Source of the DNA: Prosthecobacter sp.
GTDB taxonomy: Bacteria > Verrucomicrobiota > Verrucomicrobiia > Verrucomicrobiales > Verrucomicrobiaceae
DNA length: 64,000 bases
NCBI GenBank assembly: GCA_019186985.1
Contig: JABARQ010000024.1
Location: 62,001 to 126,000, forward strand
Direction of reading: 5' to 3'
This document shows positions 1-64,000 of this stretch, piece after piece. Every line of letters begins with the position of its first letter. Within the stretch, counting starts at the first letter, position 1. Below the pieces are notes generated by a model. That model ran no database searches. It saw only the letters and a list, made by a program, of their open reading frames with translations, and was not told where the DNA came from. The position numbers and the translations under genes were made by a program.

Positions 1-56
1 ACCATTGGACCTTGGCCCAACAAACCATGAATCAACATGGACCGGGACGGCCTGCC

Positions 57-1877
57 TCAAACCGCCGGGAGCGTGATTCTGAACAAGGCGCCGCCTCCAG
101 GCGGGTTTTCACCGCTCAGCTCGCCCTCAAAGCGCCTGATGATGCCATGGCTGATCGCCAGGCCAAGCCCCAGGCCCCCCGGCTTGGTGGTGACAAAGGC
201 CTCAAACAATCGCGCCTTCATTTCCGCAGGAATGCCGGGGCCGTTGTCACGCACACTGAGGATGACGCTGCCGACGGCGCTGCGGGTGCTGATGTGAATC
301 CTCGCATCACGGCTGCCCGCAGCCTTCATGGCATCCAGGCTGTTGAGGATGAGGTTGATGAGCACCTGCTGGATTTCCACACGCCCGGCCATGACCTGGG
401 GAGGCGCCTCCTCAAGGTCGAGTTCAATCCTCGCCTTCTTCACCACGATCTCGCTGTGCAGCAGGCCGCAGACCTGGTTGACGGCGTCATTCAGGTCCAC
501 CGGCTGCAGCTCCATCACGGCGTCCTTCTTGAACATCGCACGCATGCCATGGATGATGCCCCCGGCCCTCTTGGCATCGGACACCACGTCCTCCATGATG
601 GCCTCGATCTCGGCAAGGTCGACCTTGCCCTCCCGGATCATGCTGTGCCCGACCTGTGCGTTGCTCAGGATGGCCGCAAGCGGCTGGTTGAGTTCATGGG
701 CGATGGTTCCAGCCAGCTCGCCCAGCATGCTCACCCTGGAGAGATGCGTGAGGTCCTGCCTTTGCTGGGCAAGCTCCTGCTCGGACTGCTTGCGGCTGGT
801 GATGTCCAGGGACACGCCGCGCAGCAGCAGAGGCCTGCCGGACGGGTCACGCTCCAGCCTGCCGGCGGCGGCGATCCAGCGCTCCGCTCCATCGGGCAGC
901 ACAACCCGGTATTCAGCCGCGAAGGGAGTTGAATCCAGCAGGGTCCGCTCAACCTCCACGGCCACCGCCTGGCGGTCGTCGGGATGCACGGTTTCCGTGA
1001 ACCTTTGAAAGTCGACCTCCTCATCCGGAGGAATGCCATAGATCCTGCGTCCGTCGGAGGTGGTCCAGATCAGGTTCGTCGCGATGTTCCATTCCCAGGG
1101 CGCGAGTCGGGCCGCAGTGGCGGCCATTTCAAATCTCTGCTCGCTGGCCTGCAGGCTGCGCGCCAGATGCGCCGCACGCAGGACGTCACGGCTCAGTTCA
1201 AAGCCCATGACGATGAGCAGGAGCAGAAAGCTCATGGTGACGGCGACAGGCAGCGCGATCACCTGGGCGACCACCAGGGATGCCTGGGTCAATCCTGCGG
1301 TCACGATGAGCACGATGCCCGCACCGATCGTCACCACACGCCTGCGTCCCTCACCGCCCCCCACCCGCCACAACCGCCAGGAGGCATCTATGAAATACCC
1401 CGTCCACACCAGCGCCGCCACATGCTCAACCCACAGCCAGTGTCCGATCTCACCGGCAGGCGCGGAAACCGTCTCGCCCAGGAAGCTTATTTTTCGCAGG
1501 CTCGTGACGGATTCAAAGAACAGCCCGTGCGGACGGAGGAGGTTGACACCAAGCGCAAGGGCACGCGTCACCAGGGAGGTCACCAGAAGCCACCGCCGCC
1601 CGGTTCCAAAGTAGGAATGCACCAGCAGCAGCACGGAGGCGATGGTGAGCGAGATCGGCACCAGGGCCCAGCGCGCCGCCTCTCCAAAGGCCTCGGGACT
1701 CTCCGCCCGCATCATCGCCAGGTCGAAGAACGGATAGGCGGACATGCTGAGCGCCGCGAGCGCAAACCAGAGCTCGGCACGCACCTTCCGGTCGGACAGC
1801 CAGACCATGCCGTGGATCACCGCCAGCGAGAGCGATGCGGCGGAGGCCATGGACCAGAGGACGGTGATGAGGCTCAT
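57..1877 (-). CDS. Membrane-bound PAS sensor histidine kinase
   Basis: Sensor kinase of 606 aa that would autophosphorylate on histidine and pass phosphate to a response regulator not seen in this window. Residues 1-230 hold about seven hydrophobic segments, so sensing is probably in or at the membrane. A PAS domain follows at about 246-364 (APWEWN start, HPDDR, DITSRK end). The dimerisation motif HELNQPLAAIL puts the phospho-acceptor at His394. The ATPase N box (LINLILNSLDAM, about 512), G1 (DNGPGIP, about 544) and G2 (GLGLGLA, about 568) are intact. The HELNQPLAA signature is typical of FixL-like orphan or two-component kinases. I chose the start at 1877 because AAAGG lies just upstream and the protein then begins with a membrane segment. 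A longer reading from 1955 adds 26 unlikely residues. The signal sensed is unknown. Confidence 0.9.
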   Translation of the reverse strand: MSLITVLWSMASAASLSLAVIHGMVWLSDRKVRAELWFALAALSMSAYPFFDLAMMRAESPEAFGEAARWALVPISLTIASVLLLVHSYFGTGRRWLLVTSLVTRALALGVNLLRPHGLFFESVTSLRKISFLGETVSAPAGEIGHWLWVEHVAALVWTGYFIDASWRLWRVGGGEGRRRVVTIGAGIVLIVTAGLTQASLVVAQVIALPVAVTMSFLLLLIVMGFELSRDVLRAAHLARSLQASEQRFEMAATAARLAPWEWNIATNLIWTTSDGRRIYGIPPDEEVDFQRFTETVHPDDRQAVAVEVERTLLDSTPFAAEYRVVLPDGAERWIAAAGRLERDPSGRPLLLRGVSLDITSRKQSEQELAQQRQDLTHLSRVSMLGELAGTIAHELNQPLAAILSNAQVGHSMIREGKVDLAEIEAIMEDVVSDAKRAGGIIHGMRAMFKKDAVMELQPVDLNDAVNQVCGLLHSEIVVKKARIELDLEEAPPQVMAGRVEIQQVLINLILNSLDAMKAAGSRDARIHISTRSAVGSVILSVRDNGPGIPAEMKARLFEAFVTTKPGGLGLGLAISHGIIRRFEGELSGENPPGGGALFRITLPAV

Positions 1878-2061
1878 GACGCCTTTCAAGCATCCGCCAC
1901 CTGGTCTCACAATGATTATTTGACCATGCCACGGCCTGCCCGCCGGCATTTCCACACTTCTGGTTCGTCAGACGCCGCCCCCGGTCCCCCACGTTGTCGT
2001 GAATGCCATTCATGAAGCCTTGACACCACCGTCACATCCCATGCATGGCTTGCCCCACGGG

Positions 2062-3717
2062 ATGCCACAACGCCTCTTCATTCTTCTCCTGCCGCTGCTG
2101 GCCGCCTCCTGCATTCATGTTCCGAAGGCCCCCGGTGTGAAGGAGCCCTTCTGGTCCTGGAACCGGCTGACCGAACGGCGCATCGCCCACGACCTCAACC
2201 AGGCAGCGGAAGCCTGGGACGCCCTGCGATCCGGCAAACCCTCCGGCCGGAGACGCGCCGAACTTGAAAACCGGTATGAAGCCGCCGTGGCGGGCGTCAT
2301 CCGCACCTGGAGCGGCGTCCAGCTTCCTCGCACCTGGCAAAACGGCACCGAAGTGCGGATGAACGGCCACGGGTACGTCATCCATCTCGACCCTCCCTCG
2401 GCACATCTGGGCATTATTTCCCCCAGGCAGCTCGATCAGTTGATCCTGGCCTCCAAGGTGGCCGTCAACCATGGCCAGCCACGTGTCGTGACCGAGGGCC
2501 TGGGCGTCCCCGTCGTGGGTCATGTCCTCAACGATCAAGAACCGGTCAACGGCCATGCCTCACTGCCTCCCAACGGCGCGTTTCTGTCGCTGACCGCCCT
2601 GATTGAATTTGATCCTCCGGCAACTTCCCGGGATGTTTCACGCACGGCACGGCTGCATCTGCTGGATCCACTGCACGAGGCCGGGATGAGCAGAAACACC
2701 CCCGTCCTTGCTCACCCCCTGGCGGCTGACTACACGGCGGCGAAGCAGCTGGCCCTGGACCGTGGCTTTCTGAAGGGCTTCTCGCTGCCAGGCCTTCTTT
2801 ATCCGGAAAAGGTGCTCAAGGAAAGCCGGCTCTACCAGCTTGAACCCTATGACCCGAAGCGGATCCCGGTCGTCTTTGTCCACGGGCTCATGAGTGATCC
2901 ACACATTTGGTTCAACTGCGTCAACGCCATCTACGCGGACCCGGAGCTGCGCGCCCGCTACCAGCCCTGGTATTTCCTCTATCCCACCGGCATGGCCGTG
3001 CCCGCCACGGCAGGCCGCCTGCGCGAAAGCCTGAATGAAATGCGCAATCGTCTCGACCCCGACCACAACGACCCGGGCATGAACCGGATGGTCCTTGTCG
3101 GTCACAGCATGGGCGGCCTGCTCAGCCGGCTGCAGGCCACCGATTCAGACGACGCTTTCTGGGATGCCTACTTCCAGAAGAAGCCGGAGGAGCTTCTGCT
3201 TTCCGAAGACAGCCGCAAAAGCCTGGTGAGCAGGCTGAAGTTTGAACGACAGCCCTATGTCAGCAGGCTGATCTTCATCGCCGTCCCGCACCGCGGCAGC
3301 GAACTCGCCGACAAGGGGCTGGTCATGCGCCTGGCCAAGCTGATCCGCCTTCCCATCGACACACTGCTTCTCGCCACCGAGCTCATGTCCGGCAACGTGA
3401 ACGCCCTGAATCCGGAGATTCGAGACTGGGGTGCCTATGCCTTCCTGAGCCTCGGCACGCTTTCACCTCGTCACCCCTATCTGGCGGCCATGAATGCGAA
3501 GCCGGTACAGGTGCCGCATCACAGCATCATCGGCAGGGTCGGCACCGGCCCTCTGGAATCAAGCAGCGACCGCGTGGTGCCCTACAGCAGTTCACATCTT
3601 CCCACCGGCTCGGAAAAGATCGTCCCCTGGTGGCATGGCTGCGTGGAGCACCCGGAGGTGGTCGCCGAAATCACACGAAGGCTGCACGAACATCTCGCTT
3701 CCAGCGGACGAAAATGA
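2062..3717 (+). CDS. Lipoprotein alpha/beta hydrolase (lipase/esterase-like)
   Basis: A 551-aa predicted lipoprotein. The signal peptide ends in LLAASC, a lipobox, so the protein should be lipid-anchored in the envelope. The catalytic half contains VFVHGLMSD (oxyanion loop) near residue 273 and the nucleophile elbow GHSMGG with Ser349, followed by VPHRGS. These are hallmarks of the lipase/PGAP1-like alpha/beta-hydrolase group. The first ~250 residues match no family I recognise. In-frame ATGs exist at 1999 and 2041. I prefer 2062 because it places the signal peptide at the N-terminus. Substrate is unknown; a lipid or ester is likely from the fold. It is divergent from the histidine kinase. 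Confidence 0.8.
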   Translation: MPQRLFILLLPLLAASCIHVPKAPGVKEPFWSWNRLTERRIAHDLNQAAEAWDALRSGKPSGRRRAELENRYEAAVAGVIRTWSGVQLPRTWQNGTEVRMNGHGYVIHLDPPSAHLGIISPRQLDQLILASKVAVNHGQPRVVTEGLGVPVVGHVLNDQEPVNGHASLPPNGAFLSLTALIEFDPPATSRDVSRTARLHLLDPLHEAGMSRNTPVLAHPLAADYTAAKQLALDRGFLKGFSLPGLLYPEKVLKESRLYQLEPYDPKRIPVVFVHGLMSDPHIWFNCVNAIYADPELRARYQPWYFLYPTGMAVPATAGRLRESLNEMRNRLDPDHNDPGMNRMVLVGHSMGGLLSRLQATDSDDAFWDAYFQKKPEELLLSEDSRKSLVSRLKFERQPYVSRLIFIAVPHRGSELADKGLVMRLAKLIRLPIDTLLLATELMSGNVNALNPEIRDWGAYAFLSLGTLSPRHPYLAAMNAKPVQVPHHSIIGRVGTGPLESSSDRVVPYSSSHLPTGSEKIVPWWHGCVEHPEVVAEITRRLHEHLASSGRK

Positions 3718-3764
3718 GATGTCAGACGCGGGGTTTGCTGCCATGGTGAAGGCCCCCGCACCTC

Positions 3765-4133
3765 ATGTTTTCCACCGGCCAGAAAATCGTCTGCATCAAC
3801 GATCAGTTTGAACCCTGGGTCTATGACCTGTACCGCGCCCTGCCGAAAAAGGACAAGGTTTACACAGTGCGCGCCATCGCCCCGGGCCGTTCACAGCCCA
3901 AGTTCAGCCTGGATGACGACGCCAACCTGCAGCTGACCGACGCGGAGTTCGACATCCTGCTGCTTCTGCAGGAGCTCAAAAATCCGGACGACCCGCATTC
4001 AAGCGTCAAGCAGGAGCTGGGCTTCCGTTCCGAACGCTTTGCCCCGCTTGAGGAGGACGAGGAGGAGGTCGAAGCCTATGCGGAGGACGGCGCCACCAAG
4101 GAAGAGGAGGAGCTGGCCACGCTTCCCCGGTGA
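3765..4133 (+). CDS. Small conserved-looking hypothetical protein, acidic C-terminus
   Basis: A 122-aa protein without signal peptide. The first ~50 residues (TGQKIVCINDQF, ALPKKDKVYTVR) look like a compact beta-rich module, and the last third is very acidic (LEEDEEEVEAYAEDG, KEEEE). I do not recognise a characterised family. The N-terminal pattern resembles small bacterial hypothetical proteins of unknown role. It follows the hydrolase gene by 47 bases on the same strand and may be cotranscribed. It converges with the large PVC gene, with 15 bases between their stop codons and no visible terminator. Coding status is supported by frame-consistent GC bias and a clean start, not by known homology. 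Confidence 0.6.
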   Translation: MFSTGQKIVCINDQFEPWVYDLYRALPKKDKVYTVRAIAPGRSQPKFSLDDDANLQLTDAEFDILLLLQELKNPDDPHSSVKQELGFRSERFAPLEEDEEEVEAYAEDGATKEEEELATLPR

Positions 4134-4148
4134 TTGTCAGTTCGAAGG

Positions 4149-7100
4149 CTACTTCTTCGCCAGGGCTTCGAGATAATCGAGCAGGCTGGCGAACTCCTTC
4201 ACCGTGAAATTCATCATCAGCCCCGGAGGCATCATGCTCATGGGCAGCTTCTGACGGTCCTTGATGTCAGCGGTTTTGAAGATGAATTCCTGGGAGGCGA
4301 TGTTGCGCAGCTTGACCTCGGTCGCTCCTTCGAGGGTGATGAAACCCATCTGCTGCGTGCCGTCCTTGAGCGTGATCAACTCGCTGGCAAAGCCCTGGGC
4401 GATGGTCTTGTTAGGGTCGAGGATGTTTTGGGCCAGATCGGGCCGCTTGTAGGTCTGGGCGATGTTGCCGAGGTAGGGCCCCTTCTGGGCTTCGGTCTCC
4501 TTGACGGTGTGACAGGCCACGCAGGTGGCCTTGGTGAAGATTTGCTCGCCGAGCGCCACATCGCCTTTTTCCTTCAAAACGACCGCGAGGGCTTCCTCGG
4601 GTTTCAAGGTCATGATCTTGGGCGTCTTGTCCTCGATCTTCTGAATGCGCATGGACTTCGCGGCGCGTTCGGCGGCGCCCTTGACCTGCGGATCAGGATC
4701 GTCAAGCGCGGCGAGCACCTTGGAGGCACCGGGCATGTGCTTGGATGCGCTGATGGCGTCGATGATGAGCTTGCGGTGCTTTGGATCGGCCCAGCCCTTG
4801 TCGAGCGCCTTCTGCGAAAGCTGGATGGACTCCGGACTGCCCGTTTTGCGGTTCGCGAGGTTCAGTAACGCCGCATTCGCATACATCGACACCGGCCACT
4901 CGCCCTTCTCGGCGATCTGCTCGACAAGCTGATGATGGTTCTCGAGCTTCGGCGCATTCAAGAAGGCATTGAAGGCCGCTTCGTAGTCTTTGCCGGAGTC
5001 CGGAAGCTTTTTGAGCGGCTCCAGTGCGGCCAGTGTGGCGGAGACACCGTCGGCGCTGTCGGTTTTCGAAAGCGCGATGATGGCTTGAGAAAGCGCCACC
5101 GGTCCGACGGGTCCGACCTGTCTGACCAGTCCGACCAATAACGGCACGGCCTCTGCGGGAATCTCCTCAGCACCCGCCATCTGCGCCGCCAGATCCGGCA
5201 GCACCTTCGGGTCCTGCTTCGCCAGGGCCAGGATGCGCTGCTGCGCCTCGTTGAACTGGATGCGGTTGCGGTTCAGTTCCTTCACCAGGAAGGCCGCTTC
5301 CTCCGGCGAGGCCTTCGACAGCTCGTCCTTCAACGCCACGGCGATCTTCGGCGTCTCGCTCCAGGCCTCCGGCTGGTAATACGGCCCCCGTGTGTCCGGC
5401 CGCGTGCCCCACGAATCGCCCTTCCACTCACCTTCCTTGAAGTGCAGACGGCACAGCGCCGCGAGAATGCCCTGGCGCAACGCTGAATCAGTGGCCTTGC
5501 CGAGACGCTCGATGAGGCCGGTGACGACTTCGGGCTGGTGGACTTTTCGCAAGGCTTGAAGGATTGCAGAAGAGCTTGGTTGGTTCTGGCTGATTGCCTC
5601 CCAAGCTGTAGCCAGGAGCTTTGAACTGGTCTTTACCCATGAAACTGTCTGCGGGTCAGCTTTGCTTCCGTCCTGTTTCACAAACGCAACTTTGCTAAGC
5701 GCGAGAACATTAGCAAAAGCCGAGCGGGAAACATGGCTTATGATCGGGTCGGAGGATTCCAGTCCTCGAATGAGGACTGGGAAAGCAAACTCAATGTCGT
5801 CGCGCGAAGTCATGGCGGCTAGCTGATTGCCAAGCACGATGATTGCTTCTCGTTGAGTAGCGAATTCACTGCTGGCCAGAGCTTTCGTGAGAATATCCTT
5901 GGACTCCACATGCTGAATCCAAAGATCGTCAGCATTAGCACCGCTGTGAGAAGCATAACTCGGCAGTGCGAGACGTCTGATCGAGTGTTTGAGCACCTTC
6001 TCGTCGGATGGAAGCACCACGTTCCATTCTTTGAACTTCAGCGGTGAAACTGAGAGAGCATAGATCAGCGCTGTCCGAGTATTCTCAGCTAGTGACCTAT
6101 CATCTGCGGCTGAGGCCAGGAGTTTATGCTTTTCTTGATCAGCGTTCGCAAATCTCCTCACCAACTCCCTCTGCGCCTCCATCCTCCGGCGGTTGCTCGC
6201 GGACTCCAGCACCTTCACCAACTCCTCATCCTTCGCCCTGGCAAAGTTTGGAAGGGGGTCAACGGCGAAAGCAGTTGCCTCGCTCCGCGAGGCGTTCTGA
6301 GGGCTGCCGCTCGTCGGAGTGTTTTGAGTTTTCGAAGCGCTGGCTGCTTGCGGAGCACCTGGCTCATCTCGCGGAGCGAGATGGCTACTTTGCTTCGCCA
6401 CATGCCAGCCTTTGGGTTTCACGCACACGATGTAACCAACATCCGGTCCGGCCCAGTCGAAGGTCGCGCCTTTCCAGCTGGCGCAATAGACGCGGCTCAT
6501 GCCGTCCACGTCGGCGTCGGTGGGGCGGGTCATTTTGATGAAGGGCTCGGGCTTGCGGGTTTCTTCGAAGGTGGCGCCTTTGGGCTTCACCTGATGATGC
6601 CAGAGAGCGCCGCTGCCCCAGTCGCAGGTGAAGGGGGCGTTGTTCCAGGGGCCGAAGCCGGGTTCATCGATGTAAACCGCGCCGCAGCCGCTGCCGCCTC
6701 CGTAGTCCGCCAGCGGCTGGATGCACTCGTCGTTGAAGTTCTTGTAGAGGCGCGGGTAGCCGTGGTCGTCGAGGCCGGTGAAGTGGTGGAAGCGCACGTT
6801 CCAGCCGCCGCCGTCGTTGGTGTTGTCGCGGGCGAAGATGTCCATCAGCGGGCTGATGGCGACCTCGAGGATGTTGCGCGTGCCCGTGGAGTAAATCTCA
6901 AGCCCCGAGCCATCCGGACGCACGCGGATGACGCCGCCGCCGCGATGCTGGAGCGTCTTGCCATCGGTGCCGGTGGCCTTCATGAAGCCGAAGTCGCCGC
7001 CGGCGATGTAAAGCCAGCCGTCGATGCCGAGGCTGAGGCCGTTCGTGGTGTGATCGGCGGGGCGGTCCTTGTAACCAAAGGCGATGTCCTTCACGAGGAT

Positions 7101-8795
7101 GTTCTGCTTCTCCGCGACGCCGTCGTGATCGGCATCAATGAACTCGCTGAGGTGCGGCGGATGCACGAGGTAAAGCCGGTCGTGATCCCAGACGAGCCCG
7201 CGTGGCGCATCGACCTCGCAAAAGACCTTCGTTTCATCCGCGCGTCCGTCGTCATCGAGATCACGCAGGCGGATGACGCGACCGCGCTTCGGATTGCGGC
7301 CCAGCGAGCCGTTGCCGTCCGAGGAAACGTACTGCGTGCCGTCCGGCTCCGCGGCGACAAAGACAGGGTAGTTCGCCGCAGCGCTGTTCGCAAAAAGCGT
7401 GACCTCAAAGCCCTCGGCGACCTTCACGTCATTGAGGATGGCAGCTTCCTGCTCCGGCGTGAGTTTGACGATGCGAGGAGGGACGTTGCCGCTCTTTGAG
7501 TAGTCCGTTTTGTCGGACGGGTCCGACAGGTCAGACGGCTTGGCGGTGACTGCAGTGATGCCCGGCCCTTTGAGCCGAACTTCACGGATGCTGGCCCAGC
7601 CGCCGCTCTTCTTGCCGAGCGCATGCACCTTCACAAAACGGATGCCATCCACCTTCGCGAAGTCATTCGCGTAGGGTGCGTTCTTCTCATTCGTGCCGCC
7701 ATCGACGAGCGTGATCCACGACTTCCCGTCAGTGCTGCCCTCGACCTTGAACTGATACACGCCGTTGTTCTCCCACGAGGTCTCGATGCCGGTCAGCGTC
7801 TGCGCTTTCTCCAGCTCCAGCTGCAACCACTGCGGATACGCCGGGCTGCTGGCGCACCAGCGGGTGCTTTCGTCATTGTCCACCGCCCGCCAGGCGAAGT
7901 TGTTCTTGCCCGCCTCCTCGCTGCTCGCGGTCGCCTTGATGCCGGTGGCGCCCTTCGGCGTGGGTGCCGGCTTCGGAGCCTCGACCGGCTTCGCGGGCAC
8001 AAAGGTCACCTTGTTCTGCCCCTTGAACGGCGTCAGAAACTCCGGGGTGAGCTTGTCACAGGCCCAGAGCAGACCACGCGTGATCAGATCAAGGTAGCGC
8101 GCATCGGCGACGGTCTCGGTGTTGTGCCCGATGGTGGTGCTGAAGCTGCGCGCGCCATCCTTTTCGTTCGTCCAGGCGACGATGTACTCAACGTCCTTCG
8201 TGCTGCCGTCCTTGTTTTTCACGGTCTGCCTGCCCATCGCGAGCGGATGCGCGTCGAAGAGGTTCACGTTGTTGTAGAGCTCCTCCTTGATCGTGGTCCA
8301 GTCGGCGAGCGTCTTCGTGATGGGATGTTCCTTGTCGACAAAGGTGATCGCGATGGGCTCCTGCGGACCGTGCGAGTTCGACTGCAGGCCGAGCCGCCTG
8401 AACCAGCGGTCCTCACCCGTGCGGAAGCTGTGCATCGCACAGTGAAGCTGGAGGCTGGGGATCGTCTTGTGGGCGTCGAGGATGCGCGTGAGCGTCTCCT
8501 TGTTGTTCATGCTCGCCGCGCACTCGTCGTGGATGATGATGTCGTAGCCCCCGGCCCAGTCCGGCTTGTCGTAAACGGGCAGCGGCGGGTTGGTGGACTT
8601 GTCGTCGGTCCAGATGACATCCACCTGCACATTCGCCCGGGCCTGGATGCCCTGGGAGACCACGACGTGCTGCCTGGCATAATCATGACAGCAGCCGCCG
8701 GTGATCAGCAGCGCCTTCAGCGGCTTGGGTTCAGCATGGGCGGAGGAGAGGAATGAGCCGAGGCTCAGCAGCAGGACAAGGGCACGGGATCGCAT
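4149..8795 (-). CDS. PVC-type dehydrogenase with ThuA, discoidin, HEAT and c-type heme domains
   Basis: A 1548-aa exported multidomain protein. After a signal peptide (residues 1-21, ending AHA) come a ThuA-like glutamine-amidotransferase-fold domain (ITGGCCHDY, about 25-270) and an F5/8 discoidin carbohydrate-binding domain (TASSEE, RWCAS, about 295-430). Next are the PVC-type glucose/sorbosone-dehydrogenase-like beta-propeller (YVSSDGNG, NGLSLGIDGWLYIAGGDFGF, about 455-830), a long HEAT-like helical region (about 870-1400), and a C-terminal cytochrome domain whose heme motif CVACH starts at residue 1425. The likely role is periplasmic or surface oxidation of a bound sugar with electrons passed to the fused heme; this is inference from the domains. 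The start at 8795 places the signal peptide first. Odd points: two 9-bp tandem arrays, two hairpin repeats and a low-GC stretch (about 5560-6130) lie inside the gene. Confidence 0.9.
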   Translation of the reverse strand: MRSRALVLLLSLGSFLSSAHAEPKPLKALLITGGCCHDYARQHVVVSQGIQARANVQVDVIWTDDKSTNPPLPVYDKPDWAGGYDIIIHDECAASMNNKETLTRILDAHKTIPSLQLHCAMHSFRTGEDRWFRRLGLQSNSHGPQEPIAITFVDKEHPITKTLADWTTIKEELYNNVNLFDAHPLAMGRQTVKNKDGSTKDVEYIVAWTNEKDGARSFSTTIGHNTETVADARYLDLITRGLLWACDKLTPEFLTPFKGQNKVTFVPAKPVEAPKPAPTPKGATGIKATASSEEAGKNNFAWRAVDNDESTRWCASSPAYPQWLQLELEKAQTLTGIETSWENNGVYQFKVEGSTDGKSWITLVDGGTNEKNAPYANDFAKVDGIRFVKVHALGKKSGGWASIREVRLKGPGITAVTAKPSDLSDPSDKTDYSKSGNVPPRIVKLTPEQEAAILNDVKVAEGFEVTLFANSAAANYPVFVAAEPDGTQYVSSDGNGSLGRNPKRGRVIRLRDLDDDGRADETKVFCEVDAPRGLVWDHDRLYLVHPPHLSEFIDADHDGVAEKQNILVKDIAFGYKDRPADHTTNGLSLGIDGWLYIAGGDFGFMKATGTDGKTLQHRGGGVIRVRPDGSGLEIYSTGTRNILEVAISPLMDIFARDNTNDGGGWNVRFHHFTGLDDHGYPRLYKNFNDECIQPLADYGGGSGCGAVYIDEPGFGPWNNAPFTCDWGSGALWHHQVKPKGATFEETRKPEPFIKMTRPTDADVDGMSRVYCASWKGATFDWAGPDVGYIVCVKPKGWHVAKQSSHLAPRDEPGAPQAASASKTQNTPTSGSPQNASRSEATAFAVDPLPNFARAKDEELVKVLESASNRRRMEAQRELVRRFANADQEKHKLLASAADDRSLAENTRTALIYALSVSPLKFKEWNVVLPSDEKVLKHSIRRLALPSYASHSGANADDLWIQHVESKDILTKALASSEFATQREAIIVLGNQLAAMTSRDDIEFAFPVLIRGLESSDPIISHVSRSAFANVLALSKVAFVKQDGSKADPQTVSWVKTSSKLLATAWEAISQNQPSSSAILQALRKVHQPEVVTGLIERLGKATDSALRQGILAALCRLHFKEGEWKGDSWGTRPDTRGPYYQPEAWSETPKIAVALKDELSKASPEEAAFLVKELNRNRIQFNEAQQRILALAKQDPKVLPDLAAQMAGAEEIPAEAVPLLVGLVRQVGPVGPVALSQAIIALSKTDSADGVSATLAALEPLKKLPDSGKDYEAAFNAFLNAPKLENHHQLVEQIAEKGEWPVSMYANAALLNLANRKTGSPESIQLSQKALDKGWADPKHRKLIIDAISASKHMPGASKVLAALDDPDPQVKGAAERAAKSMRIQKIEDKTPKIMTLKPEEALAVVLKEKGDVALGEQIFTKATCVACHTVKETEAQKGPYLGNIAQTYKRPDLAQNILDPNKTIAQGFASELITLKDGTQQMGFITLEGATEVKLRNIASQEFIFKTADIKDRQKLPMSMMPPGLMMNFTVKEFASLLDYLEALAKK
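5101..5136. repeat. Four tandem 9-bp repeats (NGTCYGACN), in frame
   Basis: Four 9-mers in a row: GGTCCGACG, GGTCCGACC, TGTCTGACC, AGTCCGACC. They sit inside the HEAT region of the large PVC gene and are read on the minus strand as repeating VG/VR triplets (VGLVRQVGPVGPV). A second four-copy array of the same unit lies at 7502-7537, read in a different codon phase. Confidence 0.8.
6277..6293. repeat. Hairpin repeat, copy 1 (GCCTCGCTCCGCGAGGC)
   Basis: A perfect 7-bp inverted repeat with a TCC loop, inside the linker between the propeller and HEAT domains of the PVC gene. Its core CTCGCTCCGCGAG is the exact reverse complement of the core of the hairpin at 6365-6383, so the two are inverted copies of one element. 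Read on the minus strand it encodes ASRSEA. Confidence 0.75.
6365..6383. repeat. Hairpin repeat, copy 2 (CATCTCGCGGAGCGAGATG)
   Basis: An 8-bp perfect stem with a GGA loop, 71 bases from the related hairpin at 6277-6293 and in opposite orientation. The arrangement resembles the paired REP/BIME elements known from other bacteria. Here it lies inside a coding sequence, read as HLAPRD on the minus strand. Confidence 0.75.
7502..7537. repeat. Four tandem 9-bp repeats, second array
   Basis: Units AGTCCGTTT, TGTCGGACG, GGTCCGACA, GGTCAGACG. These are the same 9-bp family as the array at 5101-5136 but are translated in another phase on the minus strand (SDLSDPSDKTD). It forms a flexible linker between the discoidin and dehydrogenase domains. 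Confidence 0.8.
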
Positions 8796-8929
8796 GAACG
8801 GATGAGGGCGCAGAAGCCGCACAAAAGGCGGTTTTTCTATCAGAAAAGTAGCAACCAAGCCCCATCATGCCTCACTGAGGTAGATGGATCCGGGCAACCC
8901 AAAGAATGTCAGCACTCCTGCGGACCGGG

Positions 8930-10051
8930 TCAAACGGCCACCACCTGACGTGTTTTCTGGCTTTCCAGCGCGGCGGCGAAGATCTCCTGGGTGGCGACCG
9001 CCTCCTCGGGCGTGGCGCAGCCGAAGCGGCCATCCAGCCTGCCTTCCCGCTCCATCAGGTAGGCGGCCCACATCTGCTGCATCAGGTCGGGGAAGCCCGG
9101 CTCGAAGATGCCGCCGGTCACGGTCTTGAAGGGCATGGCGAAGCCGAGGTCGGTCTGCTTCCAGAACTGCTCCTTTCCGCCTTCGAACAGCCACAGCGTC
9201 TTCGGCTCCTTGGTGGAATAGCGGGCGCCGCCTTCGGTGCCGAGCACCTCCAGGAACCAGGTGTTGGTCTCGCCCGGGGCCAGGCGCTTCATCTCCAGCC
9301 GCATCGGCACCTCCTGGCCGTCGATGCTTGTCCAGCAGTGCAGCAGGGCGTTGTCCCAGGTGTCACAGTCGGCCATGCCGCCCTTGCCATCCGGCCGCTG
9401 GGGGAAGCCCTTTTGAAGCTGGGCGAAAAGATGGCTGGGCCGCCAGCCGCAGCGCAGCGGGATGTGGCAGGCGTGCATGCCAAGGTCGCCGAGCACGCCG
9501 ATCTCGCCGCAGGTGCGGGAAAAACGCTTCCAGTTGGCGGCCTTGGTGGCATCGAGGTCACTGCTGTGATGGAAGCCGGAGCGGATTTCCAGGATGCGGC
9601 CGATCTTGCCCGAGGTGGCGGCGGCGATCACGCGCTGGGCTCCGGGGAAGAAGGGGAATTCCGAGGAGCAGCGCACGAAGCGGCCCGACTTGCGGCAGGC
9701 CTCCAGGATGTTGCGGGCGGAGGCAAGGTCGATGCCGAAGGGCTTCTCGGCGAGGAGATCCTTGCCGGCGGCGATCACGTCCAGGTAGATCTTTTCGTGC
9801 AGGTTGTGCGGCACGGCCACATACACGACATCGACCGCCGGATTGGCCAGGAGCTCGTGGTAGTCGGCCGTGAGCTGAGTGCATCCCGGGATGCGGCGGA
9901 ACCATTCACGCACCGGCTCCACCAGGTCGGCCACTGCGACAAGCTCAGGCTGGACGTCCACGTCCGTAAGGGCGCACCAGCGCATGAACGCGCTTGCCAT
10001 TTCCCGGCCCATGAGGCCGCCGCCGATGATTCCGATGCCGACTTTTTTCAT
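8930..10051 (-). CDS. Gfo/Idh/MocA family oxidoreductase
   Basis: NAD(P)-dependent sugar or inositol dehydrogenase family protein of 373 aa. The N-terminal Rossmann motif is GIIGGGLMGREMA (residues 6-18). AVPHNLHEKIYLDVIAAGKDLLAEKPFGID, at about 90-120, is the family's EKP signature with the catalytic-region lysine. The C-terminal half is the alpha/beta substrate domain. No signal peptide, so it is cytoplasmic. I chose the start at 10051 (MKKVGIGIIGGG) because the extra 15 residues of a longer reading precede the Rossmann strand without conserved features. The nearby ThuA/PVC protein and a second Gfo/Idh/MocA gene suggest sugar catabolism. The substrate cannot be read from sequence. It lies 77 bases downstream of the GxxExxY gene on the same strand. 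Confidence 0.9.
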   Translation of the reverse strand: MKKVGIGIIGGGLMGREMASAFMRWCALTDVDVQPELVAVADLVEPVREWFRRIPGCTQLTADYHELLANPAVDVVYVAVPHNLHEKIYLDVIAAGKDLLAEKPFGIDLASARNILEACRKSGRFVRCSSEFPFFPGAQRVIAAATSGKIGRILEIRSGFHHSSDLDATKAANWKRFSRTCGEIGVLGDLGMHACHIPLRCGWRPSHLFAQLQKGFPQRPDGKGGMADCDTWDNALLHCWTSIDGQEVPMRLEMKRLAPGETNTWFLEVLGTEGGARYSTKEPKTLWLFEGGKEQFWKQTDLGFAMPFKTVTGGIFEPGFPDLMQQMWAAYLMEREGRLDGRFGCATPEEAVATQEIFAAALESQKTRQVVAV

Positions 10052-10128
10052 GCAGTACAATGATTGGTTAAGGGGAGGCTCACAGGAGAGAGCCACGCTG
10101 CGGAGGCAACCCGAAAAAGCCCGGCTGC

Positions 10129-10518
10129 TCAGCCGGCCTCGCGGCGCTTGACCGTGAAGCGTTCGATCCCCTTGCGCATGACCGGCACGTTGAAGTTCAC
10201 CAGCAGGCCCGCCTTCAAACCACCCAGGCGCAGCAGCGTCTCCATCTTCTGCCGCTCCGGGGCGGAAACCTCCTCGACGGACAGGACCTGCACCAGCAGC
10301 GCGTCCTCAATGACGAGGTCCAGGCGGGCCGCGTTTGCAACGGCATGCCCCTGATACTCAAAGCTCAGCGGACCGCCCCGGCGCACCGACAGCTCAAGGC
10401 TGCGCAGTTCGAGGGCCAGGCACTCCTCATAGGCCTCGCGCAGCAGCCCCGGCCCTAACGAACGATGCACGTTCATGCAGGCTCCCGCGACAAGATGGGG
10501 CAGGTCGTCGGTGATCAT
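10129..10518 (-). CDS. GxxExxY family protein with degenerate nuclease-like site
   Basis: A 129-aa protein of the GxxExxY family, named for the motif seen here as GLLREAY (residues 24-30), after HRSLGPG. The family is related to PDDEXK nucleases by fold, and its biological role is not established. The first acidic residue is present (RLDLVIED). Where family members usually have ELKAV (the E-x-K pair), this one reads VQVLSV, so the canonical catalytic pair is missing. The hydrophobic end LKAGLLVNFNV is typical. The start codon overlaps the stop of the haloperoxidase gene by four bases (ATGA), indicating translational coupling. Confidence 0.85.
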   Translation of the reverse strand: MITDDLPHLVAGACMNVHRSLGPGLLREAYEECLALELRSLELSVRRGGPLSFEYQGHAVANAARLDLVIEDALLVQVLSVEEVSAPERQKMETLLRLGGLKAGLLVNFNVPVMRKGIERFTVKRREAG

Positions 10519-11972
10519 GACCTGAGGGGCCGGCGGCGGACAAAAAGGCAGAGCGAGGACAGCCCAAGCAGAAGCACAGCCGACGGCTCTGGCACGGCCT
10601 GGAAGAAGTTTGCATAAATGTAGCCTCCCACATCCTCCCCGAGGATGGCTCCGTCAATGTTGTCGCTCATCCAGTGAATGCCGCCATAGATCCGGCTCAT
10701 GCCCGCCTCGTCAGCAGCCTCGCTGAAGCTGCTGAAGCTGCGTGTCGTGCCGGCAGCCAGGAAGGGGGACTCCGTGTCCGTGGTGAAGGCGATGTCATCG
10801 GTCCCGAAGAAGGCCGCCAGGACGGTGGCCCCCGCCATGCTGAACGCGCTGTGGCCGCTGGTGTAGGAGCCGAAGGAGGGCGTGGGGATCAGGGGTGTCC
10901 ACAGGTCATCCTGAATTGTGTCCGGATTGCCGTCCGAGTCCGCCGTGTTGACCGCCAGCATCGGGCGCCAGTTGTCGAAGAAAACCTTGGCCTCCCAGGT
11001 CGCGATGCCCACATCCGCCTCCGCCAGGTTGAGCAGGGCAAACAGGCGGGCGTTGTCCTCAACGCTGAGCCCCATGGATGCGGAGATGGACTGGGCAATC
11101 CGGTTCCAGTGACCCGGTGGTGAGGCGGTCCCGGGACCATCCACCCAGAAATAGGCGATCTGGGTCTGGTCGGCCGTCCTGGTCGCGCTGCTGGCGCCGC
11201 CAATGGCCTTCAATTGGTTAAACTCCTCCGTGTAGGCGTTGCTCTGCACCCATGCCTGATAGTCACCGTTGAATGGAACATAGCTCACCGAGCGGTCCAT
11301 GCTGGTCCCCATGTTCATGCCCAGGGGACGGAACTGGCTGGGGGACGTCATGGTGAATGGCGTGAGATCAGCCCATTGAGATTTTAAAAAGGTTCCGCTG
11401 GATGCCCCCCAGGCGCCCGCCGTGCTGCCTGGCTGCCAGCGTCCGACGCTTCCAAACGGCTGAGGCGCGTAGGTGGCGGTGGCATTCCATCCATCGCCAG
11501 TCCTGGCGCTGACCATCGCGTTTGCCGCAGCCATGCCAACTTCCATTCCCCGGGTCTTGGCAGCACTGTCGGCAATGCCGGCCATCTGGCTGTTGTAAAG
11601 GTTGGTGAACCCTGCCAGGTAGCTGTTTCCAGCCCCATAATAATCCGTATAAGCACTGGTCAGCACGTTGTAGGCAGCCGTGGCGGCAGCAGCAGAAACA
11701 TCAATGCCGGCTCCAGTCGTCGTCGGGTCGAAGTAGCCCAGGTAGGAGGTGTAGTTGCGATTGACCGAATTCACGGCATCAAACATGGCCCCGCCCAGCA
11801 TGCCCATCGTTCGCGAGTTGGCCGGAGGTGTCGCAGAAGAGCCCTCAGCCGCAAAAGTCTGTCGGAGCAGCTGATTCCACTCAAGGACAACATCCGCCCT
11901 CAGTGGCCCGACAATGGCCGCCATGAGCAATGCCCAGGCAAGGTGGCGAAGAGGGTGGAGTGCTGGCTTCAT
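10515..11972 (-). CDS. Vanadium-dependent haloperoxidase-like PAP2 protein with PEP-CTERM tail
   Basis: A 485-aa exported protein of the PAP2/vanadium haloperoxidase superfamily. After a signal peptide (ending PLRAD) comes a helical body. The phosphate/vanadate-binding motifs are all visible: KVFFDNWRP, SGHSAFS and SRIYGGIHWMSDN. These supply the Lys/Arg, the Ser-Gly-His and the second Arg and His expected in the family. The C-terminus VPEPSAVLLLGLSSLCLFVRRR is a PEP-CTERM sorting signal, so the protein should be processed by an exosortase and placed at the surface or in the matrix. Whether it oxidises halides or removes phosphate cannot be decided by motif alone. The start at 11972 gives a full signal peptide and faces an AT-rich divergent promoter region. 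Confidence 0.88.
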   Translation of the reverse strand: MKPALHPLRHLAWALLMAAIVGPLRADVVLEWNQLLRQTFAAEGSSATPPANSRTMGMLGGAMFDAVNSVNRNYTSYLGYFDPTTTGAGIDVSAAAATAAYNVLTSAYTDYYGAGNSYLAGFTNLYNSQMAGIADSAAKTRGMEVGMAAANAMVSARTGDGWNATATYAPQPFGSVGRWQPGSTAGAWGASSGTFLKSQWADLTPFTMTSPSQFRPLGMNMGTSMDRSVSYVPFNGDYQAWVQSNAYTEEFNQLKAIGGASSATRTADQTQIAYFWVDGPGTASPPGHWNRIAQSISASMGLSVEDNARLFALLNLAEADVGIATWEAKVFFDNWRPMLAVNTADSDGNPDTIQDDLWTPLIPTPSFGSYTSGHSAFSMAGATVLAAFFGTDDIAFTTDTESPFLAAGTTRSFSSFSEAADEAGMSRIYGGIHWMSDNIDGAILGEDVGGYIYANFFQAVPEPSAVLLLGLSSLCLFVRRRPLRS

Positions 11973-12142
11973 GTCTTGATGTGCATAAATATTGTAATAT
12001 TCATATTATTTAGCAATTTATTTTTAACATTTACAAATAATCAGCCCCTTCTCCCCATCTCTGTCCGCCCATCATCCAGTATCAACCCATGGCAAAGAAT
12101 GCTTGCCGCAGCGCGTAGTCATCACTCAGAATTTTCATCCCT
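11973..12142. promoter_or_regulatory. AT-rich divergent intergenic promoter region
   Basis: 170 bases between the divergent haloperoxidase and Gfo/Idh/MocA genes, much richer in A+T than the surroundings between 11980 and 12045. It contains the palindrome AATATTGTAATATT (11988-12001), close to the haloperoxidase start and a candidate operator. A TTGCTA near 12011-12016 on the minus strand, with AT-rich -10-like sequence about 17 bases further on, could serve the haloperoxidase. No RNA gene is visible here. Confidence 0.45.
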
Positions 12143-13531
12143 ATGGAAAAAACCCCCGTCACCTCGTCACGCCGCGACTTCATCAAGACTGCCACCCAGG
12201 CCACGGCAGGCCTGTCCGTCCTTTCGGGCATCCACATCCCCTATGTCCATGCCCAGGGAGATGACACCATCAATGTCGCCCTCGTCGGCTGCGGCGGTCG
12301 CGGCACGGGAGCCGCCAGCAACATGATGGGCGTCAAGCAGCGCACCCGCCTGATTGCCATGGCGGACGTCCAGGAAAACCGCCTCGAAGCCAGCTTCAAC
12401 GGCCTGAGCGGCAAGCATCCCGACCGTTTTTCCGTCTCCGCCGACGCCAAGTTCATCGGCTTCGACGCCTACAAGAAGGCGATCGACACGCTGCGTCCCA
12501 ATGACATCGTCATCCTCGCCACCCCTCCGGCCTTCCGCTGGGTGCAGTTCCAGTATGCCATTGAAAAGGGCGTCAACGTCTTCATGGAAAAGCCGATCTG
12601 CGTCGACGCCCCCAGCGGCAGGCGCATGCTTGAGCTGGGCAAAAAGGCCGCCGAGAAAAACCTGAAGGTCGGCGTGGGCCTCATGTGCCGCCACTGCCGC
12701 GTCCGCGGCGAGCTCTTTGACCGCATCCAGCAGGGTGAGATCGGCGACATCATCCTCGGCCGTGCCTATCGTCTCCAGGGCCCCGTCGGCACCTGCTTCA
12801 CCAAGCCGCGCGACGTCAGCACCGACCCGAACGAGCTGATCTACCAGATCAAGAACTTCCACAGCTTCCTTTGGGCCTCCGGCGGCGCGTTCAGCGACTT
12901 CAACATCCACAACATCGACGAGATCTGCTGGATGAAGAACGACTTCCCGATCGAGGCCAAGGCCACCGGCGGCCGCACCGACCGGGGCGACTATGTGGAC
13001 CAGAACTTCGACCATTACAGCGTCGAGTACACCTTCCGTGACGGCAGCAAATTCTGGCTGGAGGGCCGCAACGCCATGAAGACCCACAACGAGTTCGCCA
13101 GCTACGTGCATGGCAGCAAGGGCATGGCCATCATCTCCACCGCCGGCCACTTCCCCTCCAAGGCCATGACCTTCAAGGGCCAGAACAAGAGCGCCAAGGA
13201 CATCATCTGGCGCGGCAAGCAGCCCGAGCCGAATCCGTATGACCTGGAATGGCAGGACCTTGTGGACGCCATCCACAACAACAAGCCCTACAGCGAAGTC
13301 GAACGCGGCGCGATGGCCAGCCTTGTCACCGTCATGGGCCGCATGAGCGCCCACACCGGCCAGCTCGTCACCTTTGACCAGCTCATGGCCCACGATCACG
13401 AGTTCGCCCCGAACGTGGACAAGCTGGTCATGGATGGTCCGGCCCCGCTGGTGGCCGACAAGAATGGCAAGTATCCCATCCCCTATCCGGGCGCCCACGG
13501 CCTCTACGAATACGTCGTCGACAAGGCCTGA
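12143..13531 (+). CDS. Secreted-type Gfo/Idh/MocA family oxidoreductase (Tat leader)
   Basis: A 462-aa member of the Gfo/Idh/MocA family. It starts with a twin-arginine-like leader (SRRDFIKTATQATAGLSVL) ending near HAQ, so the folded, cofactor-loaded enzyme is probably exported. The Rossmann motif NVALVGCGGRG follows at about 43-53, and FMEKPICVDAPSGRRML at about 150 is the EKP signature. This exported subgroup is very common in Verrucomicrobiota and Planctomycetota and includes glycoside-active NAD-retaining enzymes, so a glycosidase-like activity on sugars is possible. It is divergent from the haloperoxidase and converges with the ABC permease gene with 5 bases between stops. Confidence 0.9.
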   Translation: MEKTPVTSSRRDFIKTATQATAGLSVLSGIHIPYVHAQGDDTINVALVGCGGRGTGAASNMMGVKQRTRLIAMADVQENRLEASFNGLSGKHPDRFSVSADAKFIGFDAYKKAIDTLRPNDIVILATPPAFRWVQFQYAIEKGVNVFMEKPICVDAPSGRRMLELGKKAAEKNLKVGVGLMCRHCRVRGELFDRIQQGEIGDIILGRAYRLQGPVGTCFTKPRDVSTDPNELIYQIKNFHSFLWASGGAFSDFNIHNIDEICWMKNDFPIEAKATGGRTDRGDYVDQNFDHYSVEYTFRDGSKFWLEGRNAMKTHNEFASYVHGSKGMAIISTAGHFPSKAMTFKGQNKSAKDIIWRGKQPEPNPYDLEWQDLVDAIHNNKPYSEVERGAMASLVTVMGRMSAHTGQLVTFDQLMAHDHEFAPNVDKLVMDGPAPLVADKNGKYPIPYPGAHGLYEYVVDKA

Positions 13532-13536
13532 TCCGC

Positions 13537-16500
13537 TCACTTCCCCGCCCCAAACCACAGGCTCATGGAGCGTCCGGAATAACCGGTCATCTCCAGGTAA
13601 CCCAGGCCTGTGACGGGGCGGTCATCCACCAAGCCCTCATAATTCACCGCGCCTTCCCAATAGCCCAGACCGGGTGTGGAGGTCGCGGTGAATTCTTGTC
13701 TGTCCATGGCTGCACGGCAATGAAGGCGGACTCGATGACCGGGCAGTTCGATCTTCCATTCCACGGGGTAGGCGGCGCCAGTCGACGACTTCCACACACG
13801 GCCTGGTTTGAGGGAAAAATCGGCGCTCGTCAGCGGCAGCACAGTACCGTCAGGCCTGATCAACGTTCCGGCATTCGAGCCTGGTGCGCCCCCCCGAAGC
13901 TGGAAGAGCATCAGCTCGCTGCCGTCGCTCAGCTGTGCGCTGAACCAGTCCCAGCCCTGCGTGCCCTCCTCCAAAAAACTCGTGCCAAACTCATGATCCA
14001 TCCAGCTTTCACCGCTGAGCGAGAACTCCTTCCCGCCAAGGATGATGCTCCCTTTAGTCGGCATTCGCACGAGTGAATAATAATGACTGGCGTTGCCCTG
14101 GGTCACCCCTTTCTGACTGATGCCATCCTGGCCATGAACCACGGCAGGCCCACCCGGCTCCAGCAGCAAATCCAGAGAGAATCCCTGGTCCGCGGCCTGC
14201 AGCCTCATGCCTCCACCAGCCGGCATTGTCACCTGCCAGTCCTCGTTCCAGACACGTTCCTGGCTTGCCCCGGCCCAGCCCGGCCCAGCCCGGTTCAATC
14301 GGTCGGCATGATGATAAGCTCCGGCTCCGACATCACTGAGCGCCAGATGCGCCATCCAGACATCACGCAAGGCCCAGGGCGAGTCATTTGCCGGGCGTGA
14401 AGCCGCACCGATGCGGAAGAAGGTGAGCTGGTAGCCAAAGCGGCGCTGCTCCTGGTCGCTGAGATTGCCCGTGAAGTACCACCACTCGATCTTATGCTCA
14501 GGATGCTGGCCGTGGTCACGGGGGAACTCATGGCGGTAGCCTGGCTGCGCAGGTTTCCACTCCTCCTGGGCGGAAGCCTCAGGCTGCCAGGCAAAGGCAA
14601 GCAACGAAGCCGCCGTCAGAATCTGCCGACGCGTCACCTTCCAGGCCGGCCACAGGCCTGCAAGCAGGGTCGCCACCAGCGTCAGAACCGTGGAGCCGGC
14701 GAAAAACCACCAAGGTGCATGAAACCGGATGCTCCAGCCAAAGCTCTGCGGATTGATCACCCAGATGAGCACCAGTGAAAGCAGCACGCCAACCGCCAGA
14801 CCAAGCACCTGGCTGACCAGGCCGAGCAGTCCGGACTCAATGACAACGGTCCTCCTGACCTGCCCCGCATCCGCGCCGGCGATTCGCAGAAGACGGATCT
14901 CATCCTGGCGCTCCAGGACCAGGGTGAGCATCGTCGCCGCCACGCCCGCCATGGCGACCATCACCGCGATGATCTCCAGCGCCCAGGTGATGGCGAAGGT
15001 GCTGTCAAAGATCCTCAGGATCTCCGCCCGCAGGCCGCTGTTGGTGAAGATCGACACCAACGACCGGCCCTCCAGCATCCGCAGCATCTCGCCCCTTGTC
15101 CTTTCCGCATCCGCCCCCGGCCTGAGATGCACGGCCAGATGCGTCGGCAGGCTGCTGCCAAACCATTTTTCAAACTCACGCCTGTCCATCATCACGGTGC
15201 CTCCGTCGCTGGAATAGTCGTAGAACTGCGCGGCGACTCCAAACTCCCGGGGGCCGCGCGGCGTCATGAGCTTCAACACACCGCCCTCGCGGCCTCCAAA
15301 CCGGAGGGCAAAGCTTTCAGAAACAAGAACCTGCCCCTTGTCGCGGGCGGCCTGCAGCATCGCTGCCGCATCCCCCGGAGTCTTGAAGGCCATCCTGCCG
15401 TTTCGCATCCGCAGGTCAAAGTCGACCGTCACCAGCTTCACCAGCCGGCCCTCATGAGGCAGGTCCAGCGAGCTGTGGCCATCCAGGGACTGCACCGCCG
15501 GATGCGAGCGCAGAATCTCCAGGGTCTCCTGTGAAAACGTCGGCGCATTCCGGCTGCGCGGCGGCGTGCCAGGCCTCGCATACAGGTCAGCCCCCATCGT
15601 CTCATCAACCCAGGTGATCACGGTCTGGCGAAAGCTGCCCACCATGACCGCGATCGCCGCCGTCAACGCCAGCGCCACGGTGAGCGCCGCCACGGAAACG
15701 GAAAGGCGGCCCGTTGAAGCCCGGATCTGGGAAGCCGCCAGCCTGCCCTCGATGCCCAGCCGCCGGCCTAACCAAGGACGCATCGCACCCGAGGTCCATC
15801 GAAGCGCCGCAGGCACCGCCAGCGCGGCGGCAAGGATGGCGCAGAGGGACGAGAAATGGCCCCAGAGCGGCAGTCCGTTCACCGGCGGTTGAAGGGCGGC
15901 AAGCCAGCCGATGGCAAGACAGGCCATGGAGGCCGCCAGCTGCCTCCGTGCTCCTTGCTCCTTCGCCATGCCGACACCGGCCAGCTCCCTGCCCTGCCCC
16001 CGGATTGCCTCCATGGGAGAAACCCGTGCAGCTTCGACCGCCGGCAGGGCTGCGGCGGCCAGGGAAAGCGGAACGGCAATGCCAAGCGCCGCCAGCCAGT
16101 GCCACATGGCCAGCGGCGGGACGGTGGCGGCGGCGGCCACATAAAGCGTGTCCACGGTGGTGGATGTGAGCGCAACGGCCCCCTCGGCCAGCAGCTTGGC
16201 CACAGGCACTCCGAGCAATGCGCCGGCGCTGCCCAGCACAAGCGCCTCCCCCATGAACAGCAGCAGCACCTGGCGGCGTGTCACCCCCAGCGTCCGCATC
16301 ATGCCGATTTCGGAACGGCGCGTCATGACCGCGACCGAAATCGTGTTGTAGATCAGGAACAGACCGACCACGAGGGCGATCCCAGAAAGCATGGCCAGGT
16401 TGAAATGAAAGGCCGCAAGCATCTTTTCCACGGCAGACGTCCTCCGCTGCGGCCTTTGCACGCTCAGGCCTTCCGGAAGGCGCTTCCGCACGGCGGCTTC

Positions 16501-17184
16501 AGCTGCTTCGGCAGACACGCCCTCATGGAGCCGGAGTTCCAGGCGGTCGATCCTGCCTGCATGATCGAGAAGCATCTGGGCATGAGCGATGTCCATCACG
16601 GCCAGTGACTGCCTGGCCAGGGCCCTGGCATCCTCCCTGCCAGCCCCCAGCACCGCAGCCACCTTCACCGGCCTGCGGCGGTCGCCCACGAGGACATCGA
16701 AACCGTCCCCCGCCTTCAATCCATGCCTTGCCGCCAGCGCCTGGGTGATGATCAACGCCCCCGGCTCGCCCAGGAACTTCATGAGGTCCAGCCCGGAGGT
16801 CATCGTCTCCACGTCCGCCAGCACATAATCCCTCAGCGCGGGGTCGCGCAGGGCGTCGATGCCGATGAGCCTCAGCGCATCCTGTCCGGACGGAGTCACC
16901 GCGACCACATCCGCCTCGATCAAAGGTGCCGCGATGCCATGTTCTCGCAGCCAGGCAAGCGAAGGCAGCAGCTTTTCATCAATGCCCAGCGGTGCACATT
17001 GGATTTCCAGCGCCGCCTTCCCCGAGACCGCATCCAAGGCGGCGCTGAAGCCGCGGATCGCCCCCTGGTTGGCAAGCTGGATCGCCAGCATGACCGCAAT
17101 GCCCAGCGTCACCCCAAGCATCGTGACCAGCGTACGCAGCCGCTGCTTGAACATGGGACGAAGGATGAGCCGGCGGAAAAGCAT
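13537..17184 (-). CDS. ABC exporter permease (two FtsX units) fused to a lipocalin-like CrtC/AttH domain
   Basis: A 1215-aa fusion. Residues 1-~848 form a double FtsX/MacB-type permease: N-terminal RLRTLVTMLGVTLGIAV, a periplasmic core, then two sets of FtsX membrane segments, the last ending LLAGLWPAWK. Residues ~873-1215 form a lipocalin-like domain of the CrtC/AttH type (HKIEWWYFTGNL, SWMDHEFGTS, WDWFSAQLSDGSELML). Between them is VTRRQILTAASLLAFAWQPE, which looks like the signal peptide of a once separate AttH-like gene. Its first codon, at 14637, is GTG. In gammaproteobacterial att-type operons the ATPase, permeases and AttH-like protein are separate. It lies 4 bases downstream of its ATPase gene. 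The likely role is export or extraction of a lipid or lipophilic compound; the substrate is unknown. Confidence 0.85.
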   Translation of the reverse strand: MLFRRLILRPMFKQRLRTLVTMLGVTLGIAVMLAIQLANQGAIRGFSAALDAVSGKAALEIQCAPLGIDEKLLPSLAWLREHGIAAPLIEADVVAVTPSGQDALRLIGIDALRDPALRDYVLADVETMTSGLDLMKFLGEPGALIITQALAARHGLKAGDGFDVLVGDRRRPVKVAAVLGAGREDARALARQSLAVMDIAHAQMLLDHAGRIDRLELRLHEGVSAEAAEAAVRKRLPEGLSVQRPQRRTSAVEKMLAAFHFNLAMLSGIALVVGLFLIYNTISVAVMTRRSEIGMMRTLGVTRRQVLLLFMGEALVLGSAGALLGVPVAKLLAEGAVALTSTTVDTLYVAAAATVPPLAMWHWLAALGIAVPLSLAAAALPAVEAARVSPMEAIRGQGRELAGVGMAKEQGARRQLAASMACLAIGWLAALQPPVNGLPLWGHFSSLCAILAAALAVPAALRWTSGAMRPWLGRRLGIEGRLAASQIRASTGRLSVSVAALTVALALTAAIAVMVGSFRQTVITWVDETMGADLYARPGTPPRSRNAPTFSQETLEILRSHPAVQSLDGHSSLDLPHEGRLVKLVTVDFDLRMRNGRMAFKTPGDAAAMLQAARDKGQVLVSESFALRFGGREGGVLKLMTPRGPREFGVAAQFYDYSSDGGTVMMDRREFEKWFGSSLPTHLAVHLRPGADAERTRGEMLRMLEGRSLVSIFTNSGLRAEILRIFDSTFAITWALEIIAVMVAMAGVAATMLTLVLERQDEIRLLRIAGADAGQVRRTVVIESGLLGLVSQVLGLAVGVLLSLVLIWVINPQSFGWSIRFHAPWWFFAGSTVLTLVATLLAGLWPAWKVTRRQILTAASLLAFAWQPEASAQEEWKPAQPGYRHEFPRDHGQHPEHKIEWWYFTGNLSDQEQRRFGYQLTFFRIGAASRPANDSPWALRDVWMAHLALSDVGAGAYHHADRLNRAGPGWAGASQERVWNEDWQVTMPAGGGMRLQAADQGFSLDLLLEPGGPAVVHGQDGISQKGVTQGNASHYYSLVRMPTKGSIILGGKEFSLSGESWMDHEFGTSFLEEGTQGWDWFSAQLSDGSELMLFQLRGGAPGSNAGTLIRPDGTVLPLTSADFSLKPGRVWKSSTGAAYPVEWKIELPGHRVRLHCRAAMDRQEFTATSTPGLGYWEGAVNYEGLVDDRPVTGLGYLEMTGYSGRSMSLWFGAGK

Positions 17185-17188
17185 GGCG

Positions 17189-17872
17189 TCAGGCGGGTTC
17201 CACCATCCTCCCGTCCTTCATGGCCAGGATTTTCCCCGCCGCCGAAGCGACTCCGGCATCGTGGGTGGCCATGAGAACCGCCACACCAAGCTCCTGGTTC
17301 AGTTCCTGAAGCAGGTTAAGCACGCGCCTGCCGTTGGTGCTGTCCAGGCTGCCCGTGGGTTCATCGGCGATCAACAGGCCGGGCCTGTGGATCACCGCCC
17401 TGGCAAGCGCGGCACGCTGCGCCTCCCCTCCCGAAATCTGGGCAGGCAGATGATCCAGACGGTGAGCGATGCCAACGCGATCGGCCAGCAGCGCCGCACG
17501 CTCAAAGGCGTCAGGCTCGGGGGTCTTCGCGAGCAGCAGAGGCATGGCGATGTTTTCGCGGACGCTGAGGGTCGGCAGCAGGTTGAAGAACTGAAAGACA
17601 AAGCCGATCTTCTCCCGCCTCAGCCGGGTCAGGGCGGCATCATTTAGAGACTTCACCTCCAGGCCGTCCAGCCTGAGCTCACCTCCATCAGCACGGTCCA
17701 TGGCTCCGCAGATCTGCAGCAGCGTGGATTTGCCGCAGCCTGACGGCCCCGTCAGCGCGATGAAGTCCCCCCGCTCCACCTTCAGGCTGACGCCGCGCAA
17801 GGCCGCCACGGGAGCGGCATCGAGCTGATAGTTGCGGGTGAGGTCGGAGGCTTCGAGCAGGGACACGCTCAT
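17189..17872 (-). CDS. ABC transporter ATP-binding protein (LolD/MacB type)
   Basis: A 227-aa ATPase that would drive the fused permease encoded 4 bases downstream. Walker A is GPSGCGKST (about 42-50), the signature is ISGGEAQR (about 145) and Walker B is [13 protein letters not shown] (about 165). The [24 protein letters not shown] stretch is characteristic of the LolD/MacB/FtsE group, which pair with FtsX-fold permeases. The two genes form a compact operon. The start at 17872 ([15 protein letters not shown]) matches the usual N-terminus of the family. Confidence 0.92.
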
Positions 17873-17932
17873 CTATACGGCACCCGGCGTGACGCGGAAG
17901 CATTGTCTGAAAAAACCACGGCAGAACCACGC

Positions 17933-18940
17933 TCAGGCCAGGCCCAGGAAACGATCCCGGCCCCGCGCCAGAGCCTCGATCTTGCGGTCGGCGACGCTGC
18001 GTTTGAGCATCCAGAAGCCGCAGTCCGGATGAATGAACCTCACCCTGCCCGAACCCAGGACCTGCTCGGCCCTTTCGATCCGGCGCGCGATCTCATCCGC
18101 CGTCTCGACATGATTCACCTTGATGTCCACCACGCCGATGCCGGCGCCGATCCTCGGATCCAGGTCCTTCAGGGCCTCCAGGTCAGCCGCCGGCCGGTGG
18201 GCAAGTTCCAGCACCAGGTGGTCCGCATGCAGGCTGTTCAGAAACTCCACCAGCACCGACCACTCGCCGCCCTGGATGGTCTGCCCGCCGTAGTTGCCAA
18301 AGCAGAAGTGCACCGCCTTCGATCCCTTCACGGCATCCAGCACGCGGTTGATCGCGCGCGCCGCCAGCGGTGCGTCCGCCGGATTGCCTGGGATGTTTGC
18401 CTCATCCACCTGGACACAGGCGCAGTTCAGCTCCGCCGCCTGCGCAGCCATGGCATCGGCCACCGCCAGCGTCAGCGCTTCAAAGTCATGGTAATGCTCG
18501 TCCAGCAGCGTGCGGGCCAGCATGTAGGGGCTGGTAAGGGTGAACTTGAAGTCGCCACCCGCCACCTTAGCCGCACGGGCGCAGTCCTCCGGGAGATTGA
18601 GCACGCCCTCGGTCACGGGACCGCGGACCACGGCCGCAGGCTTCGCCCTGAAACCCATCTCCCGCCTGGCGCGGAAGCCGGCCGTGTCCGCCCGGCCGAC
18701 CCTGGCGTCACATCCGCCCAGCCTGTGGACGAAGTATTCAATCATGCCGTTCGTGTCCGGATGGTTCACATCAAAGCGGTACAGCTCGCCGTCCGTCGGC
18801 AGGTCGATGCCGGCCTGCCGCTGGCTTGAGAAGACAACGCGCGTGGCATCGACCACCGCCTGCTCGCTCGGCAGCGCGGCGAGCCAGTCGGGAACAGGGT
18901 AGGAGCCGACCGTGGTGGTGAGGATGCTTGGCGTGGACAT
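17933..18940 (-). CDS. Cobalamin-independent methionine synthase-like (MetE C-terminal fold) protein
   Basis: A 335-aa protein with the UROD/MetE-like barrel of the C-terminal half of MetE. It lacks the MetE N-terminal half, as in short MetE-related proteins. The putative zinc ligands are present: His and Cys in VHFCFGNYGG, Glu in LVLELAH, and Cys in FIHPDCGFWML. It could transfer a methyl group to a thiol such as homocysteine, but short homologues vary in methyl donor and this cannot be decided here. I chose the start at 18940 (MSTPSILTTTVGSYPVPDW) because AAAAGG lies 5 bases upstream and TVGSYP is the conserved opening of the family. No methionine genes are adjacent. Confidence 0.82.
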   Translation of the reverse strand: MSTPSILTTTVGSYPVPDWLAALPSEQAVVDATRVVFSSQRQAGIDLPTDGELYRFDVNHPDTNGMIEYFVHRLGGCDARVGRADTAGFRARREMGFRAKPAAVVRGPVTEGVLNLPEDCARAAKVAGGDFKFTLTSPYMLARTLLDEHYHDFEALTLAVADAMAAQAAELNCACVQVDEANIPGNPADAPLAARAINRVLDAVKGSKAVHFCFGNYGGQTIQGGEWSVLVEFLNSLHADHLVLELAHRPAADLEALKDLDPRIGAGIGVVDIKVNHVETADEIARRIERAEQVLGSGRVRFIHPDCGFWMLKRSVADRKIEALARGRDRFLGLA

Positions 18941-19045
18941 GCCTTTTGTTAAACCAGGGCGGCATTCCATGGCGAGCCCCTGCCTCGATTGTCCAAACAC
19001 GGGGCGGCTTGCTGCAAGCGGCCCGGAAGGACAGCCATGAGTCCT

Positions 19046-19780
19046 TCAAATCTTCTTGACTGTCGGAAGCAGGATGATGGGCTGCCTGACTTGCTCAATC
19101 AGCCTGGGAACCTGGGCTCGGAGGATGGAAAACACCCGCCTGGACTCCTCGTCTTCAGCCGTAAAGATGGAGCCTGTCGTCCTGTCTTTCACCACCAGGA
19201 GTCCGCGGCACCTGAAGCTTTTCAGCGTGTCCAGGAACTCCGGCTTGTCCGAGGTGACGTTCAGTGACGGCGAATAGAAGTACCCCAGCAGCATTTTGCG
19301 CGTCTCAGACTCCGCCCCGGCAAGGGCGGGCACGGCACTGACAAGGGCGCTGAACGCAACGGGGGCGCACTCTTCCGGCGTCATGACCCGCCCGCCATGC
19401 TGGATGAAGGGCACCTGCAGGAGTTCATACTCATGCCCTCCCTGGAGCCTGACCGTGCGCGTCACGTGGCCGTCCATGATCAGATTGCCGGAAACAGTCG
19501 TAAGCCCGGGCTTCACAGCCATCTGCTTGTAACCATTCCATGTGCCAAGGTTGACGGCGTCATAACCATTGATGCGCAGCAGATGGAACTGGTGGTTCTC
19601 TCGGCGGAATAGATCATGCTCGCCCTTGACCCCCCAGTCGATGAGCGCCGTCTGGCCGGCCGGGAGCAGCGGCCTGTCAGGATAGGCAATCAGGACGTTG
19701 TCCTTCACGGTGCCGCAGCCGCAGAGAAAAGCGGCGGCGGCCATGATCAGGCATGTGTTGGAGGCGAGACCGGCATTCAT
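19046..19780 (-). CDS. Predicted lipoprotein of unknown function
   Basis: A 244-aa protein with a lipoprotein signal peptide (MAAAAFLCGCGTV; candidate lipid cysteine about residue 20-22). The mature part has no motif I recognise. It looks globular with beta-rich segments (VNLGTWNGYKQMAVKPGLTTVSGNLI, HEYELLQVPFI) and a C-terminal alpha/beta region. It is probably envelope-anchored and monocistronic, followed on the same strand by the MetE-like gene about 105 bases later. No function is proposed. Confidence 0.7.
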   Translation of the reverse strand: MNAGLASNTCLIMAAAAFLCGCGTVKDNVLIAYPDRPLLPAGQTALIDWGVKGEHDLFRRENHQFHLLRINGYDAVNLGTWNGYKQMAVKPGLTTVSGNLIMDGHVTRTVRLQGGHEYELLQVPFIQHGGRVMTPEECAPVAFSALVSAVPALAGAESETRKMLLGYFYSPSLNVTSDKPEFLDTLKSFRCRGLLVVKDRTTGSIFTAEDEESRRVFSILRAQVPRLIEQVRQPIILLPTVKKI

Positions 19781-19924
19781 GGCATGGATTAACCAAAGGT
19801 ATTTCTAACCAGGCGGCGCCGGGGCGGGCAAGCCTTCATTTGAACGCAACCGCGCGGACGCGATTCCAGGCGGACTCTGAGCCCCACCTTTGACATCCCC
19901 CTCCAGCCCGCCAACCTGAGTCAC

Positions 19925-21040
19925 ATGTCCGACACCACCGCCCCCCTGCTCCGCACTCCGCTTCATGAATCGCACCTCGCCCTGGGCGCCCGCATGGTGC
20001 CCTTCGCCGGCTGGGAGATGCCGGTGCAGTATGCGGGCATCGTCCAGGAACACCAGGCCGTGCGCAGGGCCGTCGGTGTCTTCGACATCTCACACATGGG
20101 CCAGTTCATCGTCAGCGGCCATGCCGCCACGGCCTTCCTCAACCGTGCCCTGACCAATGATGTGACCAGGCTGGAGGTAGGCCGGGGCCAGTACTCGCTG
20201 ATGCTCAACGACGAAGGCGGCGTCATTGACGACCTCATCCTCTACCGCACCAGTTCCCGGGAGTACTTTCTTGTCGTCAACGCCTCCATGATCCAGGCGG
20301 ACTGGACGCACCTGAAAGGCCTGCTTAACCCGGAGGAGGACGTGCAGATGGCCGACCTCAGCGCAGCTACGGCTGGTCTGGCCATCCAGGGGCCGCGAAG
20401 CCGTGCCGTGTTTGAAAAGGTCTTCGGTCCAGAAGCCCCCTTCCCGCCCCACAACAGCATCCTGGTCTCCGCCGACGCCGGCGGATTCATGTGGCTCTGC
20501 GGCACCGGCTACACCGGCGAGGAAGGCTTTGAATTCTTCCTTCCCAACGAAAACGCCATCGCCTATTTCGAAAAGTTTGTTGCCGCCGCCCGGGATGAGG
20601 GAGGCAGTGTCTGCGGCCTGGGTGCGCGTGACACGCTGAGGCTGGAGATGGGCTATCCGCTCAACGGCAACGACCTCGCCCCCGACAAGACCCCGCTGCA
20701 GGCCGGACTGGGTTACTTCGTGGCCATGGACAAGCCGGACTTCGTCGGCAGGGCCGTGCTGGAGGCCCAGAAAGCCTCCGGCCTGCCAAGCAGGCTCGCC
20801 GCCTTCAGGATGACAGGAACAACCCCGCCTCCGCGTCCGCACTACCCGGTCCTCTTCAACGGCGCCGTCGTCGGCGAGGTCGCCAGCGGCACGCAGTCCC
20901 CAAGCCTCAACACCGGCATCGGCATGGCCTATGTTCCCACGGAAGCCTCCAAACCCGGCAGCCGGCTGGAAATCGAAATCCGTGGCCGGCGCTTCCCTGC
21001 GGAAGTCGTGAAGAAACCTTTCTACCGCCACGAAAGCTGA
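19925..21040 (+). CDS. gcvT: Aminomethyltransferase, glycine cleavage T protein
   Basis: A 371-aa GcvT, of usual length (about 360-375). It transfers the aminomethyl carbon from lipoyl-GcvH to tetrahydrofolate, releasing ammonia. Visible signatures are LHESHLALGARMVPFAGWEMPVQY at the N-terminus, VGVFDISHMGQ near 60, GLAIQGPRS in the middle and GTGYTGEEGFEFFLP near 200. GEVASGTQSPSLNTGIGMAYVP is the C-terminal folate-domain segment. The cytoplasmic cleavage system also needs GcvH, GcvP and lipoamide dehydrogenase, which are not in this window. I looked for a glycine riboswitch in the 144-base upstream gap and saw none. The esterase gene follows after 60 bases. Confidence 0.95.
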   Translation: MSDTTAPLLRTPLHESHLALGARMVPFAGWEMPVQYAGIVQEHQAVRRAVGVFDISHMGQFIVSGHAATAFLNRALTNDVTRLEVGRGQYSLMLNDEGGVIDDLILYRTSSREYFLVVNASMIQADWTHLKGLLNPEEDVQMADLSAATAGLAIQGPRSRAVFEKVFGPEAPFPPHNSILVSADAGGFMWLCGTGYTGEEGFEFFLPNENAIAYFEKFVAAARDEGGSVCGLGARDTLRLEMGYPLNGNDLAPDKTPLQAGLGYFVAMDKPDFVGRAVLEAQKASGLPSRLAAFRMTGTTPPPRPHYPVLFNGAVVGEVASGTQSPSLNTGIGMAYVPTEASKPGSRLEIEIRGRRFPAEVVKKPFYRHES

Positions 21041-21062
21041 TCCCTTCACCTCAGGCCTGAGT

Positions 21063-21095
21063 CAGTCATCAGCCCCATCTGAGTCATCTGCGGAT
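21063..21095 (+). repeat. Interspersed ATCTGCGGAT repeat, intergenic copy
   Basis: A 33-base element between gcvT and the esterase gene, ending six bases before the esterase start. It contains ATCTGAGTCATCTGCG, which also occurs (reverse strand) at 52125-52160, and ends in ATCTGCGGAT. Aligned by eye with the copy at 52236-52271, 27 of 33 positions agree. It lies where the ribosome-binding site of the esterase gene should be. Confidence 0.75.
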
Positions 21096-21100
21096 CCGTC

Positions 21101-22594
21101 ATGTCACCTCCCCTTTCATCCCTGCTGTTTCTGACGCTTCTCGTTGGAACCGTCGCCGCCGAACCCGAGTTTCCGCTCACCGCCGACTCCATGCCCCAGG
21201 CCGGAGTTCCCAGGGGCACGATGATCAAGGACAGCCACAAGGCGGCGCAGGGCAGCCTCTTTCCGGGGACGGAAAGAGAGTACCAGATCTATCTTCCCGC
21301 CGGACATGACAAGTCGGAGCCCTCCGCCTTCATGGTCTTTCAGGACGGTGTGATCTACCAGGCCCCGGTCGTCTTCGACAACTTGATCGCCAGGGGGGAC
21401 ATTCCGCCCCTTGCCGGCATCTTCATCAGGCCGGGAGTCGTGCCTGCCGCCGGTGAAAACGCACTGCCGCGATTCAACCGCAGCCATGAATATGACAGCA
21501 TCACCCCATCTTACTCCGCCTTCCTGATCGACGAGTTTCTGCCAGCCATCGAGGCCAGGCATGGCCTGCGGTTGAGCAAGGATCCCAACCACGCCGCCAT
21601 CGCCGGCAACAGCAGCGGCGGCATCTGCGCCTTCATGACCGCCTGGCACCGGCCCGACCGCTTCCGCCGGGTCTTCACCGGCGTCGGCACCTACGTCGGC
21701 ATCCATGGCGCCGACCGGCTGCCCGTGCTCGTCCGCAAGATGGAGCCGAAGCCGCTGCGCATCTTCCTCCAGAGCGGCACCGGCGACAACAACCTCTACT
21801 GCGGCGACTGGTGGATGGCGAACCAGATGATGGAACGCAGCCTCGCCTGGGCCGGCTATGACGTGAACCATGCCTGGGGCGAGGGCGGACATAACCAAAA
21901 GCACGCCTCCCAGGTCTTCCCGGAGGTCCTTCGCTGGCTCTGGCGCGACTGGCGGACCACGATGGAGGTAAGGGCCGGAGCCGTGACTGGCCCGAAGTGG
22001 CGCGGACATGAAGTGCTCGGCGAGGGTTCCTGGCAGAAAACCAGCCTTGGTCCGGCATCCCGCCTTCATGTGAACGCAGAAGGCGTTGTGTCCGCATCCC
22101 CGGAGGCAAACGCCAGGTCGGTCAGCCGGACGGGCGTCAGGTTTGACAGGCCGGCAGGCCTGCCCGCTGGAGCCGTCACAACCCTCTCCCCGGACCAGAC
22201 CCAGCTTTATGCCACGCAGCCGCAAACCAACTATTTGATCATCGCAAGGACGTCTGCGGATGGCGGGATCAGCCTGCCGCAGCCTTTCGTCCAGCTCGAG
22301 CCGGCCCCGGCGGACGACCGCCAGGAACTCGCCGGAGCCACGGGACTTTGCGTGGATGTCAACGGCTGGCTCTATGCCGCAACCGCCCTTGGCGTTCAAG
22401 TCTGCGACCAGGCAGGCCGCGTGAACTTCATCCTGCCAACCCCGGAACGCCCTCTCGACGTCTGCTTTGGCGGCCCGGACCTCTCCGAACTTCACGTCGC
22501 CTGCGGGAAATCAACCTACAGACGCCGGACCCTCACAAAAGGCGTGGTCACGGACCATCAGCCCCCTGTCAAACCGCCGCCTCCCAAGCTGTAA
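21101..22594 (+). CDS. Exported esterase (EntF/Fes-type alpha/beta hydrolase) with C-terminal propeller-like part
   Basis: A 497-aa secreted protein. The signal peptide (residues 1-20, ending VAAEP) is followed by an esterase-D/enterochelin-esterase-like alpha/beta hydrolase (about 40-280). The nucleophile motif is AIAGNSSGGICAF, and the C-terminal catalytic His is probably in GEGGHNQKHAS. Residues ~290-497 resemble the SMP-30/gluconolactonase-type region often fused to such esterases in Verrucomicrobiota and Planctomycetota (TTLSPDQTQLYATQP, GLCVDVNGWLYAATALGV). It probably cleaves ester-linked acyl groups on carbohydrates or similar; the exact substrate is unknown. The start codon directly follows an interspersed repeat element. 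Confidence 0.85.
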   Translation: MSPPLSSLLFLTLLVGTVAAEPEFPLTADSMPQAGVPRGTMIKDSHKAAQGSLFPGTEREYQIYLPAGHDKSEPSAFMVFQDGVIYQAPVVFDNLIARGDIPPLAGIFIRPGVVPAAGENALPRFNRSHEYDSITPSYSAFLIDEFLPAIEARHGLRLSKDPNHAAIAGNSSGGICAFMTAWHRPDRFRRVFTGVGTYVGIHGADRLPVLVRKMEPKPLRIFLQSGTGDNNLYCGDWWMANQMMERSLAWAGYDVNHAWGEGGHNQKHASQVFPEVLRWLWRDWRTTMEVRAGAVTGPKWRGHEVLGEGSWQKTSLGPASRLHVNAEGVVSASPEANARSVSRTGVRFDRPAGLPAGAVTTLSPDQTQLYATQPQTNYLIIARTSADGGISLPQPFVQLEPAPADDRQELAGATGLCVDVNGWLYAATALGVQVCDQAGRVNFILPTPERPLDVCFGGPDLSELHVACGKSTYRRRTLTKGVVTDHQPPVKPPPPKL

Positions 22595-22665
22595 AGAGGT
22601 CCCCCCGGACAGAACTGCTGAACTCACGGCTTTTCACCTGCCTTCCCCCATGCCATGTCTTGCGC

Positions 22666-23580
22666 GTGGCCTCCCCGTTTTTCACCTTCGACCAGCTTCA
22701 CAACTTTCCCGTCCTCACGCCTCCGGCAAGACTCGCGGTCATTGGCGACCCGATCGCACACTCCAAGTCACCCCAGATGCACAACCCCGCCCTCATGGCG
22801 AGGGGTATCGAGGCGCAATATGTCCGGGTCCAGGTGCCCGTGGGCCATGTGAGGGAGGCGTTCAGGCTTTTCGCAGACCAGGGGTTTCTGGGGGTCAACA
22901 TCACCATCCCTCACAAGTTTGAAGCGCTCGACGCCGTCGATGTCGTCGACCCGCTGGCCGCCCGCCTGGGGGCGGTCAACACCCTGGCGATCCGCGAAGG
23001 CCGTCTTTATGGTTATAACACCGACGGCCCCGGCTTCCTTCGCAGCGTCAGGGAGGCTTTTGGGACGGAGGTCAGGGATCTGCGGGTCCTGATCCTTGGA
23101 GCGGGAGGAGGCGCAGGACGTGCCGTGGCGGTGCAGTGCGTTCTTGCAGGCTGCCGCCATCTGCTTCTGGCCAACCGCACGGAATCCAAGCTGGCCGCCC
23201 TGCTGGATGAGCTCCGGTCCCTCACCACCGAAGCTGTCGCGCTGGAAACATGCAGCCTTGATCACGGGCAGCTGGCAGCACGCCTTGTCGGCGTCGATCT
23301 TGTCGTCAACGCCACCTCGGTCGGCATGAAGGATGGAGATGCGCCTCTTCTGCCCGCAGGCGCCCTCGAAGACCGCCACCTCGTTTATGACATGGTCTAT
23401 CGCGCCAGCGGCCCGACCGAGCTCATCCGGCAGGCGGCCGGTGTGGGGGCCAGGCATGCCGACGGCATGTGCCTGCTGCTGCACCAGGGCGCCATTTCAT
23501 TTGAACATTGGTTCGGCGGCGAAGCCCCCCTGGAAGCCATGCGGACCGGCTTGATGACGACTCTGGCCGCCCTTGCCTGA
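22666..23580 (+). CDS. aroE: Shikimate 5-dehydrogenase
   Basis: A 304-aa NADPH-dependent enzyme that reduces 3-dehydroshikimate in the chorismate pathway. Key motifs are IGDPIAHSKSPQMHN (substrate pocket), NITIPHK (catalytic Lys), GAVNTLAI, YNTDGPGF (catalytic Asp) and the nucleotide loop ILGAGGGAGRAV. The C-terminal DMVYR and G..LHQGA are as expected. No ATG lies at a sensible place: the first in-frame ATG falls after the HSKSP motif. I therefore start at the GTG at 22666, which gives about 20 residues before the first beta strand. TTG at 22660 is an alternative. It is 71 bases downstream of the esterase gene and upstream of the nusA leader. Confidence 0.9.
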   Translation: MASPFFTFDQLHNFPVLTPPARLAVIGDPIAHSKSPQMHNPALMARGIEAQYVRVQVPVGHVREAFRLFADQGFLGVNITIPHKFEALDAVDVVDPLAARLGAVNTLAIREGRLYGYNTDGPGFLRSVREAFGTEVRDLRVLILGAGGGAGRAVAVQCVLAGCRHLLLANRTESKLAALLDELRSLTTEAVALETCSLDHGQLAARLVGVDLVVNATSVGMKDGDAPLLPAGALEDRHLVYDMVYRASGPTELIRQAAGVGARHADGMCLLLHQGAISFEHWFGGEAPLEAMRTGLMTTLAALA

Positions 23581-23594
23581 CCTTCGCCGAAGAT

Positions 23595-23608
23595 TGTTCA
23601 TGCGAACA
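23595..23608. promoter_or_regulatory. LexA (SOS) box, perfect match to the Verrucomicrobia consensus
   Basis: The 14-base palindrome TGTTCATGCGAACA sits 14 bases after the aroE stop and 182 bases before nusA. It fits exactly the TGTTC-N4-GAACA motif described for LexA in Verrucomicrobia, and the symmetry extends one base further on each side. The ten fixed bases would occur by chance in 64 kb only about 0.06 times at equal base use. I found no second perfect copy in the window. LexA binding here is inference. Confidence 0.65.
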
Positions 23609-23673
23609 AAACCCAACGGGCACGGCTCCTTAACCAAGCCGCTAAAGCCTTAGATAAACGTCTGAATTTCAGC

Positions 23674-23701
23674 TTGCCTAATCAATCCCGCGTTTTATTG
23701 T
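23674..23701 (+). promoter_or_regulatory. Candidate sigma-70-type promoter for the nusA operon
   Basis: TTGCCT (23674-23679) and TATTGT (23696-23701) separated by 16 bases, each matching four of six consensus positions. This would give a leader of about 80 bases that contains the terminator-like hairpin at 23739-23767. A weaker alternative is TTAACC at 23630-23635 with GATAAA 17 bases downstream. Confidence 0.4.
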
Positions 23702-23738
23702 CTGAACTTCCTTTCCCGGGCCTTGTTTGTTTTGTCGT

Positions 23739-23767
23739 GAGAGTGGGGTGCGCCCCGCTCTCTTTTT
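23739..23767 (+). terminator. Intrinsic terminator hairpin in the nusA leader
   Basis: Arms GAGAGTGGGG and CCCCGCTCTC form a 10-bp stem with one G-U pair and a four-base UGCG loop, followed at once by five T residues. It ends 22 bases before the nusA ATG, too close for a separate nusA promoter after it. Transcripts entering nusA probably read through it. It therefore looks like an attenuator, or a leaky terminator of aroE transcription. Confidence 0.75.
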
Positions 23768-23789
23768 GTCTGGGGATGGATCGATTTTT

Positions 23790-25049
23790 ATGACCTCGGA
23801 ACTTAAAGCATTATTCGACTACTACGAGAGGGAGAAGGGCATTGACCGCGACCGCATGGTCGAGGTGCTCTCCCAGGCTCTCCTCGCGGCCTCGAAGAAA
23901 AGCATCGGCCCCGCGCGCGAGCTGCGCATCGACATCGACCCCGACAAGGGCACCATCCGTGCCTTTGCCAAGCTCATCGCCGTCGAGAAGGTGACCAATC
24001 CCTTCGAGGAAATCCCCCTGGACAAGGCCCTGAAGCGCAAGAAGGACGCGCAGCTCGGCGACGAGATTGAACTTGAGGTGACGCCGCAGAACATGGGCCG
24101 CATCGCCGCCCAGACCGCCAAGCAGACCATGATGCAGCGCGTGCGCATGGCGGAGAAGGAAAACCTTTACGACGAGTTCAAGGACCGCACCGGCGACATC
24201 GTCAACGGCACCATCCGCCGCTTCGACAAGAGCGACGTCATCGTGGACCTTGGCAAGTTCGAGGGGGTCATGCCTAACAAGGAGCGTGTCTCCACCGAGG
24301 AATACACCATCGGCGACCGCATGAGGTTTTACGTCAAGGCGGTGGAGAAGGAAGGCGCCCGCGGGCCGGAAATCGTCCTCAGCCGCGCCCATGTGAACTT
24401 CGTGCGACGGTTGTTTGAATTTGAGGTGGCCGAGATCGGCGACCGGACCGTGGAAATCTCCAGCATCGCGCGTGAACCCGGCTACCGGACCAAGGTGGCC
24501 GTGCACAGCGCCGACAGCAAGGTGGACCCGGTGGGCGCCTGCGTGGGGCTGAAGGGCAACCGCGTCAAGAACATCGTACGCGAACTGAACAACGAGAAGG
24601 TGGACATCATCCGCTGGTATGCGGACCCCGTCGAGTTCATCAAGGAGGCCCTGAAGCCCGTCAAGGTGCTGAGCATCCAGCTCTCCCCGGACAAGAAGGC
24701 GGCCCGCCTCACCGTGCGTGAGGACGAACTCTCCAAGGCCATCGGCCGCCGCGGCCAGAACGCCCGCCTGACCTCGCGCCTTGTCGGCATGGAGCTTCAG
24801 ATCGAACGCGACGAGCACGCCGAGGAAGTCTTTGAAGGACAGATGGACCATGCCGCGCAGGACCTTGTGAAGACCCTCGGCCTCAACCTTGAAACCGCCC
24901 GCAAGCTTGTCATGGGCGGCATGGGAGACCTCCAGGTCCTCCGTCAGGTCGACGTCGAGGATGTCATCGACGCCCTCGCCGGTGATGAACAGCTGGCCCG
25001 CCAGGTCTTCGAACGCATCCAGTCCTACACCCCCACCTCCGGAGAGTAG
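23790..25049 (+). CDS. nusA: Transcription termination/antitermination factor NusA
   Basis: A 419-aa NusA that binds RNA polymerase and nascent RNA, promoting pausing, termination or antitermination. Domain order: N-terminal polymerase-binding domain (residues 1-~125), S1 domain (GDIVNGTIRRFDKSDVIVDLGKFEG, about 135-200), then two KH domains including DPVGACVGLKGNRVKNIVREL and LSKAIGRRGQNARLTSRL. A single helix-hairpin-helix-like segment ends the protein (LETARKLVMGGMGDLQVL), shorter than the double acidic repeat of E. coli. The start at 23790 (MTSELKALFDYYEREKG) is the conserved family start. It is the first gene of nusA-infB-rbfA. rimP, which usually precedes it, is absent here, and aroE is upstream. 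Confidence 0.96.
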   Translation: MTSELKALFDYYEREKGIDRDRMVEVLSQALLAASKKSIGPARELRIDIDPDKGTIRAFAKLIAVEKVTNPFEEIPLDKALKRKKDAQLGDEIELEVTPQNMGRIAAQTAKQTMMQRVRMAEKENLYDEFKDRTGDIVNGTIRRFDKSDVIVDLGKFEGVMPNKERVSTEEYTIGDRMRFYVKAVEKEGARGPEIVLSRAHVNFVRRLFEFEVAEIGDRTVEISSIAREPGYRTKVAVHSADSKVDPVGACVGLKGNRVKNIVRELNNEKVDIIRWYADPVEFIKEALKPVKVLSIQLSPDKKAARLTVREDELSKAIGRRGQNARLTSRLVGMELQIERDEHAEEVFEGQMDHAAQDLVKTLGLNLETARKLVMGGMGDLQVLRQVDVEDVIDALAGDEQLARQVFERIQSYTPTSGE

Positions 25050-25130
25050 CCATGAGCCTCTCCTCAAACAGTCTCCACCCCGCCCTTCCGACAGCTCCTT
25101 CAGCCGCTCGCACGACGCCTCCTCATCCTC

Positions 25131-27425
25131 ATGCCTCCTCGTTCCTCCTCATCAAAAACCAGCAAAGCCAGCCCCGACAGCGAGACCGCTGAAGTGGAAG
25201 AGCTTGAGAGCGCCACCTCGGCCAAGAAAACGGCCAAGAAAAAGGAGGTGCTTTCACTGATTGATGAAGAGAAGCCCAAGGCCAAGGCCGCCACGAGGAA
25301 GCCGGCCAGCGCCCTGCCAGCCCTCGGCGCCAAGCCGGCAGCGGCCCCCGAGCCCCAGACTTCCACTTCCGAGCCTGAATCCTCGGAACCTGCCAAAAAG
25401 ACGGTCGACGACCAGAAGAAGGAGGCCCTGAACCTTTTCGAAGAAGACGAAAAGCCCAAGGTCAGGCGTGCCCGCCCAGTTGAAACCGCCGCAACCACGG
25501 CCCTCCCCCCCATCTCAAGGCTGAAGGAGGCCGGACCCGTCACAGGCCCGGTGGCTGCGCCCGTTGTTGCTCCAGCCGTCCCCAAGCCCGCCCCCGTGGA
25601 GGCGGGCCAGCCCGAATACGAGACCAATGAGGCAGGCGAAAAGATCATCCACCTCAAGCCGCCCATCATTGTCAAAGACCTGGCCGAAAAGATGGGCCTG
25701 CGGCCCTTCAAGGTCATCGCCGACCTCATCAACCTGAAGGTTTTCGTCGCCAACGCCGACAAGGCCATCGAGCTCGACGTGGCGGAAAAAGTCTGTGAAA
25801 AGCATGGCTTCCGCCTCGAACGCGAGAAGCGTGAAAAGGGTGCCGGCGTTCACAAGGTTGAGGAAGTCATTGTCGAACCCCCCGCTCAGGTCGTCGAGGA
25901 GATCGCCGAGGAGAAGCTTGAACTGCGCGCCCCGATCATCACGTTCATGGGACACGTCGACCATGGCAAGACATCCCTCCTCGACGCCATCCGCAAGACC
26001 CAGGTCACCCATGGCGAGGCCGGCGGCATCACCCAGCACATCGGCGCCTACTCCGTCTTCCATGAAGGCAAGCCGATCACCTTCATCGACACCCCCGGTC
26101 ACGCCGCCTTCTCGGGCATGCGCGCCCGCGGCGCCAATGTCACGGACATCGTCGTCCTCATCATCGCCGCCGACGACGGCATCATGCCGCAGACGCGCGA
26201 GGCCCTGAACCACGCCAAGGCCGCAGACGTGCAGCTCATGGTCGCCATCAACAAGTGCGACCTGCCTGCGGCGAATGTCATGCGCGTGAAGTCCCAGCTC
26301 CAGGAACTCGGCCTCATGCCGGTGGACTGGGGTGGTGAAATCGAGTGCATGGAGGTCTCCGCCAAGACCGGCCAGGGCATTGACAACCTCCTCGAAACCA
26401 TGGCCCTGCAGGCCGAGGTGCTTGAGCTCAAGGCGGATCCCAAGGCTCCTCCCCGCGCCACGGTCATCGAGTCCAGCATGGTGCCGGGCAAGGGCCCCGT
26501 GGCCACCGTCATCGTCCGCCAGGGCACCCTGAAGGTCGGCCAGCCCTTCATCTGCGGACCGCACTGGGGCAAGACCAAGGCCCTCATGGACGACCGCGGA
26601 CAGCCGATCAAGGAGGTGCGCCCCGGCATGCCCGTCGAAGTCGTCGGCTTCAGCGACATGCCCCGCGTTGGTGACGAAGTCGTCGTCATGGACAGCGAGC
26701 GAGCCGTCAAGAAGCTCAGCGAGGAACGCCTCGAAGAAGCACGTCAGGCCAAGCTTGTCACCCGCCGCCGCGCCACCATGGAGGACCTCTTCGCCAACAT
26801 CGAGGAGGGCCAGAAGAAGGTCTTCAAGGTCGTGCTCAAGACCGACGTGCATGGCTCGCTGGAGGCCATCACCAAGTGCCTCACCGACATCGAAAGCGCG
26901 AAGATCAACCTGCGCATCCTGCACAGCGACGTCGGCCCCATCACCGAATCCGACGTGCTGCTCGCCTCCGGTTCGGACGCCGTCATCATCGGCTTCAACA
27001 CCAAGGTCGAGAACAAGGCCCTCAGCACCGCCCGGCGCGAAGGCGTCCAGATCAAGCTCTACTCCATCATCTACGAGCTCATCGACCAGGTGAAGGAGGC
27101 CATGACCGGCATGCTCGACCCGCTGACGCGCGAGAAGATCCTCGGCCACGCCAAGGTGAAGCAGGTCTTCAAGGTTCAGAAGGGCTGGGTGGGCGGTTCA
27201 CAGGTCATCGACGGCCGCATCGACCGCAAGCAGCGCGCCCGCGTGCTGCGTGACGGACAGGCGGTCTATGACGGCAGCATCGAGACCCTGCGCCGCTTCC
27301 AGGACGAGGTGCCCGAGGTCCGCAACGGCCTCGAATGCGGCATCAAGCTCCATGGCTTCAGCGACTACGAGGAAAACGACATCATCGAGTGCTACGAGCT
27401 CGAGAAGATCCCGCAGGCCCTCTGA
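25131..27425 (+). CDS. infB: Translation initiation factor IF-2
   Basis: A 764-aa GTPase that recruits initiator tRNA to the 30S subunit and promotes subunit joining. An acidic, Lys/Pro/Ala-rich N-terminal region (1-~165) is low complexity. The IF2-N-like domain ([26 protein letters not shown]) is followed by the G domain starting near residue 274: G1 [10 protein letters not shown]3 DTPGH, G4 NKCD, then domains II-IV. The fMet-tRNA-binding C-terminal domain ends [12 protein letters not shown]. Length is shorter than E. coli IF-2 (890 aa), mainly in the N-terminal extension. It follows nusA by 81 bases and precedes rbfA by 44, the conserved operon order. Confidence 0.96.
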
Positions 27426-27469
27426 CCTGCGGACGCGGCCCCCTTCACCATCATCCGTCCTCCCCTGCG

Positions 27470-27844
27470 ATGTCCCAGCGCCTTGACCGTGTGAACGAAC
27501 TCATGAAACGCGAGCTCAGCACCGTGCTTGAGCGCGGCTATCGTTTTGAAGGCGTTGTTCTCACCGTCCATGAGGTCGTCACAGCCCCGGACCTGCGCCA
27601 GGCCAGCGTCTGGGTCGGCATCCTGGGCAGGGTGCATGATGAGGCGGCCCTGATTGAAAAGCTCAACAAGGAGAAGGGCAGCATCCAGCGCGAGCTCTAC
27701 AAGCGTGTGAAGCTGAAGCACAGCCCCCAGCTTCTCTTCCGGCTCGACAAGAGCATCGAGCGCGCCGTCAGCCTGATCAACACCCTCGACAACCTGCCGC
27801 CTCCGCTGCCGGATGAAGAACAGCCGTCTTCGGAGCCCGCCTGA
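27470..27844 (+). CDS. rbfA: 30S ribosome-binding factor A
   Basis: A 124-aa KH-fold ribosome maturation factor that binds the 30S subunit and assists 16S rRNA 5' end processing. The N-terminus SQRLDRVNELMKRELSTVL and the closing HSPQLLFRLDKSIERAVSLINTLDNL (compare the family's P.L.F..D.S) are typical. I start at ATG 27470 because it gives the standard N-terminus. An upstream extension would overlap infB. Last gene of the nusA block; mlaE follows after 63 bases. Confidence 0.93.
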   Translation: MSQRLDRVNELMKRELSTVLERGYRFEGVVLTVHEVVTAPDLRQASVWVGILGRVHDEAALIEKLNKEKGSIQRELYKRVKLKHSPQLLFRLDKSIERAVSLINTLDNLPPPLPDEEQPSSEPA

Positions 27845-27907
27845 CATCCGAAGCCCCGGGCCTCCAGGCTTGCAACCCTCCCATGCCGGGCCAGACTTGA
27901 AAAAACC

Positions 27908-28684
27908 ATGGTGCGCAAGCTAGGCAGTCTCACGCTCTCCCTCATCCGGGGAACGGGTGACTTCGCCCTCTTCACCCTCACCGCGTTCCGCAGCGCCTTC
28001 TCCACCCGCAGGCTGCTTCACCGCGTGTTCAGGGCCATGTTTGAACAAGGCGTCCGCTGCCTGCCGGTCATCCTGATCGTCGGCATGTTCACCGGCCTTG
28101 TGCTCGGGCTCCAGGGCTATCATGTGCTGAACCGCTTCGGCTCAGAGAGCCTCCTGGGCGCCCTGGTTTCGCTCAGCCTGGTCCGTGAACTCGGTCCCGT
28201 GCTCGCCGCCCTGATGCTGGTCGGCCAGGCAGGGTCCGCCCTTGCCGCCGAGCTTGGCATCCAGCGCAACTCGGAGCAGATCGCGGCCCTGGAGACCATG
28301 GGCGTCAGCACCCACGGATACCTCGTCACGCCCCGCCTGCTCGGTGCGCTTTTGATTTTCCCCATGCAGACGGCTCTGTTCGTCAGCGTCGGCCTCTGGG
28401 GCGGCTGGCTTTCAGGATCAATGATGCTGGGCCTTGAACCCGGCGTCTACTGGTCCTCCGTGGAACGGGCGGTCGAACCCGACGATGTCCAGGAATGCTT
28501 CACCAAGGCCGCCGTCTTCGGGCTGCTGACCGTGGCGCTGTGCTGCTACTACGGCTTCAATGCGCACCGTTGCACCTCGGCCACCGGAGCCAGGGCCGTC
28601 AGCGCCTCCACCACCCGCGCCGTCGTGCTGTCCTGCATCACCGTGCTGGCCGCCGACTATGTGATCACCTCCTTCCTGCTGTGA
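27908..28684 (+). CDS. mlaE: MlaE-family ABC permease (phospholipid transport)
   Basis: A 258-aa integral membrane permease of the Mla system, which moves phospholipids between outer and inner membranes to maintain asymmetry. The conserved MlaE core is visible: SLVRELGPVLAALMLVGQAGSALAAELG, EQIAALETMGV and YLVTPRLLGAL. About five to six hydrophobic segments follow an amphipathic N-terminus. Its stop codon overlaps the GTG start of mlaF by four bases, so the two are translationally coupled. First gene of a five-gene mlaEFDCA operon. Confidence 0.93.
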   Translation: MVRKLGSLTLSLIRGTGDFALFTLTAFRSAFSTRRLLHRVFRAMFEQGVRCLPVILIVGMFTGLVLGLQGYHVLNRFGSESLLGALVSLSLVRELGPVLAALMLVGQAGSALAAELGIQRNSEQIAALETMGVSTHGYLVTPRLLGALLIFPMQTALFVSVGLWGGWLSGSMMLGLEPGVYWSSVERAVEPDDVQECFTKAAVFGLLTVALCCYYGFNAHRCTSATGARAVSASTTRAVVLSCITVLAADYVITSFLL

Positions 28685-29490
28685 GTGAAGCCCGTCCATC
28701 CCTGCTGCTCGACGTCCGCGGCGTGAAAAAGCGTTACGGCACCCACGAGGTTCTCACAGGAGCCAGCCTGGAGGTACCCCGTGCAAGCGTGGTCACCGTG
28801 CTCGGACGCAGCGGCACCGGCAAGTCCGTCTTCCTCAAATGCCTGGCGGGCATCGAACGCCCTGACGAAGGGGTGATCGCCTTTGACGGCACCCCCCTGG
28901 ATGCCGACCTTCCTTCCGCACGCGCCGAGTTCCGCCGCCGCTGCAGCTTCCTTTTTCAAAGCAACGCCCTGTTTGATTCACTCACCGCCCTGGAAAACGT
29001 GGTCCTGCCCCTTGAGCAGACCACCGCGCTCAGCTCCTCCGTGGTCCGCCAGCGCAGCCTGGAGGCCCTGCAGCAGCTTGAGCTGGATTCCTTCGCCGAC
29101 AAATACCCCAGCCAGCTCTCCGGTGGCATGCAGAAACGTCTGGCGCTGGCCCGCGCCATCGTCACACGTCCGGAGCTGGTGCTCTTTGACGAGCCCACGG
29201 CAGGCCTCGACCCGCTCAGGCGCAACGCCGTCTTTGCCATGATCGTCAAATACCAGCGCCAGTTCGGCTTCACGGCGGTCATCGTCACTCATGACGTCGC
29301 CGAAGTCCTGGTCATCAGCGACCATGTGGCCCTGCTTGATTCCGGCACCATGCGCTTTGCCGGCAGCCCGGCCGCCTTTTCCACCTCCACCGACCCTGTC
29401 GTCTGCGATTTCCGTGACAGCACCGCGGCCCTTCACAAGGCCGTGGACGCCCTCCGCACCGGCCAAAATCCCTCCCTCACTGAATCATGA
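28681..29490 (+). CDS. mlaF: MlaF-family ATP-binding protein
   Basis: A 269-aa ATPase of the Mla phospholipid transporter. Walker A is GRSGTGKSV (about 41-49), the signature is LSGGMQKR (about 145) and Walker B is LVLFDEPTAGLDP (about 165). LSGGMQKRLALARAIV and GLDPLRRN are typical of MlaF. The start is GTG 28681, overlapping the mlaE stop (GTGA). The polypeptide then opens with SEARPSLLLDVRGVKKRYG. An upstream in-frame extension would lie inside mlaE and is rejected. The C-terminal ~40 residues extend past the core and may be a regulatory tail. MlaB, the usual STAS partner, is not encoded next to it. Confidence 0.93.
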   Translation: MSEARPSLLLDVRGVKKRYGTHEVLTGASLEVPRASVVTVLGRSGTGKSVFLKCLAGIERPDEGVIAFDGTPLDADLPSARAEFRRRCSFLFQSNALFDSLTALENVVLPLEQTTALSSSVVRQRSLEALQQLELDSFADKYPSQLSGGMQKRLALARAIVTRPELVLFDEPTAGLDPLRRNAVFAMIVKYQRQFGFTAVIVTHDVAEVLVISDHVALLDSGTMRFAGSPAAFSTSTDPVVCDFRDSTAALHKAVDALRTGQNPSLTES

Positions 29491-29984
29491 ACGCCTCCAG
29501 ACTGGAATTTTTCGTCGGCCTTTTCGTCCTGCTAGGCCTCGCCGCCGTGACCTGGCTCACCGCCAAGGTGGGGGCCGGATCGCTGATCAGCGGCCCCACT
29601 TACCTCGTGGAAGCACGCTTCTCCAACGCCGGGGGACTGAACACCGGCAGCAGTGTGCTGGTCGCTGGCGTCACCGTCGGCCGCGTGGAATCCATCCGCA
29701 TCGATCCCGTGGATTACAGCGCCATCGCCACCCTGCGGGTCGTGGAAGGCCTCAAACTGCCCACGGACACGATGGCCTCCATCAAGACCACAGGCCTGAT
29801 TGGTGACAAATACGTCTCCCTGGCGCCTGGGGCCGATGAGACTTACCTCCAGCCCGGCACGCAGATCACCATGACAGAATCCTCGGTTGATCTTGAATCC
29901 TTGATTGGCAAAATGGCTTTCGGCAGTGTAAGCAATAATTCTGATAATTCAGCGAACGAGTCCGGAAAGTCCCCCGCTCCATGA
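29487..29984 (+). CDS. mlaD: MlaD-family MCE substrate-binding protein
   Basis: A 165-aa inner-membrane-anchored MCE protein. One N-terminal membrane helix (LEFFVGLFVLLGLAAVTWL) precedes the MCE beta-barrel (YLVEARFSNAGGLNTGSSVLVAGVTVGRV, about 40-115), followed by YVSLAPGADETYLQPGTQI. It should form a hexameric ring on MlaE in the periplasm and shuttle lipid. The Asn/Ser-rich tail (NNSDNSANES) is low complexity. It overlaps mlaF and mlaC by four bases each (ATGA), confirming a tightly coupled operon. Confidence 0.92.
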   Translation: MNASRLEFFVGLFVLLGLAAVTWLTAKVGAGSLISGPTYLVEARFSNAGGLNTGSSVLVAGVTVGRVESIRIDPVDYSAIATLRVVEGLKLPTDTMASIKTTGLIGDKYVSLAPGADETYLQPGTQITMTESSVDLESLIGKMAFGSVSNNSDNSANESGKSPAP

Positions 29985-30562
29985 AACGCCGTTCCTTTCT
30001 CCCCATTTTTTTAACCTTCCCTGCTGCGGGGTTTTGCGCTTCATCCACCAGCGCCGCCGAAGCAAGGCTGCGCACAGCCATTGGTGAAGTCCTGGCTGTC
30101 GCGGACCGCGTGACCAGCCGCAGCGCCCTGGCGACCACTGCACGATCCATCCTTCAGCGTCATGTCAGCTTTGAAACCATGACCCGCCGCGCCGTCGGAG
30201 TCGGCTGGCGCCAGTTCAACGCCGCCCAGCAAAAACGTGCGACCGAACTGTTCACCACCCTGGTCATCCGCACCTACAGTGACAAGTTCACCCCAGGAGA
30301 ACACCCGGTCATCAATTACAAGAATGCCGTCGCCCCCGCCGCTGGACGAGTGGATGTGCCAACAACGCTGGTTTACAAGGGCAGCAACTATGCAGTCACC
30401 TACCGGATGGAGGAGATCGGAGGCTGGAAGATCGCCGATGTGATCATCGAAGGCGTGAGCCTCGTCGCCAACTACCGCACCCAGCTCGATTCAACCTTCA
30501 AGCAGGGCGGAGCCGCCGCCGTCATTCGTTCCCTCGAACAATCCGTCGCCCGCCCTTCATGA
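29981..30562 (+). CDS. mlaC: MlaC-family periplasmic phospholipid carrier
   Basis: A 193-aa periplasmic protein of the MlaC/Ttg2D family that ferries phospholipid between MlaA in the outer membrane and MlaD in the inner membrane. After an N-terminal signal peptide (RRSFLPIFLTFPAAGFCASS) the family pattern is seen in FETMTRRAVGVGWRQFNAAQQKRATELFTTLVIRTY, KDV-like beta strands and GWKIADVIIEGVSLVANYRTQL, the diagnostic C-terminal motif. It overlaps both neighbouring mla genes by four bases. Confidence 0.93.
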   Translation: MKRRSFLPIFLTFPAAGFCASSTSAAEARLRTAIGEVLAVADRVTSRSALATTARSILQRHVSFETMTRRAVGVGWRQFNAAQQKRATELFTTLVIRTYSDKFTPGEHPVINYKNAVAPAAGRVDVPTTLVYKGSNYAVTYRMEEIGGWKIADVIIEGVSLVANYRTQLDSTFKQGGAAAVIRSLEQSVARPS

Positions 30563-31311
30563 AAAAGCCCGCCTCCCTCATCCTCACGGCGCTTCTGATC
30601 AGCTCCTGCGCCACCCAGCACGCCACCCCCGCCCCTGAGGGCCAGTCAGCCGCAGCCACGGACGCGCTGGATGATTACGAAGGAGCGGCCGAGGTTTCCG
30701 ATCCCATTGAACCGCTCAACCGAGCCACGTTTGCCTTCAATGACAAGCTCTACAGCTGGGTCTTCACGCCCATCTCCAAGACCTACACCACCGTGCTGCC
30801 GTCGCCGTTTCGGCAGGGCATCGACAATGTCTACGAGAACGTCAAATTCCCCGTCAGATTCGTCAACAGCGGCCTCCAGGGCAACTTCAAACGAGCCGGT
30901 CAGGAATTGCAAAAATTTGGCGTAAACACCTTCGCGGGCTTCGGAGGCCTCATCAAGCAATCCGACCGCATTCCATCCTTGAAGGACGTTCCCCTTGAAG
31001 ACTCTGGCCAGACACTGGCCACCTGGGGCATGGGACATGGCCCCTACATCGTACTTCCCATCCTCGGCCCCTGCACCGCCCGTGAGACCCTCGGCCTGGT
31101 CGGCGACTACGCCTTGAACCCCGTGAACTGGACCTTTGCCCTGGGTGACCATGCCGACAAGTGGGCCTGGATCCCCTCGACTGGAAACACCGTCCGCAGC
31201 CTGCCGGACCAGCTCTCCAAATACAACGATTCCAAGGCCAATGCCATTGACCCCTACACCGCCGTCAAGAGCACCTACATCCAAAACAGGAACAACGCGG
31301 CCAAGGAGTAG
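30559..31311 (+). CDS. mlaA: MlaA (VacJ) family outer-membrane lipoprotein
   Basis: A 250-aa lipoprotein, lipobox LISSC near residue 17. The VacJ signature is clear: DPIEPLNRATFAFNDKLYSWVFTPISKTY, then FPVRFVNSGLQGNFKRAGQELQKFGVNTFAGFGGL, and TLATWGMGHGPYIVLPILGPCTARETLGL. It should sit in the outer membrane and extract misplaced phospholipids for MlaC. In Escherichia coli mlaA is away from the mlaFEDCB operon; here it closes the mlaEFDC operon with a four-base overlap. Confidence 0.93.
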   Translation: MKKPASLILTALLISSCATQHATPAPEGQSAAATDALDDYEGAAEVSDPIEPLNRATFAFNDKLYSWVFTPISKTYTTVLPSPFRQGIDNVYENVKFPVRFVNSGLQGNFKRAGQELQKFGVNTFAGFGGLIKQSDRIPSLKDVPLEDSGQTLATWGMGHGPYIVLPILGPCTARETLGLVGDYALNPVNWTFALGDHADKWAWIPSTGNTVRSLPDQLSKYNDSKANAIDPYTAVKSTYIQNRNNAAKE

Positions 31312-31597
31312 CGAAGGCAGCTCAGCCCTCCACCGAGGGTCCCAGGGAAAGCAGCCGGGACTGTTGCCAGCCTGATGCTGTCAGGCAGGCAGGTTCTTCA
31401 CAAAAAGTTAAGGAATGTGAACAAATGGCTTGTCGCCTGCTCCAATTCTTGTCAGGCTTCCAAAGAACCGTGAGCTATTCACAAAAATTAGAACGTGGGA
31501 AAGCACACTTGGCACGCTACCAGCGCCAGGAGAGGACAGCGCCCCTCAAGCCACGGATCAACGCTTTTCCACGGCAAGGCATCCAACCCTGACAACC
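31312..31597 (+). promoter_or_regulatory. Intergenic region before phoH with inverted repeat
   Basis: 286 bases between mlaA and the PhoH gene. A short hairpin (GCCTGA and TCAGGC, about 31368-31384) could stop mla transcription but has no T-tract. At 31397-31421 TTCACA and TGTGAA form an inverted repeat with a 13-base spacer. A partly similar sequence beginning TTCACAAAAATTAG recurs near 31478. These could be operator half-sites for phoH. No coding potential or tRNA seen. Confidence 0.4.
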
Positions 31598-33157
31598 ATG
31601 GACCGAGACGACCACACCGCCACAGCCCCGACGATCATCAATCCCCTCGAACTTGGCGCCCCCGTCTCCTCCAGCTTTCGTCCTCAGCCGCCTTCCTCCC
31701 GAAAGCGCAAATCAGTGACCAGTCATCGACACTCCCCCACCCCGGTAGGCACCAAGACCTTCATTCTCGACACCAACGTCCTGCTGCATGACCCGGGCTG
31801 CATCAACAAGTTCGCCGAACACCATGTCAGCATCCCGGTGGACGTCCTGAGCGAGCTGGACCGTTTCAAAAACGAAATGACCGAGAGGGGCGCAAACGCC
31901 CGTGAAGTACACCGGGCCCTCATGAAGGTCTTTTCCAGCCCTGATGCCTCCATCATGGAAGGTGTCAGGACTCCCGGAGGCGGACTTCTGAAACTCGTCA
32001 CCTACGACCCCGAAGCAGCCCGCCAGATCCCCAGTGTCCGTGAATTTGAACGCATCTTCCCCGGCAGCGAAAAGACCGACCACCGCATCATCGCCTGCGT
32101 CCTTCAACAGCGAGAACTCCTGCAGCCTCCAGTCATCCTGGTCAGCAAGGACATCAACATGCAGCTCAAGGCCCGCGCCGTCGGCATCGAGTGTGAAGAC
32201 TACCTCAATGACAAGGTCGAGCCCCGTGAGGTCTCCAATTTCGAAATCGCACGGATCGAAGTCAGCGGCCACGAACTCCAGCGCTTCGCCAGCAGCGGCC
32301 GCCTCAGCCTTGCAGCCTCTCGGCTGGGTGATCTGGTGGCCAACGATTATGTGCTTCTCATCGCCGGAGAAAAGGCCTCCATGCCGGCCAAGATGAACGC
32401 CCAGGGCGAACTCGTACGCCTCCTGCACACGCCAGAATCCATCAAGGTCGGACAGGGACGCGCCGTCAAGCCCATGAACCTGGGCCAGACCTGCCTCCTC
32501 GACGCCCTGCTTGATCCTGAGATCAGCCTGGTCACCTGTTACGGCCAGGCCGGCACCGGCAAGACCCTCCTTGCGGTTGCCGCCGGACTCTCCCAGGTGT
32601 TTGGGCGCACCTACAACGGCCTCACCGTCAGCCGTCCCATCGTGGCCATGGGACAGACCGTCGGCTTCCTGCCTGGTTCCCTGCAGGAAAAAATGCGTCC
32701 ATGGCTGCAGCCTGTCTATGACGCCCTCGACCTGCTCATGAGGCCGGTGGACAACAACCAGGGCCCTCAGCGGAAAAAGAACCGCTTTCTTCCCGACACC
32801 CCGGCATCCACCGAGGTCGCAGCCCCGTATGATCCGCTCATCCAGCAGGGGGTCATCGAAATCGAGGCCTTGTGCTACATCCGCGGGCGCAGCATCCCGG
32901 ACCGTTTCTTCGTTCTGGATGAAGCCCAGCAGCTCACACCGCTGGAGGCCAAGACCGTGGTCACCCGCATGTCACGTGGCTCCAAGCTGGTCCTCGTGGG
33001 CGACCCGGCCCAGATCGACAACCCCTACGTCGACAGTCGCAGCAACGGCCTTGTTTACACCCGTCAGCGCATGCGCGGCCAGCCTTTTGCCGCTCATGTC
33101 CCCCTCAACAAGGGCGAGCGCAGCCCGCTTGCGGAGGCTGCGGCCAGGCTGCTGTAA
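31598..33157 (+). CDS. PhoH-like ATPase with N-terminal PIN ribonuclease domain
   Basis: A 519-aa PIN-PhoH (YlaK/PhoH2-type) protein. The PIN domain (about 48-200) has FILDTNVLLHDP with the first acidic residue, then SELDRFK, and SKDINMQLKARA with the last Asp, so an Mg-dependent RNase site is likely. The PhoH ATPase domain has Walker A CYGQAGTGKTLL (near residue 315) and Walker B FFVLDEAQQLTP with GDPAQIDNPY. Characterised relatives act as RNA helicase-nucleases. The ATG at 31598 is chosen. The Ser/Pro/Arg-rich N-terminal 45 residues look disordered. A TTG-initiated extension to 31430 has no support. Confidence 0.88.
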   Translation: MDRDDHTATAPTIINPLELGAPVSSSFRPQPPSSRKRKSVTSHRHSPTPVGTKTFILDTNVLLHDPGCINKFAEHHVSIPVDVLSELDRFKNEMTERGANAREVHRALMKVFSSPDASIMEGVRTPGGGLLKLVTYDPEAARQIPSVREFERIFPGSEKTDHRIIACVLQQRELLQPPVILVSKDINMQLKARAVGIECEDYLNDKVEPREVSNFEIARIEVSGHELQRFASSGRLSLAASRLGDLVANDYVLLIAGEKASMPAKMNAQGELVRLLHTPESIKVGQGRAVKPMNLGQTCLLDALLDPEISLVTCYGQAGTGKTLLAVAAGLSQVFGRTYNGLTVSRPIVAMGQTVGFLPGSLQEKMRPWLQPVYDALDLLMRPVDNNQGPQRKKNRFLPDTPASTEVAAPYDPLIQQGVIEIEALCYIRGRSIPDRFFVLDEAQQLTPLEAKTVVTRMSRGSKLVLVGDPAQIDNPYVDSRSNGLVYTRQRMRGQPFAAHVPLNKGERSPLAEAAARLL

Positions 33158-33191
33158 AAAGCGAAAGCGCGGCGGTCAAAAACCGCCGCGC
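33156..33191 (-). terminator. Strong intrinsic terminator for the yceD-rpmF transcript
   Basis: Arms GCGCGGCGGT and ACCGCCGCGC form a perfect 10-bp stem with a five-base loop (33167-33191). On the minus strand the stem is followed by TTTCGCTTTTT (33166-33156). On the plus strand no T-tract follows, so it primarily serves the rpmF side. The two genes converge here and it may also slow phoH read-through. Confidence 0.8.
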
Positions 33192-33225
33192 CTGCAAAAG
33201 TCGCGAGCCTTGAATGTCCTGAGGA

Positions 33226-33411
33226 CTATTCCTCAGCGGTGATGGTCAGCACCTGACGGCCCTTGTAGTAGCCGCAGGAAGGACAGGCCACATGACCCGG
33301 AACCGACGTGCCGCACTCAGGGCAGGTCTTCAGGACAGGAGCACGCCAGCGGTTGGCTCCCTGGCGGAGACGTTGACGGGCTTTGGATTGACGGCGTTTC
33401 GGGTTGGCCAT
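33226..33411 (-). CDS. rpmF: 50S ribosomal protein L32
   Basis: A 61-aa L32, the usual size. MANPKRRQSKARQRLRQGANRW is the conserved basic N-terminus, and the zinc-ribbon CPECG/CPSCG (two CxxC pairs about 13 residues apart) is intact, so this is the zinc-binding form. It lies 15 bases after yceD, the near-universal pairing, and upstream of a strong terminator. plsX or fabH, which often follow rpmF, are not here. Confidence 0.97.
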   Translation of the reverse strand: MANPKRRQSKARQRLRQGANRWRAPVLKTCPECGTSVPGHVACPSCGYYKGRQVLTITAEE

Positions 33412-33426
33412 GTTGGGAAGGGGGGA

Positions 33427-33906
33427 TTAGTTCTTCAATTGATCAAGGGCGTCCCAAACTCCCTTGTCAGCACCAGGCGCTTCATCAGCTGCAGCAGGAC
33501 TGGCAGCTTCGAAGCGACCTTCGGCGGGACATTCGCGCGGATCAACGTTACCATCTTCACAGCGCGGAAAGTTCGGAAGGGCTAGCAGGATGTCCTCCCT
33601 GACTACCTCTGTCAAGTCGATCGTGCCCTCCTTTTCAATGGGAATCTCCTCGGCAAACGGGTCCAGAACCACCCTCTGGCGGAATCTTTCCAGACAGCGC
33701 CCGCATTCCAGGCTGAACTCCGCCTCCAAATGGCCGGTCAGAACCAGATCTTCCCCGTCCCGCAGGACCAGAAGCTCATACTTCAGGGAGGATTCGGGAC
33801 GCACCGGATCATCTTCAGCCAGGGCAAAGAAGGTCGGCGGCAGAACGCCCGAAAGCTGCCTGCCCTCTGGCGGGAGGTGACGAGGATCAATTTGGAAGGG
33901 ATTCAT
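33427..33906 (-). CDS. YceD/DUF177 family protein
   Basis: A 159-aa protein of the DUF177 (YceD) family, which is nearly always encoded before rpmF and is linked to 23S rRNA or ribosome accumulation, with the mechanism not fully known. The central CGRCLERF (first CxxC) matches the family. The C-terminal Cys pair is spread as FPRCEDGNVDPREC instead of the usual PLC...C. An acidic patch DLTEVVREDILLALP is typical. I chose the start at 33906 (MNPFQIDPRHLP). A longer version from 33945 adds 13 unconvincing residues. Confidence 0.88.
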   Translation of the reverse strand: MNPFQIDPRHLPPEGRQLSGVLPPTFFALAEDDPVRPESSLKYELLVLRDGEDLVLTGHLEAEFSLECGRCLERFRQRVVLDPFAEEIPIEKEGTIDLTEVVREDILLALPNFPRCEDGNVDPRECPAEGRFEAASPAAADEAPGADKGVWDALDQLKN

Positions 33907-33951
33907 GGCTGACTGACAGGAAGCACGTTCATGGGCACACGGCAACCCCGG

Positions 33952-34599
33952 TCATTTGCCCCAGGCTCCCGTCTCCCAGTTCAGCACCTCCAGCCCCTGG
34001 AACTGCTTCTTGTAATCATACGCGCTTGGCTCACGGGTGGCATAGCCTGGATAATAAAAGGCGCAGCCACGTCTTCTGCTGTACTCGATCTCCAGCAGCA
34101 TCGTGTAGATCCCCAGGCTTCGCTTCGAATGCACCGGCTCAAACATGCCGTAAACCGATGAAGTTGCGCGCCCCCCAAGATCCAGGTAGCTCAGGGCCAC
34201 CAGCTCGGAGCCGTCAAACACTCGGCACTCCAGGCATTCGCAGGGGACGCTGCCCGGCGTCGCCGAAAGGAATGTCTCCAGTTCGTCCGGCATGTTTTCC
34301 CGAAACCGTCCCTTGTGCCTGTGAAACATCGCACGGGCCTCATGAGAGAGCGTGGCGGGTGCAAATTCGTGCCGGAGGTCCCGGTTGCGGTTCAACACTC
34401 GTCGCTGGCTTTTGCTCGGGCGAAAGTCCTCCAGGTTCAGGCGAAGCGGTGTGATCTCCTTCACACCCTCCGAATCCATGCTGACGTTGTAGCGGAAGAA
34501 GGACTCGCCAAAATGCCTCCAGCCAGCCGCCCAAAGCCGGTCCATCACCTCCGGCGGCACGGATTCACAGGAAAAGGCCTGGTTTAAAAGGGGGGTCAT
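33952..34599 (-). CDS. Ate/Bpt-like aminoacyl-tRNA-protein transferase lacking the cysteine motif
   Basis: A 215-aa member of the arginyl/leucyl-tRNA-protein transferase (ATE1/Bpt) superfamily, which tags protein N-termini for degradation. The C-terminal half is well conserved: LVALSYLDLGGRATSSVYGMFEP, SKRSLGIYTMLLEIEY, YYPGYATR and DYKKQFQGLEVL. RPSKSQRRVLNRNRDLR marks the domain junction. Family members have a CxxC-containing segment before this (HC..C.AC in Bpt). Here that stretch reads RYNVSMDSEGVKEITPLRL, without cysteines. Function may therefore differ. The start at 34599 is chosen because an upstream extension runs into the divergent sufE leader. Confidence 0.75.
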   Translation of the reverse strand: MTPLLNQAFSCESVPPEVMDRLWAAGWRHFGESFFRYNVSMDSEGVKEITPLRLNLEDFRPSKSQRRVLNRNRDLRHEFAPATLSHEARAMFHRHKGRFRENMPDELETFLSATPGSVPCECLECRVFDGSELVALSYLDLGGRATSSVYGMFEPVHSKRSLGIYTMLLEIEYSRRRGCAFYYPGYATREPSAYDYKKQFQGLEVLNWETGAWGK

Positions 34600-34675
34600 C
34601 AAACACGGGGCGCGGCTTGCCACCGCGAACACCTCCCATGTATAAGCAGCCACACCTTTGTCACCCCCATTGTCC

Positions 34676-35110
34676 ATGCCCCCCGCCCTTCAGGAACTCA
34701 TCGACTTCTTCGAGCACCTGCCAGAGTCCGAACGCCGGGACAACTTGATCAGCATGGCGGAAACCGTGGACGCCCATGCCCCCCAGCCAGGCCAGTCCTA
34801 CGAAGTGGAGGAGGTTCGCAAGGACCCCGAATGCGCCGACACCGTCGGCATCTTTCTGCAGCAGGATGAAGGCGGCCGTGTCCGCTTTGCAGTCACCCTT
34901 GGCCCCAGGGTCCAGACCCTCACCCGCGCCCTGGCAGCCATCCTCTGCCGCGGCCTGAATGGCTGTACCGCCGCCGAAATCCTCGCCATCTCACCGGACT
35001 TCATCCCCCGCATCGTCGGTGCCGAACTTGTCCGGCTCCGCAGCCAGACGGTTTATTATGTCCTGCAACGCATGAAGCAGGCGGCGGAAAATGCCATCGT
35101 GAAGGCATGA
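34676..35110 (+). CDS. sufE: SufE-like iron-sulfur cluster assembly protein
   Basis: A 144-aa SufE-family protein that accepts persulfide sulfur from a cysteine desulfurase (SufS) and stimulates it. The putative acceptor Cys lies in DPECADTVGIFLQ (around residue 54), at the place of the family's GC.S.VW. ALAAILCRGLNGCTAAEIL and LVRLRSQTVYYVLQRMK complete the SufE core. No sufS or other suf gene is nearby. It is divergent from the Ate/Bpt-like gene with 76 bases between starts. The ATG at 34676 is the natural start. Confidence 0.85.
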   Translation: MPPALQELIDFFEHLPESERRDNLISMAETVDAHAPQPGQSYEVEEVRKDPECADTVGIFLQQDEGGRVRFAVTLGPRVQTLTRALAAILCRGLNGCTAAEILAISPDFIPRIVGAELVRLRSQTVYYVLQRMKQAAENAIVKA

Positions 35111-35174
35111 TTCTCAATGCAGGAGCGGCATGGAAATCCAATAGAATCAGCCCCATGAACCGTTTCTTCGGGGC

Positions 35175-38100
35175 ATGTTTTCGACGAAGTTCATCATTTC
35201 GCTCCTTGCCTCCTCCCTCGCCGCATCCCCTGCCCTGGCCGGAATCGAGTTTAACCGTGATGTCCGGCCGATCCTTTCGGACAAGTGCTTCCACTGCCAT
35301 GGCGCGGACGCCGGAAAACGCGAAGGCGGTCTTCGGCTCGACATCCGCGAGGAGGCAATGAAGCCCGCCGAATCGGGTGAAACCGCGCTCGTGCCCGGAA
35401 ATCCTGAAAAAAGCCATCTCCTCGACCGCGTGCTTCTGCCCCAGGATGACGGCGACGTCATGCCGCCGGAAAAAAGCGGCAAGCCCCTCACGGTGGCCGA
35501 AAAGGCCGTCCTCAGACAATGGATTGCGGAAGGAGCGGAATATCAGGGGCACTGGGCCTTCATGCCGCTCGTGCGCACCGAACCGCCACAGGCCGGGAAC
35601 CTGAAGCACCCGGTGGACCGCTTCATCGCGGCACGGCTGGAAAAGGAAGGCCTGCGGATGTCCCCGCCCGCCGATCCCGCCACCCAGATGCGGCGAGTGG
35701 CCCTGGACCTCACCGGACTGCCTCCGACGTTGTCAGACCTGTCCAAAATTTCCAGCTGGTCCGAGGCCGGTTACGAGGCCTATGTGGACCAGCTGCTCGC
35801 CTCCCCGGCCTACGGTGAGCGCATGGCCATGCAGTGGCTGGACTTCGCACGCTACGCCGATTCCAACGGCTTCCAGACTGACAGCAGCCGCCAGATGTGG
35901 CCCTGGCGTGACTGGGTGATCAAGGCCTTCAACAGCAACATGCCCTTCGATCAGTTCACCGTGGAGCAGATCGCCGGCGACCTGCTGCCAGACGCCCGGC
36001 TTGACCAGGTCGTCGCCACCGGCTTCAACCGCAATCACCGCATCAACGGAGAGGGCGGCATCATCGCCGAGGAATGGCGGATCGAGAACATCATGGACCG
36101 GGTGGAGACCACCAGCGCCACCTGGCTCGGGCTCACCATGAACTGCTGCCGCTGCCATGACCACAAGTATGACCCGCTCACGATGAAGGACTTCTATTCC
36201 TTCTTCGCCTTCTTCAACAACGTGCCTGAAAGCGGCACGATCCAGGGCGCCTCCAACCGCAGCGGCGGCAACAGCCAGCCCGTCACCACCGTGCCCACGC
36301 CGGAGCAGGAACAGAAGCTGGCGCAGCTCGACGCGGAGGTGAAACAGGCCGGGACAAAGGTCGCCGGGCTCGTGAAGCAGCTTCCGCAGCTCGTTGCCGG
36401 GTGGGAACCCAAGGCGCAGGAGACGCTGCACAGGATGAAGGCGGTGTGGACGCCGCTCAGCCCAACCCACCTTGAATCCAAGGCTGGCACGCCGCTCGTG
36501 AGGCAGCCGGACGGCAGCTACCTCGCCACCGGGGCAAATCCGCCGAAGGATGTCTATGTCTTTGACGCCCCGCTCCCCGAACAGGGTGCCTCCGCCTTCC
36601 TGCTTGAATGCTTCACCGACCCCTCCCTGCCCGGCGGCGGCCCCGGCCGCTACAGCAACAGCAACTTCGCCCTCAGCGCCTTTGACGTCTATGTGAAGCA
36701 CGGAAACGGCAGTCCCGAGCTGCTCAAGCTCGCCAGGGCCGAGGCCGACCATTCACAGAAGGGCTATGAAATCGCCGGCGTGATCGATGACTCCAAACGC
36801 GGGGGCCGGCGCAGTTCCTGGGCCGTCGACGGTCCGACCCGCAAGGAAAACCGCCGCGCCATGTTTGTGCTGCAGGAGCCCATCGCGCCCGCAAAGGACG
36901 CCATGCTCCTGCTTCGTGTGCGCATGGAGGCCATCAACGGGCATAACATCGGACGCTTCCGACTTTCCGCCTCAAGCCTGCCAGCCGACGCCGTCAGGCT
37001 GAGCGGCGACGCCTTCTCCCCCGCCCTGAAGCTGGCCATCGGGACTAGCCCCGCCCAACGAACTCCTGCACAAAAAAAGGAAATCCAGGACTTCTTCAGG
37101 AGCAACGTCGACAGCCCGCTCAGACAGGCGGACCTGGCCCTCGCCCGCGCCCTGCGCGCCTATGACGACTTCGACCGGTCGCTGCCCAACGTCATGGTCA
37201 TGCAGGAAGGCCCGGTGCGCGACACCTTCATCCTGAAACGCGGCGAATACGACAAGCCCGGCGAAAAGGTCGGCATGGCCACGCCCGCCATCCTTCCTCC
37301 GATGCCCAGAGGCGCTCCCGTCAGCCGCCTCGGCCTCGCCCGGTGGCTCGTCGATCCAGCCAACCCGCTCACCGCGCGCGTCTGGATCAACCGCATCTGG
37401 GAGAAGTTCTTCGGCTACGGCATCAGCAAGACGGCGGAAAACCTCGGCTCCCAGGCCGAGTACCCCGTGCACCCGGAACTGCTCGACTGGCTCGCCTCCG
37501 AGTTCATCCGCGGCGGCTGGGACATGAAGAAGATGCAGAAGCTCATCGTCATGAGCGCCGCCTACCGCCAGGACAGCAGGGTCACGCCAGCACTGCTGGA
37601 AAAAGATCCCGACAACCGCCTGCTGGCACGCGGACCACGTTTCAGGCTCGGCGGGGAAATCGTGCGTGACCAGGCGCTCGCCATCGCCGGGCTTCTCGTC
37701 CCGAAGGTCGGCGGCCCAAGTGTGAGACCCTACATGCCCGAAGGCGTCTGGGATGAAACCAGCAAGTATGGCGACCTGCGCGGCTACAAGGCGGACGCCG
37801 GCGAAGGCCTCTACCGACGCAGCTTCTACACCATCTGGAAGCGCACCGCCGCGCCGCCCACCATGCTGCTCTTCGATGCACCAACCCGCGAGGTCTGCAC
37901 CGTGAAACGCAGCCGCACAAACACACCGCTCCAGGCCCTCTCCCTGCTGAACGAGGTCACCTTTGTCGAGGCCGCGCGCGGCCTGGCTCAACAAATGATG
38001 CAACAGGGCGGCAGCACGCCCGCACAGCGCATCGCCTACGGCTACCGCAGGGCGACCGCCCGCACGGCAGACGACGGCTCGCTGAAAACCCTCATCACCG

Positions 38101-38270
38101 GCTTCCAGTCGCGTCTTGCCGCCTTCACCTCCAGGCCTGACGACGCCAGGGCTCTCCTCGCCCAGGGCATGTCCAAGCCCGATCCGGCGCTCAACCCAGC
38201 CGAACTCGCCGCCTACACCACCACGGCATCCGTCCTCCTCAACCTCGACCGTGTCGTCACCCGCGACTGA
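35175..38270 (+). CDS. Planctomycete-type cytochrome protein (PSCyt1-DUF1549-DUF1553), copy 1
   Basis: A 1031-aa secreted multidomain protein. The signal peptide (1-22, ending ALA) leads to a cytochrome-c-like domain ([17 protein letters not shown], heme CFHCH near residue 38). DUF1549 follows (about 140-370; [23 protein letters not shown], and a second CxxCH in [13 protein letters not shown]), then a less conserved middle region. The C-terminal DUF1553 is at about 720-1000 ([44 protein letters not shown]). This family is abundant in PVC bacteria and is always paired with DUF1501. A role in extracytoplasmic oxidation or sulfated-polysaccharide use has been suggested but not proven. DUF1501 follows after 4 bases. 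Confidence 0.92.
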
Positions 38271-38274
38271 TTTC

Positions 38275-39693
38275 ATGAAAGCCGAATCCTTCCAGCTTCA
38301 GGACGCCCTGAATCGACGCATCTTCCTCCGCAATTCCGCCTCAGTGGCCGGCGCGGCCGCACTCGGCCAGCTCATGGGAGCCCCGGCATTCCCCAACCAT
38401 GCCCCCAGGGCCCGCCGCATCATCTACCTCTTTCAAAGCGGCGCACCCTCGCAGATGGACCTCTTTGACCCGAAGCCGCAGATGGCGAAGCACCGCGGAC
38501 AGGACCTTCCGGAATCCATCCGCCAGGGCCAGCGCCTCACCACCATGACCTCGGGCCAGAAGTCCTTCCCCGTCGCCCCCTCCATGTTCAAGTTCGCCAG
38601 GCATGGCAGGTCCGGCATGGAGCTCAGCGAGCTCATTCCAGGCATCGGCGGCGTCGCGGATGAAATCTGCCTGATCCGCTCGATGTTCACCGAGGCCATC
38701 AACCACGATCCGGCCATCACCTTCTGCCAGACCGGCTCGCAGCTCGCCGGGCGTCCCAGCATCGGCGCATGGCTCAGCTACGGCCTTGGCAGCCTGAACC
38801 GAGACCTGCCCGCCTATGTCGTCATGACCTCCTTCGGCACCGGCCGACGCGACGACCAGCCGCTCTACGACCGTCTCTGGGGCAGCGGCTTCCTGCCCAC
38901 CCAGCACCAGGGTGTGCGCTTCCGGAACTCCGGCGACCCCGTTCTCTACCTCTCCAACCCGGCCGGCGTGGACCGCGGCATGCGCCGCCAGATGCTCGAC
39001 GAACTCGCCGTGCTTAACGAAAAGGATTTCCAAAAGTTCGGCGATCCGGAAACCAGCGCCCGCGTCGCCCAGTACGAAATGGCCTTCCGCATGCAGACCA
39101 GCGTGCCCGACCTCGTCGACATCTCAAGGGAGCCCAGGCACGTCCTCGACATGTACGGCCCCGACGTCAGCAGGCCCGGCACCTACGCCGCCAACTGCCT
39201 GCTCGCCCGGCGCCTCGCCGAGCGTGATGTCCGCTGCATCCAGCTCTTCCACATGGGCTGGGATCATCACGGCGGCCTTCCAAACGCCATCCGCGGCCAG
39301 TGCCAGGACACCGACCGCGCCACCGCCGCCCTCATCAGGGACCTCGGGCAGCGCGGCCTTCTCGATGACACCCTCGTCGTCTGGGGAGGTGAATTTGGAC
39401 GAACCATCTATTCTCAGGGCACACTCACCGAGACCAACTACGGCCGCGACCACCACCCGCGCTGCTACAGCCTTTTCCTCGCCGGAGCGGGCGTGAAGAA
39501 GGGCCATGTTCACGGCGAGACCGACGACTACAGCTACAACATCGTCCGTGACGGCGTGCATGTTCACGACCTGAACGCCACCCTCCTTCATCTTCTCGGC
39601 ATCCACCACGAGCGCCTCAACTTCAAGTATCAGGGCCTCGACATGCGGCTCACAGGCGTCGCCGGAAACCTCGTCAAGGGCATCCTGGCCTGA
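38275..39693 (+). CDS. DUF1501 protein with Tat-like leader, copy 1
   Basis: A 472-aa DUF1501 protein related to alkaline-phosphatase/sulfatase-fold hydrolases. The N-terminus [19 protein letters not shown] is a Tat-type leader. Conserved patches are [85 protein letters not shown] and [12 protein letters not shown]. The acidic and His residues in GGEFGRT and GRDHH correspond to metal-binding positions of that fold. It follows its cytochrome partner by 4 bases, and the second module follows after 21 bases. The reaction is unknown; phosphate- or sulfate-ester hydrolysis is inference. Confidence 0.92.
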
Positions 39694-39714
39694 ACCTTCG
39701 CCCCCCTCTGACTC

Positions 39715-42700
39715 ATGAGAAAAAGCCTCCTGCTTATCACCCTGTCGTCACTTGCCTCAGCCGCCGGGCCGCCGGTTCCAGCCAGGATTGAATTCAACCG
39801 GGACGTGCGCCCGATCCTGAGCGACAACTGCTTCTACTGCCATGGACCCGACAAGGGCCATCGCGAGGGAGACCTCAGGCTGGACCTGCGCGACGAAGCA
39901 TTGAAGGCAGGCGCCATCACCCCCCGCAAGGCTGCCGACAGCGAACTCGTCAACCGCATCCTCACCGATGACGAGGACGACCTCATGCCGCCGCCGGACT
40001 CCCACAAGAAGCTGACGCCCAGGCAGAAGGAGATCCTGCAGAAATGGATCGAACAGGGCGCCTCCTACCAGCAGCACTGGTCCTATGAAAAGCCCGTCAA
40101 GGCGGCCATCCCCGCCGGGAGGAACCCCATCGACCACCTCGTGCAGAAGCGCCTCGCCGAGATTGGCCTCAGGCCTTCGCCGCAGGCCGATGCGCGCACC
40201 CTGGTCCGCCGCCTCCATTTTGACCTCCTCGGCCTGCCGCCAAAACCTTCGGACATGGCGACCTGGTCCGACCTCTCCGGCAAAAAGTATGATGAGCTTG
40301 TCAGCACGCTGATGAAAAGCCCGCACTACGGCGAACGCATGGCCGTCGCCTGGCTGGACCAGGTGCGTTATGCCGACACCATTGGCTACCACAGCGACAA
40401 CCCGCACAACGTCTGGCCCTACCGCGACTATGTCATCAGGTCCTTCAACACCAACAAACGGTTCGACCGCTTCACCATCGAACAGATCGCCGGCGACCTG
40501 ATGCCGGGCGCAAACCAGGAGACACGTGTCGGCTCCGCCTTCAACCGCCTGCTCCTCAGCACCGAGGAGGGCGGAGCGCAGGCCAAGGACTATGAGCAGC
40601 GCATGCTCACCGACCGCGTCCGCGCCATCGGCAACGCCTGGATGGGCCAGACCACCGGCTGCGCCCAGTGCCACGACCACAAGTTCGACCCCATCACCAT
40701 GCGGGACTTCTACCAGCTCGGCGCCTTCTTCGCCGACATCAAGGAGCCCATCCTCGGCCGCCGTGAACCGGGAATGATGGTGCTCGACGCCGAGGGCGAA
40801 AAGAAACAGGCGGACATCTCCGGACGCCTGGCGGCCTTGCAGGCTGAGTTTGCCAGACCGCGCCCTGAACTCGCCGCCGCGCAGTCGGCGTGGGAAAGGA
40901 AAGCTCTCGAAGCCGTCATGAGCAATGGTGCATGGCTGCCATTGAAGCCGCTCACCGCCACCTCGCTGAAAAAGAACGTGAACTTGAAGGCGGACAAGGA
41001 CGGCATCGTGCGCGGTGTGATCGACAAGAAGCGGGACGAGCGGAAGCAGAACGACGGCACGGACACCTACATGATCACCGCCAGGCTTCCCAAAGGCGCC
41101 ACCGGCATCCGCCTGGATGCCTTGAAGGAAAAGTCTCCCGGCATCGGCCTCGCCTCCAACGGCAACTTCGCCCTCAGCGAGGCCACCCTGACCGTGGCGC
41201 GTAACCAAAAGCAGGAGAAGCTCCCCGTCTTACTAGCCAGCGCCACCTTTGAACAGCGCGGCTTTCCTGCGAAGAACACCATCGACGGCATCTCTGATCA
41301 GAAGCTCAACGGCTGGGCCGTGCTCGGCGCCACCGGCGCAGACCAGTCGCTTTACCTTGAGCTAGCCAGTCCGCATGACGACGAGAAGGCCGTCGTCACC
41401 TTCACGCTGAGCTTTGCCCATGACGGCAATCACGAGATTGCCAGCCTGCGGCTCAGCGCCACCACCGCCAGGCCTCCCGTCCGCGCCCCGGACATCGCCC
41501 TGCCCGACAGGGAGGTCGCCGCAATTCTCAGGACACCTGCGGACAAGCGCAGCGACCCACAAAGGAAGAAGCTGGCCGAGGCCTACAGGCAGATCGCGCC
41601 CGAGCTTGCCGCTCTCCGCACAAAACTCGCCATGACGGAGAAGGAGAAGGCCGATTTCGAGGCAGCCGCGCCGAAATGCATCGTTTCCGTCAGCGACACC
41701 AGCAAACGCACCGTGCGCATCCTGCCTCGTGGCAACTGGATGGATGAGAGCGGCGAGGTCGTGAAGGCCGCCCTGCCCGGCTACCTGCCGAAGCCGAAAG
41801 TCGAGGGCCGCGATCTCACAAGGCTCGACCTCGCCCAGTGGCTTGTCTCCAAAGACAATCCGCTCACCGCCCGCAACGTCATGAACCGCCTGTGGAAGCA
41901 GTTCTTCGGCACCGGCCTCAGCAAGGTGCTCGACGACCTTGGCGCCCAGGGTGAGCCGCCGGTGAACCCGGCCCTGCTCGACTGGCTGGCCTGCGAGTTC
42001 ATGGACAGCGGCTGGGACCTTCAGCACATGATCCGTCTCATCGTCACCAGCCACGCCTACCGGCAGGTCAGCACCTCCACCAGGGAGCTCACCGCCGCCG
42101 ATCCCTACAACCGCGAATGCGCCCGGCAGAGCGCCTTCCGGCTTGATGCAGAGTTGGTTCGCGACAACGCCCTCTCCATCGCCGGCCTGCTCGTGCCGAA
42201 GGTCGGTGGCCCCAGCGTGAAGCCCTACCAGCCTGAGAAATACTGGGAAAACCTCAACTTCCCCACCCGCGAATGGCAGAATGACAGCGGTGAAGGTTTG
42301 TACCGCCGCGGCCTCTACACCTGGTGGCAGCGCACCTTTCTTCATCCAAGCCTGCTCGCCTTTGACGCTCCGAGCCGTGAGGAATGCACGGCGGAGCGCA
42401 ACCGCTCGAACATCCCGCAGCAGGCCTTGGTGCTGCTCAACGACCCCACTTATGTCGAGGCCGCACGCACCTTCGCCGCGCGCATTCTCACCGAATGCAA
42501 CAACGACAACGCCGGACGCATCGAATGGGCCGTGCAGCAGGCCCTGCAGCGCCAGCCGACCGCCGAGGAATCCAAAACACTCTCCATGCTCTACAACAGG
42601 CAGCTTGCCGATTATCAAAAAGAGCCCGCCGCCGCCGAAGCCCTGCTCAAAACCGGCGCCACGCCGGTTTCACCCGGCTTGAACAAGCCAGAACTCGCCG

Positions 42701-42759
42701 CAATGACCCATGTCGCCAGGGTGCTGCTGAACCTGCACGAAACCATCACGCGCTCCTGA
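39715..42759 (+). CDS. Planctomycete-type cytochrome protein (PSCyt1-DUF1549-DUF1553), copy 2
   Basis: A 1014-aa paralogue of the protein at 35175-38270, with the same order. Signal peptide, then cytochrome domain ([17 protein letters not shown]), then DUF1549 (WLDQVRYADTIGYHSD, GDLMPGA, and the second heme-like motif CAQCHDHKFDP). A middle segment has a carbohydrate-binding look (NGNFALSEATLTV). DUF1553 closes the protein (NPLTARNVMNRLWKQFFG, VTSHAYRQVS, FDAPSREECTAERNRSNIPQQAL). The middle region differs most between the two copies, suggesting different substrates. It precedes its own DUF1501 gene by 3 bases. Confidence 0.92.
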   Translation: MRKSLLLITLSSLASAAGPPVPARIEFNRDVRPILSDNCFYCHGPDKGHREGDLRLDLRDEALKAGAITPRKAADSELVNRILTDDEDDLMPPPDSHKKLTPRQKEILQKWIEQGASYQQHWSYEKPVKAAIPAGRNPIDHLVQKRLAEIGLRPSPQADARTLVRRLHFDLLGLPPKPSDMATWSDLSGKKYDELVSTLMKSPHYGERMAVAWLDQVRYADTIGYHSDNPHNVWPYRDYVIRSFNTNKRFDRFTIEQIAGDLMPGANQETRVGSAFNRLLLSTEEGGAQAKDYEQRMLTDRVRAIGNAWMGQTTGCAQCHDHKFDPITMRDFYQLGAFFADIKEPILGRREPGMMVLDAEGEKKQADISGRLAALQAEFARPRPELAAAQSAWERKALEAVMSNGAWLPLKPLTATSLKKNVNLKADKDGIVRGVIDKKRDERKQNDGTDTYMITARLPKGATGIRLDALKEKSPGIGLASNGNFALSEATLTVARNQKQEKLPVLLASATFEQRGFPAKNTIDGISDQKLNGWAVLGATGADQSLYLELASPHDDEKAVVTFTLSFAHDGNHEIASLRLSATTARPPVRAPDIALPDREVAAILRTPADKRSDPQRKKLAEAYRQIAPELAALRTKLAMTEKEKADFEAAAPKCIVSVSDTSKRTVRILPRGNWMDESGEVVKAALPGYLPKPKVEGRDLTRLDLAQWLVSKDNPLTARNVMNRLWKQFFGTGLSKVLDDLGAQGEPPVNPALLDWLACEFMDSGWDLQHMIRLIVTSHAYRQVSTSTRELTAADPYNRECARQSAFRLDAELVRDNALSIAGLLVPKVGGPSVKPYQPEKYWENLNFPTREWQNDSGEGLYRRGLYTWWQRTFLHPSLLAFDAPSREECTAERNRSNIPQQALVLLNDPTYVEAARTFAARILTECNNDNAGRIEWAVQQALQRQPTAEESKTLSMLYNRQLADYQKEPAAAEALLKTGATPVSPGLNKPELAAMTHVARVLLNLHETITRS

Positions 42760-42762
42760 GCC

Positions 42763-44175
42763 ATGTACTCCGCAGAAACCCGACGCTCCTTCCTGGGACG
42801 CTCCGCCTGCGGGCTAGGCAGCGTTGCCCTGGCGTCCATGGTGAACCCGGGAATGCTGCTGGCCGCACCTCACGGCGTGCCGGGAACCCTTCCCCTTCCT
42901 CAGAAGGCAAAGCGGGTCATCTGGCTCACCATGGCGGGCGGACCTTCGCAGCTCGAGCTCTTCGACTACAAGCCGAAGCTCGCGGAGATGGACGGCAAGC
43001 CAATGCCCGAATCCTTCACCAAGGGCCAGCAGCTCGCGCAGCTTCAGGGACAGAAGCTTGTCTGCAAGGGGCCGATGTTCCGCTTCCAGAAATATGGAAA
43101 AATCCGGATGGAGCTCTCCGAACTGCTGCCGCACCTCGGAGGCGTGGCGGACGACATCTGCCTGGTGCGCTCAATGACCACGGACGCCATCAACCATGAT
43201 CCGGCGCACATGTTCATGAACACCGGCGCACAGATCGCCGGCCGCCCGAGCATGGGCGCGTGGGTGACCTACGGGCTCGGCAGCGAGGCCGAAAACCTGC
43301 CGGGCTTCGTGGTGCTCATGTCCACCGGCAAGGGACGCACTCCGCAGCCCATCGCCGCTCGGCAGTGGAGCAGCGGCTTCCTTCCCTCCAGGTTCCAGGG
43401 CGTGCAGCTCCGCTCACAAGGCGACCCCGTCCTGTATCTCACCAGCCCGGCCGGGGTGACCCGTGAACGGCAGGGCGCGGACGTGCAGACCGTCAACAAG
43501 CTTAACCAGCAACACGCCAGGATTTGCGACGACCCGGAGATCGCCACCCGCGTCGCCCAGTATGAAATGGCCTTCCAGATGCAGGCCAGCGTGCCCGACC
43601 TTGTGGACATCAGCGGCGAGGGCGCCAGGACGCTGGAACTCTACGGCTGCACCCCAGGCGACGGCTCCTTTGCCTCCAACTGCCTGCTCGCGCGCCGGCT
43701 TGCCGAACGCGGCACCCGCTTCATCCAGCTCTACCATCGTGACTGGGATCATCACAGCCTCCTGCGTGAAGAACTGCCCCTGCGTGCCAAAGAGGTCGAC
43801 CAGGCCTGCGCGGCGCTCATCACCGACCTGAAGCAGCGCGGCCTGTTTGAAGACACCCTCATCGTCTTCAGCGGCGAATTTGGCCGCACCCCCATGGCCC
43901 AGGGCAACAAGGGCCCCGTCGGCCGCGATCATCACAACAAGGCCATGTCCATGTGGCTGGCCGGTGCCGGCATCCGGCGCGGCGTCACCTTCGGCGCCAC
44001 CGACGACCTCGGCTACGCCGCCGTGGAGGATGTCGTCACGGTGCATGACCTTCATGCCACCATGCTCCACCAGCTTGGCATCCGGCACGACGCCTTCAGC
44101 TTCAAGTTCCAGGGCCTGGATGCCAGGCTGACCGGCGTCGAAGGCGCCCGGGTGATCCGGAAGATCCTTGCATGA
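42763..44175 (+). CDS. DUF1501 protein with Tat-like leader, copy 2
   Basis: A 470-aa paralogue of the DUF1501 protein at 38275-39693. The leader is RRSFLGRSACGLGSVALASM. Core motifs are WLTMAGGPSQLELFDYKPKL, INHDPAHMFMNTGAQIAGRPSMGAWVTYGLGS, DTLIVFSGEFGRTPMAQG, GRDHHNKAMSMWLAGAGIRRG and FKFQGLDARLTG. It ends the four-gene run of two tandem cytochrome-DUF1501 modules. The LacI-type regulator begins 94 bases later on the same strand. Confidence 0.92.
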   Translation: MYSAETRRSFLGRSACGLGSVALASMVNPGMLLAAPHGVPGTLPLPQKAKRVIWLTMAGGPSQLELFDYKPKLAEMDGKPMPESFTKGQQLAQLQGQKLVCKGPMFRFQKYGKIRMELSELLPHLGGVADDICLVRSMTTDAINHDPAHMFMNTGAQIAGRPSMGAWVTYGLGSEAENLPGFVVLMSTGKGRTPQPIAARQWSSGFLPSRFQGVQLRSQGDPVLYLTSPAGVTRERQGADVQTVNKLNQQHARICDDPEIATRVAQYEMAFQMQASVPDLVDISGEGARTLELYGCTPGDGSFASNCLLARRLAERGTRFIQLYHRDWDHHSLLREELPLRAKEVDQACAALITDLKQRGLFEDTLIVFSGEFGRTPMAQGNKGPVGRDHHNKAMSMWLAGAGIRRGVTFGATDDLGYAAVEDVVTVHDLHATMLHQLGIRHDAFSFKFQGLDARLTGVEGARVIRKILA

Positions 44176-44253
44176 GCATCCAGGCCGACCACGGGTCCGA
44201 AAGGCCTGAAGCGCCTCACGAATCGGCAGTTCCAGGATGACACATGCCTGGAT

Positions 44254-44268
44254 GTGTTATGCTAACAC
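44254..44268. promoter_or_regulatory. Perfect 15-bp palindrome before the LacI gene, likely operator
   Basis: GTGTTATGCTAACAC: six-base arms with a three-base centre, ending one base before the lacI-type ATG at 44270. It overlaps a -10-like TATGCT (44258-44263). Position and symmetry suit autorepression by the LacI-family protein encoded immediately downstream. I did not find another copy in the window. Confidence 0.6.
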
Positions 44269-44269
44269 C

Positions 44270-45310
44270 ATGGCTCGCCAGGAAACGCCCACGCTCAAGG
44301 ACATCGCCCGGACCACCGGGGTTTCGATCATGACCGTGTCCCGTGTGCTGCGGGGAGCCCCGAAGGTTTCACCGGAAAAACGCGAACTCGTGCTGAAGGA
44401 GGCACGGCGCATCGGCTACCAGCCCGACCCGCACCTGATGCGCATGATGCAGGCGGTGCGCGGCCGCAAGCAGAAGCACCTGAGGGCCGTCATCGCCGTC
44501 ATCCGCGAACATGTCCCCCAGGACGGCCTGCTCGGCGCCTCGTACCAGTATGTGCCCGTCGAGGACATCCGGCGGCGAGCCCACGGCCATGGCTACGGCG
44601 TTGAGGAGTTCTTCCTTGGCAGGGACGGCCTGACGCCGAGGAGGCTGCAGAAGATCCTGCACGCCCGAGGCATCGAGGGAGTGATCGTCTCCCCCCAGAG
44701 CATGCAGCTTCCGTGCAGCCGCCTGGACTACTCGCCCTTCGCCTCCGTCACCTTTGGTTATGCCATGAGCAGCCCCGCCCTGCACATGTGCGCAGGCAAC
44801 ATGACGCTCGGCATCCAGACGGCGGCGGAGCAGCTGCAGGCGCGTGGCTACCGGCGGATCGGCGTCGCCGTGACCCGCTGGATCGTCAACCGCTCCCAGT
44901 TTGGCTACAGCGGCGGACTCTTCCACTGGCAGCAGGGCCTGCCCGAACAGAACCGCGTGCCCCTCCTGCTTTTTCCAAACAACGACATCAGCCAGGGCTT
45001 CGAGCCCTTTGCCCGCTGGATGAGCGACCATCGTCCGGACGCCCTCATCACCTTTGACACCCATGTTCCAGGCTGGCTGCGCCGGCTCGGCCTGCGCTTT
45101 CCCGAGGACATCGGCTATGTGGTGCACGACTGGACGCCCAGGATGAACGGGTTCGCCGGCATCTATCAGCAGCGCGACCACCTCGCCGCAGCCGCCGTGG
45201 ACCTGGTTGTCACGCAGCTCTCCCAGCATGAGCATGGCATCCCCGAAGTGCCCAGGCAGATCATGATTCCGCCACGATGGGTGGACGGCCCGAGCATTCG
45301 GGCCGCATAA
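44270..45310 (+). CDS. LacI-family transcriptional regulator
   Basis: A 346-aa repressor. The N-terminal helix-turn-helix TLKDIARTTGVSIMTVSRVLRGAPKVSPEKRELVLKEA and hinge GYQPDP are canonical. A periplasmic-binding-protein-like effector domain follows (GIEGVIVSPQSM, GYRRIGVAVTR, DALITFDTHVPGWLRRLGLRFPEDIGYVVHDW). PDPHLMRMMQAVR after the hinge is a pattern frequent in Verrucomicrobiota LacI proteins. It probably controls the upstream cytochrome-DUF1501 modules or itself in response to a sugar; this is inferred from position. The start at 44270 gives the standard N-terminus and puts the palindrome just upstream. Confidence 0.9.
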   Translation: MARQETPTLKDIARTTGVSIMTVSRVLRGAPKVSPEKRELVLKEARRIGYQPDPHLMRMMQAVRGRKQKHLRAVIAVIREHVPQDGLLGASYQYVPVEDIRRRAHGHGYGVEEFFLGRDGLTPRRLQKILHARGIEGVIVSPQSMQLPCSRLDYSPFASVTFGYAMSSPALHMCAGNMTLGIQTAAEQLQARGYRRIGVAVTRWIVNRSQFGYSGGLFHWQQGLPEQNRVPLLLFPNNDISQGFEPFARWMSDHRPDALITFDTHVPGWLRRLGLRFPEDIGYVVHDWTPRMNGFAGIYQQRDHLAAAAVDLVVTQLSQHEHGIPEVPRQIMIPPRWVDGPSIRAA

Positions 45311-45378
45311 ACACTCCCGGCTCCGATCCCAAAGCCTGGCAGGAAATGCCTGTCTGGCTGCGTTTAAGGCATCCCCAC

Positions 45379-47694
45379 ATGCGTCCCTCCGCCCGTCGTT
45401 TTTTTGCCCTCGCCTTCTGCGCCTCCATCACCCACGCCGCCGATCCTTTGCCGGGCCACTCCGTGCACGGCGAAGCCTTCAACGAAGGACCAAGACAGGC
45501 GGCCAGGATCATTCCCGGATGCGGCAGGGTCGATTTCAAGATCACAACCTCCAAACCCGAGGCGTCAAAGTTCTTCAACCAGGGGGTCGGCCAGCTTCAT
45601 GGCTTCTGGTACTTTGAGGCCGAGCGCTCCTTCCGCCAGGTGGCCCTGGTCGACAAGGAATGCGCCATGGCCTACTGGGGCATGGCCATGGCCAACGTCA
45701 ACAACGAGGCCCGGGCCAGGCAGTTCACCCGCAAGGCCGTGGCCCTGAAGGACAAGGCCGGGCCGCGTGAAAAGCTGTGGATCACCGCCCTCGAAAACTT
45801 TTACAAGGAGGACAAGCGCGACAAGAAGCAGCGCGCCCTGGACTGCATCCGCGACCTGGAGACCATCGTCCAGGAGCATCCGGACGATGTCGAGGCCAAG
45901 GCCTTCCTGGCGTGGAAAATCTGGCATGCCAACGGCGAGGCGCCCATCACCAGCCATCAGGCTGTCAATGCCCTGCTGGATCAGGTTTTCGCCGCCAATC
46001 CGCAGCATCCGGCCCATCACTACCGCATCCACCTCTGGGACCAGCGCAAGCCAGCCATGGCCCTCAAGTCCGCCGCCGTCAACGGCCAGGCCTCCCCGGG
46101 CATCGCCCACATGTGGCACATGCCCGGCCACACCTATTCCAAGCTGCGTCGGTTTGACGACGCCGTCTGGCAGCAGGAGGCCAGCACGCGCGTCGACCAC
46201 GCCTACATGAGGGCCAGCTGGGTGCATCCCGACCAGATCCACAATTATGCCCACAATGAAGAATGGCTGGTGCGCAACTTCAACGAACTCGGCCGCGCCT
46301 CCGCCGCCATCGGCCTGGCCACGGCGCTTGTCCGCCATCCCCAGCACCCGGCCAACAACACCCTCGACAAGGACAACACCAGCATTGGCTACGGCCGCAC
46401 CCGCCTGCTGGAAACTCTCGTCCGATGGGAGCTCTGGGATGAACTGCTGAAAGTCACTGACGGCCCGCTCTTTCCCGTGGTCAAGCAGCATGGTCATGAA
46501 GCCCGGCGCCTTCACGCACGCGGCCTCGCCAGCTTTGCCAATGGCGACTCCGTCGCACTGGCCGGCAGCATCGCCAGCCTGGAAAAGGTCAGCGCCCAGG
46601 CAAAGGCCGCCACAAAAAAGAACGAGGTTAAAAAGGACGGCTCACCCAAGCAGCTGGCCAAAGCTGCCGACCCGGCAAAGGCCAAGGACAGTGTCGCCAA
46701 GGACAGCCCGGCCAAAAAGGACGCTCCCAAAGACGAAAGCCCGAAGTCGGTCCCTCCTGCGTCACCTGAAAACAAGCCTGAAGCCAAAAAGCCTGAGCCA
46801 GCGAAGCCTGACGCCATCACCCGGCAGCTGGATGAACTGCGCGCGATTCACGCGGTGCTGACCCAGGCAAAAAACGCCGCCGATCTCATCAGCAAGGCCG
46901 AGGACCTGCCCAAGCCTCTGGCCGCCAGCCTGTGGCTGAAGCTGGGTGACAAAAAGAAGGCCGAGGATCTGCTGAAAAACTACCCACAGGACCTCGCCGG
47001 ACTCGCCGCCAAGGCTGAAATGCAGCAGGCTCTGGGCAAGACCGACGACGCCAGGAAAACCTTCGAGGAGGTCCGCAAACTGGCCTTTGCCTTGCAGACG
47101 GACCTGCCGGTGAAAAAGCGTCTGGACGCCCTCGCCGCCATCTTCGGGATCAAGGGGGAATGGCGCGCCGCCCCACCCAAGCGGACCGATGTTGGTGTGC
47201 GTCCGCCTTTGAAAGAACTTGGCCCCCTTTACTGGTCACCGCCCAAGGCTCCGGACTGGCAGGCCCTGACCCTGGATGGCAGGGAGTTCAGCAGCCGCAC
47301 GCTGGCCGGCAAACCGCATGTGCTGCTGTTTTATCTCGGTGCCGCCTGTACTCATTGCATGGAACAGGTGAACGCCTTTGCCAAGGCTGCCCCAGACTAC
47401 GAAAAAGCAGGGATCTCCCTCTGCGCCATCACCCTGGAGCCCCTTTCTCTGGCCGGCCGTGTGGCCGAACAAATGACGACGAAAAAGCTGCCGCCCTTCC
47501 CCGTCCTGGCCGACCCTTCGCTCGAAGCCTTCAAGACCTTCCGGGCCTATGACGACTTCGAGGAGGAAGCCCTGCACGCCGCCGTCTTCATCGACGCCCT
47601 TGGCAGGCTGCGCTGGATCGACATCAGCTGGCAGCCCTTTACAGACACGGCTTTTCTGCTCACCGAGGCCCAACGTCTGATGAAGCTCGACTGA
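45379..47694 (+). CDS. Exported TPR-repeat protein with C-terminal redoxin domain
   Basis: A 771-aa protein with a signal peptide (ending THAAD). Residues ~60-440 form TPR-like helices (FNQGVGQLHGFWYFEAERSFRQVALVDKECAMAYWGMAMANV). A long Lys/Pro/Ala/Asp linker covers about 410-490 (KAKDSVAKDSPAKKDAPKDE). A second short helical region precedes a thioredoxin/peroxiredoxin domain (about 625-771; GKPHVLLFYLGAACTHCMEQ with a CTHC active site, then VLADPSLEAFKTF). It probably works in the periplasm as a thiol oxidoreductase tied to a TPR scaffold. Partner unknown; neighbours with c-type heme raise a cytochrome-maturation link, which is inference. The start at 45379 is chosen for the signal peptide. 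Confidence 0.82.
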   Translation: MRPSARRFFALAFCASITHAADPLPGHSVHGEAFNEGPRQAARIIPGCGRVDFKITTSKPEASKFFNQGVGQLHGFWYFEAERSFRQVALVDKECAMAYWGMAMANVNNEARARQFTRKAVALKDKAGPREKLWITALENFYKEDKRDKKQRALDCIRDLETIVQEHPDDVEAKAFLAWKIWHANGEAPITSHQAVNALLDQVFAANPQHPAHHYRIHLWDQRKPAMALKSAAVNGQASPGIAHMWHMPGHTYSKLRRFDDAVWQQEASTRVDHAYMRASWVHPDQIHNYAHNEEWLVRNFNELGRASAAIGLATALVRHPQHPANNTLDKDNTSIGYGRTRLLETLVRWELWDELLKVTDGPLFPVVKQHGHEARRLHARGLASFANGDSVALAGSIASLEKVSAQAKAATKKNEVKKDGSPKQLAKAADPAKAKDSVAKDSPAKKDAPKDESPKSVPPASPENKPEAKKPEPAKPDAITRQLDELRAIHAVLTQAKNAADLISKAEDLPKPLAASLWLKLGDKKKAEDLLKNYPQDLAGLAAKAEMQQALGKTDDARKTFEEVRKLAFALQTDLPVKKRLDALAAIFGIKGEWRAAPPKRTDVGVRPPLKELGPLYWSPPKAPDWQALTLDGREFSSRTLAGKPHVLLFYLGAACTHCMEQVNAFAKAAPDYEKAGISLCAITLEPLSLAGRVAEQMTTKKLPPFPVLADPSLEAFKTFRAYDDFEEEALHAAVFIDALGRLRWIDISWQPFTDTAFLLTEAQRLMKLD

Positions 47695-47709
47695 CCTGCA
47701 CCCGCCAGG

Positions 47710-49644
47710 CTATTCGAGCGCACCGCCCCAGTCGCTGGGCATGCGCCAGTCGCCGCGCGGCGAAAGCGCCACGGACCCGACCTTCGGCCCGTCAGGCATT
47801 GAGGAACGCTTGAACTGGTTCTGCGCAAACCGCCGCAGGAAAACCGCGAGCCATTGCTCAATCACACCGACCTCATGTTTGCCAGCAAACGCAAGTCCTG
47901 CCAGGTAGCGGATCTTTTCCGCAGGGCATCCGTGACGTACAAAATGGAAAAGGAAGAAGTCGTGAAGCTCATAAGGACCGACGGTGTCCTCCGTCTTCTG
48001 CTCCATCTGTCCGTCGGCTCCAACCGGCAGCAGTTCAGGTGAAATCGGCGTGTCGATGATGTCATGCAGCACCTCCCCGGCCTCCGCGGCATGTCGCTCC
48101 GTCGCCGCCCACCCGATCAGGTACTTCACCAGCGTCTTAGGGACGCCGGCGTTGACGTGATACATGCTCATGTGATCGCCATTGAACGTGCACCAGCCCA
48201 GCGCCGCCTCGGAAAGGTCCCCCGTTCCGATGACCAGGCCGCCGGTCTGGTTGGCGACATCCATCAGCACCTGGGTCCGCTCACGGGCCTGGGCGTTCTC
48301 ATAAGTGATGTCGTGCAGGCCTGGCGGGTGACCGATGTCCGCGAAATGCTGCTCCACCGCCGCCTTGATGCTGATTGTGCGCAGGGAAACGCCAAGGGCC
48401 TCGGCCAGCTTCTCCGCATTGCCCTTGGTGCGGGCCGTCGTGCCAAAGCCAGGCATGGTGACGATGACCGCCGCACTGCGAGGCATCCCGGCCAGCTTCA
48501 ACGCCTCGATCAACACCAGCAGGGCAAGCGTGGAGTCCAGTCCACCCGAAAGCCCCAGCACTGCCGACCTGCTTCTCGTCTGCCGCAGCCGACGCGCCAG
48601 CCCTGTGGCCTGGATGGCAAAGATTTCCTCGCACACAGCCCGGCGGTCCGCCCCGGCGCATGGCACAAAAGGCAGGGCGGGAAGCGGCCGCAGCAGCCCC
48701 TCCCCTCCCTTCAACTGGCCGCCCAGGGCGAAGCTCACCTTGCGGAAAACCGGCCTGGCCTCGTCATCCCGGAAGGCCGCGCTTTTCAATCGCTCATGCT
48801 GCAGGCGCTGAAGGTCCACATCCGCCACCGCCGTCTGAGTATCGAAGGAAAACCGCCGCGTCTCGGCCAGCAGCACGCCATTCTCCGCCACCAGTCCATG
48901 ACCGGAATAAACCACGTCCGAGCTTGATTCACCAGCCCCGGCTCCGGCATAAACATAAGCCGCCAGGCAACGAGCGGACTGCTGCCCCACCAGCCCGCGT
49001 CGATACGGGGCCTTGCCCAGCACTTCGTCGCTCGCCGAGGGGTTCGCCAGCACGGTCGCACCGGCCAGCGCCGCATGGCTGCTTGGCGGAATCACCGTCC
49101 ACAGATCCTCGCAGATCTCCACCCCCAGTACAAATCCAGGCAGGTCGGTGGCCCTGAAAAGCAGGTCCACCCCGATGGGAACACCGCCGGCCTCCGTCTC
49201 CGTCAAGGTCGCCGCGGGGGAAAACCAGCGCCGCTCGTAGAACTCGCCTGAATTGGGCAGGAAGCTCTTCGGCACATAACCAAGCACCCTCCCATCCGCC
49301 AGCACCGCAGCCACATTGTAGAGCCGGCTCTCCACGGCCAGCGGCAGCCCCACCACCACCAGGCAGCCAAGCCCGGCCGTGCTTTCCGCCAATTCCCCCA
49401 GCGCCTGCCTCGCCTTGTTCAGCAGGGCCGCATGATGAAAAAGGTCCGCACAGGAGTAGCCGGTCAGGCTCAGTTCCGGAAAGACGATTAAACGTGCTCC
49501 GGACATGGCCAGCGCGGTTGTTTCACGCTTCAAAACCACCAGGTTGGCGGCGACATCCCCAAGGACGAGTTCCGGTGACACCGCTGCCACACGCAAAAAT
49601 CCGTGGCATTCTCGTAAGCAGGCTGGGAGTGGCTGGTCAGGCAT
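47710..49644 (-). CDS. nadE: Glutamine-dependent NAD+ synthetase
   Basis: A 644-aa enzyme that amidates nicotinic acid adenine dinucleotide to NAD+ using ammonia released from glutamine. The N-terminal nitrilase domain has the Glu-Lys-Cys triad regions (FPELSLTGYSC, YVPKSFLPN, GVEICEDLW with the catalytic Cys). The C-terminal synthetase has the P-loop VLGLSGGLDSTLAL (about residue 375) and later GTGDLSEAALGWCTFNGDHMSMYHVNAGVPKTLV. The two-domain type is the usual length. I chose the start at 49644 (MPDQPLPACLRECHGFLRVAA). It converges with the TPR-redoxin gene. Confidence 0.95.
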   Translation of the reverse strand: MPDQPLPACLRECHGFLRVAAVSPELVLGDVAANLVVLKRETTALAMSGARLIVFPELSLTGYSCADLFHHAALLNKARQALGELAESTAGLGCLVVVGLPLAVESRLYNVAAVLADGRVLGYVPKSFLPNSGEFYERRWFSPAATLTETEAGGVPIGVDLLFRATDLPGFVLGVEICEDLWTVIPPSSHAALAGATVLANPSASDEVLGKAPYRRGLVGQQSARCLAAYVYAGAGAGESSSDVVYSGHGLVAENGVLLAETRRFSFDTQTAVADVDLQRLQHERLKSAAFRDDEARPVFRKVSFALGGQLKGGEGLLRPLPALPFVPCAGADRRAVCEEIFAIQATGLARRLRQTRSRSAVLGLSGGLDSTLALLVLIEALKLAGMPRSAAVIVTMPGFGTTARTKGNAEKLAEALGVSLRTISIKAAVEQHFADIGHPPGLHDITYENAQARERTQVLMDVANQTGGLVIGTGDLSEAALGWCTFNGDHMSMYHVNAGVPKTLVKYLIGWAATERHAAEAGEVLHDIIDTPISPELLPVGADGQMEQKTEDTVGPYELHDFFLFHFVRHGCPAEKIRYLAGLAFAGKHEVGVIEQWLAVFLRRFAQNQFKRSSMPDGPKVGSVALSPRGDWRMPSDWGGALE

Positions 49645-49737
49645 GAATGTTGAAAATAGCACGGTTGCCAGGATTCAAAAGACCGCTTTCTGCCCCGCAT
49701 GCCACCTGTAAGTTCTTTGCCTGGACAGGATAAAGCC

Positions 49738-49765
49738 TTGCAGCCAGGTTTATAATTATTATAAT
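49738..49765 (+). promoter_or_regulatory. Candidate promoter of the transglutaminase-like gene
   Basis: TTGCAG (49738-49743), 16 bases, then a perfect TATAAT (49760-49765), only 16 bases before the ATG at 49782. A second TATAAT lies at 49751-49756. The AT-rich patch stands out sharply from its surroundings. The -35 match is weak. A start here would leave a leader of about 10 bases. Confidence 0.45.
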
Positions 49766-49781
49766 TTAACTCTCTTTCACC

Positions 49782-51167
49782 ATGTTAAAGCGCCTCATCC
49801 TATGGTCCCTCTTCGCCGGGCTCACCCTGGCAGGTGGACTGGTGGCGCATCAAAAGGGGGTCTGGCACACCGCTTCCCTGATCCTGTCCGAACGTCTCAG
49901 CGGCGAAAGCCGAAGCTATTCAGCAATGAGCTTCCGGGTCGATCTGGTCGACCGGCTGAATTACGCGCGCATCGCCGCGAAAATGCCCGACCTGAAGGTG
50001 GATCCCGACCTGGACGAATGGATGGCCACCAACTTCCCCACGCTGGCCCTGGACGACATGGATGCGGTGACCCGCAAAATCCAGGAGGCGCTGCCACGCT
50101 ATTATCACCTTTCCATCTGCACCGCCAGCGGCCCCACCCTGAAGTCGCTGCTCGCTGAATTCCAGGAGTTTGCCTCCAAGACAGGCCCCGGCATGACCCA
50201 CCTGGGTTTTGCCATTCGCGAAACCATGGGCGGCCTCAGCCAGCAGGCTCTCGTCGTTGTGGGCCAGCGCCTGCTTGATTTCAGCCCCGAGATCCTGAGC
50301 GAATCTCGGCAGGAGGCTTATTTCAGCCGCTGCCTGCACTGCAAGCATCCCCACATCGTCCGGGTTTCGCTCAACCAGCACAGCCTCGGCCTCGAATGCC
50401 CGCAGTGCCGGCGCACCTATGCCGTCGTCGCCGCCGATCAGAAGAAGAAGTTCCGTTATGTGAACGAGTTCCTCACCGGCTATGCACCTCCTGCCGTCTT
50501 TTCCAAGGACATCGCCCGCATCAACGAACTCTTCACCATCTGCGGCGCCGTTCATGGCAACTGCATCTACACCCGCGATCCAGGCCAGCGAAAGGAGGCC
50601 ACGGACGCCTGGCAGACCAGCCTGGAGACCCAGCAGATCGGCCAGGGTGACTGCGAAGACTCGGCCATCTACCTCTGCGACTGGCTGCTGACCCGCGGCT
50701 TCCAGGCTCGGGTGGCGCTGGGGCGCTATGGCGATCTCGGGGGCCATGCCTGGGTCGTCGTCCGGATGAACAATGTCGAGTACCTGCTCGAATCCACCGA
50801 ATCCACGCCGGACATCAACGACCCCCCAATCGCCAGCAAGGCAGGCAGCCGCTATGTGCCCGAGGTCATGTTCGACCGCTTCGCCCTCTATGTCCGCTCA
50901 ACGCCAGGCCAGAGCTGGCGCAGCGAAGCCGACAGCTACTTCTCCAACAAGACCTGGACGCGCATCGAGCCTCGTGAACTCAATCCCGCCAGCGAACCGC
51001 TGACACGCAAGAGCACGGCGGAGTCTGCCCCGATCCCTCCCGAAAAACTGGCACGCACCTCGGCCCCCAATCCGGCTGCCGCCCCGTTCATGGAACTGGA
51101 GGAAATTCCCCGCGACGCCGCCGTCTGGCGCATGCCACTGCCCGCCCAGGGCAAGAAGGGCAAATAA
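49782..51167 (+). CDS. Transglutaminase-like cysteine protease-fold protein with zinc-ribbon-like insert
   Basis: A 461-aa protein with an N-terminal membrane or signal segment (LKRLILWSLFAGLTLAGGLVAH). Residues ~185-210 contain two Cys pairs (CLHCKHPH and CPQCRR), a zinc-ribbon-like insert. The C-terminal transglutaminase-like domain shows the catalytic triad regions GQGDCEDSAIYL (Cys), GGHAWVVV (His) and YLLESTEST (acidic). The final ~75 residues are Pro/Ala-rich and look disordered. Bacterial relatives act as periplasmic proteases or peptide-crosslinking enzymes. Substrate unknown. It is divergent from nadE and followed after 90 bases by the PVC/cupredoxin gene. Confidence 0.75.
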   Translation: MLKRLILWSLFAGLTLAGGLVAHQKGVWHTASLILSERLSGESRSYSAMSFRVDLVDRLNYARIAAKMPDLKVDPDLDEWMATNFPTLALDDMDAVTRKIQEALPRYYHLSICTASGPTLKSLLAEFQEFASKTGPGMTHLGFAIRETMGGLSQQALVVVGQRLLDFSPEILSESRQEAYFSRCLHCKHPHIVRVSLNQHSLGLECPQCRRTYAVVAADQKKKFRYVNEFLTGYAPPAVFSKDIARINELFTICGAVHGNCIYTRDPGQRKEATDAWQTSLETQQIGQGDCEDSAIYLCDWLLTRGFQARVALGRYGDLGGHAWVVVRMNNVEYLLESTESTPDINDPPIASKAGSRYVPEVMFDRFALYVRSTPGQSWRSEADSYFSNKTWTRIEPRELNPASEPLTRKSTAESAPIPPEKLARTSAPNPAAAPFMELEEIPRDAAVWRMPLPAQGKKGK

Positions 51168-51257
51168 GAACCGACGGAGAGTTCATGCCACCGGCAGGCG
51201 TTTGATCGCTCGTCCGGTTTTCACCCCTCGACGGGGATGCCTGACGAACTTTGTGAC

Positions 51258-54200
51258 ATGAACCGCCTCCGCCGCCTCCGCCGCCTCCTCCTTCTGCCCC
51301 TCCTCGGCATCCCCCTGTCCTCCACAGCCCAGCTCCCGCTGGAAATCAAGCCGGGCACCCGTGTCGCCCTCATCGGCAACTCGCTCTTCGACCGCATGCG
51401 CGACGACGGCCAGTTCGAGGCACTGCTGCACCAGCGTTTCGCCCGGGAGAAGCTGATCGTCCGCAACCTCTCCTGGTCCGCCGATGAAGTGGCCCTCCGC
51501 CCCCGTCCCGACGGCTTTGGCGATCTCAACCAGCACCTCGCCGAGCACAGGGCCGACATCATCCTCGCCGCCTTCGGCTTCAACGAAAGCTTCAAGGGAG
51601 AAAAGGGCCTCGGCGAGTTCGCCACCCTGCTCAAATCCTTCCTCATCGAGCTGAAAAGCCACCGTTACAACGGCACCTCCGAACCGGAAATCGTCCTCGT
51701 CAGCCCCACCGCCGCCGAAAAGCCCCACGAGCACCTCAACGCCCAGATCAAGCTCTACACCGACGCGATGAAAAAGGTCGCCGCAGCCGAAGGCGTGGCA
51801 TTCGCGGATGTGTTCGACATTCCGGCTTCCGAATTCCGCGCTCCGCATTCCATCAACGGCGTTCACCTCAACCAGGAAGGCTACCGCGTCTTCTCCGAAC
51901 GCCTCTACAACCAGCTCACTCAGGAAACCCCGCCGAAGGTCAACGAAGCCGTCCGTGCCGCGGTCGTCGACAAGGAGGACAAGTTCTTCCAGTACTACCG
52001 CCCGCTGAACTACTATTACATCAAGGGCGGCCGTGCCGAACCCTATGGAGTTGTCAACTTCCCCGGCGAACTCGCCAAGCTCCTCAGAATGGTCGAGGCC
52101 CGTGACAGCCTGATCCATTCCCTCGCATCCGCAGATGGCGCAGATGACTCAGATTCTGACAAGCAAGCTTCGAAGAACGATGCCGCCCCATCCGGAAAGC
52201 CCTCTTCAGCAGACCTCCCGGCCAGCCCCGGCATCCAGTCATCGGCGTCATCTGTGAAATCTGCGGATGAGACCCCTCTTCCGGTGATCACCGGAGACCG
52301 CCCCATCAACGAATGGCTCTCTCCCTCTGCTGAACTCGCCGCCTTCAAAATCGACCCGCGCTTCGAAGTCAGCCTCTTCGCCTCCGAAGAAGACTTCCCG
52401 GAGCTCTTCGTGAAGCCCATCGCCATTCGTTTCGATGGCCAGGGCCGCCTGTGGGTCAGCACAAGCACCACCTACCCGCAAATCATGCCCGGCGAGGCCC
52501 CGCAGGATCGCATCCTCATCCTCGAAGACACGAATGGCGATCACCGCGCCGACAAATGCAGCGTCTGGGCCGACAAGCTCGCCATCCCGCTCAGCTTCGA
52601 GTTCGGCAACGGCGGCGTCTTCGTCTCCGACCAGCCGCATCTGACCTTCCTCAAAGACACCGATGGCGACGGCAAGGCTGACCACCGAGAGAAGCTGCTC
52701 ACCGGCTTCGGCACCGAGGACAGCCACCACGCGCTGCACGACTTCGCCTGGAGCCCCGAGGGCGATCTCATCTTCCGCGAGAGCATCTTCCATCACAGCC
52801 AGGTCGAGACGCCCTACGGCCCCGTCCGCGCCCGCGAGAGCAGCTTCTTCCGCTACACGCCCGCCACCGGACGCCTGCTCGCCTTTGGCAGCTACCTGAG
52901 CACGAACCCCTGGGGCATCACCTTTGACGACTGGGGCTTCCACGTCGGCAGCCATCCCGTCTTCGCCAGCGCCGTGCACTCGCTGAATGCGCCCTACCCC
53001 GACATCCACATCCCCGCCGGCAACTACTTCCCCGCCTACAGCGGCACCTGCGGCCAGGAATTCCTCACCAGCAGCCACTGGCCGAAGGACTTGCGCGACA
53101 AAAAACACTTCATGCGCGTGCGTTACAAACCCACCAACGAAGTCGAGCTGCACGAGTGGGTGGAGCACGACACGCACTTCGAGGAAAAGAAAGTCGGCAT
53201 CGTCTTCCAGAGCACGAACCTGAGCTTCATCCCCGTGGACATCCAGCAAGGCCCCGACGGCGCGATGTATGTGGCCGACTGGTACAATCCCGTCAAAGGC
53301 CACATGCAATACTCCCTGCGCGACACCCGCCGCGATAAAAAAAGCGGCCGCATCTGGCGCATCACCGCGAAGGATCAAAAACTCGAAACAGCACCGAAGA
53401 TCGCCGGCGCGAGCATCCCCGAGCTGCTGGATCTGCTAAAGAGCGAGAACTACCGGACGAGGTATCGGGCGAAGGTGGAATTGAGACAGCAGGATGCAGA
53501 ATTGGTCAAAAACGCGAGTGGCATAAGCTCTGGCGTCGCCTTTCCAACTAACAGTAGTCTTTCAGAATGGATTTGGCTCAGAGAATGGCTTTCAAAGCAG
53601 AGCTTTGATGGTCAGCCTAATCCTAAAATGCTCCAAACTGAGTCGAGGATGTCATTTCACCATCTAGCTCGTCGCATCATGAGTGAGCCAGATCGCTTCG
53701 ATCAAAATACCCGTGCCGTTGCAGCACGAAGTCTTCGCAGCCTCGCTCTTTATCCTTGGAACCCTATTTTAGGCCAGAATCCACTTATTGACGCCGCCAA
53801 CGACCCCAGCGGCCTCGTCCGCCTCGAAGCGGCCATCGCGGCGAGTTACATCGGCACGCCTGAGGCCTTGGAGGCCGCGCTCGACCTGCTGAAGCACCCG
53901 ATGGACAGCTACCTCACCTACGCGCTGCGGACCTCGCTCGACAGCCACACGCTGCAGCCGCTTTGGAAGGGCAATGCCGCCTTCATGCAGAAGCACCCGG
54001 AGCTCGCCAAATTCCTCGAAGACAGCGAGCCGAAGAAACCCGCTCAGATGGCGAAGAAGCAGAAGGCCGAGCCGCCGAACCCCTTTGATGCACAGCCCGG
54101 CCTGCAGACCATCACCATCAAGACCATCCCCGAGCGACTGCTCTACGACGTGCGAGAGTTCAAGGTGAAGGCCGGCCAGCCGGTGAAGCTCATCTTTGAA

Positions 54201-54476
54201 AATCCCGACGTCACACCGCACAACCTCCTCATCGTCCAGCCTGGCGCGGCGGACGAAGTCGGCATGGCTGGCAATGAGATGGCCAAAACCACCGACGGCT
54301 TCGCCAAGGGCTTCATCCCCGACAGTCCGAAGATCCTGCACAAGACGAAGCTGCTGCCCCAGAACGAACGCGAGATCCTCCGTTTCAAGGCGCCGGAGAA
54401 ACCCGGCGTCTACCCCTACATCTGCACCTTCCCAGGCCACTGGCTGGTCATGAAGGGCGAGATGATCGTGCAGTGA
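51258..54476 (+). CDS. PVC-type dehydrogenase with SGNH hydrolase N-terminus and cupredoxin C-terminus
   Basis: A 1072-aa secreted protein. The signal peptide (ending STAQ) is followed by an SGNH/GDSL-like hydrolase domain (about 30-235): VALIGNSLFDRM, AAFGFNES, INGVHLNQEGY, where the usual D of DxxH is N. A low-complexity linker (~285-340) carries two copies of an interspersed DNA repeat. The PVC-type dehydrogenase propeller covers about 345-720 (FGNGGVFVSDQPHL, LHDFAWSPEGDLIFRES, VADWYNPV), followed by HEAT-like helices. The C-terminal ~120 residues are a plastocyanin/azurin-like domain with copper ligands in TPHNL and CTFPGHWLVM (Cys-x4-His-x3-Met). No CxxCH heme motif is present. The likely role is extracytoplasmic oxidation with copper-based electron transfer. 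A low-GC stretch (53,480-53,790) lies in the helical part. Confidence 0.9.
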   Translation: MNRLRRLRRLLLLPLLGIPLSSTAQLPLEIKPGTRVALIGNSLFDRMRDDGQFEALLHQRFAREKLIVRNLSWSADEVALRPRPDGFGDLNQHLAEHRADIILAAFGFNESFKGEKGLGEFATLLKSFLIELKSHRYNGTSEPEIVLVSPTAAEKPHEHLNAQIKLYTDAMKKVAAAEGVAFADVFDIPASEFRAPHSINGVHLNQEGYRVFSERLYNQLTQETPPKVNEAVRAAVVDKEDKFFQYYRPLNYYYIKGGRAEPYGVVNFPGELAKLLRMVEARDSLIHSLASADGADDSDSDKQASKNDAAPSGKPSSADLPASPGIQSSASSVKSADETPLPVITGDRPINEWLSPSAELAAFKIDPRFEVSLFASEEDFPELFVKPIAIRFDGQGRLWVSTSTTYPQIMPGEAPQDRILILEDTNGDHRADKCSVWADKLAIPLSFEFGNGGVFVSDQPHLTFLKDTDGDGKADHREKLLTGFGTEDSHHALHDFAWSPEGDLIFRESIFHHSQVETPYGPVRARESSFFRYTPATGRLLAFGSYLSTNPWGITFDDWGFHVGSHPVFASAVHSLNAPYPDIHIPAGNYFPAYSGTCGQEFLTSSHWPKDLRDKKHFMRVRYKPTNEVELHEWVEHDTHFEEKKVGIVFQSTNLSFIPVDIQQGPDGAMYVADWYNPVKGHMQYSLRDTRRDKKSGRIWRITAKDQKLETAPKIAGASIPELLDLLKSENYRTRYRAKVELRQQDAELVKNASGISSGVAFPTNSSLSEWIWLREWLSKQSFDGQPNPKMLQTESRMSFHHLARRIMSEPDRFDQNTRAVAARSLRSLALYPWNPILGQNPLIDAANDPSGLVRLEAAIAASYIGTPEALEAALDLLKHPMDSYLTYALRTSLDSHTLQPLWKGNAAFMQKHPELAKFLEDSEPKKPAQMAKKQKAEPPNPFDAQPGLQTITIKTIPERLLYDVREFKVKAGQPVKLIFENPDVTPHNLLIVQPGAADEVGMAGNEMAKTTDGFAKGFIPDSPKILHKTKLLPQNEREILRFKAPEKPGVYPYICTFPGHWLVMKGEMIVQ
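52125..52160 (-). repeat. Interspersed ATCTGCGGAT repeat, intragenic copy A (inverted)
   Basis: The reverse complement contains ATCTGAGTCATCTGCG, identical over 16 bases with the intergenic copy near 21076, and CATCTGCGGATGC. Lies in the linker of the SGNH-PVC-cupredoxin gene and is translated as ASADGADDSDS. It faces copy B at 52236-52271 across 75 bases. Confidence 0.75.
52236..52271 (+). repeat. Interspersed ATCTGCGGAT repeat, intragenic copy B
   Basis: Begins CAGTCATCGGCGTCATCTG and ends ATCTGCGGATGAG. Over a 29-base core it matches the reverse complement of copy A at 24 positions by eye, and the intergenic copy at 21063-21095 at 27 of 33. Translated in frame as SSASSVKSADE. Confidence 0.75.
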
Positions 54477-54488
54477 AAGCCGGCCGCG

Positions 54489-55313
54489 CTACTTTTTCAA
54501 GCCTCCGCCAAACACCCGCCTTCTCGCCTTCATGAAAGCACGCCGTGCTGAGCGAGGCTGCTCACGCAGGTAGGCGCGCCAGAATGTCGCGAGCACGCCA
54601 GGCCTTGGCCTAACCTCAAATCGCGCAAAGTTTCGGTGCAGCGCCCTCAGGTCACGCAGGATCCGGCCGGGCCGTGGCAGCAGCTGAACGCGGATGCCCT
54701 CCATGTCGATGAACCAAAGGCGACCCCGGCCATCCTCAAGCAGGTTCTCGCAGCGCAGGTCCCGGTGACGCAGCCCGCAGGCATGCAGGCGCCCGATCAT
54801 GCGTCCAAGCGTCCGGGCATGACCCTCATCGCCGCCCGCTTCAAAGAAAGGCCGGTAGGTGCCCGCATTGCAGACACGCTCCATGACCAGGTAGCTCGGC
54901 CGCACCGGGCCGCGCCAGGGCGCATAAGCCGCCGCCAGCGCCCTTGCAACAGGCAGGCCTGCCTCCTCAAGCAGCCTGGCCTTGCGGAACGCAAAGATCG
55001 CCTTGGAGGGCCGGAAAAGGTCCAGCAGGGCATCCGAGGGCTTGCGGGCGTTGTAGCGCTTCACGACAAGACGGTCATGATAGGCAAAGTCCGACTTGTT
55101 GCGGAACAGGCCCTGACGGCGGCTTCGGATGCCTTTCTCAGGATCAGCCAGGATGGCATCCAATTCCGGATAATCCGACGCAGCCATCGCATGAACGGTC
55201 CAGCACGTTCCACCTGCCCGAACCCGCCTTGAAGTCAGTCCCAGGCCGGTGCAGAGCCGGAGGCAGTAGGAAATCACTCGTGAGCGAGCCTGGGTCAGCA
55301 TCATTTCCGCCAT
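54489..55313 (-). CDS. WaaP/Kdo-kinase-like lipopolysaccharide kinase
   Basis: A protein kinase-fold enzyme of up to 274 aa, resembling LPS-core kinases (WaaP/KdkA/InaA group) that phosphorylate sugars of the lipopolysaccharide core. The nucleotide-binding Lys is likely in RLVVKRYNARK. The catalytic loop is HRDLRCENLLED (HxDLxxxN) and the metal-binding motif is WFIDMEG in place of DFG. The start is uncertain: 55313 is the longest reading, and ATG 55187 would give 232 aa. The first 42 residues include GLTSRRVRAGGTCWTV, which could be a genuine N-terminal strand. It converges with the PVC/cupredoxin gene. Substrate not determinable here. Confidence 0.75.
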   Translation of the reverse strand: MAEMMLTQARSRVISYCLRLCTGLGLTSRRVRAGGTCWTVHAMAASDYPELDAILADPEKGIRSRRQGLFRNKSDFAYHDRLVVKRYNARKPSDALLDLFRPSKAIFAFRKARLLEEAGLPVARALAAAYAPWRGPVRPSYLVMERVCNAGTYRPFFEAGGDEGHARTLGRMIGRLHACGLRHRDLRCENLLEDGRGRLWFIDMEGIRVQLLPRPGRILRDLRALHRNFARFEVRPRPGVLATFWRAYLREQPRSARRAFMKARRRVFGGGLKK

Positions 55314-55398
55314 AAATGATCAGGACACGCTAAACAACCCTTTCTTCAACACCGAATGTTTTCTGCTCGTCAGAAAGGGGCGCCTCCATCATACTCCC

Positions 55399-55896
55399 GT
55401 GAAGCTTATGCGCGCCGCCGTCCTCTGTCTCTTCATGCTATCCTTGGCCGTCCAGGTGCTGGGCCAGCCGGCGAAGAGGTCGACGCGCTACCGTGACTGT
55501 GACACGCTCTGTGCTGACTTGAACGCCGCCATCCAGCGCCATCCAGGCCGTCTCGGCATGTGGCTGGAAGACGCGCTGGTGATTCATGAATCCTGTGCGG
55601 CGGAAATCGTCGCCTCGGCGATCGACGCTGTGGGCAACCAGCCCGAACTCGTCCGGGCCATCCTGGAAACAGCCATTCATGTCGCACCCAGGCGCGAACC
55701 ACAAATTCGTCTGGCCGCCCGGCGCTTCAAGATCCCCGCCGCCGCACAGTGGCTTGAGCCCAAGGTGCAAGAGGTTGTCGAAGTGAGGCGCGCGTTGGCC
55801 GCCGACAAGGCCGAACCCACTCCGCTGGAGGAAGTGCGTCGGGCCGTCGTGCCGGTGACGGCATCCGCAAGCCCGGCCAGGGCCGGCCGGAAATGA
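55399..55896 (+). CDS. Small exported hypothetical protein
   Basis: A 165-aa protein with a signal peptide (MRAAVLCLFMLSLAVQVLG, cleavage near GQP). The mature part is helical and contains three Cys (RDCDTLC and HESC). The C-terminal 40 residues are Ala/Arg/Val-rich. The segment AAIQRHPGRLGMWLEDALVIHESCAAEIVASAIDAVGNQPELVRAILETAI looks like a two- or three-helix repeat of a type seen in Verrucomicrobiota exported proteins of unknown role. The start is GTG 55399 or ATG 55408. It converges with the exonuclease-ligase gene, 6 bases between stops. Confidence 0.6.
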   Translation: MKLMRAAVLCLFMLSLAVQVLGQPAKRSTRYRDCDTLCADLNAAIQRHPGRLGMWLEDALVIHESCAAEIVASAIDAVGNQPELVRAILETAIHVAPRREPQIRLAARRFKIPAAAQWLEPKVQEVVEVRRALAADKAEPTPLEEVRRAVVPVTASASPARAGRK

Positions 55897-55902
55897 CTTC
55901 GT

Positions 55903-58623
55903 TCAGGCTTCCACTCCGGCCAGCCTGCGTGCGTAGTCCACGGTGTCGATCTCCTTCACCCCCTTGTCCCTGCGGATGGCCTTGATGCGCGGAAAACGCA
56001 GGGACAGCCCGCTGTCATGCCGGGAGCTGGCCTGAATGGAATCAAACGCCACCTCAAGCACGATGTCAGGCACCACGGTGCGCACGCGTCCCCTCTGCTC
56101 CAGGGTGCCGGCGGTGAAATGCTCCGTCAGCTCCTCGATCTCGAGATCCGTCAGGCCGCTGTAGGCCTTGCCGATCACACGCAGCCCTCCGTCAGAATCA
56201 CGCACGGCAAAAGTGTAGTCGCTGAGCACATGGGCACGCCTGCCATGTCCCTGCTCGGCCTTTACAACCACCACATCCAGGGTGGCAAAGGCCTTCTTCA
56301 GCTTGAGCCAGGCCTTGCCTCGACGCCCGGGCGTGTAGGCGCTTGCGGCATCCTTGATGATCAAGCCTTCGTTGCCGCGTCTGCGCGCCGCCATGAACAG
56401 GGTTTCAATCTCCTCCGTCGACGAAGCCTTCTCCACCTGGATCAATGCAACACCATCATCCGCAAACCTCAGTGACTCCAACGCCTCTCGACGCAACGAC
56501 AAAGGCCGGTCAAGAAGCGAACATCCGTTCATCCACAGCAGGTCGAAGACCACATACTTCACGCTTACGTCACTTGGCAGGAACAGGTCGGCCTGGTCCC
56601 GGCGGCCAAGCCGTTTCTGAAGGTCAAAAAACGTGAGCTTCTTCCCTTCGGCATGGGCGATGATTTCACCGTCCAGAATGACCTCCGCGTCCAGTGAACC
56701 CACAACTTTCAGGATTTCAGGAAACTGAATCCCGACAGGCTTCAGGTCCCGGGTGAAGACCTCGACACGTTCCCCGCAACGATGCACCTGGGCCCTGATG
56801 CCGTCGAACTTGTCCTCCACCCAAAGCGCCATTCCTCCTTCCCTCTCGACACTGGCTGCGTGCATGCGCCTCCAGATGTCCTCCGCCGACTCCTCCGGTG
56901 AGGCCAGCATGACTTTGATGGGGACGAAGGGCTGCGGACGAGCCTCCTCAAGGCGCCCGTCACGCGCCAGCACCGCCGCACGCCCCAGGTCACCGCAAAG
57001 CATCGCCGCCTCGCGGACCTGATCGGAGCACTGCCCAAACGCAGCGGCCACGGCTTCCTCAATCAGCCCCTCCTTCGAACCCATGCGCAGATCACCCGTC
57101 AACAACCGCACCAGCCAGGAGCCCGAGTGGGCCGAAAGCCGGACGAACGCTTCGCGAAGCAGCTGAATCCTGCCCATCTGCCCGTCCGCCCGGCGGAGCC
57201 GGTCGAAAAGTCCGGCCACCTCCGGCAGGGCCATGGGTGAAGGTTGCAAGCTTGCCCGCTGCAGCACCAGGAAGGCCGTGCGTCCGGCGTCCGCCTGGCC
57301 GCGTGAGATGGCGCGGTAGTCCACATCCGACACACCACTGACCTCCTGAAGCGCCCGTCGGATCAGCGCCCAGCCTGTGTTGAGCGGCGCTTCGCTTGCC
57401 GAAGGATCTCCGGTCAAACCGGCACAATAACGCACCGCCAGAATGAGCTCGTCGTCGTCCAGAGCTTTCAAATATCCGGCCAGAATCTCCACCTTGCGCA
57501 GCCTGGACGGCTCACCAGCCGTGCTCGCACAAACGGCGGCCCACCTGGAGAAGCCAGCCCCGGCTTCATGCGAAAACTCCCGCACTTCCAAAACCTCTTC
57601 AGCAGCGGCTGAAGAGGCGGCCGGAAAAAGGGGCATCTCCAGCTGATCGGCCTTCTCCAGCGTCCAGGCCTCAAAGCCGCGCGCCCTCAGGTCGGCGGCG
57701 AATTCCCGCGTATAACCATGAACGAGATAAACCCGCCGGGGCTTCACCTGCTCCACCGTCTGCACAAGCTCCGGATAATCCGCGTGATCGCTGAGCGGAA
57801 AAATCTCATCCACCTGATGCCGGAACCTTGCCCCGGGCTGCAACGCCCAGCCGGACAGCATCGCCGTCCGGCAGACCTTCAGCTTCTTCAGGACCGTTGA
57901 CCTGCCGTTGCTCGGGGGAAACAGCAGCACATGACCGCGGGCATTCGCCGGATCAAACAGCCGGTATTCCGGCAGCCCGCCAAGCACATGCTTCACGGCC
58001 TCCGTCATCTCCCACACGGACTTGTGCAGCATCACCGGAAACCCGGCTCCGCCCAGGGCGCACAGGATTTCCTGCGCCTTGCCCAGCGAATAGCCCAGCA
58101 GCACGGGGATGCCGCCGTCCTCGATCGTTTCCCGTACAAATTTCAACACCTGGGCGATGACCTCGCGCGCCGGCGGGAACCGGAACATCGGCAGGCCGAA
58201 GGTGGTCTCCATGACCAGGGTGTCGGCGGAGGCCAGCTCGCACTTCTCGGAACTCAGCCCCTGCCGCAGCTTGTAGTCCCCCGTGTACAGCAGCGTGGCG
58301 CCGTCGCTCAGGCGCGTCAGGTGCAGCATGGCCGAACCAACGATGTGACCCGCCGGAAGCAGGCGCAGCTCCCAGCCCTCCCATTCAAACGGCGTCCGCA
58401 TCGGCAACGCTTGGAACACGTTGTCCTTGCTCAAGCCGTAGCGTTCGCTCATCAGGTGCATCGTCAGCTCCGAGCAGAAGGTCGTGCGGTGACGGGCCAC
58501 ATGATCCGCATGGGCATGCGAGATGAAGGCGCGGTCCACGCCAAAGTGCGGGTCCAGCCACAGGTCCGCCTCAGGCAGGTGGATGCCCCGGCGATGAGTG
58601 ACGGCAAGGAGTGGCGGCGGCAT
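55903..58623 (-). CDS. MBL-fold exonuclease fused to ATP-dependent DNA ligase
   Basis: A 906-aa fusion. Residues ~1-335 form a metallo-beta-lactamase/beta-CASP-type domain of the ligase-associated exonuclease family (HAHADH at 36-41, LLYTGDYKL, LLGYSLGKAQE). Residues ~395-900 are a complete ATP-dependent DNA ligase: N-terminal DNA-binding domain, nucleotidyltransferase motif I EDKFDGIRAQ with Lys605, VILDGEI (motif III), EGLIIKD (motif IV), WLKLK (motif V) and an OB-fold. In many bacteria Exo, Lig, an Lhr-like helicase and a phosphoesterase are separate genes of one repair cluster. Here two are fused and the other two are not adjacent. It is divergent from rdgB. The start at 58623 is chosen because upstream residues run into the rdgB promoter region. 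Confidence 0.9.
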   Translation of the reverse strand: MPPPLLAVTHRRGIHLPEADLWLDPHFGVDRAFISHAHADHVARHRTTFCSELTMHLMSERYGLSKDNVFQALPMRTPFEWEGWELRLLPAGHIVGSAMLHLTRLSDGATLLYTGDYKLRQGLSSEKCELASADTLVMETTFGLPMFRFPPAREVIAQVLKFVRETIEDGGIPVLLGYSLGKAQEILCALGGAGFPVMLHKSVWEMTEAVKHVLGGLPEYRLFDPANARGHVLLFPPSNGRSTVLKKLKVCRTAMLSGWALQPGARFRHQVDEIFPLSDHADYPELVQTVEQVKPRRVYLVHGYTREFAADLRARGFEAWTLEKADQLEMPLFPAASSAAAEEVLEVREFSHEAGAGFSRWAAVCASTAGEPSRLRKVEILAGYLKALDDDELILAVRYCAGLTGDPSASEAPLNTGWALIRRALQEVSGVSDVDYRAISRGQADAGRTAFLVLQRASLQPSPMALPEVAGLFDRLRRADGQMGRIQLLREAFVRLSAHSGSWLVRLLTGDLRMGSKEGLIEEAVAAAFGQCSDQVREAAMLCGDLGRAAVLARDGRLEEARPQPFVPIKVMLASPEESAEDIWRRMHAASVEREGGMALWVEDKFDGIRAQVHRCGERVEVFTRDLKPVGIQFPEILKVVGSLDAEVILDGEIIAHAEGKKLTFFDLQKRLGRRDQADLFLPSDVSVKYVVFDLLWMNGCSLLDRPLSLRREALESLRFADDGVALIQVEKASSTEEIETLFMAARRRGNEGLIIKDAASAYTPGRRGKAWLKLKKAFATLDVVVVKAEQGHGRRAHVLSDYTFAVRDSDGGLRVIGKAYSGLTDLEIEELTEHFTAGTLEQRGRVRTVVPDIVLEVAFDSIQASSRHDSGLSLRFPRIKAIRRDKGVKEIDTVDYARRLAGVEA

Positions 58624-58717
58624 GAAGGGATGCAAGGATACGAGCGGAAGGTGGAGCCGAAAAACTGAGTTTTCAGTTTGAGCGCAGGAACACTCCCCCC
58701 CTACTTTGCCGACTCCC

Positions 58718-59314
58718 ATGCCTGAACTCATCTTTGCCACCTCAAACGCCCACAAGGTCCAGGAAGTCGCCGCCATGCTTGGAACTCAATGGCAGGTTCA
58801 GGGCCTGCGCAGCTTCCCCCAAATCCAGCTTCCCGAGGAAACAGGCACCACCTTTGAAGCCAACGCCATCCTCAAGGCGGAGGCGGCCAGTGCCGCGCTT
58901 CCCGGGCATTACGTCATCGCCGACGACTCCGGCCTGGAGGTGGACGCCCTGGGCGGCGAACCCGGAGTTTATTCCGCCCGTTATGCCGGCCCATCCGCCA
59001 CGGACGCGGACAACCGGGCACGTTTGAAAACCGAGTTAGGCCGACTGACCACCCCCCTGTTCCCGGGCCGTTTCCGATGCTGCCTCGCCCTGGCCCTGAA
59101 TGGCAGGACCCTGCACGTCACCCATGGCACGATCGAGGGCATCCTGCGCCTCGTCGAACAGGGTGAAGGCGGCTTTGGCTATGACCCGCTCTTCCAGCCC
59201 GACGGATTTCAGGACACCTTCGGCGTACTGCCGTCGGAAGTGAAAAATCAACTCAGCCACCGCGCCCGGGCCCTTGGACAGTTGAAGGCGTGGATGGAAC
59301 AAAATCTGGCCTGA
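58718..59314 (+). CDS. rdgB: XTP/dITP diphosphatase (RdgB/HAM1)
   Basis: A 198-aa house-cleaning pyrophosphatase that removes dITP and XTP from the nucleotide pool, preventing their incorporation in DNA. The N-terminal ATSNAHKVQEV, TGTTFEANAILKA, the acidic DDSGLEVDALGGEPGVYSARYAG and the C-terminal GFGYDPLFQPDG with VKNQLSHRARAL are all family hallmarks. The start at 58718 gives the standard N-terminus. It begins a run rdgB, pyrimidine phosphorylase, DhaL-like on one strand, and faces the exonuclease-ligase gene across 94 bases, a fitting DNA-maintenance neighbour. Confidence 0.95.
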   Translation: MPELIFATSNAHKVQEVAAMLGTQWQVQGLRSFPQIQLPEETGTTFEANAILKAEAASAALPGHYVIADDSGLEVDALGGEPGVYSARYAGPSATDADNRARLKTELGRLTTPLFPGRFRCCLALALNGRTLHVTHGTIEGILRLVEQGEGGFGYDPLFQPDGFQDTFGVLPSEVKNQLSHRARALGQLKAWMEQNLA

Positions 59315-59355
59315 ACCTTTCCCGTCCACCTCCGTTTCCTGCCTCGTCCACCCCC

Positions 59356-60588
59356 ATGCACATCCCAACCCTCATCGAACACAAGCGCGATGGAGGCGAG
59401 CTGTCCCCGGACGAAATCCACCAGGTCATCCAGGCCTTCACCGCCGGAGACATGCCGGATTATCAGATGAGCGCGCTGGCCATGGCCATCCTGCTTCGGG
59501 GCATGTCCACCCGGGAAACCGCCGCCCTGACGGAAGCCATGCTGCACAGCGGCAGCACCCTGCAATGGGCCGCCGACGCCCCCATGCGCGTCGACAAGCA
59601 CAGCACCGGCGGCATTGGCGACAAGACCAGCCTGATCATCGCCCCGCTGCTTGCCTGCGACGGCGTCTGGGTGCCGATGATCTCCGGACGCGGCCTCGGC
59701 ATCACCGGCGGCACGCTGGACAAGCTCGAGTCCATCCCCGGCTTCCGGACCCAGCTGAGCGAACCGGAGATCCACCGGGTCATCCGAAAAACAGGCTGCG
59801 TCATGGTCGGCCAGACTGCGGACATCTGCCCCGCTGACAAAAAGCTCTACGCCCTGCGTGACGTCACCGGCACGGTTCCCAGCGTACCCTTGATCACCGC
59901 AAGCATCCTCAGCAAAAAGCTCGCGGAAGGACTCAACCGCCTCGTTCTCGACGTCAAATTCGGCACCGGTGCCTTCATGAAGACCGAAGCTGCGGCGCAC
60001 GAACTTGCGCAGAGCATGGTACAAACGGGCCGCGCGCTCGGTGTGCGAGCCGGTGTCCGGCTCAGCCGCATGGACGAGCCCACCGGTGAAGCCGCCGGCA
60101 ACGCCCTTGAAGTGGCCGAAGCCGTCCGCTGCCTCCAGGGAGACGGGCCTCAGGACCTGGAGGAGATCGTCCTCGACCTCTGCGCCGCCGTTTCCATCTC
60201 ATCCCGTGAACAACTGCAACATCTTCTTCACAGCGGAGCTGCCTGGGAGCGCTTCCAGCAGATGGTCTCCGCCCAGGGCGGCAGACCGGCCGATCTCACG
60301 CGCATCACCGAGATTCATCGCGCCCCGGTCATCCGCGAACTCAAGGCCGACCAAAGCGGCAGGCTCACCCGGATGGATGCCCGCATCATCGGCCAGGCCA
60401 TCCTGGAACTCGGTGCAGGCCGGGCCAGGTCGAATGACAGCATCGACTTCGCCGTTGGCTGCGATCAGATTGCCAAGACAGGCCAGGCCATCGCCTTTGG
60501 CGAAGTGCTGCTGCGCATCCACGCCCGCAGCACCAGCGCCGCCGACGCTGCGGAATCCAGCATTCGTCAGGGCATCCGAATCGAGTGA
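59356..60588 (+). CDS. Thymidine/pyrimidine-nucleoside phosphorylase
   Basis: A 410-aa phosphorylase that splits thymidine (or uridine) with phosphate into base and deoxyribose-1-phosphate. The glycosyltransferase-family-3 fold is shown by IHQVIQAFTAGDMPDYQMSALAMAILLRGMS, the phosphate loop KHSTGGIGDKTSL and the substrate motif MISGRGLGITGGTLDKLESIPG. DVKFGTGAFMKT follows. Whether it prefers thymidine (deoA) or is broad (pdp) cannot be settled by eye. It is slightly shorter than most family members (about 430-440 aa), mostly at the C-terminus. It starts 41 bases after rdgB. Confidence 0.92.
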   Translation: MHIPTLIEHKRDGGELSPDEIHQVIQAFTAGDMPDYQMSALAMAILLRGMSTRETAALTEAMLHSGSTLQWAADAPMRVDKHSTGGIGDKTSLIIAPLLACDGVWVPMISGRGLGITGGTLDKLESIPGFRTQLSEPEIHRVIRKTGCVMVGQTADICPADKKLYALRDVTGTVPSVPLITASILSKKLAEGLNRLVLDVKFGTGAFMKTEAAAHELAQSMVQTGRALGVRAGVRLSRMDEPTGEAAGNALEVAEAVRCLQGDGPQDLEEIVLDLCAAVSISSREQLQHLLHSGAAWERFQQMVSAQGGRPADLTRITEIHRAPVIRELKADQSGRLTRMDARIIGQAILELGAGRARSNDSIDFAVGCDQIAKTGQAIAFGEVLLRIHARSTSAADAAESSIRQGIRIE

Positions 60589-60647
60589 TCACCCGGCCCT
60601 TTTTCCTGTTTGACGCCCGCCAGCCTTCATCCACCATCACTTCCGCC

Positions 60648-61283
60648 ATGCCCAAAGCCAGCCTTTCCAAAGACGAAGTCAAAGCCATGCTCCTGCTCGC
60701 CTGCGAGCGCATCATCGCCGCCGAACCCCAGCTTTCCGAAGCGGACCGCAACCTCGGCGACGGCGATCACGGCCTCGGCATGCAGCGCGGCATGACCGCC
60801 GCCAGGGAAAAGCTGGAGGCTGGTGATGCCGAATCCATCGACAAAAGCTTCTCCGCCGTCGGCATGGCGATGATGAGCAGCATGGGCGGAGCCTCGGGAG
60901 CCATCTTCGGAACTTTCTTCCGCAACGGCGGCAAAGCCCTGGCAGGCAAGGAAACCTTCGACGCCGCCGGACTCGCCGCCTTCCTTCAGGCGGGAGTGGA
61001 CGGTGTGAAACTGCGCGGAGGAGCCGCTGTCGGTGATAAAACGGTCGTCGACGCCATGCAACCCGCCGCAGAAAAGGCCGCCGAAGTCGCAGACCACCCT
61101 CTGCCAGAAGCCATCGCAGCAGTCCAGAAGGCCGCGCTTGATGGCATGGAGGCGAGCAAGGCCATGGTAGCCAAATTTGGCCGCGCTAAAACGCTCGGTG
61201 ACGCCTGCATCGGATTCCCGGACGCAGGCGCAATGTCCGTCACCGTCATCATCGGTGCCTTTGCGGACTACATCCGCGCCTGA
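60648..61283 (+). CDS. DhaL-like dihydroxyacetone kinase L-domain protein
   Basis: A 211-aa protein with the DAK phosphatase (DhaL) fold, the ADP-binding subunit of dihydroxyacetone-type kinases. The divalent-metal loop NLGDGDHGLGM, MGGASGAIFG and LRGGAAVGDKTVVDAM are diagnostic. No DhaK or DhaM partner is nearby, so the phosphoryl acceptor is unknown. It could pair with a distant DhaK or act on another sugar. ATG 60648 gives a normal N-terminus. A GTG at 60585 overlapping the preceding stop (GTGA) would add 21 unlikely residues. Last gene of the rdgB run. Confidence 0.85.
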   Translation: MPKASLSKDEVKAMLLLACERIIAAEPQLSEADRNLGDGDHGLGMQRGMTAAREKLEAGDAESIDKSFSAVGMAMMSSMGGASGAIFGTFFRNGGKALAGKETFDAAGLAAFLQAGVDGVKLRGGAAVGDKTVVDAMQPAAEKAAEVADHPLPEAIAAVQKAALDGMEASKAMVAKFGRAKTLGDACIGFPDAGAMSVTVIIGAFADYIRA

Positions 61284-61477
61284 GGACAAAACCTCGAAGG
61301 AACCAGGCTTTAGCCAGGGTCAATCATGTCGATCAGACATGCCGCAGGACGCCTGCTGTCCTGACTTGCAGGCAAATCACGCAACAGCCGCTCCAGTCAG
61401 CCACGGCTCTTTGATGGCTCCAGACCGACCATTCATTGGAATTGGCCTCAGCCGCTCAGGGCAGCTTTAACTTGAAC

Positions 61478-61507
61478 GCCAGGCTAAAACCTGAAGCCCT
61501 GGCTTTT
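61478..61507 (+). terminator. Candidate intrinsic terminator
   Basis: An 8-bp stem (GCCAGGCT with AGCCCTGGC, one bulged C) with a nine-base loop followed by TTTT. It lies about 195 bases after the DhaL-like gene and on the same strand, so it could end that operon's transcript. The T-tract is short. Confidence 0.45.
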
Positions 61508-61707
61508 CACTCAGCACTCCTTGGGTCAGTGCTGGAAATCAAGGACTTAAGAAGATGGCACTGAATGCAACCCAACCATCAATTTAACTAAAACTTACAA
61601 TCCAAGGATTTAACATATTATTCAAACACACAGATCAAGACTGACCAACTCATCTATATACTTAAATTTAGGGCTCGATGCTTACAATTTTTACATTCCT
61701 ATTTTAT

Positions 61708-61713
61708 TATAAT
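61708..61713 (+). promoter_or_regulatory. -10-like TATAAT for the PEP-CTERM gene
   Basis: A perfect TATAAT in an AT-rich stretch, 17 bases between its end and the ATG at 61731. No good -35 element at 16-18 bases upstream; the nearest similar sequences are TTACAA or TTTACA at poor spacing. Promoter function is likely but not certain. Confidence 0.4.
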
Positions 61714-61730
61714 TATGGCAGTGTTAGTGA

Positions 61731-62618
61731 ATGAGACAAGAATCAAAGACCCAACTCGGCCTCTCACCCAAGCTCTTCAGCGGCTTGCATCTCGTCAGCT
61801 TGCTTCTCTTAGGAGGCGATCTTTCCGCCCAAACACTGATCTCATCTCCAGGTTTTTTTGACCCAGATTTCACTGCTCGGCGTCCAGGCTCAGGTTCATT
61901 GATCAGCCTGACGGTAGACACAACCCCCTACACCCCCGCCGATCAGTCAGCCGGCAATGTGACCTGGACTCATACCGCAGGCGGCCTGGTGCAGGCAGGT
62001 ACCTCAGTTCCCCTGGTCGGCACCGTCGATGTTCAACTGGCGGCCTATACTCAAACCCTTGGTGACAGCCTCGTTTTTGGACGGGAACTGGAAACCACCA
62101 CCACGGGTTTGATTGGTGACCTTGGAGCCACGATCACCGGCCTGACAGACCAGGTTGTCGGCGCCAGCGCCATCAACGCCTGGATCGGCTCCTCCACTGT
62201 CACGGGACTGGGCCTCACCCAGGGACAGACTTATTCGGTGACCTTCGACGTCCAGGCAGGAGCCGGCATCAATCTCAATGCGCTCAACTCTGCCAGCTTC
62301 AGCCTGTTCAACGGTGGCATTCCCATCGAAAACCTGAGTTCCACGGAAACCCTGAACGTCCTCGACCTCGTGCAGCTTGGCGGCGGCCTTGCAACCATCA
62401 CCTTCGACTTCGTGGCCCTGGATCCCTATGACGAACTCACCTTCCGCTTTGCCGCAGACACAATCTCTGATGTGAACCTGCTTGGCGCGATCACGGACAA
62501 CCAGACCGTCCTTGAATTTTCCAACTTCACCCTGGCACCCGTGCCCGAAGCAGGATCCCTGTTTTTCGCCTTGTTGGGGCTGCTCATTCAGCTTCGACGC
62601 AAGCGGTGGATGGCTTGA
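61731..62618 (+). CDS. PEP-CTERM sorted protein of unknown function
   Basis: A 295-aa secreted protein. A hydrophobic N-terminal segment (LHLVSLLLLGGDLSAQ, preceded by basic residues) is the signal peptide. The body is Thr/Ser/Gly-rich with beta-strand character, such as TPADQSAGNVTWTHTAGGLVQAG and TYSVTFDVQAGAGINLNALNSASFSLF. It ends in a sorting signal VPEAGSLFFALLGLLIQLRRKRW (PEA variant of PEP). It should be exported and handled by an exosortase. Function unknown; an adhesive or matrix protein is possible. It has its own promoter-like TATAAT 18 bases before the start. Confidence 0.75.
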   Translation: MRQESKTQLGLSPKLFSGLHLVSLLLLGGDLSAQTLISSPGFFDPDFTARRPGSGSLISLTVDTTPYTPADQSAGNVTWTHTAGGLVQAGTSVPLVGTVDVQLAAYTQTLGDSLVFGRELETTTTGLIGDLGATITGLTDQVVGASAINAWIGSSTVTGLGLTQGQTYSVTFDVQAGAGINLNALNSASFSLFNGGIPIENLSSTETLNVLDLVQLGGGLATITFDFVALDPYDELTFRFAADTISDVNLLGAITDNQTVLEFSNFTLAPVPEAGSLFFALLGLLIQLRRKRWMA

Positions 62619-62732
62619 ACCAAAATCGACCTGGTCAAGTCGTGTCCTGTTTTGCTTTAATATTTTCTGCCAGCAGCCTGCCCAGCACGGGAAAAACTTG
62701 TCACCATCCCAAGACTGTCGAAGACATGGCCG

Positions 62733-63833
62733 ATGACCCGCAAGGAGGCCTGGATCGCACTCAACCTGATTCCACAGGTGGGGCCGGTGCGCGTTCAACG
62801 GCTGCTGGCCCGGATGGGCTCCCCCGAACGGATCCTGACAGCCAGAACCGCTGAACTCCTGGAGGCGGAAGGCATTGGCAGGACTCAGGCGGACCTGATC
62901 ACCGGCTGGGAGTCGCAGGTTGATCTCGCCGGGGAACTTCGCAAAATTCAGGAACGCGGGCTGACCATCCTCACCCAGGATGACGAACTTTATCCACCCC
63001 TGCTGAAAACCATCCATGATCCGCCCCTGGTTCTTTACGTCTGGGGTGAGGTGACCCCGAAGGATCATCATGCCATCGGTGTTGTCGGCAGCAGGCACGC
63101 CACTCCCTATGGCCTGAATGCCACCAAGAAGATGAGCTTTCAGATCGCCTACAGCGGCTGCACCGTCATCAGCGGGCTGGCCAGAGGCATCGACACCGCC
63201 GCCCATGAAGCAGCGCTCGCCGCCAAGGGACGCACCATCGCCGTCATCGGCGCAGGCATCGGCAAGCTCTATCCTCCGGAAAACATGGCCCTGGCCGAGC
63301 GCATCGCCCAGAACGGCGCCGTGATCAGCGAGTATGCCGTGGACCGGGTCGCGGACAGGCAGACCTTTCCTTACCGCAACAGGGTGGTCGCAGGCTGGAG
63401 CAGCGGATTGCTTGTCACAGAAGCACCGTTGAAAAGCGGCTCGCTCATCACCGCCCAGCAGGCCGTGGATGAGGGCAGGACCGTCTATGCGGTGCCGGGG
63501 CCCATCGACAAACCGACCTCGGCGGGCTGCAACCGGCTGATTCAGCAGGGTGCCAAACTCGTCATGAACGGCGATGATCTCCTGGACGACCTCATGGCCC
63601 TCTTCCCCACCGCGCCTTGCGCCCCGAAGCTCGAAACACCCAGGCCTGCGGTAGCCCTCTCCCTGGATGAAGAGATTCTCTACAAGGCCATCGATCGGGA
63701 GGAACGGCACATTGATGACCTCATCAGCAGATGCGGCCTGACGGCGGCCACCGTCAACGTGACCCTGATGCGGCTGGAGATGAAGCGGCTCATCCGCGCC
63801 CTGCCCGGCCGACGATACCTCCGCCTGGTCTGA
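62733..63833 (+). CDS. dprA: DNA-processing protein DprA
   Basis: A 366-aa DprA (Smf) protein that binds incoming single-stranded DNA during natural transformation and loads RecA. The N-terminal helix-hairpin-helix-like part (ALNLIPQVGPVRVQRLL) is followed by the Rossmann-like core: YPPLLKTIHDPPLVLYVWG, GVVGSRHATPYG, SGLARGIDTAAHEAAL, AVIGAGIGKLYPPEN and EAPLKSGSLITAQQAVDEGRTVYAVPG. A C-terminal winged-helix-like domain ends it. No other competence gene is in the window. It converges directly with the partial gene at the edge. Confidence 0.95.
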   Translation: MTRKEAWIALNLIPQVGPVRVQRLLARMGSPERILTARTAELLEAEGIGRTQADLITGWESQVDLAGELRKIQERGLTILTQDDELYPPLLKTIHDPPLVLYVWGEVTPKDHHAIGVVGSRHATPYGLNATKKMSFQIAYSGCTVISGLARGIDTAAHEAALAAKGRTIAVIGAGIGKLYPPENMALAERIAQNGAVISEYAVDRVADRQTFPYRNRVVAGWSSGLLVTEAPLKSGSLITAQQAVDEGRTVYAVPGPIDKPTSAGCNRLIQQGAKLVMNGDDLLDDLMALFPTAPCAPKLETPRPAVALSLDEEILYKAIDREERHIDDLISRCGLTAATVNVTLMRLEMKRLIRALPGRRYLRLV

Positions 63834-64000
63834 TCAGGCCACCACGCGAATTTCCGCGAGCTGGGGCTTCAGCAGGTCCGCAACCAGCCGGGCAAGATCC
63901 ACCGGCAGCGCCGCATCCACCTGGGCACGGGTCGCCAGAGACCATTCCAGGCGCAGATATTCGGAAACGAGATTCGTCAGGCTCAGCTGGAAAAAATGCG
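63834..64000 (-). CDS. C-terminal end of an unidentified gene (partial)
   Basis: An open frame on the minus strand enters from the right edge and stops at 63834-63836, directly next to the dprA stop. The visible ~54 residues end LLKPQLAEIRVVA and include SLTNLVSEYLRLEWSL, an amphipathic helical look. The rest lies outside the window. I cannot assign a family. Confidence 0.45.
   Translation of the reverse strand, partial: HFFQLSLTNLVSEYLRLEWSLATRAQVDAALPVDLARLVADLLKPQLAEIRVVA

Follow-up and report, generated by a model that had tools for sequence, protein, structure and literature searches.

A candidate transcription attenuator of the rimP-leader kind directly upstream of nusA in Prosthecobacter and other Verrucomicrobiota

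An intrinsic terminator that lies immediately before a nusA gene raises the question of whether it ends the transcript of the preceding gene or attenuates nusA itself and, in the latter case, of which factor reads it. We examined such a hairpin in a 64,000-nt stretch of Prosthecobacter sp. DNA (contig JABARQ010000024.1; hereafter the window, with positions counted from its first letter). The gene order around the hairpin is aroE (ORF end at 23580), 209 nt of non-coding DNA, nusA, infB and rbfA. The features of the locus, in order of position, are as follows.

23674..23701, + strand: candidate σ70-like promoter TTGCCT-N16-TATTGT (−35, 23674–23679; −10, 23696–23701); 8/12 consensus, conserved position
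23709..23721, + strand: putative outer helix P1, 5′ strand (TCC and TTCCCGGGC); MFE fold, cognate pairing
23739..23748, + strand: terminator stem P2, 5′ arm GAGAGTGGGG; sequence, terminator scan, conservation
23749..23752, + strand: loop TGCG; read from the sequence
23753..23762, + strand: terminator stem P2, 3′ arm CCCCGCTCTC; sequence, terminator scan, conservation
23763..23767, + strand: T-tract TTTTT of the intrinsic terminator; sequence, terminator scan
23768..23780, + strand: putative outer helix P1, 3′ strand (GTCTGGGGA and GGA); MFE fold, cognate pairing
23790..25049, + strand: nusA (TIGR01953, 386 bits against a cut-off of 253.4)
25131..27425, + strand: infB, encoding IF-2 (TIGR00487)
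27470..27844, + strand: rbfA (TIGR00082; start placed from the family match inside ORF 27335–27844)

The original prediction had described a 10-bp stem, a four-base loop and five T's ending 22 nt upstream of the nusA ATG (23790), and the letters read exactly as claimed; one of the ten pairs is U·G. A terminator scan of 11 kb returned 10 terminator-like sites where 9.0 (sd 3.2) would be expected. By itself the pattern is therefore not significant, and the hairpin gains its significance from conservation. P2 is the sole 10-pair site among the ten. The 85-nt leader, which runs from the probable transcription start to the ATG, has a predicted fold of −34.6 kcal/mol compared to −21.9 (sd 2.8) kcal/mol for its shuffles, none of 200 being as low; the MFE of a wider, 181-nt region around the hairpin is not exceptional (z −0.64). 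The 5.9-Mb genome contains a single match to GAGTGGG-N3-8-CCCGCTC and two matches to the reversed control pattern.

Conservation of the hairpin and its attachment to nusA

Of 96 relatives, 92 have a NusA match, as do 140 of 144 genomes sampled from the whole phylum. We collected 157 upstream regions, of which 69 are from the 92 close relatives with a NusA match (L012, with 42 nt upstream, was omitted) and 88 from the 140 genomes of the phylum draw (L072 was omitted as a duplicate of L048, and the last 60 were hand-picked across genera); the regions are not independent, as 41 come from one genus. A hairpin with a T-tract precedes nusA in 141 of the 157 regions, and in 123 the 5′ arm of this terminator contains GGG and the 3′ arm CCC, compared to 30 and 5, respectively, of 474 dinucleotide shuffles, which were made with six loci in the orientation opposite to that used for the 141 and the 123. 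The GGG/CCC terminator is present in 66/69 close relatives and 57/88 regions of the phylum draw, and in the 123 leaders that carry it the T-tract starts a median of 30 nt (range 22–115) before the ATG. At the thresholds used, no hairpin was detected in 16 of the 157 regions; visual inspection shows a variant hairpin in four of these (L060, L073, L102, L139), and the remainder may be truly without one.

For genus g1, that of the window, 48 genomes were searched and 41 leaders were long enough, all of which carry a 9–10-bp stem containing GAGTGGGG/CCCCGCTC and have 26–30 nt between the stem end and nusA. The leader of Akkermansia muciniphila contig L202 matches the leaders of family f2. Two further observations concern the surroundings and the letters of the stem: in many leaders of the phylum the stem is followed by TTTTTTGTCT or a near variant of it (23763–23771 in the window), even where an outer helix is not evident, and four class members (L077, L079, L112, L114) have a stem GTGGAAAC...GTTTCCAC instead of GGG/CCC at the same place before nusA.

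Within the genus, 8 of the 9 predicted pairs never vary (41-row alignment, mean column identity 72%), which leaves almost no covariation to test, and the covariation of the stem across relatives to which the original prediction had looked emerges from the wider set. Among 69 non-redundant leaders, the first pair outside GGG is T·G in 31, T-A in 19, C-G in 10, G-C in 8 and A-T in 1, where the eight G-C pairs represent anchor shifts (about eight GGGG stems are anchored one base off). The next pair outward is mostly G-C or A-T, and the one beyond it mostly A-T, G-C or C-G. As the pair types change and the pairing holds, the fold is kept while its letters change. Furthermore, the near-fixed sequence of the GGG/CCC stem suggests that its letters are read by a protein or by the polymerase and do not serve folding only.

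A plausible promoter upstream of the hairpin, also part of the original prediction, has a candidate at a position that is conserved across leaders. The site matches 8 of 12 consensus letters, and is thus absent from the 9-of-12 scan list; its score of 8 (on a scale of 12 letters with a bonus of 0.5 for a 17-nt spacer) makes it weaker, but it is placed as in the rest of the genus. In 89 non-redundant leaders, the best σ70-like site upstream of the hairpin has a mean score of 8.7 compared to 4.7 for shuffles, lies above its own-shuffle mean in 87 cases and reaches 9 in 53, and its −10 box ends a median of 36.5 nt (middle half 32–44) before the stem. Transcription of the window's leader would be expected to start near 23704–23706. 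In five leaders of family f4 (L056, L058, L064, L066, L067), the −10 box ends 14–19 nt before the stem, so that the hairpin would be nearly the first thing transcribed.

The hairpin is a good intrinsic terminator about 160 nt past the aroE stop codon, and as such it could be a plain terminator of aroE that insulates nusA, which would then have a separate promoter. This reading, which we hold to be extremely unlikely, was rejected because aroE is not found in the 69 other loci (tblastn, 1e-5) while the hairpin stays; the only aroE among the 70 fetched nusA loci, some of which include little upstream DNA (e.g. 277 nt for L006 and 42 nt for L012), is the window's own. The promoter-like site on the 5′ side of the hairpin at a conserved spacing and the gap of only 22 nt from the T-tract to the ATG also speak against it. 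The assignment of the terminator to the nusA leader, in turn, is well supported by the conserved promoter spacing, by linkage to nusA and not to aroE, and by the rimP-leader signature described below, and the hairpin is very likely a leader attenuator of nusA.

Relationship to the rimP-leader and the distribution of RimP

The rimP-leader, the most ubiquitous attenuator of the survey by Naville and Gautheret (2010, PMC2965389), is described there as a terminator that precedes rimP-nusA-infB and whose GGGc(...)gCCC stem is strongly conserved. The window hairpin is like it in being an intrinsic terminator with a U-stretch in the leader of a nusA-infB operon, in having a GGG...CCC stem of high sequence conservation, and in its placement, the 22 nt after its T-tract falling within the 4–130 nt from hairpin to gene start given for the rimP-leader (PMC2965389). 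It is unlike the rimP-leader in that (i) it lies directly on nusA with no rimP between them, and none was found in the phylum genomes searched, (ii) the window's genus does not have the inner c...g, its stem reading GGGG...CCCC, and (iii) it has a partly supported outer helix in Verrucomicrobiaceae, whereas the description in PMC2965389 reports neither a larger conserved element nor an antiterminator for the general rimP-leader. A second, upstream terminator with an antiterminator is described there for some Gammaproteobacteria. As the rimP-leader is defined by rimP-nusA-infB and the window has nusA-infB-rbfA with no RimP found, we file the hairpin as a rimP-less variant; judged by its sequence, it is a known kind of element.

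In E. coli K-12, a GGGC...GCCC stem and seven T's precede rimP. This metY-rimP-nusA leader resembles that of the window in its stem, its T's and the short way to the next gene, and differs in being longer and tRNA-containing, in an extra terminator-like hairpin before the stem and in the presence of rimP. The Rfam covariance models gave no family for the window at gathering score; three hits came up at E ≤ 10, none of them to the rimP-leader (presumably RF01770). An exact-pattern scan of GTDB genomes found at least 115 loci, names being given for 80 of them, and the matches listed are mostly alphaproteobacterial, along with Verrucomicrobiota, Clostridia and others. Among the matches listed with more than 1100 nt downstream, 88 of 100 are followed by a same-strand nusA at a distance of no more than 1100 nt; the other 12 are without a nearby nusA, and some of these resemble ordinary terminators with an A-tract.

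HMM searches with RimP_N (PF02576) gave no match in the 96 relatives or in the 144 phylum genomes, all of which are at least 90% complete, and the search with RimP_C (PF17384) gave none in the 144; in each RimP search 10 of 14 control genomes matched, and with RimP_C 8 of these 10 exceeded the cut-off. Outside the phylum, the hairpin stands directly before nusA in L227 (Oscillospiraceae) and L210 (Elusimicrobiota). The genomes of both are without a RimP_N match, and they are possible further cases of rimP loss with the leader kept. In the search to which these two belong, which counted matches anywhere in 14 genomes of unstated completeness, RimP_N matched all five genomes with another gene between the hairpin and nusA (L163, L186, L213, L268, L271) and none of seven Verrucomicrobiota genomes.

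The hairpin seems to have outlived rimP. Because it is kept where RimP is not found, we argue that its function does not depend on RimP, which leaves NusA as the simplest reader. The 2010 description considers NusA the likeliest reader and RimP an alternative, and leaves the choice undecided for this very widespread leader (PMC2965389). A hairpin on nusA in a phylum without detectable RimP is a natural test of the two; it argues against RimP as the effector and points away from it as the reader. The absence of RimP is HMM-based, and a divergent RimP below detection would weaken this case.

A possible outer helix

In the MFE fold, P2 is flanked by the strands of the putative outer helix P1, the 3′ strand of which covers the purine-rich stretch before nusA. 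In family f1, duplexes formed with the cognate partner have a mean energy of −18.06 kcal/mol compared to −16.26 kcal/mol for non-cognate ones, and none of 5000 permutations is as low (48 leaders, with L043 and L046 dropped; the later permutation test kept every hairpin leader). Cognate against permuted pairing in the family at six settings gave 0 to 6 of 4000 permutations as low, and thinning to 7–21 leaders gave 1 to 6. Among the controls, the upstream promoter segment gave 3 to 86 of 4000 and equalled P1 itself in one setting, that of 7 genus leaders; the 20 nt that follow downstream gave 1 and 17 before thinning and 186 to 1880 after it; and a nusA coding segment gave 237 to 1733. As these controls are partly positive, shared ancestry accounts for part of the cognate signal. 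RNAalifold of the genus alignment found P2 only and no P1.

P1 as a general feature across phyla was rejected, the outer duplex being no better than that of control terminators against shuffles. Its mean z is −0.42 in Verrucomicrobiota (64 non-redundant of 123 leaders), −0.23 in rimP leaders among the matches listed, mostly Rhizobiales (26 of 74), −0.75 in the other listed pattern matches (11 of 12) and −0.65 in control terminators (31 of 32). In a fold test in which P2 and the 3′ side were held fixed and only the 5′ flank was shuffled, a leader passing if it beat 95% of its shuffles, the outcome was mixed: 1 of the 14 family leaders passed, along with 20 of the 71 from the rest of the phylum, 3 of the 26 rimP leaders and 0 of the 31 controls; the window's own leader fails, 8% of its shuffles being as low. 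We regard P1 as a possibility that is partly supported in Verrucomicrobiaceae and not in general. A genuine P1 would cover the stretch immediately ahead of the nusA start in read-through mRNA. Leaders L023 and L027 each contain an inverted repeat (TGATGCCCG/CGGGCATCA and TGATACCCG/CGGGTATCA, respectively) that links the promoter spacer with the stretch after the hairpin, and it is altered on both sides between the two genomes.

A model of NusA feedback and its alternatives

Combining these results, we propose the following model for the leader of nusA-infB-rbfA, which we consider probable: the hairpin is a transcription attenuator of the rimP-leader kind, by means of which NusA exerts negative feedback via termination. 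Transcription would start near 23705, and RNA polymerase would make about 60 nt before the GGG/CCC hairpin forms in its exit channel and a fraction of the complexes stops in the U-tract. Polymerase-bound NusA would promote hairpin formation and pausing, so that more NusA would mean more stopping and less nusA mRNA. In Verrucomicrobiaceae, the outer helix might in addition tie up the region from the U-tract to the start codon in the read-through mRNA. Sequence comparison shows the hairpin, the U-tract, the promoter position, their conservation and the attachment to nusA. We infer NusA as the regulator from feedback in other bacteria and from the retention of the hairpin without RimP; NusA feedback at the hairpin is likely on these grounds, and termination at this site, its stimulation by NusA and the resulting setting of the NusA level are to be read as parts of the same inference.

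The original prediction had noted that nusA operons elsewhere are autoregulated through leader terminators, and this agrees with published findings for B. subtilis (PMC12288461) and with proposals made for E. coli and S. agalactiae. In B. subtilis, NusA stimulates termination in its own leader in an autoregulatory manner (Mondal et al. 2016, via PMC12288461), and the window would share with this nusA-operon leader both the terminator before the gene and the direction of control. In E. coli, NusA represses the operon (cited in PMC2965389), and operon transcripts rise in mutants with reduced NusA termination (PMC6511841). In S. agalactiae, transcription of rimP-nusA terminates 31 nt after the start site, giving a short and a long RNA from one start, a pattern that is interpreted as NusA feedback (PMC4448216); this leader, too, is very short and has an intrinsic terminator. 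The NusA effect was measured in B. subtilis and there is RNA-seq evidence in S. agalactiae (PMC4448216), whereas the window, judged by sequence, contains the parts that such a feedback loop would need; furthermore, rimP is present in both, as the first gene (ylxS) in B. subtilis (PMC2965389). The rimP leader is also listed among the ProQ-associated sRNAs that derive from attenuators (PMC5391140). Our literature searches brought up no published transcript end or NusA effect for a Verrucomicrobiota leader; transcription start sites are available from a study on Akkermansia (PMC4782308). Being very short and simple, Verrucomicrobiota leaders are suited to direct tests of NusA feedback on termination.

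Other readings accept the hairpin and assign it a different signal or a different level of action. An attenuator of nusA could respond to cold-shock RNA chaperones, NusG, Rho, or IF-2/RbfA: E. coli metY-nusA-infB is cold-induced and has several terminators and promoters (PMC6511841), a fusion of the E. coli rimP 5′ UTR and ORF is expressed at a lower level in a Rho mutant (PMC7815308), and the candidate antiterminators of some relatives would allow for a further factor. We find such a signal distinctly unlikely, since it is NusA feedback that has been published or proposed for the equivalent operon in other bacteria. A mainly post-transcriptional role, in which the P1–P2 structure would hide the ribosome-binding region or provide an RNase III or stability site, would fit the low fold energy of the 85-nt leader compared to its shuffles, the stronger outer pairing with the cognate partner in the family and the fact that E. 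coli RNase III cuts between metY and rimP (PMC5371410). It is, however, very unlikely in our judgement: the outer duplex of leaders across the phylum does not exceed that of control terminators in strength; with P2 fixed, the single family representative of 14 that beats 95% of its shuffles is not the window's; and a purely post-transcriptional element has no need of the conserved T-tract beside the hairpin. The preferred reading, NusA feedback through termination, can also be taken further, to a GGG/CCC stem that would be a RimP-independent, sequence-specific sensor of NusA-bound polymerase, retained in three phyla that would each have lost rimP independently, to which Verrucomicrobiaceae would have added an outer helix that represses the read-through mRNA; this bolder version we consider unlikely.

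Antiterminators were sought as upstream stretches whose pairing with the 5′ arm of the terminator is stronger than in 95% of 40 shuffles. By this measure there is no supported antiterminator in the window's own leader, and a general antiterminator was rejected, with passes in 12 of 83 leaders, 3 of 26 rimP leaders and 4 of 31 controls. In family f9, which we take to be Opitutales, five leaders (L124, L128, L129, L132, L133) have an upstream TTCACTTT-like stretch, reading CTCACT in L133, that can pair with the 5′ arm AAAGTGGGC; in these rows no more than 5% of 40 shuffles reach equal pairing, and the stretch is a candidate antiterminator. In the rimP leaders L167 (Rhizobium sp.) and L179 (Mesorhizobium sp.), an upstream AAATTCTT can pair with AAGAGT, the 5′ arm of the terminator, with none of 40 shuffles scoring as high in either leader, and AAATTCTT recurs in many Rhizobiales rows among the matches listed.
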